From NCBI RefSeq assembly GCF_003206715.1, contig NZ_PZJU01000010.1, positions 1 to 64,000 on the forward strand: a DNA stretch of 64,000 nt. The letters are read 5' to 3'. This DNA comes from Salinicola peritrichatus. Lineage in GTDB: Bacteria > Pseudomonadota > Gammaproteobacteria > Pseudomonadales > Halomonadaceae. Positions 1-64,000 of the stretch are shown here, in pieces. The notes under the pieces are model-generated. The model saw nothing but the letters and a program-made list of their open reading frames with translations, made no database searches and was not told where the DNA came from. Position numbers and translations under genes: made by a program. Every line of letters begins with the position of its first letter. The stretch's first letter is position 1.

Positions 1-599
1 GAAGTCGGGGGTGCCCGCTCACGAACGTGTTGCAGAAAGGCATCGGCATCCTGTGCGGACTGATGCTGGCGAACCTCCAGGTAGACCCAGCGCGTCGCGC
101 GGTCGATCGCCACGAAGAGATAGCGCTTGTGGTCTTCATCGGGCATCTGGGGCAGATGCTTGACGTCGACATGGACATAGCCCGGCTCATAGGCCTTGAA
201 GGGCTTATGGGGTGACTGTTGAGCCGCTTTCTCCTGCTTTTCCAACGCCGCCAGGCTGGGCATGCCCCGTCGTCTCAACAGGCGTTGCAGCGCTGAACGT
301 GAGAGGTCGGGGTGAAGAAACTCCTTGGCTACGACCAGCAAGTCATCGACGCTCAGACGCAGATATTCGCGCAAGGCCACCACGATCTCTTCCTGGACGG
401 GAGACAACGTCGCGAGCAGGTTGTGTCGCGTGTGGGACCGGTCATGTTGCGTGTTGCGGTAACGCCACCGGGCAATAGTGGGACACGAGACATGATAACG
501 CCGCGCCAGTTCGCTATCGCTGACCGAGGCGGGTGCCTGCTGGATCTCCTTGCGGATGCGCGGTGTGGTGGTCGCCGTCTTATGCAGTTTGATATCCAT
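1..599 (-). CDS. IS481-family transposase, N-terminal part
   Basis: DDE transposase that would move the surrounding element. Reading the minus strand from the ATG at 599 gives about 199 residues with no stop. An N-terminal helix-turn-helix (VSDSELARRYHVSCPTIARW) is followed near residues 135-175 by the start of the integrase core: HVDVKHLPQ carries the first catalytic Asp and is followed by YLFVAIDRATRWVYLEV. The frame continues past the left edge, so the rest of the catalytic triad is not visible. The gene looks intact as far as it goes. It borders a region of decayed genes and toxin-antitoxin modules, as expected for an accessory island. Confidence 0.85.
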   Translation of the reverse strand, partial: MDIKLHKTATTTPRIRKEIQQAPASVSDSELARRYHVSCPTIARWRYRNTQHDRSHTRHNLLATLSPVQEEIVVALREYLRLSVDDLLVVAKEFLHPDLSRSALQRLLRRRGMPSLAALEKQEKAAQQSPHKPFKAYEPGYVHVDVKHLPQMPDEDHKRYLFVAIDRATRWVYLEVRQHQSAQDADAFLQHVRERAPPT

Positions 600-690
600 C
601 TCGCTGCTCCTGGATGAATTGAGCAATGAGTTCACGCGCTGCCAGCAGAGGGTAGCTCCTACGGCTTAATCTATCATCCGGCCTCTTACA
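1..690 (-). mobile_element. IS481-type insertion sequence, partial (cut by window edge)
   Basis: One transposase reading frame fills most of this stretch on the minus strand and runs off the left edge. The outer end is placed at about 690 because the minus strand there begins TGTAAGAGGCC, and IS481-type elements typically begin with TGT. Without the other end the inverted repeats cannot be matched, so this boundary is inferred. Confidence 0.55.
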
Positions 691-778
691 CCTAGGGATA
701 CGACATGGCTGCGTAGAAAAAGCCATGCTGCCTATTATTTAAAATCAATCTTTATAGTGGGCCGCTTTATCTTTCCAT

Positions 779-805
779 TAAAGAACGTTTCAGAGCAGCC
801 GATAA
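779..805 (+). promoter_or_regulatory. Sigma-28 (FliA) promoter of the broken coiled-coil gene
   Basis: TAAAGAAC (779-786), an 11-nt spacer, then GCCGATAA (798-805). The consensus is TAAAGTTT-N11-GCCGATAA, so the -10 is perfect and the -35 keeps its TAAAG core. A GGAGG Shine-Dalgarno (822-826) and an ATG at 838 follow, which places the interrupted gene in the flagellar late regulon. Confidence 0.75.
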
Positions 806-837
806 AGGTTTACTGGCAATTGGAGGCACAGTGAAAG

Positions 838-2048
838 ATGATCGGTTTCAACCAACTCAGTGACAGGCGAAGATACATCATAGCGGTAGCCATTATTCTG
901 ATTATAGCCATTTCCTAGTCAGGACTTATCGATGAGATATCAAAAAATTATATAGATAGTTCCACGGTTCAGGCATTGGCCGCATTCGCAACCGCCCGGC
1001 TGATCAACTCTATTGTCTCGGTCGCGTCGTCACTTACGATCGAGGTCAAACTCCCGCTGGTCGCTGGCTCAGGAATCGAGCCCCTACAATTATTAGCTCC
1101 TATCAATGACTTGGTTGAGCAATACAGCTCAGCCATGAAATTCTCCATCGGCTCTCTGATCACACAAAAATACTGATTGAGATTGTTTCCACACATCTAT
1201 TTAAACTCCTTCTAACTGGATTTGGCGCCTTCACCATACTTTCTCTTTTTATTAAGCGGGGAGCCTATTCATTTTTCTTTTTAAGGCTCTTTACATTTTT
1301 CGGGATGGTACGATTCCTATTCGTACTGACCTTGCTATTAAACAGCATGGTGGACCAGGCCTTTGTCGATCCCCATACGAAACCGAAAATGAAAGAAATC
1401 GAATCGACAGCAATGGAGATAGATGATTCTTCTAAGTCAGAACTGGATGATGATAAAAGACTAGCACTAATTCTCTTGAAAGAAAAATTGGCAGCACAGA
1501 ATAATGCCAAAAAATCAGAGCTTGAAAAGCTTAATGAGAGCATCCCTGATCTGAAGTATCAAATAAACGCAGCTCATGCAAAAGTCGAAAAAATCGAAGA
1601 AAGCATGAGCACCATGGAAAGACTAAACCCTCTAGAAAGAACGGAAAAGTATCATAAAGCCATTCAGCAAGAGGAAACGCTGGAGCAACGCCTGGCAGAA
1701 TCCCAGGATAAAGTCAAAAGCCTCGAAGAAGATATTGAAGAAATTAATGAAGATATCGAAAACACCGTGGCGACGTTGGAAGGCAAGGATGTCGATCAAA
1801 GCTGGTTTAGCAGTTTCAAGAAACAAATTTCAGAAATGACCGATGCTGCACGTATTGCCAACATCAAGAAGTCGCTCGATGGCCTAATCGATACCATGCT
1901 GACGTTGATCGCGCTATTCTTGTTCAAAACCCTGATCATGCCGCTGATCTTCTTGGCGCTATTCCTGAAAGGTTTCAAGTACATTTGGAACATCGATCCA
2001 AGAGATTGGATAAAACAGGAATATTCGAACATCAAGCGATCAGAGTAA
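838..2048 (+). pseudogene. FliA-promoted coiled-coil membrane protein, interrupted
   Basis: Three pieces of one protein can be joined. From the ATG at 838 (GGAGG upstream) a hydrophobic segment (YIIAVAIILIIAI) is read to an in-frame TAG at 916-918. The same frame then stays open to a TGA at 1174. In the next frame, open across that point, the sequence continues through 1305 to the stop at 2046-2048. Restoring one A in the A5 run at 1166-1170 joins the last two pieces as ..SLITQK-ILIEIV... The rebuilt protein has about 400 residues: an N-terminal membrane segment, a central hydrophobic block, a long charged coiled coil rich in Glu and Lys (about 1400-1800), and two hydrophobic segments near the C-terminus. 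The family is not recognised. The C-terminal ORF alone (1305-2048, 247 aa) might still be made. The interruption could also be a sequencing artefact for the A run, but not easily for the TAG. Confidence 0.6.
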
Positions 2049-2109
2049 GCTCTAATTACCGTGACTGCACCTCTACTACAGTCAACTCTCACAGCAATAG
2101 TCATATTCT

Positions 2110-2132
2110 GGCCGGCACAAGCCGGCCTTTTT
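2110..2132 (+). terminator. Rho-independent terminator after the coiled-coil gene
   Basis: Perfect 7-bp stem GGCCGGC-acaa-GCCGGCC (2110-2127) followed by TTTTT (2128-2132), 61 nt after the stop at 2048. Confidence 0.85.
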
Positions 2133-2169
2133 ATCATTCCTGCATGAGCGATAACCAAGGCTTTAGTAG

Positions 2170-2262
2170 CAAATCGAGGAAGCCGAATCCGATGAGCCTA
2201 TGGCGGCGGAATACGACACCTTGCAGGAACTCTATCAGCACGCGGTGAAATCGCAGCAGTGA
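2170..2262 (+). pseudogene. C-terminal remnant of an unknown gene
   Basis: After an in-frame TAG at 2167, about 30 codons (ending YQHAVKSQQ) run to a TGA at 2260-2262 with no start of their own. The composition looks like a genuine charged C-terminus. It lies directly upstream of a broken transposase, so it may be the tail of a gene cut by the same rearrangements. No family is recognised. Confidence 0.25.
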
Positions 2263-2315
2263 AATGCCCCCCTCCATAGCTGCACAGGCTATAGTGCAGC
2301 GATCAGGAGGACGAA

Positions 2316-2462
2316 ATGAGCAACGAACCCCCGTCAAACGCTGGACCGCCAAGCGCAAGGCCGTCGTGGTCATGGACATCTTCAAGGGCAAGACCACGGT
2401 CGCTGAAATGGCTCGCCAGCATGCCCTCACTGTCTCCGAGTGCAAAGGCTGGATCGAGGCCA
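2316..2462 (+). pseudogene. IS3-type transposase orfA, N-terminal remnant
   Basis: An AGGAGG Shine-Dalgarno precedes the ATG at 2316. The first codons read MSNEPP in one frame, and the recognisable part (VKRWTAKRKAVVV, then a helix-turn-helix around KTTVAEMARQHALTVSE) lies in the next frame. Adding one C to the C5 run at 2328-2332 restores MSNEPPVKRW. Homology stops abruptly after GWIEA at about 2460, where the brnA stop codon begins at 2464 on the other strand. The gene is therefore both frameshifted and truncated by the junction with the brnTA cassette. The resemblance is to small helix-turn-helix orfA proteins of IS3-type elements. Confidence 0.6.
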
Positions 2463-2463
2463 C

Positions 2464-2673
2464 TTATAGCCACTCAATCTTGAGATCTTTATGTGACTGT
2501 GCACAATCGCGCAGATAGAGATTGATGAGGCTCTGATATGGAAGGTCTTTTTCCTCGGCAAGCTTCTTGAAATACGCCACGGTATCTTCATCGAGCCGGA
2601 TCGTGACCTGCTTCTTGAGCTTTTTGGCGTATGGGTTCTGGATAGAGTGGGAAAAATCGTAATGATCACGCAT
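2464..2673 (-). CDS. brnA: BrnA family antitoxin
   Basis: Antitoxin of a type II BrnT/BrnA module. It neutralises the BrnT RNase and represses the operon. The 69-residue product has the ribbon-helix-helix sequence KKQVTIRLDEDTVAYFKKLAEE near residues 16-37, followed by LPYQSLINLYLRDC, typical of BrnA. The start chosen is the ATG at 2673, whose ATGCGTGA overlaps the brnT TGA and which has AAGGG 7 nt upstream. A longer reading to 2757 would run through brnT in another frame and is unlikely. The stop lies 2 nt from the broken transposase. Confidence 0.85.
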   Translation of the reverse strand: MRDHYDFSHSIQNPYAKKLKKQVTIRLDEDTVAYFKKLAEEKDLPYQSLINLYLRDCAQSHKDLKIEWL

Positions 2674-2959
2674 GTCTATACCCTTCATATGTCTTTCGTT
2701 CTCGCTTGTCCGCCTTACGCGCCGAGATGATGCGAATTGTTTCACCCTCTCTAACACAGTGGCATACCACCAGCAGACGTGAATGAATGCTCATCCCGAG
2801 GAGTATGAACCGGTCTTCCTCTTCAGAATGGTCGGGGTCTGCTATCAGCCGACCGAACTCGTCGGTGAAGGCAGTCTTGGCCTCGTGGAACGAGACGTCA
2901 TGCTTTTTGCGGTTGGCGGCATCCTTGCGGGGATCCCAGTCAAAGGTAAGATGGCTCAT
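2666..2959 (-). CDS. brnT: BrnT family ribonuclease toxin
   Basis: Toxin of the BrnTA module, a small RelE-fold RNase that inhibits translation. The 97-residue protein shows the family's N-terminal FDWDPRKDAANRKKHDVSF and the C-terminal IRIISARKADKRERKTYE, which carries the conserved Arg/Lys cluster and Glu. It appears full length and intact. It is the first gene of the operon (toxin first, as usual for brnTA), overlaps brnA by 8 nt, and is probably repressed by the BrnA-BrnT complex at the promoter immediately upstream. Confidence 0.9.
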   Translation of the reverse strand: MSHLTFDWDPRKDAANRKKHDVSFHEAKTAFTDEFGRLIADPDHSEEEDRFILLGMSIHSRLLVVCHCVREGETIRIISARKADKRERKTYEGYRHA

Positions 2960-2966
2960 GCATTAC

Positions 2967-2994
2967 ATTGTAGTTATAGCATGTGGATCGTCAA
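2967..2994 (-). promoter_or_regulatory. Sigma-70 promoter of brnTA
   Basis: On the minus strand TTGACG (2994-2989), a 16-nt spacer, then TACAAT (2972-2967), each one mismatch from consensus. The expected start point is about 2960, almost at the brnT ATG (2959), so the transcript would be nearly leaderless. Confidence 0.55.
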
Positions 2995-3095
2995 TGATGG
3001 CATTCCCAGAAGAGGCCACAACACGGAACCAAGGTATCCTCCAAAGCTGCACAGACGTCAGCGCCGCTCAGTAAGGGGTGGGTCATTGACCGAAC

Positions 3096-3109
3096 AATGC
3101 AATTGCATT
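3096..3109. promoter_or_regulatory. Palindrome upstream of prlF (likely autoregulatory operator)
   Basis: AATGCAATTGCATT is a perfect 14-bp palindrome 47 nt before prlF. A further TTGCATT half-site lies at 3129-3135, and a TTGACC -35-like element at 3085-3090. PrlF-type antitoxins are AbrB-fold DNA binders that repress their own operon, so operator function is likely but inferred. Confidence 0.5.
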
Positions 3110-3155
3110 ACCTTCTCTACATTACCCTTGCATTGTCATCGAGCGGAGCCCCATC

Positions 3156-3491
3156 ATGAACACAGTCATCGAGGATGATTCCACCCTGACGGATCGCTAC
3201 CAGACGACCGTGCCGGCATCGGTTCGGCGCGCACTGAATCTAAAGCGCCGCGACCGCCTTCACTACACGGTTCGCCCCAATGGGGAGGTAGTGCTCACCC
3301 GTGCCAGCGATGAGCCCAGCGCAGACCCCGTGATAACCAACTTTTTGGCATTTCTGGAGTGCGATCTACAACAGCATCCGGAGCATATTCGTCCTGTCAC
3401 TGCCGGCACCTTTGCTGAGGCTGAACGCCTGACGGCGGGTATCGAGGTAAACCTCGACGAGGAACTGCCAGAGGATGATGACGAGACATGA
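3156..3491 (+). CDS. prlF: PrlF (SohA) family antitoxin
   Basis: Antitoxin of the PrlF-YhaV type II module. The N-terminal part (residues 8-48) is an AbrB/MazE-like swapped-hairpin DNA-binding domain: TLTDRYQTTVPASVRRALNL, then RDRLHYTV and GEVVLTRA. The acidic C-terminal half should wrap the toxin. At 111 residues it matches the family length. The stop overlaps the yhaV start by 4 nt, and the palindrome at 3096-3109 is the likely self-operator. Confidence 0.9.
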   Translation: MNTVIEDDSTLTDRYQTTVPASVRRALNLKRRDRLHYTVRPNGEVVLTRASDEPSADPVITNFLAFLECDLQQHPEHIRPVTAGTFAEAERLTAGIEVNLDEELPEDDDET

Positions 3492-3985
3492 GCCCCCGCC
3501 CTCTGAGAATCAATGGATGGGCGGTCTATGCACATCCACTCTTCCTGGCACAGGTCGAGGCATTGACCGCCAAGGTGAAGCAGCTACGAGCGAAAGACCC
3601 AGAGAGTTATCGCAGCAAGCCCGCCACCAAGCGTCTGGCGGCCATTGTCAAACTGACCTTGAACGATATTTCACAGGATCCTTCAGGCTCTCGGTATCAT
3701 CAGGGGAATACGCTCGGAACCACTCACACCCATTGGCACCGGGCAAAATTCTACCAGCAGTATCGGTTGTTCTTTCGCTACGACCTCGCCAACAAGATAC
3801 TCATCTACGCCTGGATCAACGATGAATCCACCAAACGCGCCTACGGCAGCAAACACGATGCTTATTCCATCTTTCGCAAGATGATCGAGAACGGTAACCC
3901 ACCGGATAGCTGGGACGAGTTGTGGGAAGCGGCGAGCCAAGAGAGCGAACGCATCAAGACGCTTTTGGGAACAGAGGAAGGTTAA
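3488..3985 (+). CDS. yhaV: YhaV family toxin (RelE-like RNase)
   Basis: Toxin partner of PrlF, a translation-dependent mRNase. The 165-residue protein begins with INGWAVYAHPLFLAQVEAL and contains the characteristic FRYDLANKILIYAWINDESTKRAYG segment (about residues 96-120), followed by AYSIFRKMIENGNPPDSWDEL. All are hallmark YhaV sequences. Length and conserved residues suggest an active toxin. It is translationally coupled to prlF by an ATGA overlap. Confidence 0.92.
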   Translation: MSPRPLRINGWAVYAHPLFLAQVEALTAKVKQLRAKDPESYRSKPATKRLAAIVKLTLNDISQDPSGSRYHQGNTLGTTHTHWHRAKFYQQYRLFFRYDLANKILIYAWINDESTKRAYGSKHDAYSIFRKMIENGNPPDSWDELWEAASQESERIKTLLGTEEG

Positions 3986-4101
3986 TCTGATGGCCAGGAC
4001 TGGCGGCTCAGTTGACCACTACACGAATGCGCAATAAATCGCTCAAATTCAAGCTAGCCGTGATTGTTTACGCATAATATTGCTCAAAACCCGTCTTGTT
4101 C

Positions 4102-4128
4102 TTCAGTTTGCCGTTTAACCGCCGATAG
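4102..4128 (+). promoter_or_regulatory. Sigma-28 (FliA) promoter of flaG
   Basis: TTCAGTTT (4102-4109), an 11-nt spacer, GCCGATAG (4121-4128). One -10 mismatch, and the -35 keeps AGTTT. It leaves a leader of roughly 130 nt before flaG. Confidence 0.65.
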
Positions 4129-4267
4129 TTTCCAAGACACGATCCGTCGCTTCGTGATCTTTCATTGCCTAATGGCAGCCGGATCGTCGAGAACACTGTT
4201 TAGCGCCGAAAAGCCGCTATGGATTCCAACTATCAACGATTTCAATGATGCTTCGAGGAGCATATTG

Positions 4268-4645
4268 ATGACCAAGCCAATCGATATGGCTGCACTCAAT
4301 CTGAACCTGTCGTCGAACAGCTCGCCCCAACAACGGCTCGATACCTTGCTGAGCCGGGCGGGGCTGGGTCAGATCGGCAACAAGCCGATCACGGCAGCCA
4401 CAGGCACCGAAGCGGCCAATATCGGCAGCGGTTACCTCGGCGACCAGCTCGATCAGCTCAACCTGGCCATGCGTCAGTATGGTCTGCGCTTCGAACTCAG
4501 CGAGTTCGATAGCCGCGTCATCACTCAAGTGGTGGATCGGGAAACCGGCGAGGTGATCCGCCAGATTCCGGCGGAAGAGATGCTGCGAATCGCAGAGGCG
4601 TTTGCCAGTGACCAGGGAGGACGGTTGGTTGATGCTTCCGTGTGA
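4268..4645 (+). CDS. flaG: Flagellar protein FlaG
   Basis: FlaG-family protein linked to flagellar filament assembly or length. It is usually encoded next to flagellin or fliD, and its exact role is not settled. The C-terminal FlaG domain is clear (about residues 55-120: LRFELSEFDSRVITQVVDRETGEVIRQIPAEEML). The start at 4268 is chosen because GAGGAG lies 7 nt upstream and the 125-residue product fits the family. A frame open to 4064 would add 68 residues of unrelated sequence. A sigma-28 promoter lies upstream. It is about 46 kb from fliD and flanked by toxin-antitoxin genes, so islands have probably been inserted around it. Confidence 0.88.
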   Translation: MTKPIDMAALNLNLSSNSSPQQRLDTLLSRAGLGQIGNKPITAATGTEAANIGSGYLGDQLDQLNLAMRQYGLRFELSEFDSRVITQVVDRETGEVIRQIPAEEMLRIAEAFASDQGGRLVDASV

Positions 4646-4698
4646 GAGAGCCTTTCAATAGCATCGGACTCCTGTAGCGCTGATGCACAGGGCCGGCT

Positions 4699-4916
4699 TT
4701 ATCGGGTTTCCGGTCGAAACAGTTGGATGTCGAGTCCATCGATGTGGCGGTAGTGGCGATCGTTCGCCGTAATCAAAGTAGCGCCAAGGTCCAGTGCGGT
4801 GGCCGCTATCAGGGCGTCGGCCATCTGAGGAACCCAGGGGTGGAGTCCAGCAAGTCAGCCGCCTGCTCGTCACCGCGCAGGTTCCAGGTCAGGATATCGG
4901 TATCTACCAGCAGCAT
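4699..4916 (-). pseudogene. VapC-type PIN-domain toxin with internal deletion
   Basis: The ATG at 4916 begins MLLVDTDILTWNLRG, the PIN-domain N-terminus with the first metal-binding Asp. About 25 residues later the frame is lost, and in another frame the canonical VapC C-terminus appears (QMADALIAATALDLGATLITANDRHY, ending at the TAA at 4699-4701) with the remaining acidic ligands. The middle of the protein (roughly 60-70 residues in intact relatives) is missing, and the two ends are out of frame. This is a dead toxin. It follows the putative antitoxin reading frame with a 12-nt gap. Confidence 0.8.
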
Positions 4917-4928
4917 TTCGGATAGAGT

Positions 4929-5147
4929 TTAACCTTGGGTTTCATGAGGGTGACGCGGCTGTCTCAGTTCTCTTACGGTTTCATCGACGCTGCTCTTGGC
5001 TTTGTCTCGCCAGATACCCCAGGCGGGATTACGCTTCTGCGTCCGAGCCTGCAAAACCTCGCCCTCATTGGCTCCCTGCTCACGCCAAGATTCCATCACG
5101 GCTTTGGGCTTACCTCGGCTTGAGAAATCGGTGCGACGAGGCATCAC
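4929..5147 (-). CDS. Putative VapB-like antitoxin partner of the dead VapC
   Basis: Small hydrophilic protein of about 72 residues placed where a vapB antitoxin is expected, directly upstream of the vapC remnant. The C-terminal half (NPAWGIWRDKAKSSVDETVRELRQPRH) has the amphipathic, charged look of an antitoxin tail. No clear DNA-binding domain is visible in the N-terminal third, so the gene may be truncated or rearranged. It overlaps the end of hepT by 4 nt. Assignment rests mainly on context. Confidence 0.5.
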   Translation of the reverse strand: MMPRRTDFSSRGKPKAVMESWREQGANEGEVLQARTQKRNPAWGIWRDKAKSSVDETVRELRQPRHPHETQG

Positions 5148-5557
5148 TCAGTGTCCATGAAAACCGAAGCGAACCGTCGGAACTGGTCGAGATGCCGATG
5201 GCAAATCGCGTAGACGATCCGCCAGTCAATGGCTTCGTAGTTGTGAATCACAATATTGCGAAAACCGACCGGCTTTTTCATGTCATCGGCTAGGTCACGC
5301 GCAATGATCCCTCGCTCGGCCAGTACCTCGAAACTTTGCCCCATCGTGATCGGCGAGGTGAGTTCATGGTGTTCAGAGATCCAGTGCGATGCGATGTCGA
5401 CACAGAGTTGAATCGCCCGTGTCAGATTCAGCGCCAGGATATCCTGCGCATCGACATCGGTCTGCAGAGCATCGGCGCTTGCAGGGCAGCGCTCCTCCAG
5501 ACGCACGACGCAGCGTCTCAGGGATTCGAGTTTCTGGTTGATCAGTGCTTGATCCAT
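5144..5557 (-). CDS. hepT: HepT-type HEPN ribonuclease toxin (DUF86)
   Basis: Toxin of a type VII HEPN/MNT module, a HEPN RNase silenced when its partner nucleotidyltransferase adds AMP to it. The 137-residue helical protein carries the diagnostic R-X4-H-X-Y motif (RNIVIHNY, about residues 99-106), whose Tyr is the target of AMPylation in characterised HepT proteins. It is full length. Its ATG lies inside the end of the upstream nucleotidyltransferase gene (16-nt overlap), the usual arrangement. Confidence 0.92.
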   Translation of the reverse strand: MDQALINQKLESLRRCVVRLEERCPASADALQTDVDAQDILALNLTRAIQLCVDIASHWISEHHELTSPITMGQSFEVLAERGIIARDLADDMKKPVGFRNIVIHNYEAIDWRIVYAICHRHLDQFRRFASVFMDTE

Positions 5558-5982
5558 GCCTGTTGCCTGGCCTTGAGAATTCTACGTTGCAGCGGCACGA
5601 AATCCTCATTATCCATGATGTTGCGATAGATGACCGCGGCCCAGTCACTGTCGCTGCCCAGCAACCGTCGTCCCGTCGTCACGATTTGCGTCAGCAGCGG
5701 TTGGCCTGCCGTTCCCAGATCGATGAGATCGACGGGGCGGTTCAGCGCCAGTGCCAGGGCTTCGATCATGGCGATCTTCTGCTCGGGCGTCAGCGGACTA
5801 CCGGCATCCACGGCCAGGTCGACATCGCTGTCCGCCCGCCCGGCCCCACGCGCCAGGGAGCCGAACAGCACGAGCTGTTTGATTTCCTCGAAACCCGCCA
5901 ATGCCGTCACGATACGCTGGCCAATCTCGTCAATGCCTTCCCGGTGCTCTTCCATGCCGTTCATGCGAGTGCCCAATAGCAT
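5542..5982 (-). CDS. mntA: MntA-type nucleotidyltransferase antitoxin
   Basis: Minimal nucleotidyltransferase that inactivates HepT by transferring AMP. The signature GSLARGAGRADSDVDLAVD (about residues 41-59) supplies the GSX10DXD metal-binding motif. The 146-residue frame starts at 5982. An ATG 9 codons later (5955) is also possible, because neither start has a strong Shine-Dalgarno. It precedes and overlaps hepT. Together they form one of five toxin-antitoxin loci within about 4 kb. Confidence 0.9.
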   Translation of the reverse strand: MLLGTRMNGMEEHREGIDEIGQRIVTALAGFEEIKQLVLFGSLARGAGRADSDVDLAVDAGSPLTPEQKIAMIEALALALNRPVDLIDLGTAGQPLLTQIVTTGRRLLGSDSDWAAVIYRNIMDNEDFVPLQRRILKARQQAWIKH

Positions 5983-6072
5983 CTTTCCATGGGAGTAATC
6001 CGTATCATTCCTAAGCCGGCGTTCGGCTCAGGCGATGTTACGAATGGATGAGTGCAATACACAGCCGCCGCA

Positions 6073-6327
6073 TTAATAGTGATACCGGCACTGCACGATA
6101 ACGATCGCATGCTCGGTCGGCTTGTAGACCAAGCGATGTTCCCGATCGATGCGCCTTGACCAGTAGCCGGACCAGCCATGCCGCAATGGCTCGGGATCGC
6201 CAAGGCCGTTAAAGGGCTGCCGCTGAATGTCCTTGATCAGCGTATTGATTCGTTTCAGCGTCTTTTTGTCCCTGCCTTGCCAGTAAAGATAGTCTTCCCA
6301 CGCCTTCTCGGCCCAAGTGAGCATCAT
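6073..6327 (-). CDS. yoeB: YoeB family mRNA interferase toxin
   Basis: RelE-superfamily RNase that cuts mRNA at the ribosome. All 84 residues align with YoeB: AEKAWEDYLYWQGRDKKTLKRINTLIKDI, then GLGDPEPLRHGWSGYWSRRI and the C-terminal HAIVIVQCRYHY with the catalytic His and Tyr. It starts at 6327 in an ATGA overlap with yefM and looks functional. Confidence 0.95.
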   Translation of the reverse strand: MMLTWAEKAWEDYLYWQGRDKKTLKRINTLIKDIQRQPFNGLGDPEPLRHGWSGYWSRRIDREHRLVYKPTEHAIVIVQCRYHY

Positions 6328-6578
6328 TCTTCAATCAGCCCATGGGCCTTGGTCTGACCGCCCTCGGCCTCGGCGATGGCCTGGCTCAAGCGCTCGGCAT
6401 TTTTGGGGCTGGCCATCAAATAGGCGGTTTCTTCGTAGGATTTGAAGTCTTCCACTGACATGACGATAGCCGGTTTGCCATTCTGACGGGTAATCAGGAC
6501 CGGCGTGTGATCGTCATTGACCTTGTCCAGCGTCTTGGCCAGATGACTGCGAAAGGCCGAATAACTCAGCGTATCCAT
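6324..6578 (-). CDS. yefM: YefM family antitoxin (Phd/YefM)
   Basis: Antitoxin and operon repressor for YoeB. The N-terminal Phd/YefM fold is clear (SAFRSHLAKTLDKV, then PVLITRQNGKPAIVMSVEDF), and the C-terminal segment is the toxin-binding tail. It has 84 residues, with a GAGG Shine-Dalgarno 8 nt before the ATG at 6578. The palindromes at 6605-6638, with a TGTACA core, match the kind of operator YefM recognises. Confidence 0.95.
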   Translation of the reverse strand: MDTLSYSAFRSHLAKTLDKVNDDHTPVLITRQNGKPAIVMSVEDFKSYEETAYLMASPKNAERLSQAIAEAEGGQTKAHGLIEE

Positions 6579-6604
6579 TGAGGCTACCTCATCAACTCAT
6601 AAAC

Positions 6605-6638
6605 GTACTCATAAAGGTACATGTACAACAATGAGTAC
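6605..6638. promoter_or_regulatory. Nested palindromic operator of yefM-yoeB
   Basis: Outer inverted repeat GTACTCAT (6605-6612) and ATGAGTAC (6631-6638) encloses the palindrome GTACATGTAC (6617-6626), which overlaps a TGTACA at 6622-6627. YefM is known to bind palindromes with a TGTACA core. The site lies 27 nt upstream of yefM. Confidence 0.65.
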
Positions 6639-6759
6639 GCAAGCGTCGCCGCATTTCAGAACTGCGATCCGGTCGCTTCCCGGCTTGCGCCATTTCACCT
6701 GGGAGCGCACCATTTATCGTTCCGAACGATAAGCTTATGCAAGGGAGTCGCACAGCACG

Positions 6760-8577
6760 ATGAGCCTTTGGCGCCGACTGACGGGCAACGATACGCGAGA
6801 ACAGATCCACTTTCGTGCCCGGTTGGCGCGTTATTTCCCGATTACGACTTGGCTCCCCTACTATAACCGCCACCTGCTCAACGACGATCTGGTGGCGGCG
6901 GTCATCGTCACGCTGATGGTGATCCCGCAGGCGCTGGCCTACGCCATCCTCGCGGGTTTGCCGGCGATCACCGGCCTGTACGCCAGCATGCTGCCGCTGA
7001 TCGCCTACACCCTGTTCGGTACCAGCCGTACCCTGGCCGTCGGGCCGATGGCGATCGTCTCGTTGATGACGGCGGCGGCGCTCTCGCCGCTTTTCGTTCC
7101 CGGTAGCGTCGCTTACAGCCAGGGCGCGATGACGCTGGCGATGCTCTCCGGGCTGATTCTCGGCGTCATGGGTCTGCTGCGCCTGGGATTCTTCGCCAAC
7201 TTTCTCAGCCATCCGGTGGTCTCCGGGTTACTCACCGCCTCCGGCGTGCTGATCGCCGCCAGTCAGTTCGCCGGGTTGATGGGCATCGGCGGCTCGGGAT
7301 TCACGCTGATCGATCAACTCGCCCACCTGTTCAGGCATTTGAACGGTCTGCACTGGGCAACGCTGATACTGGGGCTGGCCGCGCTCGGGTTCCTGCTGTT
7401 CATGCGCCGGGCGGCGCCACTGTTGCGCAAACTGGGACTGACGGCCGGCGCTGCGACCTTTATCGTGCGGTTGGGGCCGGTGATCGCCGTTGCCGTGACG
7501 ACGCTGGTCTCCTGGTCAATGGACCTGCCGGCGCATGGGGTCAAGGTGGTGGGCGATATTCCCGCGCATTTGCCGCCGCTCAGTCTGCCCTCGTTCGATC
7601 CCGGCCTGCTGCGCGAACTGCTGCTGCCGGCGTTTCTGATCAGCGTGGTGGGATTCATCGAGTCCGTGTCGCTAGCCCAGATGCTGGCCGCGCGCCGGCG
7701 CGAGCGCATCTCGCCGGATCAGGAGCTGATCGGCCTCGGCAGCGCCAACCTGGCGGCCGCTTTCAGTTCCGGCATGCCGGTCACCGGGAGCCTGTCGCGC
7801 ACGGTGATCAACTTCGATGCCGGCGCGCGAACACCGGCCGCCGGTGCCTTCGCGGCGCTCGGCGTCGGGCTGGTGGTGCTGTTTCTCTCCCCGCTCATCG
7901 CCTATCTTCCTATCGCCACGCTGGCGGCCAGCATCATCGTGTCGGCGATGACGCTGGTCGACCTGCCCGGGCTCAAGCGCACCTGGCGCTATTCGCGCAG
8001 CGACTTCCTGGCCATGTTGATGACCATCGCGCTGACCTTCATCGAAGGCGTCGAGGCCGGGGTCATGGCCGGGGTCGGAGTGTCGCTGGCGCTCTATCTC
8101 TATCGCACCAGCCGACCCCATACCGCAGTCCTGGGCAGGCTGCCGGGAACGGAGCACTTCCGCAACGTCCGCCGCCACGAGGCCGAAATCGACGAGGAGA
8201 TTGCGCTTCTGCGCATCGACGAGAGCCTGTATTTCGCCAATGCCCGTTACCTGGAAGATACCGTTTACGGGCTACTGGCCGATCGCCCGGCGATGAAGCA
8301 CATGGTACTGATCTGCTCCGCGGTTAACCTGATCGATGCCTCGGCGCTCGAAAGCCTGGAAGCGATCAACTCCCGCCTGAAGGATTCCCAGATCACCTTG
8401 CATCTGGCCGAGGTGAAGGGGCCGGTCATGGACCGCTTGAAGAAGAGCGATTTTCTCGATCATCTGAGCGGCGATGTCTATCTCAGCACCTACGCGGCCT
8501 GGACCGACCTGCGCCACCGGCTCGAGGAGCGGGCCGCCGAAGCGAACGGCACCGAACCGGAATCGGAATCAAGATAG
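6760..8577 (+). CDS. SulP family anion permease with STAS domain
   Basis: Inner-membrane transporter of the SulP (SLC26) family, which carries sulfate, bicarbonate or dicarboxylates. The substrate here is not determined. The 605 residues include the SulP signature near residues 45-85 (LVAAVIVTLMVIPQALAYAILAGLPAITGLYAS), about 12 hydrophobic segments, and a C-terminal cytoplasmic STAS domain (about 465-570, including LICSAVNLIDASALESLEAI). It is probably monocistronic. The 3' end overlaps the convergent isomerase gene by 9 nt. No carbonic anhydrase or sulfate-assimilation gene adjoins it, so context does not settle the substrate. Confidence 0.9.
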   Translation: MSLWRRLTGNDTREQIHFRARLARYFPITTWLPYYNRHLLNDDLVAAVIVTLMVIPQALAYAILAGLPAITGLYASMLPLIAYTLFGTSRTLAVGPMAIVSLMTAAALSPLFVPGSVAYSQGAMTLAMLSGLILGVMGLLRLGFFANFLSHPVVSGLLTASGVLIAASQFAGLMGIGGSGFTLIDQLAHLFRHLNGLHWATLILGLAALGFLLFMRRAAPLLRKLGLTAGAATFIVRLGPVIAVAVTTLVSWSMDLPAHGVKVVGDIPAHLPPLSLPSFDPGLLRELLLPAFLISVVGFIESVSLAQMLAARRRERISPDQELIGLGSANLAAAFSSGMPVTGSLSRTVINFDAGARTPAAGAFAALGVGLVVLFLSPLIAYLPIATLAASIIVSAMTLVDLPGLKRTWRYSRSDFLAMLMTIALTFIEGVEAGVMAGVGVSLALYLYRTSRPHTAVLGRLPGTEHFRNVRRHEAEIDEEIALLRIDESLYFANARYLEDTVYGLLADRPAMKHMVLICSAVNLIDASALESLEAINSRLKDSQITLHLAEVKGPVMDRLKKSDFLDHLSGDVYLSTYAAWTDLRHRLEERAAEANGTEPESESR

Positions 8578-9777
8578 ACCGACCCGGACCGGCTCCCCGT
8601 GCTGGCGTCGCATGATCGGCAGAATCTCGTAGCAGGCTCCCAGGGTGTGGTAATCGGTCTTGGTCGCCGGGCTCTTCTCCTTGGAATAGCGCCGGTTATC
8701 CGGCGTCAGGATCCGGTACCAGGCGCCGTGTTGGTGATCGATCATGTGCTGCCAGGCGTAGTTGGCGAGCTTGTCGTACCAGCGCCAATAGCGCGACTCG
8801 CTGGTGAGATCGCCGAGCATCGCCGCTGTGGCCAGGCTTTCCGCCTGCGCCCAGTAGAGCTTGTCCCGATCGAGAAACTCGCGGTTGAAGTCGACCCCTC
8901 GGACCAGGCCGCCATGCCGGGTGTCCCACCCGGCCTCGACCGCTTCGATGAAAATCCGTTCGGCGGTCTCGACCAGCCACTGCTCTTCCGGAAAATGGCG
9001 CGCCAGCATCACCAGCAGTTTAGCCCATTCGGTTTGATGGCCAATCTGAAAGCCCCACGGCCGGAACAGGTCGTCCGGCCTGTCGCGGTGGTAATCGAAG
9101 TCGATCCGCCAGTTGCTGTCGTAGTGTTCCCAGAGCCAGCCATTACCCATCGGAGCCAGCTTGAGCCACAGTGCGCGAGCGATATCGAACGCACGCTCGA
9201 CGAAGGCCCGATCGCCCGTCGCCTCGAATGCGGCGACAAGCGCCTCGCAGCTGTGCATGTTGGCGCTCTGCCCGCGGTAGCCGCTCACATGCCAGTGCTC
9301 GTCCGCCGTACTGGCATAAAGCCCCCGATGCGGCTCGAAAAAGCGTCTGGTCTGTAGCTCGTGAACCCGATACAGATTCCCGCGCGCCTCCGGAATGCCG
9401 GCTTTCAGCGCCGTGGCATAGGCCAGCAGCACGCAGGCCAGACCTTGACAGTGTTGGGTGGTGTCATCCGGTTTGCCGTGGTCCAGCGTCCAGGCATAAC
9501 CCTGGGTACGCGTCTGATAGTGCGACTCTTCGAGATACTTGAGGCCGTGCCGCGCCCAGGCCAGATATTCGGCATTGCCGCTGTGCATCGCGTATCGCGC
9601 ATAGACGATCACATAACGGGCACTGGAAACCAGGTGGCGGTGAGTTCGGTTGTAAACGTGGCCATCGTCGGTGAGGTAGTGGTAGAAGCCTGCCTGGGGG
9701 TCGATGCAGCGCGGATGGTAGAACGACATGATCTTGTCGATGTGCTGTTCGATCTGGTGCGGCGTGGTGAGTGGCAT
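8569..9777 (-). CDS. AGE family epimerase/isomerase
   Basis: Member of the N-acylglucosamine 2-epimerase family, an (alpha/alpha)6 barrel that includes mannose and sulfoquinovose isomerases (ManI/YihS-like). The 402 residues show conserved barrel motifs such as YNRTHRHLVSSARYVIVYARY, SANMHSCEALVAAFEATGD, PWGFQIGHQTEWAKLLV and KTDYHTLGACYE with catalytic His residues. The start at 9777 has GGGGAGG 5 nt upstream. The frame is open to 9939, but that extension has no family-like content. It is divergent from a GntR regulator. An aldose-ketose isomerase role is likely, and the exact sugar is unknown. Confidence 0.82.
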   Translation of the reverse strand: MPLTTPHQIEQHIDKIMSFYHPRCIDPQAGFYHYLTDDGHVYNRTHRHLVSSARYVIVYARYAMHSGNAEYLAWARHGLKYLEESHYQTRTQGYAWTLDHGKPDDTTQHCQGLACVLLAYATALKAGIPEARGNLYRVHELQTRRFFEPHRGLYASTADEHWHVSGYRGQSANMHSCEALVAAFEATGDRAFVERAFDIARALWLKLAPMGNGWLWEHYDSNWRIDFDYHRDRPDDLFRPWGFQIGHQTEWAKLLVMLARHFPEEQWLVETAERIFIEAVEAGWDTRHGGLVRGVDFNREFLDRDKLYWAQAESLATAAMLGDLTSESRYWRWYDKLANYAWQHMIDHQHGAWYRILTPDNRRYSKEKSPATKTDYHTLGACYEILPIMRRQHGEPVRVGLS

Positions 9778-9938
9778 GGATGCCTCCCCGGGATCACGGC
9801 GTGGACGGCCTCGCCACCATTCTGGGTGGCCGTCGATGGAGCGACAATCCGCCACTGGTCGAACGAGAACGTTGGCAAGCCACCTCTCGAACTTTCCTTG
9901 GCGTCGATATTCCCGTTCAATATCGACAGATCCCCGCA

Positions 9939-10667
9939 ATGGCTATTCGCATGACCCACGCCGCCCAATCCCAGACCGCTCTCGAAGCCTACCGCCACCT
10001 CAAGCGGGACATCGTGCGCGGCACCTACGCACCGACGGAAAAGCTGGCGATGAGCCATCTCAAGAGCCGCTACGGGATCGGCGTCGGCCCGCTGCGCGAG
10101 GCGCTGACGCGACTGGTCGGCGAGCGGCTGGTGACGAGCGTCAGCCAGCGCGGCTACCGGGTGGCGCCGATGTCGCTGGCCGAACTGGAAGCCATCTACG
10201 ACGCCCGCGCCGAGCTGGAGGGGCTGCTGGTGCGACTCGCCATCGAACGCGGCGATGACGACTGGGAGGCGATGATCGTCGCCTGCGCGCACCGCCTGGC
10301 CAAGGTCACGCGGGTCCAGGATGGCAACGAGATGCTGGAACTCTGGGACACCCGGCACCAGGCGCTGCACGACGCCATCGTCGCCGGTTGCGCGTCCGAA
10401 CCGCTGCTGCAGTCGCGTGCGGCACTGTTCGACCAGGCGCAGCGCTACCGTCACCTATGGCTACGCCAGACGGTGTTCTCGGCGGAAGCGCTGGCGGCCA
10501 AGCATGCCGAGCATGAGCAGCTCGTTCAGGTAGTGATGGCTCGCGACGCTCGCAGCGCCAGCGAACTCATGCGCGAGCACCTGATGACGCCGGTGCCGAT
10601 CATCCGCGAGCGGCTGGCGCAGTGCGGCTGGGCCTCGGACCGCCCGGCCGCCGCGCTCAGTCGATGA
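9939..10667 (+). CDS. GntR/FCD family transcriptional regulator (CsiR-like)
   Basis: DNA-binding repressor with a winged helix (about residues 12-75: YRHLKRDIVRGTYAPTEKLAMSHLKSRYG, GPLREALTRLVGERLV) and a helical FCD ligand domain (about 85-215). The sequence resembles CsiR, the glutarate-responsive repressor. That fits its convergent neighbour, a glutarate-type CoA-transferase, whose 3' end it overlaps by 11 nt. It is also divergent from the AGE isomerase, so that gene could be a target instead. The start is the ATG at 9939 or 9951, and neither has a strong Shine-Dalgarno. Confidence 0.8.
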   Translation: MAIRMTHAAQSQTALEAYRHLKRDIVRGTYAPTEKLAMSHLKSRYGIGVGPLREALTRLVGERLVTSVSQRGYRVAPMSLAELEAIYDARAELEGLLVRLAIERGDDDWEAMIVACAHRLAKVTRVQDGNEMLELWDTRHQALHDAIVAGCASEPLLQSRAALFDQAQRYRHLWLRQTVFSAEALAAKHAEHEQLVQVVMARDARSASELMREHLMTPVPIIRERLAQCGWASDRPAAALSR

Positions 10668-11892
10668 CGCCACGCTCACGCAGCGCCCGGCACCGGGCCG
10701 GCTCCATCGACAGCCAGTCGGCCAACACGCTGTCGGTATGTTCGCCGAGCCGTGGCGGCGCCTGCTCGGCCGAAAGCCGCCGGCCATCCAGCTTGACCGG
10801 GTTGCCGACCAGCCTCGCTCGCCGTCCATCGGCGTAATGCCGTTCGATCTCCAGGCCACGGTGGCGCACCTGCGGGTCGTCGAATACCTGATCCAGCGTA
10901 TTGATCGGCCCGCAGGGCACGCCCGCCGCCTCGAGTCGCTCGAGCCACTCGTTCCGCGCCCGAGTCTTCAGCCGGTCGCTCAATAGCGGTATCAGCAGAT
11001 CGCGATGGGCGACGCGCTCGGCGTTGGTGGCGAAGCGCGGATCGTCGGCCAGGGCCGGTTCTCCCAGCGCCTCGCAAAGCCGCCGGAACTGGCCGTCGTT
11101 GCCCACGGTGATGATGAGGTGACCATCGGCGGCCGCGAACGCCTGGTAGGGAACGATGTTGGGATGCGCATTGCCCATCCGCCGGGGCACCTGGCCGCTG
11201 GTCAGGTAATTGAGTGCCTGGTTGGCCAGCACGCCGACCTGAACGTCGAGCAGCGCCATGTCGATGTAGGCGCCCTCGCCGCTCGCATCGCGGCGACGCA
11301 ACGCGGCCAGGATCGCGTTGGCGGCGTAGAGCCCGGTGAAGATATCGGTGATCGCCACGCCGACCTTGGTCGGCTCGCCGCCGGCGGCATCGGCGCCGCC
11401 GGTCAGGCTCATCAGGCCGCCCATGCCCTGGATCAGAAAATCGTAGCCGGCGCGCTCGGCATAAGGACCATCCTGGCCGAAGCCGGTGATCGAGCAGTAG
11501 ACCAGATCCGGCTTGAGGCGCTTGAGGCTTGCGTAATCGAGCCCGTAGCCGGCCAGCCCGCCGACCTTGAAATTCTCGATCACCACGTCGGCCCGCGCCG
11601 CCAGTCGGCGTACCAGTTGCTGCCCTTCGGCCGAGGCGAGGTCGATGGCAACCGAGCGCTTGCCGCGATTGGCACTGAGAAAGTAGGCCGACTCGCGGGT
11701 GTTTTCCGATTCGCGGGTATCCTCCAGCCACGGCGGCCCCCAGGCGCGGGTGTCGTCACCACGCCCGGGGCGCTCGATCTTGATCACATCGGCACCCAGG
11801 TCGGCCAGTTGCTGGGTGCACCAGGGGCCGGCCAACACCCGGGAAAGGTCCAGAACCTTGAGGCCCGCCAAGGGCTGCGTGAATTCGCCCAC
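10657..11892 (-). CDS. CaiB/BaiF CoA-transferase (likely succinyl-CoA:glutarate)
   Basis: Class III CoA-transferase of 411 residues. It starts GLKVLDLSRVLAGPWCTQQLADLGADVIKIERP, the conserved family N-terminus, and has the catalytic Asp region at VGVAITDIFTGLYAANAILAAL (about residues 170-190). It lies 3 nt downstream of the glutaryl-CoA dehydrogenase gene. The likely job is activation of glutarate to glutaryl-CoA using succinyl-CoA, as in SUGCT-type enzymes. Substrate assignment rests on that linkage, because the family also includes formyl-CoA and carnitine CoA-transferases. Confidence 0.85.
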   Translation of the reverse strand: MGEFTQPLAGLKVLDLSRVLAGPWCTQQLADLGADVIKIERPGRGDDTRAWGPPWLEDTRESENTRESAYFLSANRGKRSVAIDLASAEGQQLVRRLAARADVVIENFKVGGLAGYGLDYASLKRLKPDLVYCSITGFGQDGPYAERAGYDFLIQGMGGLMSLTGGADAAGGEPTKVGVAITDIFTGLYAANAILAALRRRDASGEGAYIDMALLDVQVGVLANQALNYLTSGQVPRRMGNAHPNIVPYQAFAAADGHLIITVGNDGQFRRLCEALGEPALADDPRFATNAERVAHRDLLIPLLSDRLKTRARNEWLERLEAAGVPCGPINTLDQVFDDPQVRHRGLEIERHYADGRRARLVGNPVKLDGRRLSAEQAPPRLGEHTDSVLADWLSMEPARCRALRERGVID

Positions 11893-11895
11893 GGA

Positions 11896-13074
11896 TCACC
11901 CGAACGCCTGGATGCCGGTCTGGGCGCGGCCGAGAATCAACGCATGCACGTCGTGGGTGCCTTCGTAGGTATTGACGGTCTCGAGGTTGATCATGTGGCG
12001 GATCACGCCGAACTCCAGCGAAATGCCGTTGCCGCCGTGCATGTCCCGCGCGACGCGCGCGATGTCGAGCGCCTTGCCGCAGTGATTGCGCTTGATCAGC
12101 GAGATCATCTCCGGCGTCGCCTGGCCGCTGTCGAGCAAGCGCCCGACGCGCAGACAGGCCTGCAATCCCAGCGCGATCTCGGTCTGCATGTTGGCCAGCT
12201 TGAGCTGCACCAGTTGCGTCGCCGCCAGCGGGCGTCCGAACTGTTGGCGATCCAGGGTGTACTGGCGCGCCGCATGCCAGCAGAACTCCGCCGCGCCCAT
12301 GGTCCCCCAGGCAATACCGTAGCGCGCCTTGTTGAGACAGCCGAACGGACCGCCCAGGCCAGTGGCTCCCGGTAGTAACGCGTCGTCGGGCACGAAGACG
12401 TCATCCAGCACGATCTCGCCGGTCAGCGAGGCGCGCAGCGAGGCCTTGGCGTGGATCGTCGGCGTCGAGAATCCTTCGGCGCCGCGCTCGACCAGGAATC
12501 CCTTGATCTTGCCCTCGTGAGCCTCCGACTTGGCCCAGACCACGGCGACATCGGCGATCGGGCTGTTGGTGATCCACATCTTCTGGCCGCTGAGACGATA
12601 GCCGCCCTCCACCCGGCGCGCCCGGGTCTGCATGCCGCCGGGATCGGAACCGGCGTTGGGCTCGGTCAGGCCGAAGCAACCGACCAGCTCGCCGCTGGCC
12701 AGCCTGGGCAGATAGTGGCGCTTCTGGGCTTCGGAACCGTAAGCCTCGATCGGGTACATCACCAGCGACGACTGCACGCTCATCGCCGAGCGGTAACCGG
12801 AGTCGACCCGTTCGACCTCGCGAGCGATCAAGCCATAGGCAACATGATTGACGCCCGCCCCGCCGTACTCCTCGGCGACCGTGGCACCCAGCAGGCCCAG
12901 CTCTCCCATTTCATGCAGGATGTCGCGGTCGAAGCGCTCGCTCTCGAAGGCTTCCAGCACCCGGGGCTGCAGCTTCTCCTGGCAGTAGTCGCGCGCGACC
13001 TGCTGGATCTGGCGCTCTTCTTCACTCAACTGCTGGTCGAAGAGCAATGGATCTTCCCACTGGAAAGCGGACAT
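11896..13074 (-). CDS. gcdH: Glutaryl-CoA dehydrogenase
   Basis: FAD-dependent acyl-CoA dehydrogenase that oxidises and decarboxylates glutaryl-CoA to crotonyl-CoA in lysine and glutarate breakdown. The 392 residues carry [21 protein letters not shown] and [18 protein letters not shown], the [17 protein letters not shown] segment, and the catalytic Glu in [17 protein letters not shown] near residue 375. All are GcdH-like. The start at 13074 has AAGGAG 8 nt upstream. It is the first gene of a two-gene operon with the CoA-transferase, and its promoter region faces abiEi. Confidence 0.92.
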
Positions 13075-13178
13075 GGCTGGCGCTCCTTCAAGGCGTATCG
13101 GCAAGACTGTGGAAGCTCCACGATAGCGCCAGCATGAATGTCGATACTATTAGCAAAATGTCTACGTTTTAAATCCTT

Positions 13179-13192
13179 TTGCAATATTGCAA
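13179..13192. promoter_or_regulatory. Perfect palindrome between gcdH and abiEi
   Basis: TTGCAATATTGCAA is a perfect 14-bp palindrome in the AT-rich divergent spacer, 105 nt from gcdH and 51 nt from abiEi. It is a plausible operator for either promoter. A GntR-type regulator of gcdH is one candidate. Confidence 0.4.
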
Positions 13193-13198
13193 TAGAAC

Positions 13199-13242
13199 AA
13201 GTGGACACTTAATCTATCCATAAATAGATTTGGTGTTCACTT
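13199..13242 (+). promoter_or_regulatory. Two-part inverted repeat abutting abiEi (likely AbiEi operator)
   Basis: Outer arms AAGTGGACAC (13199-13208) and GTGTTCACTT (13233-13242), 9 of 10 matching, enclose perfect inner arms AATCTAT (13211-13217) and ATAGATT (13224-13230). The repeat ends at the base before the ATG. Characterised AbiEi proteins repress their operon by binding inverted repeats. The position would also block translation if it forms in RNA. Confidence 0.6.
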
Positions 13243-13815
13243 ATGGACCTAAATACCGCTCGTAAGCGGCTGGATCGCTGGGATAGGCAAGGGCGAAGCG
13301 TCTATACCCTGGCCGATCTGGCCAAGCTATTTCCCGAGGATAGCCCCAAGACGTTGCAAGAAAGCATTGGGCGACTACGCCGCTTCGGTGTGCTCGAAGG
13401 CGTTCTTAGGGGGATCTATGTTTATGCTCAATCAAGACGGACAAAAGCCGATCGGCTCGAGGAAATCGCCAAGGCCATGCGGCGTGGCGAGTATAGTTAC
13501 GTCAGCCTGGAGTCGGCCTTATCGGCTTACGGCGCGATATCCCAGATCCCGGTCGATCGGTTGACGATCATGACCACAGGGCGAAAAGGCGTCTATCGGA
13601 CGCCTTATGGCACGCTAGAATTCACACACACCAAGCGACCTTTACAGGAACTGCTCCAGCGGATGCGGGATGTCGGACGCCCGTTGAAAGTTGCGACTCC
13701 GGAGGCGGCTTGGGCCGACCTCAAGCGCGTCGGCCGCAATACTCATCTGGTAGATACCGAGGCGCTTTTACCGGATGGATATCAGGCGCCTGACAGGGAG
13801 CAGGATATTCCATGA
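13243..13815 (+). CDS. AbiEi family antitoxin/repressor
   Basis: Antitoxin of a type IV AbiE module. The 190 residues begin with a winged helix-turn-helix (SVYTLADLAKLFPEDSPKTLQESIGRLRRFGVLEGVLRGIYVYA, about 18-62). They continue with the AbiEi body, including GEYSYVSLESALSAYGAISQIP and LTIMTTGRKGVYRTPYGTLEFTH. It probably represses its own promoter via the inverted repeat that abuts the ATG. The stop overlaps abiEii by 4 nt. No phage or prophage genes adjoin it. Confidence 0.88.
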   Translation: MDLNTARKRLDRWDRQGRSVYTLADLAKLFPEDSPKTLQESIGRLRRFGVLEGVLRGIYVYAQSRRTKADRLEEIAKAMRRGEYSYVSLESALSAYGAISQIPVDRLTIMTTGRKGVYRTPYGTLEFTHTKRPLQELLQRMRDVGRPLKVATPEAAWADLKRVGRNTHLVDTEALLPDGYQAPDREQDIP

Positions 13816-14738
13816 AACGTATTGAACCTGCGGACTTCGCGGCTCTTGTCGATCGAGCCATGGAAGATCCCAACCGTCGCGCGATGCGACCGGTGGTCGA
13901 AAAGGAATTGCTGCATTTCGATATTCTGTTCGCTCTCGATCGTGAGCGGTTACTCGAAGGGCTGACATTTCAAGGCGGGACATCATTGAGACTCTGCTAC
14001 GGCGCCCCGCGTTTCAGCGAAGATCTCGACTTCGTGGGTGGGACGGAGTTTACCCGTCAGGATGTCTCGCGCATCAAGACATGCATCGAGGACTATGTCA
14101 GCCGACGCTATCGACCGGAAGTCACCGTCAAGCAGCCGAAAACGCTCCGCGAAGATCCTCGCTATGCCGAAGTGAAAGTCGACAAATGGCAGATTGCCGT
14201 GACTACCGCACCGGCTAGACGCGACCTGGCCAAGCAGAAAATCAAGCTGGAGATCGCCAATATCCCGGCTTACACGCGGCAGGCAAACGGCTTGCAGCTA
14301 CACTACCCTTTCCTGCCGGACGGCTATACGGATCTGCTGATCCTCACGGAGACACTGGACGAGATCATGGCCGATAAACTGGTGTCGCTGGTCAACACTC
14401 AGCGCTATGTCCGCAACCGCGATATTTGGGATCTGCAATGGCTGAAGCAGCAAGGCGCGCAACCAGACGTCGAGCTGGTACGGAAGAAGCTGTCCGACTA
14501 CCGGATAACGGATTATACCGTCAAGGCACGACGCCTGATCGAACACCTCTCTGGAATCATCCAAGGCGCCGAGTTTCAGCAGGAAATGCAGCGATTCCTT
14601 CCGGCCGATGTGCTCGATCGAACCTTGAACAACCCGAAGTTTGCGGATTATCTGACACGGGAATTGAAGCGTACTTTCACGCAAATCGTCGACGCGCTCG
14701 AGGGGCAAAAACCAGCGGGGCCGGAATTCGTTCTCTAA
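13812..14738 (+). CDS. AbiEii/AbiGii family nucleotidyltransferase toxin
   Basis: Toxin of the AbiE abortive-infection module, a nucleotidyltransferase of the DNA polymerase beta fold. The core motif is clear near residues 53-76: FQGGTSLRLCYGAPR, then FSEDLDFVG, giving the GGTSLR and SXDLDF elements with two metal-binding Asp residues. Further conserved parts include LILTETLDEIMADKLVSL and RNRDIWDLQWL. At 308 residues it is full length. The TAA stop shares its last base with the first base of a long hairpin repeat, so that element marks the end of the gene. Confidence 0.9.
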   Translation: MKRIEPADFAALVDRAMEDPNRRAMRPVVEKELLHFDILFALDRERLLEGLTFQGGTSLRLCYGAPRFSEDLDFVGGTEFTRQDVSRIKTCIEDYVSRRYRPEVTVKQPKTLREDPRYAEVKVDKWQIAVTTAPARRDLAKQKIKLEIANIPAYTRQANGLQLHYPFLPDGYTDLLILTETLDEIMADKLVSLVNTQRYVRNRDIWDLQWLKQQGAQPDVELVRKKLSDYRITDYTVKARRLIEHLSGIIQGAEFQQEMQRFLPADVLDRTLNNPKFADYLTRELKRTFTQIVDALEGQKPAGPEFVL

Positions 14739-14880
14739 GAGGGTGTTTACAAAACAGGCGAATGAAGGCAAGACAAGGCGAAATCGACCGAACAAGCGCA
14801 GTTTACAAGTCGTAAATGAGCATTGTGAGGACGATTTCAACGCCGTATTGCCGAATGCAGCCCTTTTGTAAACACCCTCT
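14738..14880 (+). repeat. Hairpin repeat element, copy A
   Basis: 143-bp element bounded by a perfect 17-bp inverted repeat (14738-14754 AGAGGGTGTTTACAAAA; 14864-14880 its complement). Inner arms GGCGAAATCG (14777-14786) pair with CGATTT (14832-14837) plus CGCC (14841-14844) across a CAA bulge. The tip is GTTTAC-aagtc-GTAAATGAGCATT (14801-14824). The abiEii stop (14736-14738) and the cydC stop (TAG, 14881-14879) both use element-end bases. It may act as a bidirectional terminator. Confidence 0.85.
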
Positions 14881-16567
14881 AAGGATGTGACACGTCGCCC
14901 TCTAACCGCGTCCCCTCCGCACCGGGAACCAGCCGCCAGTAGCGGTCGCAGCGTGGCAGCGCCGCTTCGTCGTGGCCCAGCAACAGCGCCGTGCGCTCGC
15001 CCAGCCAATCGTCCAGCGTCGCCTTGAGCCGCTCGGCCGTGCCGCTATCCAGTCCGCTCAGGGGTTCGTCGAGAATCACCAGTGGTGAATCGCGCAGCAT
15101 CACGCGGGCCAGCGCCACGCGCCGCGCCTGCCCGCCGGAAAGTTGACGCCCCTGCTCGCCGATCCAGGTTTCCAGCCCCTGCGGCAGCGTTTCGGCCCAG
15201 GCCCTCAATTCGACCTGTTCGAGCGCCCACCACAGCCGCTCGTCGCTGGCCTCCGGCGCGCCCATGCGCAGGTTGGCCGCCAGGGTGTCGTGGAACAGCT
15301 CGCTGCGCTGGGTGAGATAACCGATGCGCGCACGCAGCGAGTCGGGATCGATGGTGGCGATATCATGCCCCTCGAAGGTCACGCTGCCGGCATCGGGATC
15401 GAAGGCGCGCACCGCCAGCTGCGCCAGGGTCGACTTGCCGCTGCCCGAGGTACCGACGATCGCCACCCGTTCGCCCGCGGCGAGCGTGAGTGTCAGGTCT
15501 ACGAACACCCGGCGCTCGCCATGGCGTACATCGACCTCAAGATACGCCAACGCGGGCGCGGCGCCACCGGTGGTCAGCGGCTCCCCGACGAGCGCGGGGC
15601 GCAGCGCGGTCTGCTCGTTCAGGCGCTCGGCTGAGCGTTGCGTCGCCCCGAACTGGACGAATGCCATCGGCAGGTTGCCCAGCCCTTCGCTGACGGCCAG
15701 CGTACCCAGCGCCAGCATGACCATCACCGGGCCGCTGACCGCGCCCTGCTGGAACGCCAGCAGTCCAAGCATCAGCACCAGCAGCGTGGTCGACTGGACG
15801 CCCAACGTCATCAGCGCGTTGCCCGCCGCCGTGCGCCGCCCCAGGCGGCGTTGATCGTCCAGCAGGATTCGCTCTTCGCGCCGCCAGTGCCGGCGATGGG
15901 TTTCCAGCGCGCCGTAAGCGGTCAATTCCGCCAGCCCCTCGATCTGTTCGATGGTACGCACGCGTAGCCGTTCCTGACGCTCGACACGGCGATGACTGGC
16001 ACGCCAGCCCCACCAGGCGCAGCCGAGCGTCACCGCCAGCCACAGCGGCAACAGCAACGCGAGAATGGCGATACCGGCGCTGGGCAAGAACGCCATTGCG
16101 AACAGCGCGAAGCCGACGATGCCGATCAACGCCACCAGCGGCGGTGCCAGCAGGCGCAGGTAGAGGTTGTCGAGCGTGTCGATGTCGGCCGTCAGCCGGT
16201 TGAGCCACTGCGAGGCACGCACCCGCGACAAGGTTCGCGCGTCGAGCACGACCAGGCCGCGAAACACCCGGCTGCGCAAGTCGGCCAGCAAGCGCAGCAC
16301 GGTGTCGTGATTATAGAGACGTTCGAGATAGCGGCTGACGGTCCGCGACACGGCGAAGAAGCGGATGCCGCCACCGGGGGCGAAGACATCCAGGTAGGCG
16401 CCGGTCATCGCCGCCACGGCGGTGGCGGTAATGAACCAGCCGGAGAGCGACAACAGCCCCAGCGCGCTGGCCAGGGTCGCCAGCATCAGTACGCCGCCCA
16501 GCAGCAGGCGACCTCGCCGCTCTTTCATCACGCCCAGCCAGGGCAACAGCGGGCTCAAGGCTTTCAT
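14879..16567 (-). CDS. cydC: Heterodimeric thiol ABC exporter subunit CydC
   Basis: ABC transporter half (membrane domain plus ATPase) that works with CydD to export glutathione or cysteine to the periplasm, needed for cytochrome bd assembly. The 562 residues have a six-helix N-terminal domain (about 1-310) with the CydC-like SGWFITATAV and RFFAVSRTVSRYLERL. The ATPase has Walker A GTSGSGKST (about 376), signature LSGGQARR and Walker B LVILDEP. It starts in an ATGA overlap with cydD and is last in the cydABDC operon. Confidence 0.93.
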   Translation of the reverse strand: MKALSPLLPWLGVMKERRGRLLLGGVLMLATLASALGLLSLSGWFITATAVAAMTGAYLDVFAPGGGIRFFAVSRTVSRYLERLYNHDTVLRLLADLRSRVFRGLVVLDARTLSRVRASQWLNRLTADIDTLDNLYLRLLAPPLVALIGIVGFALFAMAFLPSAGIAILALLLPLWLAVTLGCAWWGWRASHRRVERQERLRVRTIEQIEGLAELTAYGALETHRRHWRREERILLDDQRRLGRRTAAGNALMTLGVQSTTLLVLMLGLLAFQQGAVSGPVMVMLALGTLAVSEGLGNLPMAFVQFGATQRSAERLNEQTALRPALVGEPLTTGGAAPALAYLEVDVRHGERRVFVDLTLTLAAGERVAIVGTSGSGKSTLAQLAVRAFDPDAGSVTFEGHDIATIDPDSLRARIGYLTQRSELFHDTLAANLRMGAPEASDERLWWALEQVELRAWAETLPQGLETWIGEQGRQLSGGQARRVALARVMLRDSPLVILDEPLSGLDSGTAERLKATLDDWLGERTALLLGHDEAALPRCDRYWRLVPGAEGTRLEGDVSHP

Positions 16568-18276
16568 GGTTCCATCTCCACGCGAGGCGCGACTTCCGCG
16601 CGCGATGTGCGTTTCAGTTGGCCATTTTCGATGGCGTAAACCGTATGCGCCATCGCCATGACAGCGGGATGGTGGGTTGCCATCACCAGCGTGCGGCCGC
16701 TCGCGGCGAGCCGGGCCAGCCCTGCGATCACCCGGCGCTCGGTTTCGGGATCGAGCGCTGCGGTCGGTTCGTCCAGCAGCACCAGCGGCGCCGGCGACAG
16801 AAAGATGCGGGCAAGCGCCAGACGCTGGCCCTCCCCGCCGGAAAGCCCGACGCCGCGCTCTCCCAACGGCGTCTCCAGCCCGGCCGGCGCGGCGGCGAGC
16901 CAGTCTCCCAGGCCGGCCTGTTCGAGCGCGCGAGTCAAGGCGGCATCATCGGCATCCAACGCCACCAGGCGCAGGTTTTCCGCCAGCGTGCCCTGGATGA
17001 TCAGCGGTCGCTGGTCGAGCCAGGCGATCGCCGGGTCGCGCCGCACCATCACCCGGCCGCGATCCGGTGCGACGAATCCCGCAATCAACTGCAGCAGGCT
17101 CGACTTGCCGCTGCCGGAAGGACCGACCAGCGCCACGACTTCCCCCGGCGTCACCGTCAGCGACAGCGGCCCCAGAATCCGCTCGCGTCCCGCGTGGCTC
17201 AGTTCGACGTCCGCGAGACGGATTTCACCGGTCTCCAACGAGGAATCGGGCGTTTCGTGCGCCGGCTGCACGGTCTCGGCGCCGGCATCCAGCAGCTCGA
17301 CCAGCCCTTCCGCCGCGCCCAGCGCCGAGGCACGATCGTGATAGTGCTGGGAGAGCGTGCGCAGCGGCTGGAAGAACTCCGGTGCCAGCAGCAGGATGAA
17401 AAGCCCCGAGAACAGGTCGAGTTGCTCGGCCGGGCCGTAGTCGATATAGCCCAGCAGGCCGAAACCGATATAGATGGCGACCACGGCCACGGAGACGGCG
17501 GCGAAGAATTCCAGCACCGCCGAGGACAGAAACGCCACCCGCAGCGTCTTCAGGCTGCGACGGCGATAGTCGTGGGCGACCTCCCCGACCTCGGCGATAC
17601 TGCGTTCGCCCAGGCCGAAGAGTTGCAGCGTGGCGATGCCGCGCACGCGATCGAGGAAATGGCCGGAAAGCCGGGTTACCGCCTGGAATTGCGCCTCGTT
17701 CAAGCGCTGCGCGCCCATGCCGATCAGCGCCATGAACAGCGGTATCAAGGGCGCGGCGATCAACAGCCAGATCGCCGCCAGCCAATTGAGCCAGAACACC
17801 ACCACCAGATAGATCAGCGGAATCGCCGCCGCCAGCACCATTTGCGGCAGAAAGCGCGAGTAGTAGCCTTCCAGCGCCTCGACCTGATCCACCAGCTGGC
17901 TGGCGAGACCGGCACTATGGCGCGACGCCAAACGCACCGGCCCGAGTTCATGCAGCCGCGCCAGCAGACGCGCTCGCACCTGGCGACGCACCCGCAGTCC
18001 GCACTCCTGGCCGCAGCTTTCCTGCCCCCACTGCGCCAGCGCCCGCACCACGATCGCGGCGACGATCAGCGCCAGTCCACCGGCGACCTGCGCCAGCGTG
18101 GCCCGGTCCGAGACCACGCGGTCGACGACCCAGGCCAGCGCGCCCATTTGAATCAGCGTGGCGACACCGGCCGCCAGGCCGCAACCGACCGCTCCCCGAT
18201 ACCAGATGCGAACCGTGGCCGTTTGCCGGTCGAGCCATGCACGGGAGGGGTTGGACGGTCGCCTGGCGCCGCTCAA
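16564..18276 (-). CDS. cydD: Heterodimeric thiol ABC exporter subunit CydD
   Basis: Partner of CydC. The 570-residue product has an N-terminal membrane domain and an ATPase with Walker A GPSGSGKSS, LSGGEGQRLALAR and LVLLDEPTAALD. The start chosen is the TTG at 18276, which overlaps the cydB TGA (TTGA) and has GAGGGG 5 nt upstream. The frame stays open to 18708, but that stretch lies inside cydB and is an out-of-frame shadow. With this start the length matches CydD. Translation is coupled to cydB. Confidence 0.9.
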   Translation of the reverse strand: MSGARRPSNPSRAWLDRQTATVRIWYRGAVGCGLAAGVATLIQMGALAWVVDRVVSDRATLAQVAGGLALIVAAIVVRALAQWGQESCGQECGLRVRRQVRARLLARLHELGPVRLASRHSAGLASQLVDQVEALEGYYSRFLPQMVLAAAIPLIYLVVVFWLNWLAAIWLLIAAPLIPLFMALIGMGAQRLNEAQFQAVTRLSGHFLDRVRGIATLQLFGLGERSIAEVGEVAHDYRRRSLKTLRVAFLSSAVLEFFAAVSVAVVAIYIGFGLLGYIDYGPAEQLDLFSGLFILLLAPEFFQPLRTLSQHYHDRASALGAAEGLVELLDAGAETVQPAHETPDSSLETGEIRLADVELSHAGRERILGPLSLTVTPGEVVALVGPSGSGKSSLLQLIAGFVAPDRGRVMVRRDPAIAWLDQRPLIIQGTLAENLRLVALDADDAALTRALEQAGLGDWLAAAPAGLETPLGERGVGLSGGEGQRLALARIFLSPAPLVLLDEPTAALDPETERRVIAGLARLAASGRTLVMATHHPAVMAMAHTVYAIENGQLKRTSRAEVAPRVEMEP

Positions 18277-19274
18277 TGGTACCCCTCGCCCACACGCACC
18301 TTGCCCCGGAAGACCCAATAGGACCATGCGGTATAGGTAAGGACGATCGGTACCACGAACAGTACCCCGACCAACAGGAAGAATTGCGACTCCGGCGCCG
18401 AGGCGGCATCCCACAAGGTGTAATCCGGCGGAATGACGTAAGGCCAGCGGCTGACCAGCAAGCCGAGATAGGTGAAGATGAACATGCCGAGCGTCAGCAG
18501 GAACGCCAGCCCTTCGCGACGATGCCGGTTGGCCAGGAAAATTCCCAATGCGCAGAGCAGCGCGCCGAACGGCAGCAGCCAGATCACGTGCAGATGATCG
18601 AACCAGCGATCGAACACGCCGCGGTCGATCCAAGGCGTCCACAGGCTGACGATAGCGAACACGACCAGCACGCCAAGCAGCAGTTTCGGCACCAGCGCGC
18701 GCGCCCATTCACGCACGTGGCCTTCGGACTTCAGCACCAGCCAGGTCGCGCCCAGCAGGCTGTAACCGATCACCAGGCCGATGCCGGTCAACACCGAGAA
18801 TGGCGTCAGCCAGTCAAAGGCACCGCCGGTATAGACGCGATCGGCAGTCTCGAATCCTTGGATGTAGGCGCCGACCACGCAACCCTGGGCGAAGGCGGCG
18901 ACGAACGAACCTCCGGCAAAGGCGGCGTTCCACCAGCCACGCGTGCGCTTTGACTTGAAGCGGAACTCGAACGCCACGCCGCGAAAGATCAGGCCCGCCA
19001 GCAACAGGAACACTCCGATGTAGAGCGCGGGGAGCAAAATGGTATAGACCAGCGGAAAGGCGGCAATCAAGCCGGCACCACCCAGTACCAGCCAGGTCTC
19101 GTTGCCATCCCAAACCGGCGCGACGGAATTCATCATCACGTCGCGGGCTTCCTCGTCCGGAGCGAATGGGAACAGCACTCCAAGCCCCAGGTCGAAACCG
19201 TCCATCAATACATACATGATGATGCCGAAGGCGATGATGACGGCCCAAAACAGTGAGAGATCGAACATTTCCAT
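18273..19274 (-). CDS. cydB: Cytochrome bd-type quinol oxidase subunit II
   Basis: Subunit II of a bd-type terminal oxidase in the inner membrane. The 333 residues open with FWAVIIAFGIIMYVLMDGFDLGLGVLFPF, the CydB signature, followed by NSVAPVWDGNETWLVLGGAGLIAAFPL. Around eight hydrophobic segments follow. At 333 residues it is nearer the length of CIO-type CioB than E. coli CydB (379). It lies 3 nt after cydA and overlaps cydD. No CydX-like small ORF is seen. Confidence 0.93.
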   Translation of the reverse strand: MEMFDLSLFWAVIIAFGIIMYVLMDGFDLGLGVLFPFAPDEEARDVMMNSVAPVWDGNETWLVLGGAGLIAAFPLVYTILLPALYIGVFLLLAGLIFRGVAFEFRFKSKRTRGWWNAAFAGGSFVAAFAQGCVVGAYIQGFETADRVYTGGAFDWLTPFSVLTGIGLVIGYSLLGATWLVLKSEGHVREWARALVPKLLLGVLVVFAIVSLWTPWIDRGVFDRWFDHLHVIWLLPFGALLCALGIFLANRHRREGLAFLLTLGMFIFTYLGLLVSRWPYVIPPDYTLWDAASAPESQFFLLVGVLFVVPIVLTYTAWSYWVFRGKVRVGEGYH

Positions 19275-19277
19275 GGC

Positions 19278-20690
19278 TTAACTCCTGGACGCGGCGGTGC
19301 TGTCGTCGAAGGGAACGCGGGTAGCGGAAAGCGGACGCTCGGGACGATCGTAATCGTGCATTTCCTCGTCCTCACTGAGATCGTCCAGGCCCTGGCGCAC
19401 GACCTTGAACAGGTAGTAGACACCGGCCCAGAAGATCACCGCGTAAACCGCGATGTAGCCGATCAGGGTCAACAGCACCATCCATCCGGAGAGCGACGGT
19501 GTCACGGCGTCGGCGTAGGAGAGCACGTTATAGACGAGCCAGGGGGAACGACCGATCTCGGTCACGAACCAGCCCGCCAGCACCGCCACGAACGGCGCCA
19601 GGCTCATGCCCTGCAAGCCATGCAGAAACCAGCGCGTGGTATAGAGCCGGCCACCCCGGCGCAGCACCAGGCCGGCTACCGCGAAGGCGATCATCAGCAA
19701 GCCCAGCCCGACCATGACGCGGAAACTGAAGAACACCATCCACACCGGCTGTTGTTGTGCGGCCGGAATATCCTTGAGCCCCGGCACCACGCCGTTCGCG
19801 TCATGCCGCAGGATCAGGCTGGCGCCATTGGGAATGCCGATTTCCATCCGATTGGCCTGAAGATCGCGATCCGGCAATGCAAACAGCAGTAGCGGCACGT
19901 TGGACTGGGTATCCCAATTGCCCTCCATTGCCGCGATCTTCATCGGCTGATGCTCGAGCGTGTTCAGCCCGTGCTCGTCGCCGACCCAGGCTTGCAGCGG
20001 GGTCAGGATCAGCAGCAGCCACATGGTCATCGACAGCGCCCGCTTGTGCGCATCAACATCGCGCTTGCGCAACAGGAACCAGGCGCTGACGCCGCAGACC
20101 ACGAAACCGCCGGTCAAGAATGCCGCCAAGGCCATGTGCGCGAAGCGATACGGGAAGGATGGCGTAAACATCGCCTCCAGCCAGGAGGTCACGTGAACCA
20201 CACCTTCGCGAATCTCGTAGCCTTGCGGCGTCTGCATCCAACTATTGGTCGCCAAGATCCAGAACGCCGAGATGAAGGTTCCCATGGCGACCATCAGCGC
20301 CGCGAAGAAGTGCACCGAAGGCGACACCCGATGACGGCCGAATAGCAGCACACCGAGGAAGCCCGCTTCCAGGAAGAATGCCGTGATGACCTCGTAACTC
20401 AACATCGGCCCGATGAAGTTCGAGGCGAATTGGGAAAAGTTGCTCCAGTTGGTGCCGAACTGAAATGCCATGACGATGCCGGAAACCACGCCCATGCCGA
20501 AGACGACAGCAAAGATCTTGGTCCAGAAAAGCCCCAGACGATCCCACACGGCATTGCCGGTTGCGACGAAAAGGCCCTGAAGCAAGGCCACGTATGAAGC
20601 CAAGCCGATCGTAAAGACCGGAAAGATCGTATGAAACGAGACCACGAATGCGAACTGCAGTCGCGAGAGGAGAATCGGATCTAGCGCCAT
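19278..20690 (-). CDS. cydA: Cytochrome bd-type quinol oxidase subunit I (short Q-loop, CIO type)
   Basis: Subunit I oxidises quinol and holds the haems. The 470-residue protein has the haem-ligand His20 in VVSFHTIFPVFTIGL, a second candidate ligand in RFAHMALAA, and the quinol-site segment HQPMKIAAMEGNW with the conserved Lys and Glu. The periplasmic Q-loop is short, as in cyanide-insensitive (CioA) oxidases. The usually conserved GRQPW is GRSPW here (TEIGRSPWLVYNVL). AAGGAG lies 6 nt before the ATG. It is first in a cydA-B-D-C operon, so the oxidase and its assembly exporter are made together. Confidence 0.93.
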   Translation of the reverse strand: MALDPILLSRLQFAFVVSFHTIFPVFTIGLASYVALLQGLFVATGNAVWDRLGLFWTKIFAVVFGMGVVSGIVMAFQFGTNWSNFSQFASNFIGPMLSYEVITAFFLEAGFLGVLLFGRHRVSPSVHFFAALMVAMGTFISAFWILATNSWMQTPQGYEIREGVVHVTSWLEAMFTPSFPYRFAHMALAAFLTGGFVVCGVSAWFLLRKRDVDAHKRALSMTMWLLLILTPLQAWVGDEHGLNTLEHQPMKIAAMEGNWDTQSNVPLLLFALPDRDLQANRMEIGIPNGASLILRHDANGVVPGLKDIPAAQQQPVWMVFFSFRVMVGLGLLMIAFAVAGLVLRRGGRLYTTRWFLHGLQGMSLAPFVAVLAGWFVTEIGRSPWLVYNVLSYADAVTPSLSGWMVLLTLIGYIAVYAVIFWAGVYYLFKVVRQGLDDLSEDEEMHDYDRPERPLSATRVPFDDSTAASRS

Positions 20691-21117
20691 GGCTGACTCC
20701 TTGCAAGCTCGCCGATCGTTCGGAAAGTCCAGCGGGTTCCCACCGAAAGACGCGGCAGCGATATCCGTCGAATCCTGCGGGCGCCATACCCGAATCGATC
20801 GACGGCCGATTGAATCGTGTTATCTACTCGTTAGCCGATCGTTGCGTTCGGTTAACGTCGACAATCATAAGCATGCGTTCCCAAACATCACCGTGTCGCG
20901 ATGTCGCACTCGGCGTCGCAGTCGCGCCATCAGGGCTCCGCCGATGCGTGTTCATACCCTAGGCAATAGTGTAAGAAGTCGCCAATTATGCGGTTTCCGG
21001 GCGCGTGACTTCGCCGATGGTCCAATTCGGTCGCCCTCGAGGGCAGTGATAAGGTGCGACAATATGCCGAGGTAATGACGGCGCCGAAACGCACCGAACG
21101 ACCATGAGGAGAGTCCG
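20691..21117. other. Divergent spacer between cydA and cstA
   Basis: 427 bases without a convincing gene. It must hold the promoters of the cyd operon (minus) and cstA (plus), but no -35/-10 pair stands out clearly enough to place either. Only the two Shine-Dalgarno sites are clear (AAGGAG before cydA, GGAG before cstA). No repeat or RNA motif was recognised. Confidence 0.6.
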
Positions 21118-22857
21118 ATGAACGCCATCTGGATCGCCGTGTTTGGGGCCGTCTGTTTCTTTTTCGGTTATCGCTTCTACTCCCGCTTCATTGCCGAGCG
21201 CATCTACCGCTTGGACAAGGATTTCACCACTCCCGCCCACGCCTATCGCGATGGCGTCGACTATGTGCCGACCAACAAGTGGATACTCTGGGGTCACCAT
21301 TTCACTTCGGTGGCCGGTGCCGCACCGATCGTCGGCCCGGCCATCGCCATCTACTGGGGTTGGATACCCGCCGTGGCCTGGGTCGTGCTCGGTACCGTGT
21401 TCGCCGCCGGCGTGCATGATTTCGGCGCCCTGGTGCTATCGGCGCGCCATCAGGGCCACTCCGTCGGCACCCTGGCCAATCGCTTGATCGGTCAGCGCGC
21501 CAAGCTGTTGTTCATCTTCATCATCCTGATCCTGGTGCTGATGGTGAACGCGGTCTTCGCCTGGGTGATCGCCAACCTGTTCGTCAGTTTCCCCGCCAGC
21601 GTACTGTCGATCATGATCCAGATCCCGCTGGCGGTATGGATCGGACTGCGGGTCTATCGCCATTCCGGCTCGATGTTGTGGCCATCGCTGGTGGCACTGG
21701 CGGTCATGTACGGCACCGCCATGCTGGCCAGCGAGGTGAGCTGGCTGCAAGTCGACCTGGTCGGTGCCTTCGGCGGCGAGGGTGGCGGCGCCTTCGGCAT
21801 GAGCGCCACCGCGCTGGCGTTTTTGTGCTGGATCGCGGTGTTAATGACCTACGTCTATGTCGCCTCGACATTGCCGGTGTGGATGCTGCTGCAACCCCGC
21901 GATTACATCAACGCGCACCAGTTGGTGGTCGGCCTGGGGCTGCTGTATGCGGGCCTGCTGATCGGCGCGCCGACGATGACCGCGCCCTCCTTCAACGCCA
22001 ACGCCGATAGCAGCTTCATGCCGCTGCTGTTCATCACCATCGCCTGCGGCGCAATCTCCGGCTTCCATGGCCTGGTCGCCTCCGGCACCACCTCCAAGCA
22101 GCTGAACAACGAAACCGAGGCACGCTTCATCGGCTATGGCGGTGCCTTGGGCGAAGGCATGCTGGCGTTGATCTCGATCATCGCGGTCGGCACGCTGTTC
22201 GCCACCACCGGCGATTTCACCGCCACCTACTCCAGCTTCAGCGCCGCCGCCGCCAACGGCCTGACCTCTTTCGTCCAGGGCGCCGGTCACCTGATCGGCA
22301 ACCTCGGCCTGCCGCCCAGCATGGGCGCCACCGTGGTCGCGGTCATTGTGGTCAGTTTCGCCGCAACCACCCTCGATACCGCGGTGCGGCTGATGCGCTA
22401 CATCATCGCCGAGCTGGGCGTCGACTACGGCATGCCGGTACTGGCGCGCAAACACGTCGCCACCAGCATCGCGGTACTCGCCAGCGCGGCGCTGGTGATC
22501 CTGCCGGAAGGGCCCAAAGGTTTCGGCTCCGGCGGCTACCTGCTGTGGCCGCTGTTCGGCACCAGCAACCAGTTGCTCGCCGGGATCACGCTGATGCTGG
22601 TTTCGGTCTGGCTCAAGCGCCAGGGACGGCCGGTGGTCTTCACCCTGGCGCCGATGCTGTTCCTGCTGGTGATGACGTTGTGGGCGATGACCCAGCAGGT
22701 GGTCTTCAGTTGGTCGGGCTTCGCCGGCGGCGATCGTAATCTGCTGCTGTTCGCGTTCGGCAGCCTGATCCTGGTGTTCACGCTGTGGATTCTGCTCGAG
22801 GCCGGTCGCAGCTTTCGCCAGCCGTTTGCGCCGGTTCCCAAAGAGACCCACCCGTGA
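21118..22857 (+). CDS. cstA: CstA family carbon-starvation/pyruvate-type transporter
   Basis: Large inner-membrane protein (579 aa, many hydrophobic segments) of the CstA family, whose studied members take up pyruvate or peptides. Signature segments are TNKWILWGHHFTSVAGAAPIVGPAIA (about residues 52-80), AAGVHDFGALVLSARHQG, and SGFHGLVASGTTSKQL (about 315-330). It lacks the extra C-terminal length of the ~700-residue E. coli CstA, so it belongs to the shorter subgroup. The stop overlaps the start of a small CC-ended gene, which suggests a two-gene operon. Confidence 0.9.
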   Translation: MNAIWIAVFGAVCFFFGYRFYSRFIAERIYRLDKDFTTPAHAYRDGVDYVPTNKWILWGHHFTSVAGAAPIVGPAIAIYWGWIPAVAWVVLGTVFAAGVHDFGALVLSARHQGHSVGTLANRLIGQRAKLLFIFIILILVLMVNAVFAWVIANLFVSFPASVLSIMIQIPLAVWIGLRVYRHSGSMLWPSLVALAVMYGTAMLASEVSWLQVDLVGAFGGEGGGAFGMSATALAFLCWIAVLMTYVYVASTLPVWMLLQPRDYINAHQLVVGLGLLYAGLLIGAPTMTAPSFNANADSSFMPLLFITIACGAISGFHGLVASGTTSKQLNNETEARFIGYGGALGEGMLALISIIAVGTLFATTGDFTATYSSFSAAAANGLTSFVQGAGHLIGNLGLPPSMGATVVAVIVVSFAATTLDTAVRLMRYIIAELGVDYGMPVLARKHVATSIAVLASAALVILPEGPKGFGSGGYLLWPLFGTSNQLLAGITLMLVSVWLKRQGRPVVFTLAPMLFLLVMTLWAMTQQVVFSWSGFAGGDRNLLLFAFGSLILVFTLWILLEAGRSFRQPFAPVPKETHP

Positions 22858-23129
22858 TTCGCCACGCCGCGCCGCTCGTGTGGGTCCGGCGCGCGGTCGA
22901 GGGCTACGACCGCGTGCTGCGCCTGCCGCATCAGCGTGAGATCGCCCGCGAGCTGCAGGACGAAGAAGATCTGTTCATGCTGCTCTGTTTTTGCGACATG
23001 ATGGGCATTCCCAATCCCGTCAGCGCGATGACGCTGGAGCTCTATCCGCAGATGCTGGAACGCTTTCACCAATGGCATCTGCGCCAGGGCATGGCACGCT
23101 CCCCGCTGGACAGTTTCCGCTGCTGTTGA
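22854..23129 (+). CDS. Small protein with C-terminal Cys-Cys, CstA partner (cory-CC-star type)
   Basis: 91-residue cytoplasmic protein starting at a GTG that overlaps the cstA TGA (GTGA). It has an amphipathic N-terminal half (WVRRAVEGYDRVLRL), a central LLCFCDMMGIPNP and LELYPQMLERFHQWHLRQGM, and ends exactly in SFRCC. The two terminal cysteines after a short linker, and the placement after CstA near an ArsA-type ATPase, match a family I recall being called cory-CC-star. Function is unknown. Terminal vicinal cysteines suggest metal or thiol chemistry, or a recognition tag. Confidence 0.75.
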   Translation: MIRHAAPLVWVRRAVEGYDRVLRLPHQREIARELQDEEDLFMLLCFCDMMGIPNPVSAMTLELYPQMLERFHQWHLRQGMARSPLDSFRCC

Positions 23130-23310
23130 AACCGCAGCTTCACGCATCTTCGTCGGCCCGCCAATACCGGTATTAGCGGTTTGGCCAACTAGTCATGGCT
23201 CTTCATTTCGCATAAGGTCTTAATCATCAGCATGCTAGAGACTGTCATCCATTCCCGTTTCGGCGTGAATGACAGCCCCTGCTCTTTCCCCTTTTCTGAT
23301 GAGGAGCTCA

Positions 23311-24540
23311 GTGACCAAACCCGCCTCGTCGACCGACGCCACGCCCCTCGAAAGCGACGAACCACGCGCCGTACCCGCCCTCTGGATGCTGGTGGCCATC
23401 ACACTGGCCGGTACCCTGGCCATGCACATCTTCGTACCCGCGCTGCCGGTCGCCGGGCGCGAGTTGGATGCCGACAAATCGCTGATGCAACTCACCATCA
23501 GCCTCTACATCCTGGGTCTGGCCGCCGGTCAGCTGTTCTACGGGCCGCTTTCGGATGCGGTCGGCCGGCGACCGGCGCTGATGGCGGGGATGGCGATCTA
23601 CTGCATCGCCGGTGTCGTCTCCTGGCAGGCCCAGAGCGTCGAGGTACTGATCGTCGCGCGCCTGTTGCAGGCATTCGGCGGCTGCGCCGGACTGGCGCTG
23701 GGACGCGCCATGATCCGCGATACCTCGGCGCCGGACGCAGCGGTCCAGCGGCTGGCGATCCTCAATCTGGTCGTCGCCATCGGCCCGGCCATGGCGCCGC
23801 TGGTCGGCAGCCTGCTGACCAACACCCTCGGGTGGCGCTCGATCCTGCTGCTGCTCAGCGTGATGGGCCTGTGCAACCTGCTGTTCGTATGGCGGCTGCT
23901 GCCGGAAACCGGCCGTATCCAGGGACGTCTCGACCTGCCCAGGCTGGGACACGAGTATCGCTTGCTGGTGCGCTCCCCCGCCTTCATCGGCTACGCCATC
24001 GGCGGAGGCTGCGCAACGACGGCGATGTTCGCCTTCATCGCTTCGGCGCCGTTCATTTTCGTCGATCAACTCGGCGAGCCACCCGGGCATGTCGCCTTCT
24101 ATCTGTCGCTGCTGATCGTCAGCATCTCGCTGGGCAACTTCATCACCAACCGCACGATCCGCCGGTTGGGCATGGCGCGTCTGATGCTGTCCGCCAGCCT
24201 GCTCAGCCTGTTCGGCTCGGCTTCGCTGCTGATCGTGGTGCTGGCCGGCTGGGCGACGGCATGGACGCTGGAAGCCTCGATGCTGCTGTTCACTCTCGGG
24301 GTGGGCATGGTCGGCCCCACCGCGCTGACGCTGGCGATCGGCGTCAATCCGAAGGTGGTGGGGTCCGGGGCGGGACTCTACGGCTGTGCGCAGATGAGTA
24401 TCGGCGCGCTGTGCACGGCACTGGCAGGCCTGGGCGACAATCCCGCGCTGGCGGCGGCGATCGTCCTGATCAGCGCTGCCATCATCGGCCAGATCGCGCT
24501 ACGCAGCGCGCTGCGGTACGATCCTCAGACATCCCGCTAG
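23311..24540 (+). CDS. Bcr/CflA-type MFS drug exporter
   Basis: Twelve-helix major facilitator exporter of about 409 residues. The loop 2-3 motif GPLSDAVGRRPALMAG (about residues 77-92), LVGSLLTNTLGWRSILLLLSVMG, and the Bcr-type ARLLQAFGGCAGLALGRAMIRD (motif C-like GGCAG) support a drug/H+ antiporter. The GTG at 23311 is preferred because AGGAG lies 4 nt upstream. ATGs at 23269 and 23299 have no such site. It separates the cstA pair from the ArsA-type ATPase gene. The substrate is unknown. Confidence 0.85.
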   Translation: MTKPASSTDATPLESDEPRAVPALWMLVAITLAGTLAMHIFVPALPVAGRELDADKSLMQLTISLYILGLAAGQLFYGPLSDAVGRRPALMAGMAIYCIAGVVSWQAQSVEVLIVARLLQAFGGCAGLALGRAMIRDTSAPDAAVQRLAILNLVVAIGPAMAPLVGSLLTNTLGWRSILLLLSVMGLCNLLFVWRLLPETGRIQGRLDLPRLGHEYRLLVRSPAFIGYAIGGGCATTAMFAFIASAPFIFVDQLGEPPGHVAFYLSLLIVSISLGNFITNRTIRRLGMARLMLSASLLSLFGSASLLIVVLAGWATAWTLEASMLLFTLGVGMVGPTALTLAIGVNPKVVGSGAGLYGCAQMSIGALCTALAGLGDNPALAAAIVLISAAIIGQIALRSALRYDPQTSR

Positions 24541-24551
24541 GGACAAGGCAC

Positions 24552-25484
24552 ATGGCCCATACCCTCTTCTTTGGTGGCAAGGGCGGCGTTGGCAAGACCA
24601 GCTGTGCCGCCGCGCATGCGCTCAACTGTGCCGAGAAAGGCCAGCGCACGCTGCTGGTCTCCACCGATCCGGCCCATAACCTGGGCGATATCTTCGAGCG
24701 CCGGTTGGATGGCCAGGCCACGCGGGCAGCCGCCAATCTGGATGTAATCGAGCTCGACCCGGAGCGTGAGACCACTCGCTATCTCGACGAGGTCAAGGCC
24801 AACCTGCGCCCCTGGGTCAATGGTGAACGGAGCCAGCAGGTCTATCGTCAGCTCGATCTGGCACGCCACGCACCGGGCACCGAGGAAGCGGCACTGTTCG
24901 ATGCGCTGACCTCGCTGCTGCTCGACCGCGATGCCGACTACGACCAGTTGATCTTCGATACCGCACCAGGCGGGCATACCATCCGCCTGCTGGCACTGCC
25001 GGAAATCATGGGCGCATGGGTCGACGGCCTGCTCGAGCGTCGACGCAAGGTACGCAGCGACTATCAGTCCTGGCTGGGCGACGGCGAGGTGGTCGACGAT
25101 CCGATTCAGCAGGTATTGATGCGCCGGCGGGGCCGACTGGCAGCCGTACGCGAGCGGCTCACCGATGCGCGGCACAGCGCCATCCTACTGGTCGCCAACC
25201 CCGAACCCTTGCCGGTGCACGAGACCGAACGCACCCGGCACCTTCTCGAGGACAACGGCCTGCCCGTGCTCGGCGTGGCGATCAACAAATGCCTGCCCGC
25301 CGCCGTCGACGGCGAGTGGCTGCGCGGCTGGCGCGAACAACAACGCCCCTGGATCGAACGCCTGACGAGCCACTTCAGCGATCGCCGATGCTTCGTCCTG
25401 GATCATCTCGCCCGCGCCCCGGACAGCATCGCGGCCCTGACACCGCTCAGGAGTGCCCTGGCGCCACTTGCCAGGGCCGGCTGA
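24552..25484 (+). CDS. ArsA/Get3-type ATPase
   Basis: P-loop ATPase of the ArsA/Get3 family (310 aa, cytoplasmic). The deviant Walker A GGKGGVGKTSCAAAHA is at residues 8-23, switch I is STDPAHNLGDIF, and switch II is FDTAPGGHTIRLLALPEIM. There is a single ATPase domain, so it would act as a dimer. No arsR, arsB or arsC is nearby, so arsenite efflux is unlikely. Proximity to CstA and the CC-ended small protein suggests a partner or client there. It follows the MFS gene by 11 nt and is probably co-transcribed with it. Confidence 0.85.
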   Translation: MAHTLFFGGKGGVGKTSCAAAHALNCAEKGQRTLLVSTDPAHNLGDIFERRLDGQATRAAANLDVIELDPERETTRYLDEVKANLRPWVNGERSQQVYRQLDLARHAPGTEEAALFDALTSLLLDRDADYDQLIFDTAPGGHTIRLLALPEIMGAWVDGLLERRRKVRSDYQSWLGDGEVVDDPIQQVLMRRRGRLAAVRERLTDARHSAILLVANPEPLPVHETERTRHLLEDNGLPVLGVAINKCLPAAVDGEWLRGWREQQRPWIERLTSHFSDRRCFVLDHLARAPDSIAALTPLRSALAPLARAG

Positions 25485-25496
25485 TCAACTGGCGGT

Positions 25497-26477
25497 TCAG
25501 CCACCGCGGGTCGCGATGACACTCATCACCAGCCAACTCGTGTAAGCAATGAAGCTCAGTAGCAGCGCGCCGCCTTCCAGGCGATTGATGCGTCCCTGTC
25601 CCTTGAGGCCGATACCGAAAACCAGCAGCAGCAAGGTGAGCCCCGCCATGACCGGCCAGTCCCGAACCAGGACTTCGTGATCGATATCGATCGGTTGGAT
25701 GACACCAGCCAGCCCCACTACCGCGAGCGTGTTGAAGAGATTCGAGCCCACCACGTTACCCAGCACCAGATCATGCTCGTTCTTGCGTACGGCACTGATC
25801 GACGAGGCCAATTCCGGCAACGAGGTGCCGATGGCGACAACGGTCAGGCCGATGACCAGATCGCTGACACCGAAAGCTTCAGCGACACTGACGGCCCCCC
25901 ATACCAGCAGGCGTGAACTCACGATAAGCAGCACCAAACCGATGAGCGTCCAGGTCAGGCCACGTGTCAGCGACATCGACTCTCCCGCCATGTCCGCGTC
26001 GACATCGGAGGCCAGGGCATCCGCGCCCTGCCGACGCGAGCGGATGATGCTGAAAGTCAGCACTCCCGCGAGTACCAGCAGCAGTACGCTGGCATCCCAA
26101 CGCGAAATCGTGCCGTCATGCAGACACCATAACGACAGCAGCGTCACACCGCCGAGCACTGGCAATTCTCGGCGAATGACCTGCGAATGAACCAGCAACG
26201 GACTGGTCAGCGCCACCACTCCCACGATGAGTGCAATATTGGTTATGTTGGAACCGTAGGCATTGCCGAGCGCCAGCCCCGGGTTACCCTGGATTGCCGC
26301 GAGTGCCGAAACCATCAATTCCGGTGCCGATGTTCCGAAACCGATGACCAACATTCCGATCAACAGCGGTGGCAAACCGAGATGTCTTGCAGTGGCCGCA
26401 GCGCCATCCACAAAACGGTCGGCGCTCCACACCAATACGATCAAACCGGCCACTATGGCCACCAACGCCATCATCAC
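25497..26477 (-). CDS. Calcium/sodium antiporter (CaCA family, YrbG-like)
   Basis: Inner-membrane cation exchanger of 326 residues with the two internal alpha repeats of the CaCA superfamily: IGFGTSAPELMVSALAAIQGNPGLALGNAYGSNITNIALIVG (residues about 46-88) and AIGTSLPELASSISAVRKNEHDLVLGNVVGSNLFN (about 215-250). Each carries the GTSxPE and GNxxGSN ion-binding motifs. A hydrophilic loop of about 25 residues splits the halves. It is convergent with the ArsA-type gene (12-nt gap). It probably exports Ca2+ using Na+, which fits a halophile. Confidence 0.9.
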   Translation of the reverse strand: MMMALVAIVAGLIVLVWSADRFVDGAAATARHLGLPPLLIGMLVIGFGTSAPELMVSALAAIQGNPGLALGNAYGSNITNIALIVGVVALTSPLLVHSQVIRRELPVLGGVTLLSLWCLHDGTISRWDASVLLLVLAGVLTFSIIRSRRQGADALASDVDADMAGESMSLTRGLTWTLIGLVLLIVSSRLLVWGAVSVAEAFGVSDLVIGLTVVAIGTSLPELASSISAVRKNEHDLVLGNVVGSNLFNTLAVVGLAGVIQPIDIDHEVLVRDWPVMAGLTLLLLVFGIGLKGQGRINRLEGGALLLSFIAYTSWLVMSVIATRGG

Positions 26478-26730
26478 GCTAGGCTCTCCTTATGCAAAGA
26501 TTCGAAACGGCAAATATGATTCAAAAAGACAGCACTTAATCGGCTGCTTCAAAGTCCGCTAAAATTTCGGTAAACGATTGTATTTATCCGGCATCCAGCG
26601 GTTCACTTACTATAGTATCCAAGCGGCTGGACCTAGAGCCATGCAAATGGTGCCGGTACGCTCCACTCGACAAACATGCAAGAATGTATGTATATGAGCA
26701 ACATGGCTCGTGTTTTCGAAGGAAGCTTTC

Positions 26731-28107
26731 TTGGCCCATCCCTCTGACGACATCGCTGACGACACGGCAAATCGCCCCCGCTATGCAACCCCGCGTAAAA
26801 CGCGACGTCGATTGCGGGCCTGTCGCGAATGCGATCTGCTGGTGGCGTTACCGCCGTTGCGGGCACACGAGCGTGCCAGTTGCCCGCGCTGCGGTCATAC
26901 CCTGAGCCGCCGTCACCACCGCCCGGCGCAGCGTAGCCTGGCGCTGGCCATCACGGCGCTGATTGCCCTGCTCGCGGCGATCGGTTTTCCGTTCATCCGT
27001 TTCGAGGCACGGGGAGTCAGCAATTCGATCCAACTGACCGACACTGCCATCAGCCTGATCGATTTTCACGAGCCCTTCGTCGGCATATTGGTGCTTTTGA
27101 CGATCGTCGTGCTGCCGGTGTTTTACCTGCTGGCCGTGATCTGGCTGCATGTCGGGCTGTCGAGGCGCAAGCCGCTGCCGCGCAGCCGTCAGATCGCTCG
27201 CGCCCTGGCGCACCTGTCGCCGTGGATGATGGCCGATGTCTTCGTCATCGGCGCGCTGGTCAGTCTGATCAAGATCGCCGGCATGGCATCGGTGGATCTG
27301 GGGCTCTCTTTCTGGTCCTTCTGCGCTTACGCGCTATTGCTTTTGTGGACCACGCGCTCGCTGGATACCGACTGGATGTGGTTTTCGCTGGCCGGCGAGC
27401 CGCTGGCTCCCGCCGACAGCGAGATCGGTCGCCCCGCCGCGGAACAGGGTCTGGCCGGCTGCCCCACCTGCGGATTGGTCAACCGCCTGAGCCACTTCGG
27501 CCGCGGTCGCTGCCGACGCTGCGGCGAACGCCTGCGCTTTCGCGAAGCGCACAGTCTGCAGCGAACCTGGGCCCTGCTGCTGGCGGCCACCATTTTGTAC
27601 ATCCCGGCCAACCTCTATCCGATCATGACCACGACGTCGCTGGGCAGCGAATCCCCTTCGACCATCATCGGCGGGGTGATGATCTTTCTCGGTCACGGCG
27701 ACTGGCCGATTGCCCTGGTCATCTTCACCGCCAGTATCGTGGTCCCCATCGGCAAGGTGTTTGCCCTGGCGTGGCTGTGCATCGTCGTCAAGCGCCAGGA
27801 CGAGCCACGCTATCGCCACAAGCGGCTCCAGCTTTACCGCATCACCGAGTTCATCGGGCGCTGGTCGATGATCGACGTCTTCGTGGTGGCGATCCTGGTG
27901 GCGCTGGTGCATGCCGGATCGCTGCTGTCGATCACGCCCGGGCCGGCGGCACTCGCCTTCGCGGCGGTGGTGGTCGTCACCATGCTCGCCGCCAACAGCT
28001 TCGATGCCCGGCTGATCTGGGACAGCCACGATGTCCAGCCGAGGATGCCGGCCTCGCTCAAGCGGCAATCCCCCTTCTCTCCCGTCAAGGAAGTCGACGA
28101 TGTCTGA
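26731..28107 (+). CDS. pqiA: PqiA-type membrane protein (LetA/YebS family)
   Basis: Inner-membrane subunit of a PqiABC lipid-transport or envelope-integrity system. It has two homologous halves, each with a zinc-ribbon pair of CxxC motifs (CRECD..CPRCG near residues 23-50; CPTCG..CRRCG near 242-265) followed by four hydrophobic segments. The start is uncertain. TTG at 26731 has GGAAG 7 nt upstream and is preferred, while GTG at 26710 is possible. The stop overlaps pqiB by 8 nt. About 458 residues, family-like. Confidence 0.88.
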   Translation: MAHPSDDIADDTANRPRYATPRKTRRRLRACRECDLLVALPPLRAHERASCPRCGHTLSRRHHRPAQRSLALAITALIALLAAIGFPFIRFEARGVSNSIQLTDTAISLIDFHEPFVGILVLLTIVVLPVFYLLAVIWLHVGLSRRKPLPRSRQIARALAHLSPWMMADVFVIGALVSLIKIAGMASVDLGLSFWSFCAYALLLLWTTRSLDTDWMWFSLAGEPLAPADSEIGRPAAEQGLAGCPTCGLVNRLSHFGRGRCRRCGERLRFREAHSLQRTWALLLAATILYIPANLYPIMTTTSLGSESPSTIIGGVMIFLGHGDWPIALVIFTASIVVPIGKVFALAWLCIVVKRQDEPRYRHKRLQLYRITEFIGRWSMIDVFVVAILVALVHAGSLLSITPGPAALAFAAVVVVTMLAANSFDARLIWDSHDVQPRMPASLKRQSPFSPVKEVDDV

Positions 28108-29752
28108 TTCGATGCAGCGCGCCAAGCGCCTGTCCCAATCGCGCCTTTCGCCGATCTGGATCGTGCCGTTGCTGGCTGCGCTGATCGGCGCCTGGATGGT
28201 CTGGGACAATATCTCTAGTCGCGGGCCGTTGATCACCTTGAACATGGACAACGCCGAAGGCATCGAAGCCGGCAAGACGCTGATCAAGACGCGCAACGTC
28301 GAGGTCGGCCATGTCGAGGCCGTACGCCTGTCGGACGACCTTTCCCATACGGTGATTACCGCGCGCATGTCCCGCGATGCCGAACGCATGCTGAACCAGG
28401 GCTCACGCTTCTGGGTGGTCAAGCCGCGTATCGGACGCGAGGGCGTCAGCGGACTCAACACGGTGCTTTCCGGTGCCTACATCCAATTGGCCCCCGGCGA
28501 TAGCGACGAGGCGCAGACCAGCTTCGACGTGCTCGACCAGCCGCCGGTGGCGCCGCCCGATGCCCCGGGACTGCGCATCAACCTGGTCAGCCAGGTGGGC
28601 AATTCGCTGAGCGCCGGCGACCCGGTCACCTATCAGGGCTATACCGTCGGCCGCGTCGAGAGCACCGACTTCGATCCGGACAAGAAGGAGATGCGCCATC
28701 GTCTGTTCATCCAGGCGCCCTACGATAGCCTGGTCACCGATACCACCCGTTTCTGGAGCTCCTCCGGTATCGACGTGCAGCTCAACTCCGAGGGGGTCAG
28801 CGTCAATCTGGATTCGTTCGAGACGCTGATCAGCGGCGGCGTGACTTTCGGCGTGCCCGAGGACATCGCCGCAGGCAAGCCGGCCAAGCAGGACGCCACT
28901 TACACCCTCTACAACAGCGAAGAGAGCGCCCGCGAAGGCACTTACGATCAGTACATCGAGTACGTGTTGCTGGTCGACGATACCGTGCGCGGCCTAAGCC
29001 GCGGCGCGCCGGTGGAGTATCGCGGCGTGCGCGTGGGTACCGTGGTCTCCGTGCCCTGGCACTTCACCGCACCGCAGCCCGACACCCTGGCCCAGTTTGC
29101 GATTCCAGTGCTGATTCGCATCGAACCCCAGCGCCTGGAGAGCGGTGAAGCGATCAATCAGGAGATCGACGAGCAGGAAGTCCGCAAGCGATTCGAAAAA
29201 ATGTTCCAGGACTATGGCCTGCGCGCCACGCTCAAGACGGGCAACTTGCTGACTGCCGCGCTATTCGTCGATCTGAGCTTCAACGACGATGCCGCCCCTT
29301 ACGAGCCGCTCGAATTCGCGGGGAAACCGGTCTTCCCGACGACCTCCGGAGGCTTCGCACAGATCGAGCAGAAAGTGTCGAATCTGCTCGACAAGCTCAA
29401 CGACCTTCAGGTCGAGCCGATTCTCGACCGCCTGGACGAGACCATGCAGACCTCGCAGCAGACGCTCGAACAGGTCCGCCAGATTGCCGAGTCGGTCAAC
29501 GCGCTCGTCTCGGACCCGGCGACACAGCAACTGCCCGCCAGCATGAACGATACCCTGCGGGAGTTGCAGAACACCTTGAACGGCTTCTCGTCCGGCTCCT
29601 CCGGCTACCGCCAGCTCAACGACACGCTCAAGCAGCTGGAAGTGCTGATGCGGGACCTGCAGCCGGTCGCGCGCACCCTGCGCGAGCAGCCGAACGCACT
29701 GATCTTCGATCGTGAAGTCCAAGCCGATCCCCTGCCGAGGGCACCGCAATGA
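28100..29752 (+). CDS. pqiB: PqiB-type MCE-domain protein
   Basis: Membrane-anchored, periplasmic MCE protein of 550 residues that should form stacked hexameric rings bridging the envelope with PqiA and PqiC. One N-terminal membrane segment (SPIWIVPLLAALIGAWMVW) is followed by three MCE/MlaD repeats (about 40-135, 155-250 and 280-390), each with the GLxxGxxVxYxGxxVG-like motif (for example VRGLSRGAPVEYRGVRVGTV). A long helical C-terminus (about 420-530) is the expected needle. The start at 28100 lies inside pqiA. Confidence 0.92.
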   Translation: MSDSMQRAKRLSQSRLSPIWIVPLLAALIGAWMVWDNISSRGPLITLNMDNAEGIEAGKTLIKTRNVEVGHVEAVRLSDDLSHTVITARMSRDAERMLNQGSRFWVVKPRIGREGVSGLNTVLSGAYIQLAPGDSDEAQTSFDVLDQPPVAPPDAPGLRINLVSQVGNSLSAGDPVTYQGYTVGRVESTDFDPDKKEMRHRLFIQAPYDSLVTDTTRFWSSSGIDVQLNSEGVSVNLDSFETLISGGVTFGVPEDIAAGKPAKQDATYTLYNSEESAREGTYDQYIEYVLLVDDTVRGLSRGAPVEYRGVRVGTVVSVPWHFTAPQPDTLAQFAIPVLIRIEPQRLESGEAINQEIDEQEVRKRFEKMFQDYGLRATLKTGNLLTAALFVDLSFNDDAAPYEPLEFAGKPVFPTTSGGFAQIEQKVSNLLDKLNDLQVEPILDRLDETMQTSQQTLEQVRQIAESVNALVSDPATQQLPASMNDTLRELQNTLNGFSSGSSGYRQLNDTLKQLEVLMRDLQPVARTLREQPNALIFDREVQADPLPRAPQ

Positions 29753-30375
29753 TGTCACCGACGACCCGCTGGCGCCGCTGTGGCGCCACCGTTCTACTGT
29801 TGGCCGCCGGCGCCGTGGCCCTGGTCGGCTGCGCCGGCCAGTCGACGCCGGCCAGCCGCTACACCCTGCCCGAACCGAGCGTCCAGCGCGCATCCGATGC
29901 CGGCGCGCTGCATCCGCGCCAGTTGCGGGTGAGTCCGGTGGAAGTGGCGATCTACCTGGATCAGGAAGGTATCGTCATGCAACTGAGCGACATCGAGCTC
30001 AACGCCGCCAATCGGAATCTGTGGGCGGAAGACCTCGGCCAACAGCTGACGCGACGCCTGCGCCAGTCGCTGACGGCCAATCTACCCCGGGTCACGGTGC
30101 TGGGCAGCGGCCAGGGCGACGCCGATGCTTGGCGACTGAGCATCAGCGTCGACCAGTTCCAGGGTCGCTACGATGGTCGGGCCGTCGCTTCCGGCGAGTG
30201 GCAGCTGTATGACGGCAATCGCCTGCTCGCTCAGCGCCGCTTCGATGTCACTCGAGCGCTCGGCGAAGACGGCTATCCGGCGCTCGTGCGCACGCTGGGG
30301 GAAGTCTGGGAGCGCGTCGGCGAGCAGATCGCCGACGGTATCAGAACCGCCGACAGCGACACGTTGGGAAGTTAG
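29749..30375 (+). CDS. pqiC: PqiC family outer-membrane lipoprotein
   Basis: Third component of the Pqi system, a lipoprotein thought to anchor the PqiB needle at the outer membrane. The 208-residue precursor has a signal peptide ending in the lipobox LVGC (Cys28). The mature N-terminus (AGQ) lacks Asp at +2, consistent with outer-membrane sorting. The ABC-type lipoprotein domain (DUF330) includes SRYTLPEP and a C-terminal helix pair. It overlaps pqiB by 4 nt. Confidence 0.9.
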   Translation: MMSPTTRWRRCGATVLLLAAGAVALVGCAGQSTPASRYTLPEPSVQRASDAGALHPRQLRVSPVEVAIYLDQEGIVMQLSDIELNAANRNLWAEDLGQQLTRRLRQSLTANLPRVTVLGSGQGDADAWRLSISVDQFQGRYDGRAVASGEWQLYDGNRLLAQRRFDVTRALGEDGYPALVRTLGEVWERVGEQIADGIRTADSDTLGS

Positions 30376-30383
30376 CGGCAGCG

Positions 30384-30418
30384 TGCCGGGACGCCGCCAT
30401 ATCGCGGCGTGCCCGGCA
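30384..30418. terminator. Hairpin between convergent pqiC and fliA
   Basis: TGCCGGGACGCCG (30384-30396) pairs with CGGCGTGCCCGGCA (30405-30418) with one bulged base and an 8-nt loop. It sits in the 47-nt gap between the stops. There is no long T run on either side, so it may act as a shared terminator or barrier. Confidence 0.6.
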
Positions 30419-30422
30419 ACCT

Positions 30423-31121
30423 TCAGTTGACGAGACGGGCGCGCAGGCGTGAAACGGCCTGGCTGTGGAGCTGGCAGACTCGGGATTCGCTGACGCCGAG
30501 AATCGCGCCGATCTCCTTCAAGTTGAGTTCTTCCTGGTAATACAGACCCAACAACAGCTTTTCCCGCTCCGGCAAGGCTTCGATCGCCGCCATCAGACGC
30601 TCGCGATTGTCGTCGTCGAGCAACGCTTCGAAAGGCGACGGCGGGCCGCCTTCGCTGACGGCCCCGACGCCGTTCTCGCTATCGCTTTCGTCGTAGGCCA
30701 GCAGAAAGCCGTTGTTGGCATCCGCCAGCAGCCGATGATACTCATCCCGGGTAACGCCCATCTCCTGGGCGATTTCGCGCTCGTCCGGAGCCCGTCCGAG
30801 ACGCTGTTCGAGACGTCCGACAGCCTGGTCGAGCGCGCGCGCATTGCGCCTCACGCTGCGCGGCATCCAGTCGCGACTGCGCAATTCATCGATCATCGCT
30901 CCGCGAATGCGCTGATTGGCGTAGGTCGAGAAGCTGGCGCCGTGCGAATTGTCATAACGGCCCATGGCGTCGAGCAGACCGAGCATGCCCGCCTGGATCA
31001 GATCGTCGAGTTCGACGCTCGCGGGCAGGCGTACCTGTAGCGAGAGCGCATGACGCCTCACCATCGGCATGTACTGCTCAATCAGTGCCTGCTGATCGAT
31101 CTTGCCCTGTGCGGTATACAT
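30423..31121 (-). CDS. fliA: RNA polymerase sigma-28 factor FliA
   Basis: Flagellar sigma factor that reads the late motility promoters seen across this window. The 232 residues show region 2 (DLIQAGMLGLLDAMGRYDNSHGASFSTYANQRIRGAMIDELRSRDWMPRSVRR, about 40-95), region 3 (GRAPDEREIAQEMGV), and region 4 (ALPEREKLLLGLYYQEELNLKEIGAILGVSESRVCQLHSQAV, about 182-224). GAGGCG precedes the ATG at 31121. It is the last gene of the flagellar block. A 242-nt spacer, which should hold its own promoter, separates it from flhE. No adjacent flgM is seen. Confidence 0.95.
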   Translation of the reverse strand: MYTAQGKIDQQALIEQYMPMVRRHALSLQVRLPASVELDDLIQAGMLGLLDAMGRYDNSHGASFSTYANQRIRGAMIDELRSRDWMPRSVRRNARALDQAVGRLEQRLGRAPDEREIAQEMGVTRDEYHRLLADANNGFLLAYDESDSENGVGAVSEGGPPSPFEALLDDDNRERLMAAIEALPEREKLLLGLYYQEELNLKEIGAILGVSESRVCQLHSQAVSRLRARLVN

Positions 31122-31363
31122 CGAATCGCCTCGTGATTAACCGAAAAAGCCACCGCGAGCCGTGGCCAGTCAATTCATTATGACCCGCCACGACCAGCGC
31201 TAGAGGCCAAATTCCCGGCATCGAAAGGGCTATTTCGCCTTTTTATGGTCTCGATGCCAGCCGACCTTTCCATGCATGGCCTGCCGCCGCTCCTGGCCGC
31301 CACTCGTAGCCCGTGGCCCGTAGCCGCTTTTACAGCGCCCCGAAGCCGGCGCAAGCCCGTAGC

Positions 31364-31846
31364 TCAGTGTTCGTAATCGACGATGAGCCGGCCGTGGGAG
31401 ACGACCGCCGTGCCCGAAGCAGTGATGGCCGGTCGCCGAAAGCGAAAACGAAACGCCTGGGTCGCGGAGCGCCCCTGAAAACGTTCGGTTTTCCCCTGCG
31501 TACTCGACAGCGCCACGCAAAGGCTACCTTGACAGAGCCATGCCTCGAGGGGCGAATTCGGCGCGCTGACGGTGAACGACCAGTGCACCCGCGTGATCAC
31601 GCCGGCATCGACGTGCGCGGGCGCGGCGACGGCAGCGCTCTCCAGCGGCCGCTCGCTGGCGGCGAGCGTCTGGCGCGGCAGCGTTGCCATCCAGCTGCCG
31701 GAAGCGGCATGCGCCGGCCCGGACGCAGTGAACGAGAGTGCAGCGAGCCAGACCCAGGCAATCAAGGCGTGCCAGCGCCTCAGAACCTGTCTACGATCTG
31801 CTGCGCGTCGGCCACACGTCGTTAAAAACACTTTCGGAATGCTCAT
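31364..31846 (-). CDS. flhE: Flagellar protein FlhE
   Basis: Periplasmic protein of the flhBAE set, reported in enterobacteria to act on flagellar export proton leakage. The mature part matches FlhE: GSWMATLPRQTLAAS near the start, then ITRVHWSFTVSAP, LEAWLCQGSLCVAL with the conserved Cys pair, and the C-terminal VVSHGRLIVDYEH. A signal peptide (LIAWVWLAALSFTASGPAHA) precedes it. The only in-frame ATG (31846) lies in the conserved tip of a hairpin repeat, and roughly the first 21 residues are encoded by that repeat. The original start may have been a TTG or CTG just before the hydrophobic segment. Confidence 0.82.
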   Translation of the reverse strand: MSIPKVFLTTCGRRAADRRQVLRRWHALIAWVWLAALSFTASGPAHAASGSWMATLPRQTLAASERPLESAAVAAPAHVDAGVITRVHWSFTVSAPNSPLEAWLCQGSLCVALSSTQGKTERFQGRSATQAFRFRFRRPAITASGTAVVSHGRLIVDYEH

Positions 31847-31938
31847 TTACCCCCCGTAAACTCGTACGCGAGCCCGGTCCTTTCCTCAAGTGTTTTTGCC
31901 TTGGTTGGCTCTAGCTCGCGAGATCGTAAACAGGTTCT
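31782..31938 (-). repeat. Hairpin repeat element, copy B (in flhA-flhE junction)
   Basis: 157-bp element with 18-bp outer arms at 31782-31799 and 31921-31938 (17 of 18 paired) and perfect 10-bp inner arms AAAAACACTT (31824-31833) and AAGTGTTTTT (31888-31897). The tip on the minus strand is GTTTAC-ggggg-GTAAATGAGCATT (31861-31838). The arms differ in sequence from copies A and C but pair with each other. It ends 6 nt from the flhA stop and contains the flhE start codon. Confidence 0.85.
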
Positions 31939-31943
31939 CACAT

Positions 31944-34028
31944 TCATGCTCCCCCTCCGATCGTCGTCGTGACGCGCAGGTTGCGGTCGTCGGGGATCTC
32001 GGCCTGGGACAGCACCACCAGCGATTTGATCTGGCGCCGCAGGAAGCGCGCCAGCAACGCCCGCAGCGAGTGCTGAACCACCAGCACGGTCGGCTCGTCG
32101 CGGCTCTGTTGGCGTTCGACCGCCGCCGCCGTCTGTTGCATCAGGGTTTCCGCCAGCCCCGGTTCCAGCGCCCCGCCATTGTTGAGCGCCTGGGTCAGGA
32201 CCTGCTCGAGCCGCGGTTCGAGGCCGATCACATGCATCGGCTCGCGTCCCGGGAACCATTGCTGGGTGATCGCCCGGCCCAGGGCCACGCGGACGATCGC
32301 CGTCAGTTCGTTGGCATCGCTCTGCTGCGGGGCGAATTCCGCCAGCACGTCGAGAATCGTGTGCATGTCGCGGATCGGCACGTCCTCGGCCAGCAGGTTC
32401 TGCAGAATTCGCTGTACGGTGGTCAAAGGCAGCAGCTTGGGCACCACGTCCTCGACCAGCGATTTCTGTTTCTCCGCGACCTTGTCCAGCAGTTGCTGCA
32501 CCTCGGCCCGGCCCAGCATGTCGCCGGCGTGTTCATGCAACAGGTGGTTGAGATGGGTGGCGATCACGGTACTCGCATCGACCACCGTGTAGCCATAGAT
32601 TTGCGCCCGCTCGCGCTGGGCGGTCTCGATCCAGTAGGCGGTCAGCCCGAACGCGGGGTCCTGGGTCGGTGTGCCGTCGATCGCGCCGGAGACCTGGCCG
32701 GGATCGATCGCCAGCCATTTGCCGGGAAACGCCTCGGCACGACCGATTTCGACGCCCTTGAGCGTGATCACGTAGGTATTGGGGCCGAGTTCCAGGTTGT
32801 CGCGGATGTGCACCACGGATGGCAGGAAGCCCACGTCCTGGGCGAATTTCTTGCGCACGCTCTTGATGCGGCCAAGCAGCTCGCCCTTCTGACGCTGATC
32901 GACCAGCGGGATGAGCCGATGACCGACCTCGAGGCCCAGCGTATCGACCAGTTGGACGTCGTCCCAACTCGCCTCCGGCGTCTCCTGAACCGCAGGCGGC
33001 GCCTTCGCCTCGACGGCCTGCGCCGCCTGCTGCTGGTCACGCCGCGACATCCACCACCCCAGGGCGCCAAGCACCACCGCGAACAGCAGGAAGACCAGGT
33101 TGGGCATCCCCGGGATCATTCCCAGCAGTGCCATGACACCAGCCGCCAGGAACATCACGCGGGCATTGTTGAACAGCTGGCTCAACAGTTGCTGGCCGAC
33201 GTCCTGATCGGTATTGACGCGGGAAACCGTGACGCCGGCCGCGGTCGAGATCACCAGTGCCGGAATCTGTGCGACCAGGCCGTCGCCCACGGTCAACAGC
33301 GTATAGGTGCGTGCGGCGTCGCTGAACGGCAAGCCGTGCTGGGCAACCCCGATGATCAACCCGCCGATCAGGTTGATCACCATGATCAGTAACCCGGCCA
33401 TGGCATCGCCGCGCACGAACTTGCTGGCACCATCCATCGAGCCGTAGAACTCGGATTCCTGGTTGATCTCGCTGCGACGGGCCCGTGCCTCCTCCTCGCC
33501 GATCAGGCCGGCGTTGAGATCGGCGTCGATCGCCATCTGCTTGCCGGGCATGGAGTCGAGCGTGAAGCGTGCGCCGACCTCGGCGATACGCCCCGCGCCC
33601 TTGGTGATGACCATGAAATTGATGACGACCAGGATGGCGAAGACGACCAAACCGACGGCGAAGTTGCCGCCGATCAGAAATTCCCCGAAGGCTTCGATCA
33701 CCTTGCCCGCCGCGTCGCCGCCCTCGTGCCCATTCATCAGCACCACTCGGGTCGAGGCCACGTTGAGCGACAGGCGCAGCAGCGTGGAGAACAGCAGCAC
33801 CGCCGGGAAAGCCGCGAAGTCGAGCGGCTTCTGGGTGAACATGCTCACCAGCAGCACCATGATCGACAGCGCGATGTTGAAGGTGAAGAACAGATCCAGC
33901 GCGAACGGCGGCAACGGCAGGATCATCATGGTCAGGATCATGATGATCAGCACCGGCCCCGCCAGCACCTTGAATTGCGAGTCGCCCGGCCAGTTACGTC
34001 GGCCGAACCACTGGGTGAGCGCGTTCAT
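31944..34028 (-). CDS. flhA: Flagellar type III export protein FlhA
   Basis: Core inner-membrane component of the flagellar export gate (694 aa). An N-terminal membrane region of about eight hydrophobic segments contains the conserved FHIPEP-type stretch ([31 protein letters not shown] as seen here begins at about residue 150). It is followed by the nonameric cytoplasmic ring domain (about 340-694), including [16 protein letters not shown] and [25 protein letters not shown]. The start overlaps the flhB stop (ATGA). The stop is followed within 6 nt by the copy B hairpin. Confidence 0.95.
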   Translation of the reverse strand: [694 protein letters not shown]

Positions 34029-35197
34029 TCACTCTCCTTGGATGAATCAGTCGTGCCCTCGCCGGCATCGTCGAGCTCGGGCGGGACGGGCAGATCGCGG
34101 GGCGTCGGCGGCATTTCTCCGCCTTCGCTCTCCACCTGCTTGAGCCGGAACGCCCACGCCAGAACTTCGGCGACGGCGGTATACAGATCGGCCGGGATTT
34201 CCTGCTCCAGATCGACGTGGCGATAGAGCGCCCGGGCCAGCGGTGGCGCTTCCAGTCGTGGTATCCGGTGCTCTTCGCCCAGTTCGCGAATGCGCGCGGC
34301 GACGTGATCCGCCCCCTTGGCCACCACTTTCGGGGCCGACATCGAGTCCTGCTGGTAGCTCAGGGCAACCGCGTAGTACGTCGGGTTGGTCACGATCACG
34401 TCCGCTTCGGGTACCTTGCTCATCATGCGTCGGCGTGCCATCGCCTGCTGCTGGGAACGGATGCGCCCCTTCACGTGCGGGTCGCCCTCGGTCTCCTTGT
34501 GCTCCTGGCGAATATCCTCGCGGCTCATGCGAAGTTTCTTGTGATGACTCCAGAGCTGATACGGCACGTCGATCAGAATGACCACGATCATCGAGGTCGC
34601 GATCAGTGCACAGCCCAGTGCGGCCAGCTTCATCGCTGTCGCCAGCGCCTGCTGAATCGGCATGTCCATCAGCCCGAGCAGGGAATCACGTTGCGACCAG
34701 AGATAGATCACGCCGACGCTGCCGACCAGCAGCGACTTGGCGATCGCCTTGGTCAGCTCCGCCAGCGCCTGGGTCGAGAACATGCGTTTCAACCCCTTGA
34801 GTGGGTTGAGCTTGCCGAACTGCGGTTTCAACGACTTCGCCGAGATAAGCCAACCGCCCAGCAGCGTCGGCCCGAGTATCGCGGCAACGGAGAAGAGCAG
34901 AAACAGCGGGAGCAGCGCGACCAGCGTACGCTGGCCGAGCGACCAGATATGGCTGAGCATGCGCGCACTGTCGAACACCAGGCCGCGATCGAACAGAAAG
35001 GCCTGCTCCATGACCAGACCCAACTCGTCATAGAGGTTATTGCCCATGACCCAAAGGCCGAAGACACCACTGATCAGCAGCAGGAACGTCGCCAGTTCGC
35101 GCGAGCGCGCGACCTGCCCCTCCTCGCGCGCCTTTTCGATACGCCTCGGAGTCGCCGGTTCGGTCTTTTCCTGATCACTGTCGTTCTGTTCGGCCAA
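34025..35197 (-). CDS. flhB: Flagellar export switch protein FlhB
   Basis: Export-gate protein that sets substrate specificity (390 aa). Four hydrophobic segments lie within residues 30-215, followed by a cytoplasmic autocleaving domain. The cleavage motif, normally NPTH, is NPTY here (VIVTNPTYYAVALSYQ, about residue 268). The scissile Asn-Pro is kept and the His is Tyr. The downstream MSAPKVVAKGADHVAARIRELGEEHRIP and PPLARALYRHVDLEQEIPADLY are typical. First gene of flhBA(E). A strong hairpin (35272-35303) separates it from cheZ. Confidence 0.94.
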   Translation of the reverse strand: MAEQNDSDQEKTEPATPRRIEKAREEGQVARSRELATFLLLISGVFGLWVMGNNLYDELGLVMEQAFLFDRGLVFDSARMLSHIWSLGQRTLVALLPLFLLFSVAAILGPTLLGGWLISAKSLKPQFGKLNPLKGLKRMFSTQALAELTKAIAKSLLVGSVGVIYLWSQRDSLLGLMDMPIQQALATAMKLAALGCALIATSMIVVILIDVPYQLWSHHKKLRMSREDIRQEHKETEGDPHVKGRIRSQQQAMARRRMMSKVPEADVIVTNPTYYAVALSYQQDSMSAPKVVAKGADHVAARIRELGEEHRIPRLEAPPLARALYRHVDLEQEIPADLYTAVAEVLAWAFRLKQVESEGGEMPPTPRDLPVPPELDDAGEGTTDSSKESE

Positions 35198-35271
35198 GCG
35201 CGCACTCCGCCACGGTCGGGGACATCATCGTGTGGACGACATTTTGCGCGGGAGGAGGATCGGTCAAACGC

Positions 35272-35303
35272 GGAAATAGCAGGCACTTAGTCCTGCTATT
35301 TCC
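35272..35303 (-). terminator. Strong hairpin between cheZ and flhB
   Basis: Perfect 12-bp stem GGAAATAGCAGG (35272-35283) and CCTGCTATTTCC (35292-35303) with an 8-nt loop, in the 169-nt spacer. On the minus strand it is followed by GCGTTTG rather than a T run, so it could be a weak terminator, attenuator or mRNA-end protector between the che and flhBA units. Confidence 0.55.
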
Positions 35304-35366
35304 GGAGGTGGCTACGGTATTGCCCGAAAACCGGATCGCCGGGCACCGACAGAGCGATACCGGGGT

Positions 35367-36026
35367 TCAGAAGCCGAGGCTGTCGAGCAGATCATCGACC
35401 TGATCCTGATTGCTCACCACATCGGCCGCGTTGGGATTGACCTGCGGGCCGTTGAGCAGCGAACCGGAATTGGGGCCGGAAGGCTCGCGACGTTCGACCC
35501 CATCCGGCGCATTGTCGATCAGCACCTGCAATAGCTGCTGCTCGATCTCGCGGATCACGTCCATCATCTTCTTGATGACTTGGCCCGTCAGATCCTGAAA
35601 GTCCTGCGCCATCATGATTTCGAGCAACTGCGCATTGGTCGCGCCGGTCTGCTGCGGCACCGTCTGCAGAAAGGACCGGGTATCCGTGACCAGCGCCTTG
35701 GCATCGTCGAGCTCCTGGGGCGCGGCGAACCACTCTCCCCAGCGCTTGTCCAGCGCCTTGGCATCGCTCTCCAGCGCATTCTGAATCGGCTGGGCCTGAT
35801 CGATCGCGTTGAGCGCACGCTCGGCGGCCTGCTCGGTCATCGAAGCCACGTAGCTGAGACGGTCGCGGGCATCGGGAATCGCCTGAGCCGCCTTTTCCAC
35901 TTCCTTATCGAGCCCAAGCTCCCGCATGTTCTCGCGTAGCATGCGGGTAAGATGGCCAATGCGGCGAATGAGATCGTCGGGAGCCACGTTGTCCGCCATA
36001 CCGGCTTGAGGGTTGGCACCGCTCAT
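35367..36026 (-). CDS. cheZ: Chemotaxis phosphatase CheZ
   Basis: Dephosphorylates CheY-P (219 aa). The central helical segment carries the catalytic signature [19 protein letters not shown] (about residues 134-153), with Asp and Gln of the D-F-Q-D-L-T-G-Q motif. The C-terminal tail [15 protein letters not shown] is the CheY-docking peptide. It starts 20 nt after cheY and so is co-transcribed with it. Confidence 0.95.
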
Positions 36027-36045
36027 GATCTACCCTCCGAAGGCT

Positions 36046-36435
36046 TTATTTGCCCAGTTTTTCGAAAATTTTGTTGAGTTTTTCTTCGAGGGTGGCGGCC
36101 GTGAACGGTTTGACGACGTACCCGTTGGCGCCAGCCTGCGCCGCCGCGATGATGTTTTCCTTCTTCGCCTCGGCGGTCACCATCAGCACCGGCAATGAAG
36201 ACAGCGCGGGGTCCTGGCGGATCTCCTTGAGCATCTCCAGGCCGTCGAGATTGGGCATGTTCCAGTCCGAGACCACGAATTCGAAGCCACCGCCACGCAG
36301 TTTGGTCAGCGCTTCCTGACCATCTTCGGCCTCCTCGACGTTCTCGAACCCCAGTTCCTTGAGCAGGCTGCGCACGATCCGACGCATGGTCGGAAAATCG
36401 TCCACTACCAGAATGCTCATGTTCTTGTCTGACAT
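36046..36435 (-). CDS. cheY: Chemotaxis response regulator CheY
   Basis: Single receiver domain (129 aa) that binds the flagellar switch when phosphorylated. Starting at the ATG at 36435 (GAGGA 6 nt upstream) gives Asp12, Asp13, Asp57 (VSDWNMPN) and the Thr and Lys of [11 protein letters not shown] and [18 protein letters not shown], in E. coli CheY numbering. An upstream in-frame ATG (36456) would add 7 residues. A near-consensus sigma-28 promoter lies 47 nt upstream, overlapping the cheB stop, and a C9 tract sits at the start of the transcript. Confidence 0.95.
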
Positions 36436-36481
36436 CGTCAATCCTCGTCGATTCAATATCCGGGGGGGGGCGATGCCGAGG

Positions 36482-36508
36482 TTATCGGCAGCCCACCCGC
36501 AAGCTTTA
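36482..36508 (-). promoter_or_regulatory. Sigma-28 promoter of cheYZ
   Basis: On the minus strand TAAAGCTT (36508-36501), an 11-nt spacer, GCCGATAA (36489-36482), one mismatch from the full consensus. It overlaps the cheB TAA. The initiation zone is followed by nine C residues (36470-36462). Confidence 0.85.
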
Positions 36509-37573
36509 TACCCGCTGCGCGCGTCCCACGGCGTGCATCTGCAGCATCAGGTGCTGGGCGATATCCTGAAGCGCCACCACCTCGACAGCGCCGCCCAGGG
36601 CGATGGCTTCCTTGGGCATGCCGAACACCACGCAGCTGTCCTCGTTCTGGGCCACCGTATGCGAGCCGGCCTGACGCATCTTCAACAGCCCCGCCGCGCC
36701 ATCCTTGCCCATCCCGGTGAGAATCACGCCTAGCGCGTTGCGCCCGGCGCAACTGGCGGCGGAGTCGAACAGCACGTCGACCGACGGCCGGTGGCGATTC
36801 ACCGGCGGTCCATCGTCGAGCGCGATGACGTAGTTGGCACCGGATCGGGTCAGACGCATGTGCCAGTCTCCCGGCGCGATGTAGACGTGCCCCGGCAGCA
36901 CCCGCTCGCCGGCCTCGGCTTCCTTGACGGTCACCCGGCAGAGCTTGTTGAGGCGTTCGGCGAAGGAGCGCGTGAAACCGCCCGGCATATGCTGGGTAAT
37001 CAATACCGCCGGGCTGTTGGCGGGCAGTGGCTCGATCACCTGGCGTATGGCTTCGGTGCCGCCGGTCGAGGCACCGATGATGATCAGCTTTTCGCTCGAC
37101 AATATCGGCGCCTTGAGTGCCTCGCGGGGCGCTGCCGGCTCCGCCATACGCCCCTGACGATGAGGCCGGGCCTGGGCCGCGGCACGGATCTTGTCGGCGA
37201 TCGTGTCGGCGTACTCGAACATGCCCTCGCGGATGCCCACCTCGGGTTTGGCGACGAAATCCACCGCTCCCAGTTCGAGCGCCCGCAACGTGATCTCGGA
37301 CCCGCGCCGGGTCAGCGACGAGACCATCAATACCGGCATTGGCCGCAGTCGCATCAGGCGCTCGAGAAAATCGAGGCCATCCATCCGCGGCATTTCGACG
37401 TCCAACGTGAGCACGTCGGGATTGTGGCGCTTGATCAGGTCTCGCGCCACCAGGGGGTCCGGTGCCGTGGCGACCACGGTCATGTCCGGTTGCGCGTCGA
37501 TGATCTTGGTCATCAGGTCGCGAATGAGTGCCGAGTCATCGACACAGAGCACCTTGATCTTGGGTTTCATCAT
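36506..37573 (-). CDS. cheB: Chemotaxis methylesterase/deamidase CheB
   Basis: Receptor-adaptation enzyme (355 aa). The N-terminal receiver domain has phospho-acceptor Asp58 ([19 protein letters not shown]). A linker (about 130-165) is followed by the C-terminal CheB esterase domain with the catalytic Ser in [16 protein letters not shown], His in [18 protein letters not shown], and Asp in [21 protein letters not shown]. It starts 8 nt after cheR. The last codon overlaps the -35 of the cheY promoter. Confidence 0.95.
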
Positions 37574-37580
37574 CTATCCT

Positions 37581-38468
37581 TCAGCGCGAGTGGCCCGGCA
37601 TCGCACGAGACGATGATGACGCCAATGCGTAGACGGTCTGCCCCCGCAAGCGGAAGGTCTGGTTCAGGAACGAGAAATTCTCAGAGTGTCCCGCGAACAG
37701 CAATCCGTCCGGTTTCAGCTGGGAAGCAAAGCGGCGCAGAATTTCGGTCTGCGTTTCTTTGTCGAAATAGATCATGACGTTGCGGCAAAAGATAATGTCG
37801 AAGGGGCCATTGAGAGCCCAACTTCTGCTCACCAGGTTGAGCGGGCGGAAGTCGATCATCGCCGCGATTTCCGGGCGTATCCGCGCAAAGCCGGAGCGCG
37901 CGCCACTGCCGCGCAGGAAGAAGCGGCGGCGGCGTTCCTCGCTCAGCTTGGCGACACTATCCATCGTATAAATACCCTGGCGCGCCTTGGCCAACGCCTC
38001 GGTGTCGATGTCGGTGGCGACGATCCGCACCTGCGAAGCCGCGGCGCCCAACGTCTCGTGCACGGTCATGGCCAGGGAGTAGGGCTCCTCGCCGGTGGAT
38101 GCTCCGGCACACCAGATCCTGATCCCCGGACCGCGCTGGCGGATCTCCTCGGCCAGCACTGGAAAGTGATGCGCCTCACGGAAGAACGCGGTCAGGTTGG
38201 TCGTCAATGCATTGGTGAACGCCTCCCACTCCTGCGAATCGGGCGTGGCGTCCAGATGCGCCAGGTAGTCGCTGAACCGGTTCATGCCAAGCAATCTCAA
38301 ACGCTTGGCCAGCCGGCTGTAGACCATTTCACGCTTGTTGTCGGCCATCACGATGCCCGCGCGCCGGTAGATCAACTCACGCACGCGTTCGAAATCGCGT
38401 GGCGTGAAGTCGAGGTCTCGAGCGAAACGCGCGGCGTTATCGTGCGGCTCCCCAGAGTCTGCGAACAT
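37581..38468 (-). CDS. cheR: Chemotaxis methyltransferase CheR
   Basis: SAM-dependent methylation of receptor glutamates (about 295 aa). The N-terminal helical domain (DFERVRELIYRRAGIVMADNKREMVYSRLAKRL) is followed by the Rossmann domain with IRIWCAGASTGEEPYSLAM (about residue 125) and FDIIFCRNVMIYFD (about 230), both hallmark CheR. The ATG at 38468 has GAGG 6 nt upstream and is preferred over the ATG at 38498, which would overlap the receptor gene. The preceding gene is a receptor ending in a CheR-docking-like sequence. Confidence 0.93.
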   Translation of the reverse strand: MFADSGEPHDNAARFARDLDFTPRDFERVRELIYRRAGIVMADNKREMVYSRLAKRLRLLGMNRFSDYLAHLDATPDSQEWEAFTNALTTNLTAFFREAHHFPVLAEEIRQRGPGIRIWCAGASTGEEPYSLAMTVHETLGAAASQVRIVATDIDTEALAKARQGIYTMDSVAKLSEERRRRFFLRGSGARSGFARIRPEIAAMIDFRPLNLVSRSWALNGPFDIIFCRNVMIYFDKETQTEILRRFASQLKPDGLLFAGHSENFSFLNQTFRLRGQTVYALASSSSRAMPGHSR

Positions 38469-38482
38469 GACACCCTCGGGTT

Positions 38483-40642
38483 TCAAAACGCTTCCCACTC
38501 CTCGTTATCGTCCGTCACCGGCTGGCGCGCGCCGTTCGCCGACAGCAGCGGCTTGGGTGCGGGTGGCCTACGGTTTTCCTGGCTTATGGATGGTGTCTCG
38601 ACAGCCACGACACGCTCTTCGCCGCTACCAGCCAACCGAAAGACGGCAATCGAGCTAGCCAGCTGTTCCACGCTGGCGCGCAGTTCTGCGGCGGAGGAAG
38701 CCGTCGCCTGCACGCGTTCGGCGTTCTGCTGGGTCACTTCGTCCATCTGGGCAACGGCCTGGCTGATCTGCTCGATACCGCTGGTCTGCTCCTCGGAAGC
38801 GGCGGAGATCTCGCTGATGATGTCGTTGACGCGCGTCACGGCGTTGACGACTTCTTCGATCGAGCCTTCCGCCTGGCGCACCAGATCGGCGCCGTGCCCG
38901 ACTTCCTGGGTCGAGCTGTCGATCAGATCGCGGATCTCCTTCGCTGCCTGGGCGCTGCGGCTGGCCAGGTTGCGCACCTCGCCGGCCACCACGGCAAAAC
39001 CGCGCCCCTGTTCCCCGGCTCGTGCCGCCTCGACGGAGGCATTCAGCGCCAGAATATTGGTCTGGAAGGCGATGGAATCGATCACACCGACGATATCGGC
39101 GACCTTGCGTGAGCTGTCGGTGATTCGACCCATGGTATCGACGACCTGGCCCATGATGGTGCCACTGCGTCTGACGGTATCGGTGGCGCCGTCCGCCAAC
39201 TGACTGGCCTGGCGCGCATTGTCGGCATTCTGCTTCACCGTGGCGGTCATCTGCTCCATGCTGGTGGCGGTCTCGGCCAGCGATGCCGCCTGCTGCTCTG
39301 TACGTGATGACAAATCCTCGTTACCGCTGGCGATATCGTGAGTGGCCGGTTTGACCACAGCCACGTTGGCGTTGACATCACCAACGATGGTGCCAAGGCT
39401 CTGACGCATGCGGTTGAGGGCGCCGATCAGGCGTCCTACTTCATCGTTACGCCGCTGAGTCAGCTGGGCGCCCAGGTTTCCAGCGGCGATCTGCAAGGCG
39501 AAGTCGAGCGCTTCGCGAACCGGCTTCAGCGTCGAACGAATCGTGGTCAGGCCGAGCAACAGCAGCAGGATCGCGCCGACGGCCAGCAATCCGATCAGTA
39601 CCATCATCGTGGTCCGCTGTGCGGCGTAGGCATTCTCCGCCATGACGGCACCGCTTTGACGTTTTTCCTCGACCAGCGCGTTGAGATCGGCGCTGACCTT
39701 GTCGCTGTCGGCCTGCAGAACATCGTTATAGGCAACGTAGGACTGGTAGAAATCCCCGCCATTGAGCGCATCCATCACCGCCTTGAGGCCTTCCTCACGA
39801 TAACGCTCCAGATCGGCGGCGAAGGCTTCGGCAGCCAGCGTCTGGTTGACCGCGCGGTCCTGGTAGTAGCTGTCCCAGGTGGATTGGAGATTGGCCAGCA
39901 GCGCCTCGACCTGGTCATTGACCGGGGCAAGATCGGTCGCCATCGGGTTGCTCACCGGCTTGTCGACCAGCCCGCGCCCCTTCGACATTAGTTGGTCGAT
40001 CTTCTGCAGGCGGGCCAGGTCTTCCATGCCATTCGTGGTCAGTTGTTCCAGACGATCGCCGTCGGCTTGCAACGCGAACAGCGAAACGCCGCCACTGACA
40101 CCCAACACCAGCAGCGCCAGCACCATCATCGAGATCAGGCGGCCTTTCAGCGAGCGCAGGCTCAGGCGCCTGGCGCCGGCGACGATGCCACGAGGCTTCA
40201 GCTGGCCGTGATCCAGTCTCACGCCGCGCTTGCGTCCGGCAAGCAGGCGTGGATAGTAGGTTTCGGCAAGCTTGCGCTCCTGCGCGGACGGCTTGACCCG
40301 CACGGAGGTGAAACCGGCAACCTCGCCGTTCTCGAGGATTGGCGTCACGGTGGACTGCACCCAGTAGTAACGCCCGTCCTTGCGGCGATTCTTGATCGTA
40401 CCCGACCAGTTCTTGCCCTTCTGCAGCGTCTGCCAAAGATCGGCGAAGGCCGCCGGCGGCATGTCGGGATGGCGCACGATGTTATGAGGCGCCCCGATCA
40501 GCTCTTCCTGGGTAAAGCCACTGACTCTGACGAAGGCCGGGTTGGCATAGGTGATATTGCCTTTGAGATCGGTTCGCGAGATGAGGTAGTCCTCATCCGT
40601 CAGCGCGAACTCCTGGTCGATTACCGGCTGATTGTTGCGCAT
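38483..40642 (-). CDS. PAS-containing methyl-accepting chemotaxis protein
   Basis: Chemoreceptor of 719 residues. It has an N-terminal cytoplasmic PAS domain (about 10-120, Aer-like: [52 protein letters not shown]) and a first membrane segment (about 170-190). A roughly 150-residue periplasmic four-helix-type domain, a second membrane segment (about 345-365), HAMP, and the signalling tip ([40 protein letters not shown]) follow. Unlike E. coli Aer it has a large periplasmic module, so it may sense both inside and outside. The C-terminus EEWEAF resembles the CheR tether NWETF. GGGGAG precedes the ATG at 40642. Confidence 0.9.
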
Positions 40643-40712
40643 CGCTGCTCCCCTGTTGTTATGCATTTCCGCGGCTGGTCGTGGCCGTTGTCCGGCCCTT
40701 CGGTATGACTAG

Positions 40713-40739
40713 CTATCGGCCGACTCGCCACAGACTTGA
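40713..40739 (-). promoter_or_regulatory. Sigma-28 promoter of the PAS receptor
   Basis: On the minus strand TCAAGTCT (40739-40732), an 11-nt spacer, GCCGATAG (40720-40713). It sits in the gap after the upstream receptor gene, so the PAS receptor and cheR-cheB have their own late promoter. Confidence 0.7.
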
Positions 40740-40757
40740 GCACGCCATTGGCAGGAT

Positions 40758-42389
40758 TCACGCCGTCGCGCCGTCGAGCTGCGCGTCGGCCTGGGAGGAG
40801 AGCTGCCAATGGCCGAAAGGCGAGGCATCGCGGCTGTCACTCGGCGCCACCTGATAGCGCTCGAGAGCCGCTTCGAGATGCTTGGCCTGGCTCACCAACG
40901 ATTGCGAGGCATTGGCGGTCTGTTGTACCAGCGCCGCGTTCTGGCTGGTGACCTGGTCGAGCTCGGTGATCGCCTGATTGACCTGCTCGATACCGCTGCG
41001 CTGTTCACGGGAGGCGTTGGCGATCTCCTCCATGAGGCCGCTGACACTCGTGACCGAAGACACGATCTCTTCCATCGCCTTGCCGACGCGACCGATCAGC
41101 GCCGCCCCGCTGTCGACCTGTTCTCCGGAGCTGCCGATCAGGGCACGAATGTCACGCGAAGCCTCGGCACTGCGGCTCGCCAGGTTGCGGACTTCCTCGG
41201 CGACCACGGCGAAGCCTCGACCGGCCGAGCCGGCGCGTGCTGCTTCCACGGAGGCGTTCAGGGCGAGAATATTGGTCTGAAAGGCGATGTTGTCGATCAT
41301 GTCCACGATCTCGGCCATCTGCCGTGAGCTCTCCTGAATGCGCGCCATGGTCGACTCGACGTCGCGCATCATCTCCCCACCCTCTTGCGCCCGTTGGCGA
41401 GTCTGGGTCGCGGCCTGTGTCGCGGCTTCCGCATTGTCGGCATTGTGGCGAACGGTCTGGGTCAATTGCTCCATGCTCGAGGCCGTCTCGACGATCGCCG
41501 ACGACTGCTGATCGGTCCGCACCGCCAGATCCTGGTTGCCGCTGGCGATCTGCCCCGCCCCGACGTTGACCCATTCGGCACTGGCACGGATATCGCCAAA
41601 CGTCTCGGAAAGCCGCTGGCGCATGCCTTCGATGGCAAACAGAAGACTGCTGTCGTCCCCGGCCTTGAGGCTCAGCGCCCGGGTGAAATCCCCTTCGGCG
41701 ATACGCTGAATGCTCTCGCGGGCGTGGCCGGGGTCGCCGCCGAGACGGCCGAGCACGTTGCGGATCACCCAGGCGACGATCAGCGACAGGGTGGCACCGA
41801 TGGCAACGATCAATACCAGGTAGGTCAGTAGACGAGACAACAGCGCGGCGTCGATATCATCGACGTAGACACCCGTTGCCAGCGTCCAGTCCCATTCCGG
41901 CACATTCATCGCATAGCCGATCTTGGCGTAGAGTTTTTCCCCTTCGCCCCGACGCGAGACGTAGCGCAAGAGTCCGCCATCCGGTTGCGTGGCAAGGGCC
42001 GACATCTCCCGGTAGACGTATGTACCTTTCGGGTCCTGATAGTCGCGCATGCTATCGCCCGGTGGGCGGCGTGGGTGATACACGATCGCCTGGTTGGAAT
42101 CGAAGGCGAACAGATAGCCATCGCTACCGAAGCTCAAATGGGAGAGGTCGTGCAATGCCCGCTGCTTGGCTTCCGCCTCGGTCAACTCGCCACTCTGCGC
42201 CCGCTCGACGTAGGACTCGACCAGCTGGTGGGCGCTGCCGATGAAGTACTCGAGGCTCTGAATGCGCTGGTCGAACATCGAAGTACGCATCGAATAGAGC
42301 GACCAGCCGGCAACCAGTACCAGCCCCACCCACATCAGCACCAAGATCGTCCATAGCTTGCGTCGCATCGTCCATTCACGAAAATTCAT
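40758..42389 (-). CDS. Methyl-accepting chemotaxis protein with single Cache domain
   Basis: Chemoreceptor of 543 residues. A first membrane segment (about 11-32) is followed by a periplasmic single Cache (sCache_2) domain (about 35-190; [36 protein letters not shown]), a second membrane segment (about 195-215) and HAMP. The signalling domain carries [40 protein letters not shown]. It has no C-terminal CheR tether. Small carboxylates are common ligands for this Cache type, but the ligand is not known here. The start at 42389 is chosen by the length of the N-terminal tail before the membrane segment. The frame is open to 42470. Confidence 0.92.
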
Positions 42390-42489
42390 TGTCTGCCCAC
42401 CAGTGTTGTGCCATCGATTACTACGCTTCTCGAATCCAGGCTTGGCTGGAAGTCGAAGCGCTAACGCCATTCGTTACGTGATGCTCGGT

Positions 42490-42516
42490 TTATCGGCAAA
42501 GAAAGCGTTATCTGAA
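42490..42516 (-). promoter_or_regulatory. Sigma-28 promoter of the Cache receptor
   Basis: On the minus strand TTCAGATA (42516-42509), an 11-nt spacer, GCCGATAA (42497-42490). The -10 is perfect and the -35 resembles that of flaG. It lies just downstream of the cheW terminator. Confidence 0.7.
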
Positions 42517-42564
42517 GCCCTCTCGCATAAGCGCGGTAAAACGTCTAACTCCACGGCGCACCAC

Positions 42565-42591
42565 AAAAAAACCGCAGCCGGGGCTGCGGTT
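42565..42591 (-). terminator. Rho-independent terminator after cheW
   Basis: On the minus strand a 10-bp stem AACCGCAGCC / GGCTGCGGTT (42591-42582, 42579-42570) with a 2-nt centre, followed by T residues opposite the A run at 42565-42571. It closes the motA-motB-cheA-cheW operon, 23 nt after the cheW stop. Confidence 0.9.
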
Positions 42592-42613
42592 CTCTCTGCC
42601 CTTCCTACACGCG

Positions 42614-43114
42614 TCAGGCATGTTCCGCGGTGTGTTCGATCAGCTGCATTTCGTTGTGCGTGAGCAGCTTTTCGATGTCGACCAGCACCAGCATGCGATC
42701 ATCCAGGCTGCCGATACCGTTGAGGTAGTCCGAAGACAGCGTGACGCCGAATTCCGGGGCCGGCTTGATCTGATCCGGCGTCAGGCTCATGACGTCGGAG
42801 ACGCCGTCGACCACGATGCCGACGATACGTTCGGCCACGTTGACCACGATGACCACGGTCTGACCGCCGTATTCGACCTTGGCGAGATTGAACTTGAGCC
42901 GCAGATCGATGATCGGCACGATCACGCCACGCAGATTGGTTACGCCCTTGATGAAGTCGGGCACGTTGGCGATCCGGGTGACGTTTTCGTATCCCCGGAT
43001 CTCCTGGACCTTGAGAATATCGACTGCGTACTCTTCCTCACCCAGGGAGAAGACCAGATACTCACTGCTTGCCGCGTCATTGACGGTAGTAGCGGCACTC
43101 GCTTGCGTTGTCAT
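42614..43114 (-). CDS. cheW: Chemotaxis coupling protein CheW
   Basis: Adaptor joining receptors to CheA (166 aa). One CheW-like SH3-type domain spans about residues 16-155: [51 protein letters not shown] and [21 protein letters not shown]. It overlaps the cheA stop (ATGA) and is followed by a strong terminator, so it is the last gene of its operon. Confidence 0.96.
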
Positions 43115-45222
43115 GCTGGCGATACCTCTTGTAGGTAGTTACGTTTCTCTTCGTGACGCTGCTGTGATTTGCGACGATCCAGCCGATGCAGGTCGGCGAT
43201 GTCGAGAATCAGCGCCACGCTGCCGTCACCCAGGATGGTGGCGGCAGAGATTCCCGGCACCTTGCGGTAGTTGGTTTCCAGATTCTTGACCACCACCTGT
43301 TGCTGACCGATCAGGTCGTCGACCATCAGAGCGTAACGCCGGCCTTCCCCCTGCACGATGACGGCGATCGCTTCGGTGACCTCGGTCTTGGCCCCCGCCA
43401 CATCCAGGGCCTGGTGCAGAGTGATGATCGGTAGATATTCGTCGCGCACCTTGAGTAGCTGGTCGTCGCCAGCCATCGAGTAGATGTCCTCGATCTGGGG
43501 CTGAAGCGACTCCAGTACCGCATTCAAAGGCAGGATGAACGTCTCCCCGCCGCAGCGAATCGACATGCCGTCGAGAATCGCCAGCGTCAGCGGCAGTACG
43601 ATCCGGGTGGTCGTACCCTGCCCGGGCTGACTCAAGATTTCGACATGCCCGCCCATTTCCTGGATGTTGCGCTTGACGACATCCATGCCCACGCCGCGGC
43701 CGGAGACATCGCTCACCTGCTCGGCGGTAGAGAAGCCCGGCGCGAAGATCAATTGCCAGACATCGTCGTCGCTCATGGTGTCGGTGACGGCAAGGCCGTT
43801 GGACTTCGCCTTGGCGAGAATCTTTTCCCGGTTGAGTCCGGCACCGTCATCGATGACCTCGATGAGGATATTGCCGCCCTGATGTTGGGCCGACAGCGTC
43901 AACCGGCCGGTCGGCGACTTGCCCGCCGCCTGGCGCTTCTCGGGCGACTCCAGGCCGTGGTCGAGACTGTTGCGCACGAGGTGAGTCAACGGATCGATGA
44001 TGCGCTCGATCAGGCTCTTGTCGAGCTCGGTCGACTTGCCCTCGGTGACCAGCTCGACATCCTTGCCCAGCTTGGCCGCCAGGTCGCGCACCAGCCGCGG
44101 GAAGCGGCTGAACACATAGTCCATCGGCATCATGCGGATCGACATCACCGACTCTTGCAGGTCGCGGGCGTTGCGCTGCAGCAGGTTCATTCCGTTGACC
44201 AGCGGACCGTGAGAGACGATATCCATGTCACTGGCGGTCTGCTCCAGCATCGACTGGGTGATGATCAACTCGCCTACCAGATTGATGATCTGGTCGACCT
44301 TGTCCACGGGAACGCGAATGGTACTGGACTCGGCGCCCTTCGCGGGCTTGGCGGCCGGTTTGGACTTGCCTTTTTCCCGGGTCGCAGGCTCGGCCTTCGG
44401 AGAATCGGCCTGCGACGTGCCCGGTGCCGTCCCGGTCGCCGCTGGAGGCGGAACATCGCCGGCTCCGCCACTTCCCGACGAGGCAGGCTCGGAGCTGGTC
44501 GTGGTTTCCGCTATCACGGCCGGTGCGGATATCGGCTCGATGACCAATTGCTCGGGTTCGATGATGAAGCAGAGCACGGCCTCGATATCGTCGCGGGACT
44601 CGGCACTTTCCAATTCTATGCGGTAACGTTCGTTGTCGCCGGCTTGCGCGATGACCTGGCCGAAGTGCTGAAGTTCCTCGACCAGTAAGCCACGATCCTT
44701 GTCGCCGACTCCGACGAACGTGATGGCGAGTCTCTGCGAGTTCGACTCCGCTGACGGTGCCGAATCGACGGCTTCGGGCTCGGGCTCCGGTTCGGGCGCG
44801 GCGGGGGTGGCCGCTTCCACTGCCTGGCCTTGGCCGAGTTCCTCCAACGCCATCTGCTGGAGAACACGGCAGATGCGTTCGAACGCATCGGCATCGGGTT
44901 CGTTGCCGTTGCGGTAGGCATCCAACTGGTCGTGAAGCATGTCTTTGGTTTCCAGAAACGTGTCGACGATGTCGCGCCGCAGATTGAGTTCGCCACGCCG
45001 GGTATGATCCAGCAGATTTTCGAGTAAGTGCGTCGTCTCCTGGAGTACCGTGAAACCGAAGGTACCCGCCCCACCCTTGATCGAATGAGCGGCACGGAAG
45101 ATGGCGTTGAGATCTTCGATGTCGGGGTCATCGACATCCAGATCGAGCAGCAGGCGCTCCATGTCCGCCAGCAGCTCTTCGGCCTCTTCGAAGAAAGTGT
45201 CGTAAAAATCGGAAATGTCCAT
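43111..45222 (-). CDS. cheA: Chemotaxis histidine kinase CheA
   Basis: Core kinase of chemotaxis (703 aa). Domains in order: P1 phosphotransfer with His46 ([16 protein letters not shown]); P2 CheY-binding region (about 165-235); a long Pro/Ala/Ser/Glu linker (about 240-300); P3 dimerisation; P4 ATPase with [36 protein letters not shown] and [18 protein letters not shown]; and P5 CheW-like domain (about 560-690). It begins 53 nt after motB and overlaps cheW. All catalytic motifs appear intact. Confidence 0.96.
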
Positions 45223-45275
45223 GACAGCACCTGCCAGTGGGAATGATCCCTAGTCAATCGGCGTGACGCGGCGCG

Positions 45276-46190
45276 TCAGCCGGTAATATTGCCTCGAACG
45301 CCCGCGGCATCGAAATCTTCATCGGCGGCATTGACGTTCGACGGCAGCGATATCTCACCCTGCTGCTCGATCGTGCTGGCCGCGCGGTTGTCGAGCACGA
45401 CGATGCTGATCCGACGGTTGACCGCATCGCTGGGGCGCGTGTTCGGCAAGGTGACGCGCGACCCCATACCGGCGACTCGTAGCAACTTGTCCGGTGACAA
45501 TCCCCCGGCAATCAGCTCGCGGCGCGAAGCGTTGGCGCGATCGGTGGAGAGCTCCCAGTTGCTGTAGCCCTTCTCGCCCCCGGCGTACGGCAAATTGTCG
45601 GTATGGCCGCTGATGCTGATCGGATTCGGCATTTCATTGAGCACGGGCGCGATCCGGTGAAGGATCGTCAGCATGTAAGGTTCCAGTCGATCGCTGCCCA
45701 GCTCGAACATCGGCCGCTTCTCGCTATCGACGATCTGCACCCGCAATCCTTCCGGGGAGAAATCCATGCGCAGCTGCGAGCGAAGCTCTCTAAGCTGCGG
45801 ATCACTCTGGATCACGCTCTGGAGGCGGTCGCGCAGATAGCGAAGACTTCGCTGCTCATCGCTAGGACGGGTTTGTTCCTGCATGTTGATACGGCGCACC
45901 TCGCCATCGGTCTTGGTAGGGTTATCGCCGCCACCGGGAATGGCGCTGGTGCTCGCCGTATTCTTGTCGCCGCCCGTCAGCGCCACCGCTAACGGGGTAC
46001 GGAAATATTCCGCGATGTTCTCGAGCTCGTGCTCGCTCACCGTGGAGAGAATCCAGAGCACGAGAAACAGCGCCATCAGCGCGGTCATGAAGTCGGCATA
46101 GGCGATTTTCCAGGAACCGCCATGGTGCGCGGGGCTCTGAACGCGCTTGCGTTTGACGATGATCGGTCGTCGTTCGCCACCCACACTCAT
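45276..46190 (-). CDS. motB: Flagellar stator protein MotB
   Basis: Peptidoglycan-anchored stator subunit (304 aa). A short cytoplasmic tail is followed by one membrane segment with the ion-binding Asp33 (WKIAYADFMTALMALFLVLWILS). A plug and linker region and the OmpA-like peptidoglycan-binding domain (about 150-270; ISISGHTDNLPYAGG and SNWELSTDRANASRRELIAGGL) complete it. The residues around the Asp are MotB-like rather than PomB-like, which favours proton coupling, although ion specificity cannot be proven from sequence. ATGA overlap with motA. Confidence 0.95.
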   Translation of the reverse strand: MSVGGERRPIIVKRKRVQSPAHHGGSWKIAYADFMTALMALFLVLWILSTVSEHELENIAEYFRTPLAVALTGGDKNTASTSAIPGGGDNPTKTDGEVRRINMQEQTRPSDEQRSLRYLRDRLQSVIQSDPQLRELRSQLRMDFSPEGLRVQIVDSEKRPMFELGSDRLEPYMLTILHRIAPVLNEMPNPISISGHTDNLPYAGGEKGYSNWELSTDRANASRRELIAGGLSPDKLLRVAGMGSRVTLPNTRPSDAVNRRISIVVLDNRAASTIEQQGEISLPSNVNAADEDFDAAGVRGNITG

Positions 46191-47074
46191 GAATTATCCG
46201 TCCCGGTACTTCTCAGGGTTTGACCGCTGGCACGCACATGTTCCTCGAGTTCGCTGAACGAGGGACGCACAGCGGTAAACAGTGCCTTGCGGCCGAATTC
46301 GACTGCCAGTTGGGGGGCCAGGCCATTGAGGCTGGCCATCAGGGTCACACGAATGCACTGCAGCATCTTGGTTGCCTCACCCACCTGGAGATTGATGTGG
46401 TGAGCCACAGGCGTCACGAAACCGTATGCCAACAGAATGCCCGCAAAAGTGCCCACGAGAGCCTGGGCGATCATCTGCCCCATGATGGCCGCGCCTTGAT
46501 CGGCCGAACCAAGGGCGTGAACGACGCCCATGACGGCAGCAACGATTCCGAATGCCGGTAGGCCATCGCCGACGGCGGAGAGTGAGTGCGCCGGCACTTC
46601 CGCTTCATGCTGAAAGGTCTCGATCTCGTGCTCCATCAGCGCATCGATCTCGAACGGATCCATGTTGCCGCTGACCATCAGGCGCAGGTAATCGGTGAGA
46701 AACGCCATGATCATCGGATCGGAGAGAATTTTCGGGTAGTCGGCAAAAATGGCGCTCTCCTGCGGAGCGTCGATGTCTCGCTCGATCGCCAGCATGCCGT
46801 CACGCCGGGCCTTGGTCAGCAGCCGGTACTGGAGCGCCATCAGCTCCATGTACATCATTTTGTTGTAGCGCTTGGTGCGTTTCAGCTTGGAGAAGGAGCG
46901 AAGCGTGGCCTTGATCGCCTTGCCGTTGTTGGCACAGATGAAAGCGCCGAGTGCCGCACCACCAATCATCATGAACTCGGCAGGCTGAAGTAGCGCCCCC
47001 AAGTGCCCGCCGATCGCGGCGTAGCCTCCGAACACGCTACCGAGGACGACGATGTAACCAATGAAAATCAACAC
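46187..47074 (-). CDS. motA: Flagellar stator protein MotA
   Basis: Stator membrane subunit with four hydrophobic segments (295 aa). The GTG at 47074 is chosen: AGGAG lies 8 nt upstream, and the product then begins MLIFIGYIVVLGSVFGGY, matching E. coli MotA from its first residue. The ATG at 47095 would overlap the Shine-Dalgarno. The torque loop (RDIDAPQESAIFADYPKIL) and the PAFGIVAAVMGVVHALGSADQ and VGTFAGILLAYGFVTPVAHHI segments are conserved. A sigma-28-like promoter lies about 43 nt upstream. Confidence 0.94.
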   Translation of the reverse strand: MLIFIGYIVVLGSVFGGYAAIGGHLGALLQPAEFMMIGGAALGAFICANNGKAIKATLRSFSKLKRTKRYNKMMYMELMALQYRLLTKARRDGMLAIERDIDAPQESAIFADYPKILSDPMIMAFLTDYLRLMVSGNMDPFEIDALMEHEIETFQHEAEVPAHSLSAVGDGLPAFGIVAAVMGVVHALGSADQGAAIMGQMIAQALVGTFAGILLAYGFVTPVAHHINLQVGEATKMLQCIRVTLMASLNGLAPQLAVEFGRKALFTAVRPSFSELEEHVRASGQTLRSTGTDNS

Positions 47075-47116
47075 GAAGCATGCTCCTGCGGACAATGCAT
47101 GGCGAACCTGCTATCT

Positions 47117-47145
47117 CTATCGGCAGTACGGCTTCGAGTCTTGAG
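47117..47145 (-). promoter_or_regulatory. Sigma-28-like promoter of motAB-cheAW
   Basis: On the minus strand TCAAGACT, a 12-nt spacer and GCCGATAG (47124-47117). The -10 is one mismatch from consensus and the spacing one longer than ideal. It is the only candidate in the flhC-motA spacer. Confidence 0.6.
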
Positions 47146-47221
47146 GTCTGACGTATCAGAAAAAACAATAGGCACCAAAACTGACGATAAATCAGACATT
47201 TCCGGAAGAGATTCGAGGGAC

Positions 47222-47260
47222 TGTTGCCGTTTTGGCGCAGCCGGGCACGAAACGGCAACA
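47222..47260. repeat. Perfect 11-bp inverted repeat after flhC
   Basis: TGTTGCCGTTT (47222-47232) and AAACGGCAACA (47250-47260) with a 17-nt loop, next to the flhC terminator. It may be a second termination or mRNA-end structure. No T run follows. Confidence 0.5.
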
Positions 47261-47270
47261 GCCCCTAACG

Positions 47271-47294
47271 CAAAGCGGGCCGCTCGGGCCCGCT
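47271..47294 (-). terminator. Terminator after flhDC
   Basis: 8-bp stem AGCGGGCC (47274-47281) and GGCCCGCT (47287-47294), followed on the minus strand by TTTGCGTT. It lies 20 nt after the flhC stop and separates flhDC from motA. Confidence 0.7.
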
Positions 47295-47313
47295 GATCGA
47301 TGCATTGAAATGC

Positions 47314-47898
47314 TTAATTGGCCATACGTCGAAGCGGCCCCTGCTCGACGTGCTCGACCTGTGCCTCGCGTATTGCGGCCTTGGCCTTGCGCGTCTTGCC
47401 TGCCCGCGAAGGCGGCTGACAGATGCCACAGACATAGTCATGCGCGGGGCTATGGGCGTGGGCCACGAAATCACCACCACAACTATGGCAGCGTGAAAGC
47501 TGTAGCAGGTCGCTCTCGAAGAAACGAACCAATGTCCAGGCGCGCGTGAGCCCCAAGGTCGGCTCCGCATCGTCGAGACCGACCTGCTCGAGATAAAGGC
47601 GATAAGCCTTGACGAAAGCCGTCATCCGCTCGCATCCCAACTCTCCGCTGAAACGGCGATAGATATTGTAGAAAAGCGAAGAATGGATGTTGGGAAGCCA
47701 GGTCACGAACCAGTCGGCCGAAAACGGCAACATGCCCTTGGGCGGGGACATGCCTTTGACTTCTTTATAGAGCTTGATCAACCTCCCCCGGCTCAGTGCG
47801 GTTTCGGTTTCGAGCACCTGCAGGCGCGCGCCCAGCTCGATCAGCTCGATGGCGAGCTGTACCTGCAACATCTCCCCAACCAGACTCTTGTCAGCCAT
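47314..47898 (-). CDS. flhC: Flagellar master regulator FlhC
   Basis: Subunit of the FlhD4C2 activator of class 2 flagellar promoters (194 aa). The N-terminal helical part ([44 protein letters not shown]) and the C-terminal zinc site formed by four Cys ([25 protein letters not shown], about 139-166) are both present. It starts 3 nt after flhD. The two-gene operon ends in a hairpin terminator. Confidence 0.95.
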
Positions 47899-47901
47899 GA
47901 C

Positions 47902-48234
47902 TCATTCTCCCTGCGCCGAATTCGCGGAAACCCGGTTGGCGCCGGCCATCAGTAGCGCTGCATGGGTTTGGCTGAGGCTTTGGGCGCGCGGGTTATGGAT
48001 CAACAGCTTCAGCTGATTGGCATCGCTGAAACGCAAGTGGCAGAGCAACTGGTTGGTACGTGACAGCTGTGTCAGCTGCTTGATCGACAGCTCGGCAATG
48101 GTGTCTGCCATCTCCGCGTCCAGATTGAGCCGAAACATTGCCGACTCGCGATCGTTGTTCAACAGACGCTGGACCAGCAACAGATAAGAGAGATTCAAAT
48201 CCTGGATGTCGTCGAGAAGACTGCTCGGTTGCAT
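47902..48234 (-). CDS. flhD: Flagellar master regulator FlhD
   Basis: Dimeric partner of FlhC (110 aa). It matches FlhD in the opening IQDLNLSYLLLVQRLLNNDRESAMFRLNL and in LTQLSRTNQLLCHLRF. AGGGA precedes the ATG at 48234 by 7 nt. Expression of flhDC is the usual control point for motility, and the AT-rich leader upstream is the likely regulatory platform. Confidence 0.95.
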   Translation of the reverse strand: MQPSSLLDDIQDLNLSYLLLVQRLLNNDRESAMFRLNLDAEMADTIAELSIKQLTQLSRTNQLLCHLRFSDANQLKLLIHNPRAQSLSQTHAALLMAGANRVSANSAQGE

Positions 48235-48570
48235 GTTGGGTTCCCTGCGTATGGATTTTTATTGGCATCTGTGAGCCAGATGCTCCGTCCGTTTGTAAGC
48301 GCCAGCACTTACATCAGATCTTTATGATGGACCTAGTTTGCGTCTTTTTGATGAAAAAAAGCAAGCTTTGTTACTAATTTTATCTAATGGTAATCCATGC
48401 GCCGTCGCCGCCCTTCCGTCAGGAAACAGCAAGTCTTTGAAAACAAAAATACAAGGCGGGAAGTTACTGCGACGGACTGACAAAGGGAACGAGCCCTGTC
48501 GACTGGCTATTTGTGTCGAAAGGTGTACCGAGGGCGCATGATCGTTGAAAACACCCTTTACATTTAAACG
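48235..48570 (-). promoter_or_regulatory. AT-rich control region upstream of flhD
   Basis: 336 bases without a gene between flhD and the flhB-like gene, distinctly more AT-rich than its surroundings (runs such as TTTTTGATGAAAAAAAG near 48346). A 7-bp hairpin GCATCTG-tgagc-CAGATGC (48265-48283) lies about 30 nt before the start codon. No single promoter could be placed with confidence. Confidence 0.5.
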
Positions 48571-48852
48571 CTATTTCGTATCTGCATTGTTATCGATCTG
48601 CCCAATCCAGACCAGCAACTCGGCGATGACCTGATAGAGCGACTCGGGAATGCGCTGGTCCAGATCGACCTGCATCAGCAGGGCTACCAGCTCGGGGGCG
48701 TCATGGACGAAGATCCCGGCCTCATTGGCCGCCTCTATGATCCGCTCGGCAATATCTCCGTATCCTTTCGCCACGACGTGGGGCGCGCCGGATTGCTCGC
48801 CGTTGTAAGCCAGGGCCACGGCACGGCGCCGAGCGTCCTTCGGCTCATCCAT
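48571..48852 (-). CDS. FlhB-like C-terminal domain protein (FlhX type)
   Basis: 93-residue stand-alone version of the FlhB/YscU C-terminal subdomain. It aligns with the part of FlhB after the cleavage site: RAVALAYNG, GAPHVVAKGYGDIAERIIEAANEAGIFVHDAPELVALLMQVDLDQRIPESLYQVIAELLVWI. It has no membrane segments and no NPTH motif. Such proteins can substitute for the cleaved FlhB fragment in some bacteria. It overlaps the FliK-like gene by 8 nt, which fits a shared role in hook-length control or export switching. Confidence 0.88.
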   Translation of the reverse strand: MDEPKDARRRAVALAYNGEQSGAPHVVAKGYGDIAERIIEAANEAGIFVHDAPELVALLMQVDLDQRIPESLYQVIAELLVWIGQIDNNADTK

Positions 48853-50071
48853 GGCTGCCGCCCCTCTCGCCCAAACTGACGTCGACAGCGACCCCGCCTT
48901 GCTTGAAACGCTCTTGCAGACTTGCCAGGCCCGCAGCGACTGGATCCCGGGAGGCCTCCTGATGGGGCTCGATAGCGATTCGCCACGCCTCGCCTCCGGC
49001 AGTCTCCAGCGTCATCGTGATTTCACCCAACCTGGGCAGTGTCATATGAAGTTCGGCACGCCAGCGCCCGTGAGGGATTGGTTCGCCCCCTTCCCTGCGA
49101 GCGCTTTCCTCGTCGACGCGCTCGTCAGTTGACTCGGTGAGCACGAGCGTCAACGTCACGCCCGGCCATAGCTGCCCTTCCCATCGCACGCTGGGCGACA
49201 CGATAAGTTCCAACTGCTGACGAACCAGCGCCTGCAATGATTCAGGTGCGTGTTGCGACAACTGGTGTGTCCGCGTTCCGGCAGGAGCTGCCTCTCCCCC
49301 GTCATTCATTGCGGATTCCGACGACAGCAACGAGTCGATACGCTCAGTCAGCCACGGACTCGACGGACGCAAGGTTGCCGGCGGCGCCTGTCCCTGCAAC
49401 GCCGACGGCGTCAATGGCTCGACGATTCGTGGCGCAGTGCCTGGTTGCTGTCCGTCAGCATCGCCCTTGGCCACCTGATCACCCGAGCGTAAGAACGGTG
49501 ACCATGCATGAAGGCTGGGAGACAACGACGAAACGGTCGGGGCCAGGGGCTGGAAGCTCAGCGCCAGCCAGGCCTGGGGCTCGCGCCAGAGAGCGGCGCG
49601 AGGATAGCTGCCCGCAACCCAGCGCATGAGATGGGATTCGTAGAAAGCACCGCTTTCGGCAATACTTCGAGATAGTGCGTTGGCCACGCTTTCAGCGCTG
49701 GCCGGAGTGGCCCGCAGCAACGGCGCGGAAGGCTTGATCGTGGATTCGGTCTGCGGCGGAAACTTCGATAGGACCTCGGCGATTTCCGTGGCCGCACGAC
49801 TCAAATGCGTCTGGGTCGAGGGCTGCCCTACCTGGACCGAGGCTGTCGTTACGACAGCCCTGGCATTGGCACGAAGCGGCTCGGATGAGGCTTCGCCCAG
49901 GCGGCCCTGGCTTTGCTGGTGCAGTCGCGAGTCACTGCGTGCCGGCTGTATGGCATCCGAAGATGCGCTCGGAGCGACAGGGGCCGGCTGATCCTTGGTG
50001 ACGGGTGTATCGACCCGCCTGCCCAGTACCTGGTGCAGCAGGGTATCGAGAATCGGCGTAATGCCACTCAC
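48845..50071 (-). CDS. fliK: FliK-like flagellar hook-length control protein
   Basis: 408-residue protein with a long low-complexity Pro/Ser/Ala/Gln-rich N-terminal part (about 1-260) and a structured C-terminal Flg_hook domain (about 280-395: VTLTLVLTESTD, RWRAELHMTLPRLGEITMTLETAGGEAWRIAIE, LQERFKQGGVAVDVSLGE). That layout is typical of FliK. It overlaps fliT by 4 nt upstream and the FlhB-like gene downstream. FliK normally sits with the hook-basal-body genes, which are not in this window, so this may be a second copy. Confidence 0.82.
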   Translation of the reverse strand: MSGITPILDTLLHQVLGRRVDTPVTKDQPAPVAPSASSDAIQPARSDSRLHQQSQGRLGEASSEPLRANARAVVTTASVQVGQPSTQTHLSRAATEIAEVLSKFPPQTESTIKPSAPLLRATPASAESVANALSRSIAESGAFYESHLMRWVAGSYPRAALWREPQAWLALSFQPLAPTVSSLSPSLHAWSPFLRSGDQVAKGDADGQQPGTAPRIVEPLTPSALQGQAPPATLRPSSPWLTERIDSLLSSESAMNDGGEAAPAGTRTHQLSQHAPESLQALVRQQLELIVSPSVRWEGQLWPGVTLTLVLTESTDERVDEESARREGGEPIPHGRWRAELHMTLPRLGEITMTLETAGGEAWRIAIEPHQEASRDPVAAGLASLQERFKQGGVAVDVSLGERGGSHG

Positions 50072-50448
50072 GATCGTCCATCTGTCGGAACAGAACGAAG
50101 CCTGGACGCAATGCTTCCGTGACCCCCTTGATAGGCTTGCCCCAAGGCGTGCTGACGGCGTGACGAGCCAATCAGAAGACTCAGCTCATCTCGTCGCGCG
50201 TCGAGAAGCCGGCGTGTTTCGGCGTCCTGTTCGAGGATCTGCTCGAGCAGAGCCAGTTTGTCATGACGCTCCGCCTCGCTGGGATCGAGCCGACCGTCGA
50301 GCAAGCGCGCCTGATCGAGCTCGACCACGTAACGGGCCTCGCATTGGATGAGAGCCTCCCACTCCTGCCGACGGGCATGCGACAGCATCAGACTCGATAC
50401 GTCCAGCAATTGGCGGTAATGCTCGGTGATCGACAAGGCTTGTGCCAT
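50068..50448 (-). CDS. fliT: Flagellar chaperone FliT
   Basis: Small helical export chaperone for FliD (126 aa), which can also act on FlhDC. It begins ALSITEHYRQLLDVSSLMLSHARRQEWEALIQCEARYVVELDQ, the FliT-like N-terminal helices, and has a charged C-terminal helix. Sequence conservation in the family is low, and the assignment relies also on position directly after fliD and fliS. Confidence 0.82.
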   Translation of the reverse strand: MAQALSITEHYRQLLDVSSLMLSHARRQEWEALIQCEARYVVELDQARLLDGRLDPSEAERHDKLALLEQILEQDAETRRLLDARRDELSLLIGSSRRQHALGQAYQGGHGSIASRLRSVPTDGRS

Positions 50449-50453
50449 GGTAC

Positions 50454-50867
50454 TCAGACTCCCTCGGCCAGACTGACCGGATCGCGCCGTAATTCCCGCC
50501 AGCCCGAACCGATGGTCTCCAATATCGAGGCGGCCTCATCGAGCTGGGTAACATCATCGCGCAGGTTGGCCTGCAGCAGCAGACGGCCGACGTAGTCGTA
50601 CAAACGACCGAGGTTGTCGGCGACCTCTCCGCCACGCTCGTGATCGAGCGCCGCCGCCAAACCATTGTTGACGATGTCGATCGCCTTGGAAATGGCGATA
50701 CCCTTGGCGGCACGGTTACCATCCTGCATATGCAGTCGTGCGCTGTTGATGGCAGCCTGGGCGCCATCAAAGAGCATGACGATCAACTGATGCGGGTCGG
50801 CCGACATGACCGCGGACTCAACACCGACTCTTGCATACGCGCCGGCACCGCGCCTGGTATTCATCAT
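50454..50867 (-). CDS. fliS: Flagellin export chaperone FliS
   Basis: Cytoplasmic chaperone that binds the flagellin C-terminus before export (137 aa). Conserved features include the GAGAYARVGVESAV start, DPHQLIVMLFDGAQAAINSARLHM and the AKGIAISKAIDIVNNGLAAALD helix. It sits 16 nt after fliD and 6 nt before fliT. No flagellin gene lies in this window. Confidence 0.94.
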   Translation of the reverse strand: MMNTRRGAGAYARVGVESAVMSADPHQLIVMLFDGAQAAINSARLHMQDGNRAAKGIAISKAIDIVNNGLAAALDHERGGEVADNLGRLYDYVGRLLLQANLRDDVTQLDEAASILETIGSGWRELRRDPVSLAEGV

Positions 50868-50882
50868 TTTCTCATCGCTCTA

Positions 50883-52217
50883 TCACTGATTGAGTTGCGC
50901 GTTCAGGCTCTCGAACTGCTGGGTCAGATAATCGCTGGTGGAGTTCATCTGCGAAACCAGCTGATCGAGTTGCGAAAACTGGGTACGGTAACGCTCGATC
51001 GTGGCCGTGATCGACTCCTGCGTGCGGGTGTAGCGCTCGTCGAGACGCTCGAGGGTGGCATCGATGCCGTCGGTCGCGATCTCCAGCAAGCCGCCGTCAT
51101 CGAGGATCGTCCCCATGGTGTCGTCGACACTGGCGGCAAAACCACCTTCACCGTCGACACCGGCGAAGAACTGGCTCACGGCGTCGCTGTTGGACGCGAT
51201 CGCTTCGTTGAGCTTGTCGTCATCGGCCTCGAGAGTGCCGTCCAGTTGTCGCTCGATGCCGAGGTCAGACAGCATATTGTAGGTGCCGTCACTCGTGCCG
51301 AAGCTTAGTGCACTTCTGAGACGCGACTCGATGCTACGCATGGTGGAATTGCCCAGCAGCGTACCTGCGGTATCCGACTCGGCATCGTAGGAGGTCAGGT
51401 TGTCGGCGGTACTCTGGAAGCTGTTATAGGCATCGACGAAAGCCTTGACCGCCTCGGTCATGGATTCCGTATCCTGCGACACGGTGAGCGTTTCCGCGCC
51501 GCTGGTCGTCGAGGTCAGGTTCAGCGTGACGCCCTGAAGCGCCTCTTCGACGGTATTCGACTGGCTGGTGATCGAGATACCATTGACCGTGAGCTGGGCG
51601 TCCTGGGCCTCGACGGTAGTCGAGAATCCAAAGGCATCCGTATCGCCAGACAGGGAAATTTCGGAATCGGTGCCGGTTTTTTCCGAGGTCAGTACCAAGC
51701 GATAGCTGTTGCCATCGTTGACGATCGAAGCGCTCGCCCCGGCATCCGCCCCATTGATGGCGTCGCGGATGTCTTCCAGCGAGTCACCTTCAGCATAATC
51801 GATGCTGACGGCATCGCCATCTCCCACGGATAAGGCCAGCGTGCCGCTGATACCCAGTTCATCGGACTTGCTGTCGAAGATCGTATTCGAGGCCTGAGAC
51901 TGTGCCTGAGCCAGTTGCGTCACGTCGACCTGATACCGCCCCGCCACCGCCTCGCCGGTCGTGCTGACGGCAACGGCATCGCCAGTCATGGAACTGGTGA
52001 CGGCAGTGAAAGTCTCCGGATCACTCAGCTTGCTTACGGCGTCACGCAGCGAACTCAGTGAGCTCTCCAGGGTCCCGAAGGCGGAGAGCTTGGTCTGGTA
52101 GCTTTCTTTCTGCTCTGTGATTGGCGTGAGCTTCTCGTTTTCCGCATCTTCCAACTGATCGAGCAGTCCGCTCAGATCCAGACCGGAGCCAATTCCCAAG
52201 GACGATATGGTAGCCAT
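50883..52217 (-). CDS. fliD: Flagellar filament cap protein FliD
   Basis: Cap protein that helps flagellin polymerise at the filament tip (444 aa). The conserved N-terminal ISSLGIGSGLDLSGLLDQLEDAENEKLTPI and C-terminal helical D0/D1 part (RYRTQFSQLDQLVSQMNSTSDYLTQQFESLNAQ) flank a variable Ser/Thr/Asp-rich acidic middle, suited to an exported protein in a salty environment. A sigma-28 promoter lies about 90-115 nt upstream. It leads the fliD-fliS-fliT-fliK-flhB-like operon. Confidence 0.95.
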   Translation of the reverse strand: MATISSLGIGSGLDLSGLLDQLEDAENEKLTPITEQKESYQTKLSAFGTLESSLSSLRDAVSKLSDPETFTAVTSSMTGDAVAVSTTGEAVAGRYQVDVTQLAQAQSQASNTIFDSKSDELGISGTLALSVGDGDAVSIDYAEGDSLEDIRDAINGADAGASASIVNDGNSYRLVLTSEKTGTDSEISLSGDTDAFGFSTTVEAQDAQLTVNGISITSQSNTVEEALQGVTLNLTSTTSGAETLTVSQDTESMTEAVKAFVDAYNSFQSTADNLTSYDAESDTAGTLLGNSTMRSIESRLRSALSFGTSDGTYNMLSDLGIERQLDGTLEADDDKLNEAIASNSDAVSQFFAGVDGEGGFAASVDDTMGTILDDGGLLEIATDGIDATLERLDERYTRTQESITATIERYRTQFSQLDQLVSQMNSTSDYLTQQFESLNAQLNQ

Positions 52218-52304
52218 GTTGCCTCTCTGTTCTTGGTATCCTTTTTAACACGCCGTTCGCCGCCAAAGACGCGGAATAGGCGAACTTTCGATGATCTAAT
52301 CTGG

Positions 52305-52332
52305 TCATCGGCCGACACCCCGGGAAACTTTA
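52305..52332 (-). promoter_or_regulatory. Sigma-28 promoter of fliD
   Basis: On the minus strand a perfect TAAAGTTT (52332-52325), a 12-nt spacer, GCCGATGA (52312-52305). One mismatch in total, with spacing one longer than the E. coli optimum. Confidence 0.8.
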
Positions 52333-52431
52333 GCGTTCGCGAAATCCTATTTTCTTGGCATCGCCGACGATTGCCAATCGCAACCGCGGGTGGTCAGACA
52401 GCGACCGAATGGGCGATCATAGGCAGCCGAT

Positions 52432-52571
52432 GAGAATGCTGACAAACTACTGCGCTCGCCCATGCGGCGTTGAAATCCGCCTCAAAATGCTCATTTACTC
52501 TCTGTAAACTGCGCTTCTTCGGCCGATTTCGCCTTGCCTGGCCATCGCTCGTGACGTTTGTCAGCATCCTC
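52432..52571 (-). repeat. Hairpin repeat element, copy C
   Basis: 140-bp element with 16-bp outer arms (52432-52447 and 52556-52571, 15 of 16 paired). Inner arms of the GGCG-AAATCGGCC / GATTT-CAA-CGCC type are shared with copy A. The tip on the minus strand is GTTTAC-agaga-GTAAATGAGCATT (52509-52486). It lies between divergent fliD and the unrecognised gene at 52599, ending 28 nt before that gene's start. Confidence 0.85.
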
Positions 52572-52598
52572 GACAATCCGTCACCCTATGGAGAAGAC

Positions 52599-53099
52599 AT
52601 GGACGCAAACTCCCTTCATGCCAACTATCGTCTGTGGCTGCGTTTTCAACGCCAGGAGCAATTGGCGCGCGAACACCAGGCAGCCCTGCGCAAGCTGGCG
52701 GAGACCGGTGCCATGGCGTCCCGTGTCACGGAAGCCTACCGCAGCATGGCGGACCGCGGCGCCAAAGAAGGCGCCAGCTATCGAACCCTGTTTCAGCGCC
52801 GGCGCGACAGCGGTGAAAACCTGGCCTGCGAAGGTTGGCTGTTCGTTCGCCGGGTACTTGCGGAAGGCGGCACGACGCGAGTTCGAGCAACGCTGTTCGA
52901 GGCCTTCACCCTCGAGGAAGGCGACATCACGCCGTCCGCCGAGAGCCCCAAAAAGATCACATTGGATATCTATGACGAATTGGTGGTCCAAAAAAGCATG
53001 ACGCTCGGCTGCCGCACCGATCGCCACGACGACGAGCGCGATACGCGCTTCATCACGTTCCTGGATAGCGTTCGCGGCGACCTGCGCCAATACCTGTAA
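52599..53099 (+). CDS. Protein of unknown function, divergent from fliD
   Basis: Not recognised. 166 residues, soluble, no signal peptide or membrane segment. The N-terminal third is helical and rich in Arg, Gln and Ala (LWLRFQRQEQLAREHQAALRKLAE). The rest is mixed (CEGWLFVRRVLAEGGTTRVRATLFEAFTLEEGD) with an acidic stretch and a C-terminal FITFLDSVRGDLRQYL. The start at 52599 has GGAG 5 nt upstream. A longer reading from 52470 would be encoded by the hairpin repeat and is rejected. Position next to the flagellar block is the only functional hint. Confidence 0.65.
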   Translation: MDANSLHANYRLWLRFQRQEQLAREHQAALRKLAETGAMASRVTEAYRSMADRGAKEGASYRTLFQRRRDSGENLACEGWLFVRRVLAEGGTTRVRATLFEAFTLEEGDITPSAESPKKITLDIYDELVVQKSMTLGCRTDRHDDERDTRFITFLDSVRGDLRQYL

Positions 53100-53172
53100 T
53101 CCATGTCCGTAATCCGCGACAGAGCGCATTCACCGCTTGCGCTCCCAACCATTCGTCCCTGGAGATTGTGCG

Positions 53173-53796
53173 ATGGCCCATACGCCTCATCCTTCCAAAG
53201 TGCATTTCACGGCCTTGCCCCTCGATAATCTGGACGGGGTCAGCGGTATCGTGCAGCCGGCGACCCAGGCGCAAACCGTTACGCTCGAAAGCTCGGCGGC
53301 ACTGCTGGTGACCGACTTCAGCGTCAGCCGGCCGCACACACTACCCACCAGCAGCTCCGTTGCACAGGCGCTGGAGACGATGAAGCAGGCCGGGGTTCGC
53401 CTGTTGATGCTGATCAACCCGAACGGTGACTTCACCGGTGTCGTCAACGCCCGCGAGTTGATCGGTGGCCGGCGCATCACCCTGGCCATGCAGCAGCATC
53501 AGATCGGCCGTGACGAAGTCACGGTGGAAATGATCCAGACGCCACGCAGCGAGCTGCGCTCACTCTCCTATGCCAAGGTCTCTCATGCCAGTGTCGGTGA
53601 CCTGGTCGAGACCCTCAAGTCTTCCGGCGACCAGCACGTGCTCGTTACCGAGCCGGACGGCAGCGGCGCTTCCCGTATTCGGGGCCTGATCTCGGCCTCC
53701 GATATCAGCCGCGCCCTGGGGGTCGATCTCAACCGCCCGCCGGAAGCCCGCACCTTCGCCTCGATCTGTCAGGTCATCCGTGGACATGACCTCTGA
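53173..53796 (+). CDS. CBS-domain protein
   Basis: Cytoplasmic 207-residue protein with a tandem CBS pair (about 48-105 and 125-195: VTDFSVSRPHTLPTSSSVAQALETMKQAGVRLLMLIN and VGDLVETLKSSGDQHVLVTEPDG..IRGLISASDISRAL). CBS pairs usually bind adenine nucleotides and act as energy or ion-strength sensors. No effector domain is fused. GGAG lies 8 nt before the ATG at 53173. The stop overlaps the asparaginase start, so the two are probably one operon. Confidence 0.85.
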   Translation: MAHTPHPSKVHFTALPLDNLDGVSGIVQPATQAQTVTLESSAALLVTDFSVSRPHTLPTSSSVAQALETMKQAGVRLLMLINPNGDFTGVVNARELIGGRRITLAMQQHQIGRDEVTVEMIQTPRSELRSLSYAKVSHASVGDLVETLKSSGDQHVLVTEPDGSGASRIRGLISASDISRALGVDLNRPPEARTFASICQVIRGHDL

Positions 53797-54856
53797 GACC
53801 ACCACGAGTCGCTCCTCTCTCCCCGGTTCGATACTGATCATCTATGCCGGCGGCACGATCGGGATGCAGGAAAGCCCCCGCGGGTTGGCACCAGCCACCA
53901 GCTTCGGCCCTCGACTGGAAGCAGCGCTATCGGCGCTCCCTCCCGATCGCCTGGCACGGCTTCCCGCCTATTCGCTATGGGAGTCACCGCGACCGATCGA
54001 CTCCAGTAGCGCGACGCCGGGGGATTGGTCGGCACTGGCAGGCCTGATTGCCGAGCGCTACGACGACCATGCCGGCTTCGTCGTGCTGCACGGTACCGAT
54101 ACCCTGGCCTGGTGTGCTTCGAGTCTCGCTTTTCAGTTGCAGGGGCTGACCAAGCCGGTCGTCGTGACCGGGGCCCAGAAGCCTCTCGGCATCATGGGCG
54201 GCGATGCGCTGGACAATCTGGAGGCAGCATTGGCATTTGCCGCCCAGCCGATGCTGCGCGAGGTTGGCCTGAGCTTCGGCGGCCGCCTGATGCGAGGTTG
54301 CCGGGCGCGGAAATGGTATACTCACGACGCAGCCGGATTCGAGAGTCCCAACTGGCCGCTACTGGGCGAAATGGTCGATCACGTTCCCGTGCTCTATTCC
54401 GCTCGGGGCTGGGTGTCTCAGGGCGCGCCGAGATTCGAACTCCTTCAGCCGCATCGACCCGCCGCGGTGCTGCGACTGGCACTCTGGCCAGGCATGCGAG
54501 CCGACCTGATCGAGCGCTGGCTCGATGACGACGACGTACGAGGGCTCGTGTTGGAGTGCTGGGGTAGCGGCAACCTGCCGGAGGATGAAGCGCTGATCGG
54601 CGTGCTGGCGGGCGCCGCGGCCGCGGGCAAGATCCTTGTCGCCGTCAGCCAATGCCCGGTCGGCGGGATCGAACCCGGCACTTATGCCAACGGCCAGGCA
54701 CTCAACGAAATCGGCGTCCTGTCCGCTGACGACATGACCGTCGAAGCGGCTTGCTGCAAGCTTACACATTTGATTTCTCAAGGGTTGTCGCACGACGAGC
54801 TTAGACGTCGATTCCTGATGTCGCTGGTCGGCGAAAGAGGCGCTTTCACGCCATAG
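53786..54856 (+). CDS. ansA: Type I (cytoplasmic) L-asparaginase
   Basis: Hydrolyses asparagine to aspartate and ammonia (about 356 aa). It has the first nucleophile Thr in ILIIYAGGTIGM (about residues 17-28) and the second catalytic motif in GFVVLHGTDTLAWCASSLAF (about 98-117) with Thr and Asp of HGTDT. The substrate-site ECWGSGNLP and QCPVGGIEPGTYANG lie near 250-300. No signal peptide is present, so it is the cytoplasmic type. The ATG at 53786 is chosen over a GTG 6 nt upstream. It overlaps the CBS gene. Confidence 0.92.
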   Translation: MTSETTTSRSSLPGSILIIYAGGTIGMQESPRGLAPATSFGPRLEAALSALPPDRLARLPAYSLWESPRPIDSSSATPGDWSALAGLIAERYDDHAGFVVLHGTDTLAWCASSLAFQLQGLTKPVVVTGAQKPLGIMGGDALDNLEAALAFAAQPMLREVGLSFGGRLMRGCRARKWYTHDAAGFESPNWPLLGEMVDHVPVLYSARGWVSQGAPRFELLQPHRPAAVLRLALWPGMRADLIERWLDDDDVRGLVLECWGSGNLPEDEALIGVLAGAAAAGKILVAVSQCPVGGIEPGTYANGQALNEIGVLSADDMTVEAACCKLTHLISQGLSHDELRRRFLMSLVGERGAFTP

Positions 54857-54865
54857 GTTGACAGC

Positions 54866-55552
54866 ATGACTCCCACAACTGATTCCCGATCCACTCCCGC
54901 CGTGGTGATCTACTCCGGCGGCATGGATTCCTACACGGTATTGCACCGAGCCCGCCGCGAGGGCTATGCCGTTCATGCACTGTCGTTTCATTACGGCCAG
55001 CGCCATGCGCGCGAGCTCGACGTCGCTCGAGACGTCTGTCGCCAGGCGGACATTCCGCACAAGGTGGTGGACATTCGCGCCATCCATCAACTGATCGGCA
55101 ATTCCGCGCTGACCGACAGCGAACGCGCCATGCCCAAGGCGGATTATGCCAAAGACAACCTGGCCGACACGGTGGTGCCCAACCGCAACATGATCCTGCT
55201 GTCGCTGGCGATCGGATACGCGGTGAACATCGCAGCCCCGGTCTGCTTCTACGGCGCCCACGGCGGCGATCATGTGCTCTATCCGGACTGCCGCCCGGCC
55301 TTCGTCGAGCGCATGAACGACGTCGCTGCCATCGCCAATTTCGAGCCGGTGAGGATCGAGGCACCCTACCTGCACAAGAGCAAGGCGGACATTCTGGTCG
55401 AAGGGCTCGAGATGGGGCTCGATTACGCCCGGACCTGGACGTGTTACCTGGGCGAGGAGCGCGCCTGTGGCGAATGCGGCAGTTGCCGCGAGCGACTCAA
55501 TGCCTTCGCCGCGCTCGGGATGACCGATCCCTTGCCCTACGCCACCCCTTGA
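54866..55552 (+). CDS. queC: 7-cyano-7-deazaguanine synthase QueC
   Basis: Makes preQ0 in queuosine synthesis, using ATP and ammonia (228 aa). The pyrophosphatase P-loop is in [17 protein letters not shown] (about residues 12-28). Also present are [47 protein letters not shown] and the C-terminal zinc-binding cysteines [19 protein letters not shown]. First gene of queC-queE-queD, 9 nt after ansA. Confidence 0.95.
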
Positions 55553-55579
55553 TCGTTTTTCGAGGCCCGAGAACAACGC

Positions 55580-56239
55580 ATGTATAGCGTGAAGGAAGCG
55601 TTTTATACCCTTCAGGGCGAAGGTGCCCGCACCGGTCGCGCGAGCGTGTTCTGTCGCTTCACCGGCTGCAATTTGTGGTCCGGGCGCGAACAGGACCGCG
55701 CCAGGAGCCGCTGCACGTTCTGCGATACCGATTTCATCGGTACCGATGGCCAGAACGGCGGCAAATTCACCGATGCCGAGGCACTGGCAGGCCATTTGAA
55801 TTCGCTCTGGCCCGCCGATATAGCGCCGGCCCAGGGCAGCCGGCGTTATGTCGTTTTCACCGGCGGCGAACCCTTGCTGCAGCTGGACGCGCCTTTGATC
55901 GCGGCGATGCATGCGCTAGAGTTCGAAATCGCGGTCGAAACCAACGGTACATTGCCGGCGCCCGAGGGGATCGACTGGATCTGTGTCAGCCCCAAGGGCG
56001 GCAATACCCTGGCGCAGACCCATGGCGACGAGTTGAAACTGGTCTATCCGCAGGCCGATCTCGACCCCGCGAGCCTCACCGATCTCGCCTTCACCCATTT
56101 TTTCTTGCAGCCGATGGATCTCTCTCCTGGCGCCATCGCTTCCGATCGCGACCCCATGGCCGCGACCGTGGACTACTGCCTCGCGCATCCGCGTTGGCGC
56201 CTGTCGCTGCAAACCCACAAGATCGCAGGAATCGACTGA
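55580..56239 (+). CDS. queE: 7-carboxy-7-deazaguanine synthase QueE (CX14CX2C type)
   Basis: Radical SAM enzyme that rearranges 6-carboxytetrahydropterin to 7-carboxy-7-deazaguanine (219 aa). The cluster motif is the expanded form, C-X14-C-X2-C (CNLW..RCTFC, about residues 32-51), as in the Burkholderia-type QueE rather than CX3CX2C. The SAM/substrate motif FTGGEPLLQLD (about 94-104) and VETNGTLPAP follow. The stop shares one base with the next start (TGATG). Confidence 0.94.
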   Translation: MYSVKEAFYTLQGEGARTGRASVFCRFTGCNLWSGREQDRARSRCTFCDTDFIGTDGQNGGKFTDAEALAGHLNSLWPADIAPAQGSRRYVVFTGGEPLLQLDAPLIAAMHALEFEIAVETNGTLPAPEGIDWICVSPKGGNTLAQTHGDELKLVYPQADLDPASLTDLAFTHFFLQPMDLSPGAIASDRDPMAATVDYCLAHPRWRLSLQTHKIAGID

Positions 56240-57093
56240 TGACGCTGTTCGTGAACAACCTGACCAATATCGATGCCTCGATCTGGTCACCACGGCACGG
56301 CCTGATGGGCGCCAGCTGGCATGTCGACGTGGAACTCGACGGCGAGCTGGGAGAGGACGGCATGCTGTTCGACTTCGGCGAAGTCAAACCGTGGATCAAA
56401 TCGCGCCTCGATGCCGGGCTGGACCATACGCTGCTGGTGCCGACCCAGGCTGCCGGCGTCAAGGTCGAGGAGTGCGCGGAGGGATTGCATGTCAGCGCCG
56501 AATTCCCCTATCCATTCGAGGTCCGCGCACCCCGCCAGGGCTTCACGCTACTGCCTTGGGGCGAGATCACGGCCGAACGCCTGGGCACCCAGTTGAGCCA
56601 TGAACTGAGCAAGCGTCCACCCGCCCGGGTCGAGGCGATCCGGTTACGCCTGCGCGAGGAACTTCCCGACGGCGCCATCTACACCTATAGCCATGGGCTC
56701 AAGCATCACAGTGGCAACTGCCAACGTATCGCTCACGGGCATCGCTCGCATCTGCGCATCTGGCGAGCCGGTCAACGGGATACGGATCTCGAGTCGCATT
56801 GGGCGCAACAGCTGGATAACTCATACCTCGTCGACCAAGCCGATATCGTCAATGCACGTGACACGGACGAACTCATGAAGGTTCGCTATCGCGCTGCGCA
56901 AGGACAGTTTCAGCTGCGTCTACCAAGAGAGCGCTGTCATACCTTGAATTCACCGACGACCGTGGAGCATATCGCCGCCTGGCTGGCGCGGCAGATTGCC
57001 CAATCCAGCGGCGACCCCGTTCGGGTTCAGGCCTTCGAGGGCATCGATAAAGGCGCCATCGCCGAAAGCAACGGCAACACCGTTACTCTCTGA
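56239..57093 (+). CDS. queD: QueD-type 6-carboxytetrahydropterin synthase, double T-fold
   Basis: First committed step of the 7-deazaguanine pathway, from dihydroneopterin triphosphate. At 284 residues it is over twice the length of E. coli QueD (121). The C-terminal half (about 140-284) has the active-site pattern YSHGLKHHSGNCQRIAHGHRSHLRIW with the catalytic Cys and the zinc-binding HGH. The N-terminal half (SPRHGLMGASWHVDVELDG, MLFDFGEVKPWIKSRLDAGLDHTLLVP) is a second T-fold unit that keeps the FDFGEVK and LDHTLL elements but lacks the Cys-HGH set. The catalytic elements thus appear split between the two halves. Confidence 0.85.
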   Translation: MTLFVNNLTNIDASIWSPRHGLMGASWHVDVELDGELGEDGMLFDFGEVKPWIKSRLDAGLDHTLLVPTQAAGVKVEECAEGLHVSAEFPYPFEVRAPRQGFTLLPWGEITAERLGTQLSHELSKRPPARVEAIRLRLREELPDGAIYTYSHGLKHHSGNCQRIAHGHRSHLRIWRAGQRDTDLESHWAQQLDNSYLVDQADIVNARDTDELMKVRYRAAQGQFQLRLPRERCHTLNSPTTVEHIAAWLARQIAQSSGDPVRVQAFEGIDKGAIAESNGNTVTL

Positions 57094-57134
57094 GTGAGCG
57101 TCTGCGAGACCGGCGGACAAAGGAAGAAGTCGAT

Positions 57135-57386
57135 ATGAACTGTCGCGCGGGATGCGGGGCGTGCTGCATCGCCCCTTCCATTAGCTCTCCCATCCCCGGC
57201 ATGCCAGATGGCAAGCCGGCCGGGGTACGCTGCGTTCAACTGGATGACGACCACCTCTGCCGTCTTTTTGGCGACCCCCGGCGCCCCGCGGTCTGTCATC
57301 GCTTTGACTACGATGCCGACCTCTGTGGCGAGAATCGTGAACAAGCCATCGCGATCCTCAGCCATTGGGAACAAGCAACATGCTGA
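57135..57386 (+). CDS. YkgJ family cysteine cluster protein
   Basis: Small metal-binding protein (83 aa) with the UPF0153/YkgJ pattern: CRAGCGACCIAPSIS at the N-terminus (CxxxCxxCC), CVQLDDDHLCRLFGDPRRPAVC in the middle (residues about 33-54) and a final Cys pair. The cysteines suggest an Fe-S or zinc site. Function is unknown. It follows queD by 41 nt and could be co-transcribed. It is convergent with the reductase gene downstream. Confidence 0.85.
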   Translation: MNCRAGCGACCIAPSISSPIPGMPDGKPAGVRCVQLDDDHLCRLFGDPRRPAVCHRFDYDADLCGENREQAIAILSHWEQATC

Positions 57387-57417
57387 CCCAAACGAATCGA
57401 GATAACGGTATAACCAG

Positions 57418-58425
57418 TCAATCGTCGAGTCGCACGAGCATCTTGCCCTGGTTTTCGCCGGTGAACAGCTTCAGGAACGCCTCCGGTGTCCGCTCCAGCC
57501 CTTCCGCCACGGTTTCCTGATAGACGATGGATTTCTGTTCGACCAGCGGCGCAACCTGGTTCAGGAATTCGAGATAGTGGTCCCAGTGTTCGTTGACGAT
57601 AAACCCTTCCATCCGCGCCTTGCGGAACAGCAACTGATTGAGATTGCGCGGCCCGTCGCCGGCCTCGGTGGCGTTATAACGGTCGATCAGGCCGCAGATG
57701 GCTATCCGCGCGTGGTCACGAAGATTGGCCAGTGCCGCCTCCAGCAACGGCCCGCCGACATTTTCGTAGTAGACATCGAAGCCCTCCGGCGAGGCCTCGG
57801 CCAGTGCCTGCGAGAGTGCATCGACATCCTTGCCGCGGTAGTTCACGGCACGTACGCCCAACGACTCCAGCCATTCGCATTTGGCATCGCTGCCGGCGAC
57901 CCCGACCACGTGGCAGTCGGCGGCCTTGGCGAGCTGCACCGCGAGCGAGCCGACGGCACCGGAAGCGGCACTCACCAGAACCCGGTCCCCGCGCTGCATG
58001 GCCGCGATGCGGTTCAGTCCGGTCCAGGCCGTCATCCCTGGCATGCCCAACACGCCCAGGTAGGCCTGCTCGGGCACGTCGTAGACCGGTAACGGCTCTA
58101 CCTCGTTGCCGGACAATTGCGCGACGTCCCGCCAACCGGCCATGTGCCTGACACGATCGCCTTGCTGGAAATGCGGGTGGCGCGAGGCGATGATCTCGCC
58201 GACCGCACCGCCGGCCATCGGCTGGTTCAAGGCATACGGTTCGACATAAGTCGTCACGCCACTCATCCGCCCGCGCATATAGGGATCGACGGACAGCCAG
58301 CGATTGCGGACCCGCACTTCGTTGGGCTGGAGGTCGGGAAGTTCGGCCTGTTCGAGCGAGAAATGTTCGGCACGCGGTACCCCGTGCGGGATCTCGGTCA
58401 AGACGAAATAACGGGTGGCATGCAT
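57418..58425 (-). CDS. CurA-type NADPH-dependent oxidoreductase (MDR superfamily)
   Basis: Zinc-independent medium-chain reductase (335 aa) related to E. coli curcumin reductase CurA and leukotriene B4 dehydrogenases. These enzymes reduce alpha,beta-unsaturated ketones or aldehydes. The N-terminal part has VRNRWLSVDPYMRGRMSG. The Rossmann NADPH site is VLVSAASGAVGSLAVQLAKAADCHVVGVAGSDAKCEWL (about 150-187), followed by GFDVYYENVGGPLLEAAL. The strong Shine-Dalgarno (AGGAGG, 8 nt from the ATG) is complementary to an upstream leader segment, so translation may be structure-controlled. Confidence 0.9.
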   Translation of the reverse strand: MHATRYFVLTEIPHGVPRAEHFSLEQAELPDLQPNEVRVRNRWLSVDPYMRGRMSGVTTYVEPYALNQPMAGGAVGEIIASRHPHFQQGDRVRHMAGWRDVAQLSGNEVEPLPVYDVPEQAYLGVLGMPGMTAWTGLNRIAAMQRGDRVLVSAASGAVGSLAVQLAKAADCHVVGVAGSDAKCEWLESLGVRAVNYRGKDVDALSQALAEASPEGFDVYYENVGGPLLEAALANLRDHARIAICGLIDRYNATEAGDGPRNLNQLLFRKARMEGFIVNEHWDHYLEFLNQVAPLVEQKSIVYQETVAEGLERTPEAFLKLFTGENQGKMLVRLDD

Positions 58426-58429
58426 GACA

Positions 58430-58478
58430 AAACCCTCCTGGCTTTACGTTCAATCTGACGTTCAGCCTAGGAGGGTTT
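58430..58478 (-). promoter_or_regulatory. Leader hairpin that can mask the Shine-Dalgarno of the CurA-type gene
   Basis: In the minus-strand transcript AAACCCTCCT (58478-58469) pairs perfectly with AGGAGGGTTT (58439-58430), which contains the Shine-Dalgarno. Four further pairs follow past one bulged A (GGCT with AGCC). The stem would hide the ribosome site and must open for translation. Confidence 0.6.
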
Positions 58479-58523
58479 GAGAGGTTGGAGCAAGGCGAGT
58501 GGCGAAACCGCTCGCCGGTGGCC

Positions 58524-60350
58524 TCAATGGCGCTCGATATCGGCCTCGTCCTGCAACGTGTTGACGAGCCCTTGAATGGCGTTTTGCGCCCTTAGCCGCT
58601 GCGCCAGGCGGGTCACGAAGTCGGCGTTCTCTTCATCGGCGCTACCGGCCTCGACGGATTCCAGCCCGATGAGGGCAATGCCATTCGTCAGCTCGGCCCG
58701 CCCCCAGGAGACCTCACCGTCGTCCGGGTGCGGTAGCCGAAAGGCCTCCTGAACGATGGGTTGCGGCAGGTCATCGCCGCCATCGCGGGATACGGCGTTC
58801 GCCTGTTGCCAGTCAAGCCCATCGACGGTTTCCCCTTGACGCAATTGGTCCAACAGCTGATCCGCGCGCTCCGCGAGCCGCTGCTGAGTCATCTGCGCCT
58901 TGACTGCCGTGATGACGCGGTCGCGCACTTCCTCTAGCGGCAGCGTGCTGGCATCTCGATGATCGACCACACGGAGAACGACGCGTTGCTGGTCGTCGGT
59001 TTCGATCACGTCGCTGTTGTAGCCATCCTCGAGCACCTCGGGAGAGAACGCGGCGGCGACCACGTCCGGGCTGGACAGCACGCCTTCGCCACCGGCTTCC
59101 TGCGCGAACCAGTCGCTGCTCTGCAGCGTGAGCCCCATATCCTTGGCGACACTCGCCAAGTCATCGGCTTCATAGGCGTCGTTGGTGAGCTGCTGAACTT
59201 TGTCGTCGAATGCCGACTGGGACCGCGCCAGCTTGACCTGCTGCGTGAGCGCGTCACGATCATCCTCGAACGAGGGAATATCGATGTGGGTCACTTTGAT
59301 CAAGTGCAGACCGTATTCGGTCTGAACGATCTGCGAGACCTGTCCTGGATCGAGCGAGAAAGCCGCGTTGTCGAAGGCATCGCCAAAGAAGCCTTTCTGG
59401 ATCACACCCAGATCGCCCCCCTTGTCGGCCGACGAATCGTCATCGGAGTACTCGCTGGCCAGCTTGGCAAAATCTTCGCCCTGTTGCAGCTTGGCCTGGA
59501 CTTCGGCAAGCCGGTCACGCGCCTGCTGCTCGGTACGCTCGTCACCGAAGGTCACCAGGATATGCGATACCTGGCGTGGCGCCTCCTGACGAGCCTGCGC
59601 GTAGGCTTGGCGCAGTTCGTCCTCGGTAACCTCCACATCCTTGGCAACGTCTTCCTGATTGAGCACCAGGTAGTTCACCTTGACCTGCTCGGGGCGACGA
59701 AAATCGTCCTGGTGGGCCTCATAGTATTGCTGGAGATCCGCCTGATCCGGCTCCACCGGCTGCGACAGATCCGCCGGCGTCAACTGCGCATAGCGAAATG
59801 AGCGTTGCTGTTGCTGCAAGGCGGCCAGGCGCTGCTTTTCGGACGGCAGCACGAACGCAGAAACTGCCAGACCTTGCTGAACCTGGCGCCGCAGCGTATC
59901 GGCCCGGAGCTCGCGACGAAAAGACGCTGGCGTATACCCCGCCTGAGCCAGGCGATTGGTAAAGAGTTCGTTGGAAAAGCGTCCGTCCTGATCCTGGAAT
60001 TCCGGCAACGAGACGATCAGTTGATCAAGCTGGCTATCGGAAAGATAGAGACCGCCATCGTTGGCGTATTGATCGAGCGTACGTTGGCGAATCAATTGGT
60101 CGAGCACCTGACCACGGAACTGGCGCTCCTGTTCCGGCGGCACCTGGCCGGAGCGAATGCCTCGCTGGACCTGCGTCTCGACGGCCTGCCGGCTGATCGG
60201 CTCGCCATTGACGGTCGCCGCATCGTTACTTCCGGAGTTGAAATAACTCACCAGAGACTCCGCGCCGAAAAGTGCGAAAGTCACGATGATAGCCCCCACG
60301 ATGACTTTCGCCACCCACCCCTGGGAGCCTTCACGAATTCTCTGCAGCAT
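58524..60350 (-). CDS. ppiD: Periplasmic folding chaperone PpiD
   Basis: Inner-membrane-anchored, periplasm-facing chaperone at the Sec translocon (608 aa). A cytoplasmic tail and one membrane segment (GWVAKVIVGAIIVTFALFGAESLV, about 11-34) are followed by a SurA-type N-terminal domain and a central parvulin PpiC domain (about 260-360; RQVSHILVTFGD, FAKLASEYSDDDSSADKGGDLGVI, YGLHLIKVTHID). A long C-terminal helical part follows. Located after hupB and lon as in many gammaproteobacteria. Confidence 0.93.
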   Translation of the reverse strand: MLQRIREGSQGWVAKVIVGAIIVTFALFGAESLVSYFNSGSNDAATVNGEPISRQAVETQVQRGIRSGQVPPEQERQFRGQVLDQLIRQRTLDQYANDGGLYLSDSQLDQLIVSLPEFQDQDGRFSNELFTNRLAQAGYTPASFRRELRADTLRRQVQQGLAVSAFVLPSEKQRLAALQQQQRSFRYAQLTPADLSQPVEPDQADLQQYYEAHQDDFRRPEQVKVNYLVLNQEDVAKDVEVTEDELRQAYAQARQEAPRQVSHILVTFGDERTEQQARDRLAEVQAKLQQGEDFAKLASEYSDDDSSADKGGDLGVIQKGFFGDAFDNAAFSLDPGQVSQIVQTEYGLHLIKVTHIDIPSFEDDRDALTQQVKLARSQSAFDDKVQQLTNDAYEADDLASVAKDMGLTLQSSDWFAQEAGGEGVLSSPDVVAAAFSPEVLEDGYNSDVIETDDQQRVVLRVVDHRDASTLPLEEVRDRVITAVKAQMTQQRLAERADQLLDQLRQGETVDGLDWQQANAVSRDGGDDLPQPIVQEAFRLPHPDDGEVSWGRAELTNGIALIGLESVEAGSADEENADFVTRLAQRLRAQNAIQGLVNTLQDEADIERH

Positions 60351-60475
60351 GCTGTCCTCGCATGTCGGTTACCCATTGTTGCGTGCGCATGGTACACCGT
60401 CCGGGCCTGACGGCGCATTCGTTCACGGGGAATCGGCCTGGAGCCCTGTTTTCGGCACGACAATTGGCACGACAA

Positions 60476-60506
60476 TAAAAAAGCGCATCGCTCTGGCGAT
60501 GCGCTT
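60476..60506 (-). terminator. Rho-independent terminator after hupB
   Basis: Perfect 11-bp stem AAGCGCATCGC (60481-60491) and GCGATGCGCTT (60496-60506). On the minus strand it is followed by TTTTTT opposite the A run starting at 60476. It lies 79 nt after the hupB stop and 126 nt before ppiD. Confidence 0.92.
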
Positions 60507-60584
60507 ACGTTTTACGGACTTCCTGACGATGCCAACCATTGTCTTTCACATCGCCGGGGTGTCGGCCCGCACGACGCGTGAAAC

Positions 60585-60857
60585 TTAATTCACGGCGTCT
60601 TTGAGCGCCTTACCCGCTTTGAAGCTCGGCACCTTGGCAGCGCTGATGTTGATCGGCTTGCCAGTCTGCGGGTTGCGGCCAGTGCGCGCCGCGCGCTCCT
60701 TGACCGAGAAAGTCCCGAACCCAACCAGTGCCACGGAATCGCCCTTTTTGAGGCTGTCTGACACGGACTCGATCATGGCGTCGAGTGCACGCGTTGCAGC
60801 TGCCTTGGGAATATCGGCAGACGTGGCAATGGCGTCGATCAGCTCGGATTTATTCAC
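60585..60857 (-). CDS. hupB: DNA-binding protein HU-beta
   Basis: Nucleoid-associated histone-like protein (90 aa). It matches HU throughout: [57 protein letters not shown] (DNA-binding arm with the conserved Pro of RNPQTG), and [18 protein letters not shown]. It lies between lon and ppiD, the usual gammaproteobacterial order, and is closed by a strong terminator. Confidence 0.97.
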
Positions 60858-61034
60858 ACTTCACCCCTTGACTGTGTACAAAATTGAAGGAAATCGACAC
60901 GCAATCTCTAAGCGCGGTCACGATCACAACAAGTGGGCATTTTATAGCAATGCTACGATTCTGCTGTCAATCGAGAACATGAGAAAAACCGCGTCATATC
61001 GGGCTTTACGCATGAGATTAAGGCGTCGATAAGC

Positions 61035-63437
61035 TTAATGAGTGCTGACATTGCTTTGCGAAGATGCAACATCATCGGCGCGCTTATCGTCTCCTTCGAC
61101 ACGATTCGTCAACGCCATCGACAGCACGTCATCAATCCATTTCACTGGACGAATATCCAATGCATTCTTGATATTGTCGGGCACTTCTTTAAGGTCCCGA
61201 CGGTTATCTTCAGGTATAAGTACGATCTTTATACCACCGCGCCGAGCAGCCAGCAATTTCTCCTTTAGGCCACCGATCGCCATGACTTCGCCACGTAGAT
61301 TGACTTCACCGGTCATGGCGACGTCACAGCGTACCGGACGCCCACTATAAGCCGAGACCATGGCCGTCACCATACCGATACCGGCGCTCGGCCCATCCTT
61401 CGGCGTCGCGCCCTCCGGCACGTGGATGTGCAGATCCTCTTTCTCGAAGCGTTCGGGGTCGATACCGAACTGTGGCGCTCGGGCACGCACGACCGTATGT
61501 GCCGCTCCGATCGACTCTTTCATGACGTCACCGAGCGAGCCGGTCTTGTTGAGACGCCCCTTGCCCGGTGTCACCACGGATTCGATGTAGAGCAATTCGC
61601 CGCCGACCGAAGTCCAGGCCAATCCCGTCACGCGTCCAACCTGGTGTTCCTGATCGGCCAGACCATAGCTGTAGCGGCGCACGCCGGCATAGTCGTCGAC
61701 TTGATCGGCAGCCAGCGTCTGGCCAGCCTGGGCACCCTGCCCCTTTTCCGCTTCCAGGCGCTCACGCAAAATCTTGCGGCAGACCTTGGCGATCTGACGC
61801 TCCAGCTCACGTACGCCGGCTTCCCGGGTGTAGTAACGGATCAGCTCCAGCACGGATTCGTCGCTGAAGGAGAGTTCGCCTTCCTTGAGGCCGTTGGCCT
61901 TGAGCTGCTTGGGGATCAGATAGCGCTTGGCGATCGCCAGCTTCTCGTCTTCGGTGTACCCCGGCAGACGAATGACTTCCATACGATCGAGCAGCGGGCC
62001 AGGGATGTTCATCGAGTTGGCAGTACAGATGAACATCACGTCCGACAGATCGTAATCGAGTTCGAGATAGTGATCGTTGAACTTGTCGTTCTGCTCGGGG
62101 TCTAGCACTTCCAACAATGCGGATGCCGGATCTCCACGGTGGTCCATACCGATCTTGTCGACCTCATCGAGCAGAAACAGAGGGTTGCGGACACCGGCCT
62201 TGCTCATGCGTTGAATCAGCTTACCCGGCAACGAGCCGATATAGGTGCGCCGGTGACCGCGAATCTCGGACTCGTCACGCACACCGCCCAGCGCCAGACG
62301 CACGTAACGGCGATTGGTAGCGCGAGCAATGGACTGCCCCAGGGACGTTTTGCCAACCCCCGGTGGCCCGACCAGGCACAGCACCGGCCCCTTGAGCTTT
62401 TTGACACGCTTCTGCACCGCGAGATATTCGAGGATGCGCTCCTTTACCTCTTCGAGACCGTAGTGGTCCTCGTCGAGCACCTTGGCGGCGTGGGGCAGAT
62501 CATGCTTGACCCGGGTGCGCTTTTTCCACGGCACCGAAAGTACCCAATCCAGATAGGAGCGAACCACGGTCGCCTCGGCAGAGGTCGGCGACATCATCTT
62601 GAGCTTTCCGAGCTCCTGGTTGGCCTTGTCGACGGCCTCCTGGGGCATTCCGGCTTCCTTGATGCGCTGCTCGTACTTCTCGGCCTCGTTGGGCACGTTC
62701 TCGAGCTCGCCCATCTCTTTCTGGATGGCCTTCATCTGCTCATTGAGATAGTACTCGCGCTGGGACTTCTCCATCTGATCCTTGACCCGTGAGCGGATCC
62801 GCTTCTCGACCTGCAGCAGGTCGATCTCGGATTCGATCAATGCCATCAGATGCTCGATCCGGTCGCGGACGCGATCCATTTCCAGCAACTCTTGCTTGTC
62901 GTCGATCTTCAGCGACAGGTGGGCGCAGATGGTATCGACGAGACGGCTGGGGTCCTCGATCTCCTGAAGAGACGAAAGCACCTCGCTGGGCACCTTCTTG
63001 GACAACTTGACGTACTGTTCGAACTGGTTGAGCAACACGCGCACCAGCGATTCCTGCTCGCGCTCGCTCAGCGGCTCGCTGTCACGGGGCAAAGCATTGG
63101 CGGCAATAAAGCCCTCGTCATCCTGAAGCACTTCCTGGATGTCGGCCCGAAAGCTGCCTTCGATCAGCACCTTGACCGTACCGTCCGGGAGCTTGAGCAG
63201 TTGCATGATGTCGGCCACGGTGCCGACGCCGAAAAGATCTTCCACGCCCGGGTCGTCATGCGCGGCCTCGCGCTGGGCGACCAGCAGTACGCGTTTGTCA
63301 TTTTCCATCGCCGTTTCGAGGGCACGAATCGACTTCTCGCGCCCGACGAAAAGCGGAATGACCATCTGCGGATAGACCACTACGTCACGTAGCGGCAGAA
63401 GCGGAAGCTTGAGTGTCTGGTCAGAGCTCTGTGCCAT
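61035..63437 (-). CDS. lon: ATP-dependent protease Lon
   Basis: Cytoplasmic AAA+ protease for damaged and regulatory proteins, often including antitoxins (800 aa). The N-terminal substrate domain (LPLLPLRDVVVYPQMVIPLFVGREKS) and coiled coil lead to the AAA+ module with Walker A GPPGVGKTSLGQS (about 355) and sensor LALGGVRDESEIRGHRRTYIG. The C-terminal Ser-Lys dyad protease is PKDGPSAGIGMVTAMVSAYSGRPVR with the Lys in AIGGLKEKLLAARRGG. The ATG at 63437 has GAGGAAA 7 nt upstream. The frame is open to 63488 but only 17 unrelated residues would be added. Confidence 0.96.
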   Translation of the reverse strand: MAQSSDQTLKLPLLPLRDVVVYPQMVIPLFVGREKSIRALETAMENDKRVLLVAQREAAHDDPGVEDLFGVGTVADIMQLLKLPDGTVKVLIEGSFRADIQEVLQDDEGFIAANALPRDSEPLSEREQESLVRVLLNQFEQYVKLSKKVPSEVLSSLQEIEDPSRLVDTICAHLSLKIDDKQELLEMDRVRDRIEHLMALIESEIDLLQVEKRIRSRVKDQMEKSQREYYLNEQMKAIQKEMGELENVPNEAEKYEQRIKEAGMPQEAVDKANQELGKLKMMSPTSAEATVVRSYLDWVLSVPWKKRTRVKHDLPHAAKVLDEDHYGLEEVKERILEYLAVQKRVKKLKGPVLCLVGPPGVGKTSLGQSIARATNRRYVRLALGGVRDESEIRGHRRTYIGSLPGKLIQRMSKAGVRNPLFLLDEVDKIGMDHRGDPASALLEVLDPEQNDKFNDHYLELDYDLSDVMFICTANSMNIPGPLLDRMEVIRLPGYTEDEKLAIAKRYLIPKQLKANGLKEGELSFSDESVLELIRYYTREAGVRELERQIAKVCRKILRERLEAEKGQGAQAGQTLAADQVDDYAGVRRYSYGLADQEHQVGRVTGLAWTSVGGELLYIESVVTPGKGRLNKTGSLGDVMKESIGAAHTVVRARAPQFGIDPERFEKEDLHIHVPEGATPKDGPSAGIGMVTAMVSAYSGRPVRCDVAMTGEVNLRGEVMAIGGLKEKLLAARRGGIKIVLIPEDNRRDLKEVPDNIKNALDIRPVKWIDDVLSMALTNRVEGDDKRADDVASSQSNVSTH

Positions 63438-63500
63438 TACAGCATTTCCTCGGCAAACATTCGGATGGGTGAGCCACCAGAGCGGCAATTGGAAGGTACG

Positions 63501-63526
63501 TGGGGGCTCAACCGAAGGGATACAAG
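63501..63526 (-). promoter_or_regulatory. Possible heat-shock (sigma-32) promoter of lon
   Basis: On the minus strand CTTGTA (63526-63521), about 14 nt, then CCCCCA (63506-63501), resembling CTTGAA-N13-15-CCCCAT. It lies about 65 nt before lon, a classic heat-shock gene. Match is partial. Confidence 0.35.
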
Positions 63527-63560
63527 TGTGCCCGCCCGGCGCGCGGTTGCCCCATAAAAC

Positions 63561-63580
63561 GAAAGGGGCCCTCAGGCCCC
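63561..63580 (-). terminator. Terminator after clpX
   Basis: 6-bp GC stem GGGGCC (63565-63570), loop ctca, GGCCCC (63575-63580). On the minus strand it is followed by TTTCGTTTT. It lies 33 nt after the clpX stop. Confidence 0.75.
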
Positions 63581-63612
63581 CTCGCTAGGCACGTTCGAGC
63601 GCGCTACGACGC

Positions 63613-64000
63613 TCATCCGTCCTTGTTGGCCACGCGGCTCTCTTCCTGCTTGGAGTAGATCAGCAGCGGTTCGCTGTCACCCGAGATCACCGAGCCGTCG
63701 ATGACCACCTTGGTCACGCCATCGAGCGACGGGACGTCATACATGGTCTCGAGCAGCACCGACTCCAGAATCGAACGCAGCCCGCGCGCGCCGGTCTTGC
63801 GCTCCATCGCCTTGTGCGCCACGGCACGCAGGGCATCCTCGCGGAAGTCCAGCTCGACCCCTTCCATCTCGAACAGACGGGCGTACTGCTTGACCAGCGA
63901 GTTCTTCGGCTCCACCAGAATCTGGACCAGCGCTTCTTCGGTCAACTCAGTCAGCGTCGCGATGACCGGCAGACGACCGACGAACTCCGGGATCAGACCG
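63613..64000 (-). CDS. clpX: ATP-dependent Clp protease ATP-binding subunit ClpX, C-terminal part
   Basis: The AAA+ unfoldase that feeds ClpP. Only the C-terminal 128 residues lie in the window and the frame continues past the right edge. It opens with [28 protein letters not shown], then [23 protein letters not shown], the sensor-2 segment [16 protein letters not shown] and [11 protein letters not shown]. All are diagnostic ClpX. It is upstream of lon on the same strand (clpX-lon-hupB-ppiD), with a terminator between the first two. Confidence 0.96.

Follow-up and report, generated by a model that had tools for sequence, protein, structure and literature searches.

A putative IS1031-group miniature element at the flhA-flhE junction of Salinicola peritrichatus carries the apparent start codon of flhE

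How can flhE still be read when a hairpin repeat lies at its junction with flhA? This question is raised by a contig of Salinicola peritrichatus, of which 64,000 nucleotides were analysed (the window). The first-pass annotation had described a mobile hairpin repeat that separates the two genes and provides the start codon of flhE. In this study, we determined the ends and copies of the repeat, rebuilt the junction without it, and followed the reading frames across it. The features of the locus, in window positions, are as follows.

31364-31846, minus strand: flhE as now read, 160 aa (PF06366), first 21 codons repeat-derived.
31780-31782, minus strand: target-site duplication TGA (coding strand), flhE-side copy.
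31783-31937, minus strand: MITE-like repeat, 155 bp, within flhE, with the tip ATG on the coding strand.
31783-31799, plus strand: terminal inverted repeat GAACCTGTCTACGATCT, 15 of 17 positions identical to the ISLrh inverted repeat.
31843-31947, minus strand: leader ORF of 34 codons and a stop codon, running from the putative native flhE ATG to the repeat tip, where its TGA (31843-31845) shares bases with the repeat ATG.
31844-31846, minus strand: repeat-encoded ATG, apparent present flhE start, with GGGGGG upstream.
31921-31937, minus strand: terminal inverted repeat GAACCTGTTTACGATCT, 14 of 17 positions identical to the ISLrh inverted repeat.
31938-31940, minus strand: target-site duplication TGA (coding strand), flhA-side copy.
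31944-34028, minus strand: flhA, 694 aa (PF00771), with the Shine-Dalgarno-like GGAGGGGGA in its last codons, upstream of the native flhE start.
31945-31947, minus strand: putative native flhE start ATG, overlapping the flhA stop TGA (31944-31946).

The junction repeat is flanked on the plus strand by TCA at both ends, which is TGA on the coding strand. The 157 bp originally assigned to it comprise the 155-bp repeat and one target base per end. The outer arms (31782-31799 and 31921-31938) are 18 nt long, inverted and 94% complementary, and a second, inner arm pair lies closer to the tip. The predicted RNA fold has an energy of -65.9 kcal/mol (z -5.85), which was equalled by 0 of 200 shuffles. 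No Rfam match was obtained for 31600-32100 at E up to 1, and no promoter-like site was detected at the junction (0.3 expected). A terminator scan (1.9 sites expected) gave a single terminator-like site, which lies outside the repeat.

The same genome contains at least 54 pieces matching the junction repeat, with 40 of the 103 first-look candidates scored. Both ends were recognised in 34 of the 43 loci scanned (L001-L030 and L152-L159 supplied this set), with lengths of 140-229 bp and 17-bp inverted ends; nine loci without both ends (L028, L154-L156, and L160-L164) were left out of the count. The 3-bp flanks were identical in 22 of these 34 two-ended copies and non-identical in 12. Twenty-one of the identical flanks were TNA, and that of L023 is CTA. 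In an alignment of 16 short copies from this set of 34, at least one sequence had changed on both sides with pairing kept at 9 of 46 predicted stem pairs. The tip had been called invariant, and TAAATGAG was indeed identical in all 16 aligned copies. The repeat thus has the features that define MITEs: terminal inverted repeats, a target duplication and many dispersed copies below transposase size. On sequence grounds, these results confirm that a dispersed mobile repeat (MITE) was inserted at the flhA-flhE junction, as first proposed. The tip ATG was present at 32 of 35 loci (absent from L017, L028, and L152). Judged by this distribution it is a family-wide trait, not one made for flhE, so that the gain of flhE would be opportunistic.

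A motif of core and tip, AGTTTAC-N-GTAAATGAGCA, was found in 18 of the 115 genomes examined from this order, the source genome included, and its reversed pattern had 0 matches in all 115. The motif occurs 13 to 17 times per genome, with a variable spacer, in G022, G078, G111, and G033, which belong to other families. In five Salinicola genomes (L066, L068, L069, L079, and L080), a copy lies beside apparently the same flank (catggcatca.cgactt.acgt), and some insertions therefore seem older than the species.

The ends of the repeat point to a particular group of insertion sequences. According to the consulted part of a 2025 paper, ISLrh (IS1031 group, IS5 family) has 17-bp inverted repeats GAACCTGTCTAGTATCT and a TNA target (PMC12016507). 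The identities of 15/17 and 14/17 listed above refer to this single published inverted repeat. As far as the excerpted ISLrh text goes, the two elements share the 17-bp inverted repeats, the TNA target and a 3-bp duplication, whereas ISLrh is 857 bp long with a transposase and the junction repeat is 155 bp long without one (PMC12016507). Its ends and TNA target place the junction repeat among the putative non-autonomous IS5-family (IS1031-group) miniature elements. A scan for the terminal inverted repeat in the draft assembly of the source genome gave 60 sites, with no IS-scale pair by eye. A transposase search of this genome, limited to the PF13340 model, detected one IS, which was rejected as the parent; its ends, GCTCTGTCTGAAAAAT, differ from those of the junction repeat and by eye match the L071 repeat subfamily instead. 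Among 10 relatives, the end scan gave matches in 8, all MITE-scale pairs or single ends (reversed control: one match per strand in G119). None of these scans gave an autonomous element with the ends of the junction repeat. A plasmid collection contained one Halomonas record with 74% identity over 71% of the repeat. Related repeats with a common core and tip and different terminal inverted repeats were observed at L071-L090 and in the window at 14736-14882 and 52432-52571. The L071-type ends are, by eye, those of the IS5-type element L121 in the same genome.

The junction was then rebuilt by removing the element and one TGA. The insertion point is flhE codon 3 (ATG AAT G^TG AGG, with TGA duplicated), and the rebuilt site reads GGAGGGGGAGC-ATG-AAT-GTG-AGG-CGC, in which the flhA stop and flhE start form ATGA. 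The predicted N-terminus of FlhE at this empty site is MNVRRWHALIAW, also given as MNVRRWHALIAWVWLAAL. A replacement of the native 5' end had been proposed. This was not borne out: nothing was deleted, only the residues MNV were displaced, and the native ATG is retained, where it now opens the 34-codon leader. Thus, no long native 5' end was replaced.

Other Salinicola genomes have junctions similar to the rebuilt one. A predicted in-frame start codon overlapped the flhA stop in 17 of 17 relatives, with twelve four-nt overlaps (7 ATG, 3 TTG, and 2 GTG) and five one-nt overlaps (ATG). Sixteen of these junctions were scored by script, and L043, in which the flhA match is split in two, had to be read by eye. 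The nearest N-termini among the relatives were MNRRRALASWR and MNLRRTLASWR. A BLAST search of the repeat against the 17 flhE loci found it absent from every junction, and MSIPKVF occurred in 0 of these 17 repeat-free junctions, which agrees with the expectation that repeat-free relatives have other N-terminal residues. The sole BLAST match in these loci was 23 nt long (L047:1883-1905), near the flhE 3' end; it corresponds to the right arm of the repeat and is a possible remnant.

We examined the reading frames through the repeat. Translation from the native ATG would give the leader MNVRTCLRSRELEPTKAKTLEERTGLAYEFTGGK, which stops at the tip TGA in an ATGA overlap with the repeat ATG, as at the rebuilt native junction. 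From the repeat ATG, the repeat contributes 21 whole codons and the first base of codon 22 to flhE, which agrees with the earlier estimate of about 21 residues from the repeat ahead of the signal core. A net 158 bp was inserted, which is 2 modulo 3; together with the -1 shift of the ATGA restart, this length leads to an exit in the native flhE frame. By arithmetic, one insertion phase in three preserves the frame. The statement that flhE has only this ATG holds within the first 45 codons in frame and fails beyond them, as a further ATG occurs downstream, in the part encoding the mature protein. The other in-frame candidate starts in this interval are GTG (codon 6), CTG (codon 22), and TTG (codon 28). 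Past the repeat, the frame is uninterrupted for 138 codons. FlhE matched PF06366 with an E value of 9.5e-15 over profile positions 11-105 of 106, consistent with its description as well conserved.

These results suggest a mechanism by which the insertion was tolerated. It is fairly probable, in our judgement, that an IS1031-group MITE split flhE codon 3 and that the ATGA restart in the repeat tip rescues the native frame; the insertion and the frames are read from the DNA, and reinitiation, export and cleavage are inferred from them. The junction repeat, a putative non-autonomous IS5-family miniature element, transposed into the third flhE codon, duplicating TGA. Ribosomes that complete flhA would, as they did before the insertion, start again at the native flhE ATG, translate the 34-codon leader into the repeat and stop at the tip TGA. 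They would then restart on the overlapping repeat ATG, aided by the GGGGGG just upstream. The product would be a preprotein with 21 repeat-encoded residues ahead of the signal core and an unchanged mature FlhE. An insertion in one phase of three leaves flhE in frame, which may be why the accident was retained. FlhE is described in the part of the source consulted as a Sec-secreted periplasmic protein and proposed rod-cap stabiliser; when it is lost, a fraction of the cells have periplasmic flagella (PMC13344023). The changed n-region could matter for FlhE, and its predicted hydrophobic core and AHA-AS region are native.

Termination-reinitiation appears to be the likeliest mechanism, if co-transcription with flhA is assumed. 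The leader TGA and the repeat ATG form an overlapping stop/start pair. Coupling at such pairs was observed with reporters in E. coli and Haloferax, and the Shine-Dalgarno contribution to it varied from none to essential and was often large, as given in the excerpted article (PMC6728339). The calculated anti-Shine-Dalgarno pairing was -10.7 kcal/mol at the repeat ATG and -11.2 kcal/mol at the rebuilt native start. The former was joint strongest among 32 copies, the remainder ranging from -9.7 to +1.3 kcal/mol. L006 has the same pairing energy and G-run with a tip frame of just 18 codons, so the G-run need not be an adaptation.

The hairpin over the start codon had been suggested to lower or regulate FlhE. 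In the folding model (windows of 180-320 nt), the opening energy at the repeat ATG was 13.8 kcal/mol with the hairpin intact, compared with 20.7 kcal/mol at the rebuilt native start. It fell to 10.6 kcal/mol when the 5' arm was removed. The mean unpaired fractions were 0.53 (hairpin intact), 0.40 (5' arm removed), and 0.25 (rebuilt native). Since removal of the 5' arm decreased both the opening energy and the unpaired fraction, the folding results are mixed. The folding calculations speak against simple occlusion of the flhE start by the hairpin, and together with the pairing energies they lend no support to a lowering of FlhE by this route. The 34-codon leader and the -65.9 kcal/mol hairpin could still reduce FlhE.

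The same calculations bear on other explanations. The repeat ATG might be used by 30S subunits that bind anew at the G-rich Shine-Dalgarno in front of it, with the leader merely melting the hairpin or doing nothing. The pairing of -10.7 kcal/mol and the moderate opening energy of 13.8 kcal/mol with an intact hairpin are consistent with this route; however, the ATGA overlap reproduces the 4-nt geometry of the rebuilt native junction and of 12 of 17 relatives, and we consider fresh binding unlikely. That the insertion silences or strongly cuts flhE, leaving the open frame as a recent relic, is quite improbable: there is one genome only for this species and the hairpin is long, but the 138 open codons past the repeat, the nearly full-length PF06366 match and a predicted start region no more occluded than the rebuilt native one argue against it. 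A near-cognate start at or after the repeat end, by which the repeat residues, including MSIPKVFLTTCGRR, would never be made, is highly implausible, because, although CTG 22 and TTG 28 exist in frame and 3 of 17 relatives have an in-frame TTG overlapping the flhA stop, the upstream pairing is weak (-3.2 kcal/mol for CTG and -5.6 kcal/mol for TTG) and TTG 28 would drop the basic residues preceding the hydrophobic core.

Termination-reinitiation at the tip would make this locus a clean example in which a flagellar gene acquired a new start and preprotein front from a mobile element, with nothing deleted and the pre-insertion state recoverable. It would also give a simple rule for MITE tolerance in an overlapping gene pair, namely a TAAATGA tip and a net length of 2 modulo 3. 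Start-codon donation was considered as a general property of the repeat and was rejected: among tip frames of at least 60 codons, L021 is, besides flhE, the only one in frame with a Pfam gene. Ten of the 28 tip-ATG copies (30 copies examined) had a tip frame of at least 60 codons past the repeat. That of L021 extends in frame into a PMT_2 gene, whose own ATG is intact directly after the duplication, and eight long tip frames had no Pfam match (L002, L007, L011, L016, L018, L022, L024, and L030). Two further open frames, at L161 and L016, looked antisense by eye.

We also investigated where the other copies lie. In 18 of the 34 two-ended copies, the 3-bp flank at one end served as the in-frame stop codon of an ORF with 149 codons or more. 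At a 100-codon cut this was so for 222 of 2190 flanking TNA sites (p about 6e-10). Spurious ORFs and TNA sites within coding sequence are part of this control, and relative to sites where insertion is tolerated the enrichment is therefore lower than p suggests. The stop-codon flank lay at the same element end in 18 of 18 copies, an orientation that does not depend on the TNA control. Flanks were identical at both ends in 15 of the 18 (the exceptions are L002, L153, and L157; L023, with its CTA flank, belongs to the 18), and the stop at the gene end is regenerated because of the target duplication. Pfam matches were obtained for 16 of these 18 ORFs (none for L007 and L152), including what we take, from the matches, to be murA-, metF-, parC-, tilS-, and rapA-type genes. 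A search with the tip motif found 23 further copies in the same genome, most with other ends, 17 of them with recognisable ends. An ORF of at least 100 codons ended within 8 nt of the boundary in 11 of these 17, an uncontrolled count in which 14 allowed offsets give more chance matches; 9 were at the same end as the 18 and 3 at the other, one being in both counts. The flhE copy does not fit this pattern: its target lies just past the flhA stop, and its orientation is opposite. In the window, a sister copy at 14736-14882 with ends AGAGGGTGTTTACAAA lies at the stops of two convergent ORFs, with TAA duplicated and both stops kept.

One core with several terminal-repeat types, many at stop codons, suggests that retention at 3' ends concerns the core rather than the transposase. 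We tentatively raise the idea, which is rather doubtful at present, that the core (AGTTTAC-N-GTAAATGAGCA tip) is a portable gene-end module and, in the opposite orientation, a stop-restart cassette (TAAATGA). If true, the TAAATGA cassette can interrupt the junction of two operon genes without shutting off the downstream one, as at flhE. With a single core that carries various terminal repeats and lies on stop codons mostly by the same end, it would become directly testable whether bacterial MITEs are retained at gene ends for a function.

Searches of literature text with the tip string and its complement gave no relevant title among the matches listed, and no listed title on MITE or IS elements states a placement at stop codons. 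The word Salinicola was absent from the literature matches listed; as these are a fraction of all matches, earlier work on start codons carried by MITEs may have escaped notice. Signal-peptide fronts derived from repeats, and MITEs fused in frame to genes, have already been published, as the excerpts of two articles state (PMC2759123, PMC10969869). For the enterobacterial RU-2 repeat in YPO1552 (Delihas 2007, PMC2759123), the text as excerpted describes no stop-restart overlap or displaced native start, and the phrase "start codon" has 0 occurrences in it. Rickettsia palindromic elements are, like the junction repeat, short palindromes fused in frame to genes. In the consulted part of the review they are in-frame fusions inside ORFs, whereas the junction repeat ends the frame that enters it and opens another (PMC10969869). 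The Chunjie MITE of Geobacter likewise lies within an operon; the same review, in its excerpted part, says that one phosphate-uptake operon copy was disrupted, whereas the title it cites says that the operon structure was undisturbed (PMC10969869). ATGA gene pairs, as described in the available part of PMC6728339, resemble the flhE junction in having a stop/start overlap with an upstream Shine-Dalgarno; in contrast to those pairs, the overlap here is borne by a mobile element and is additional to the native one.
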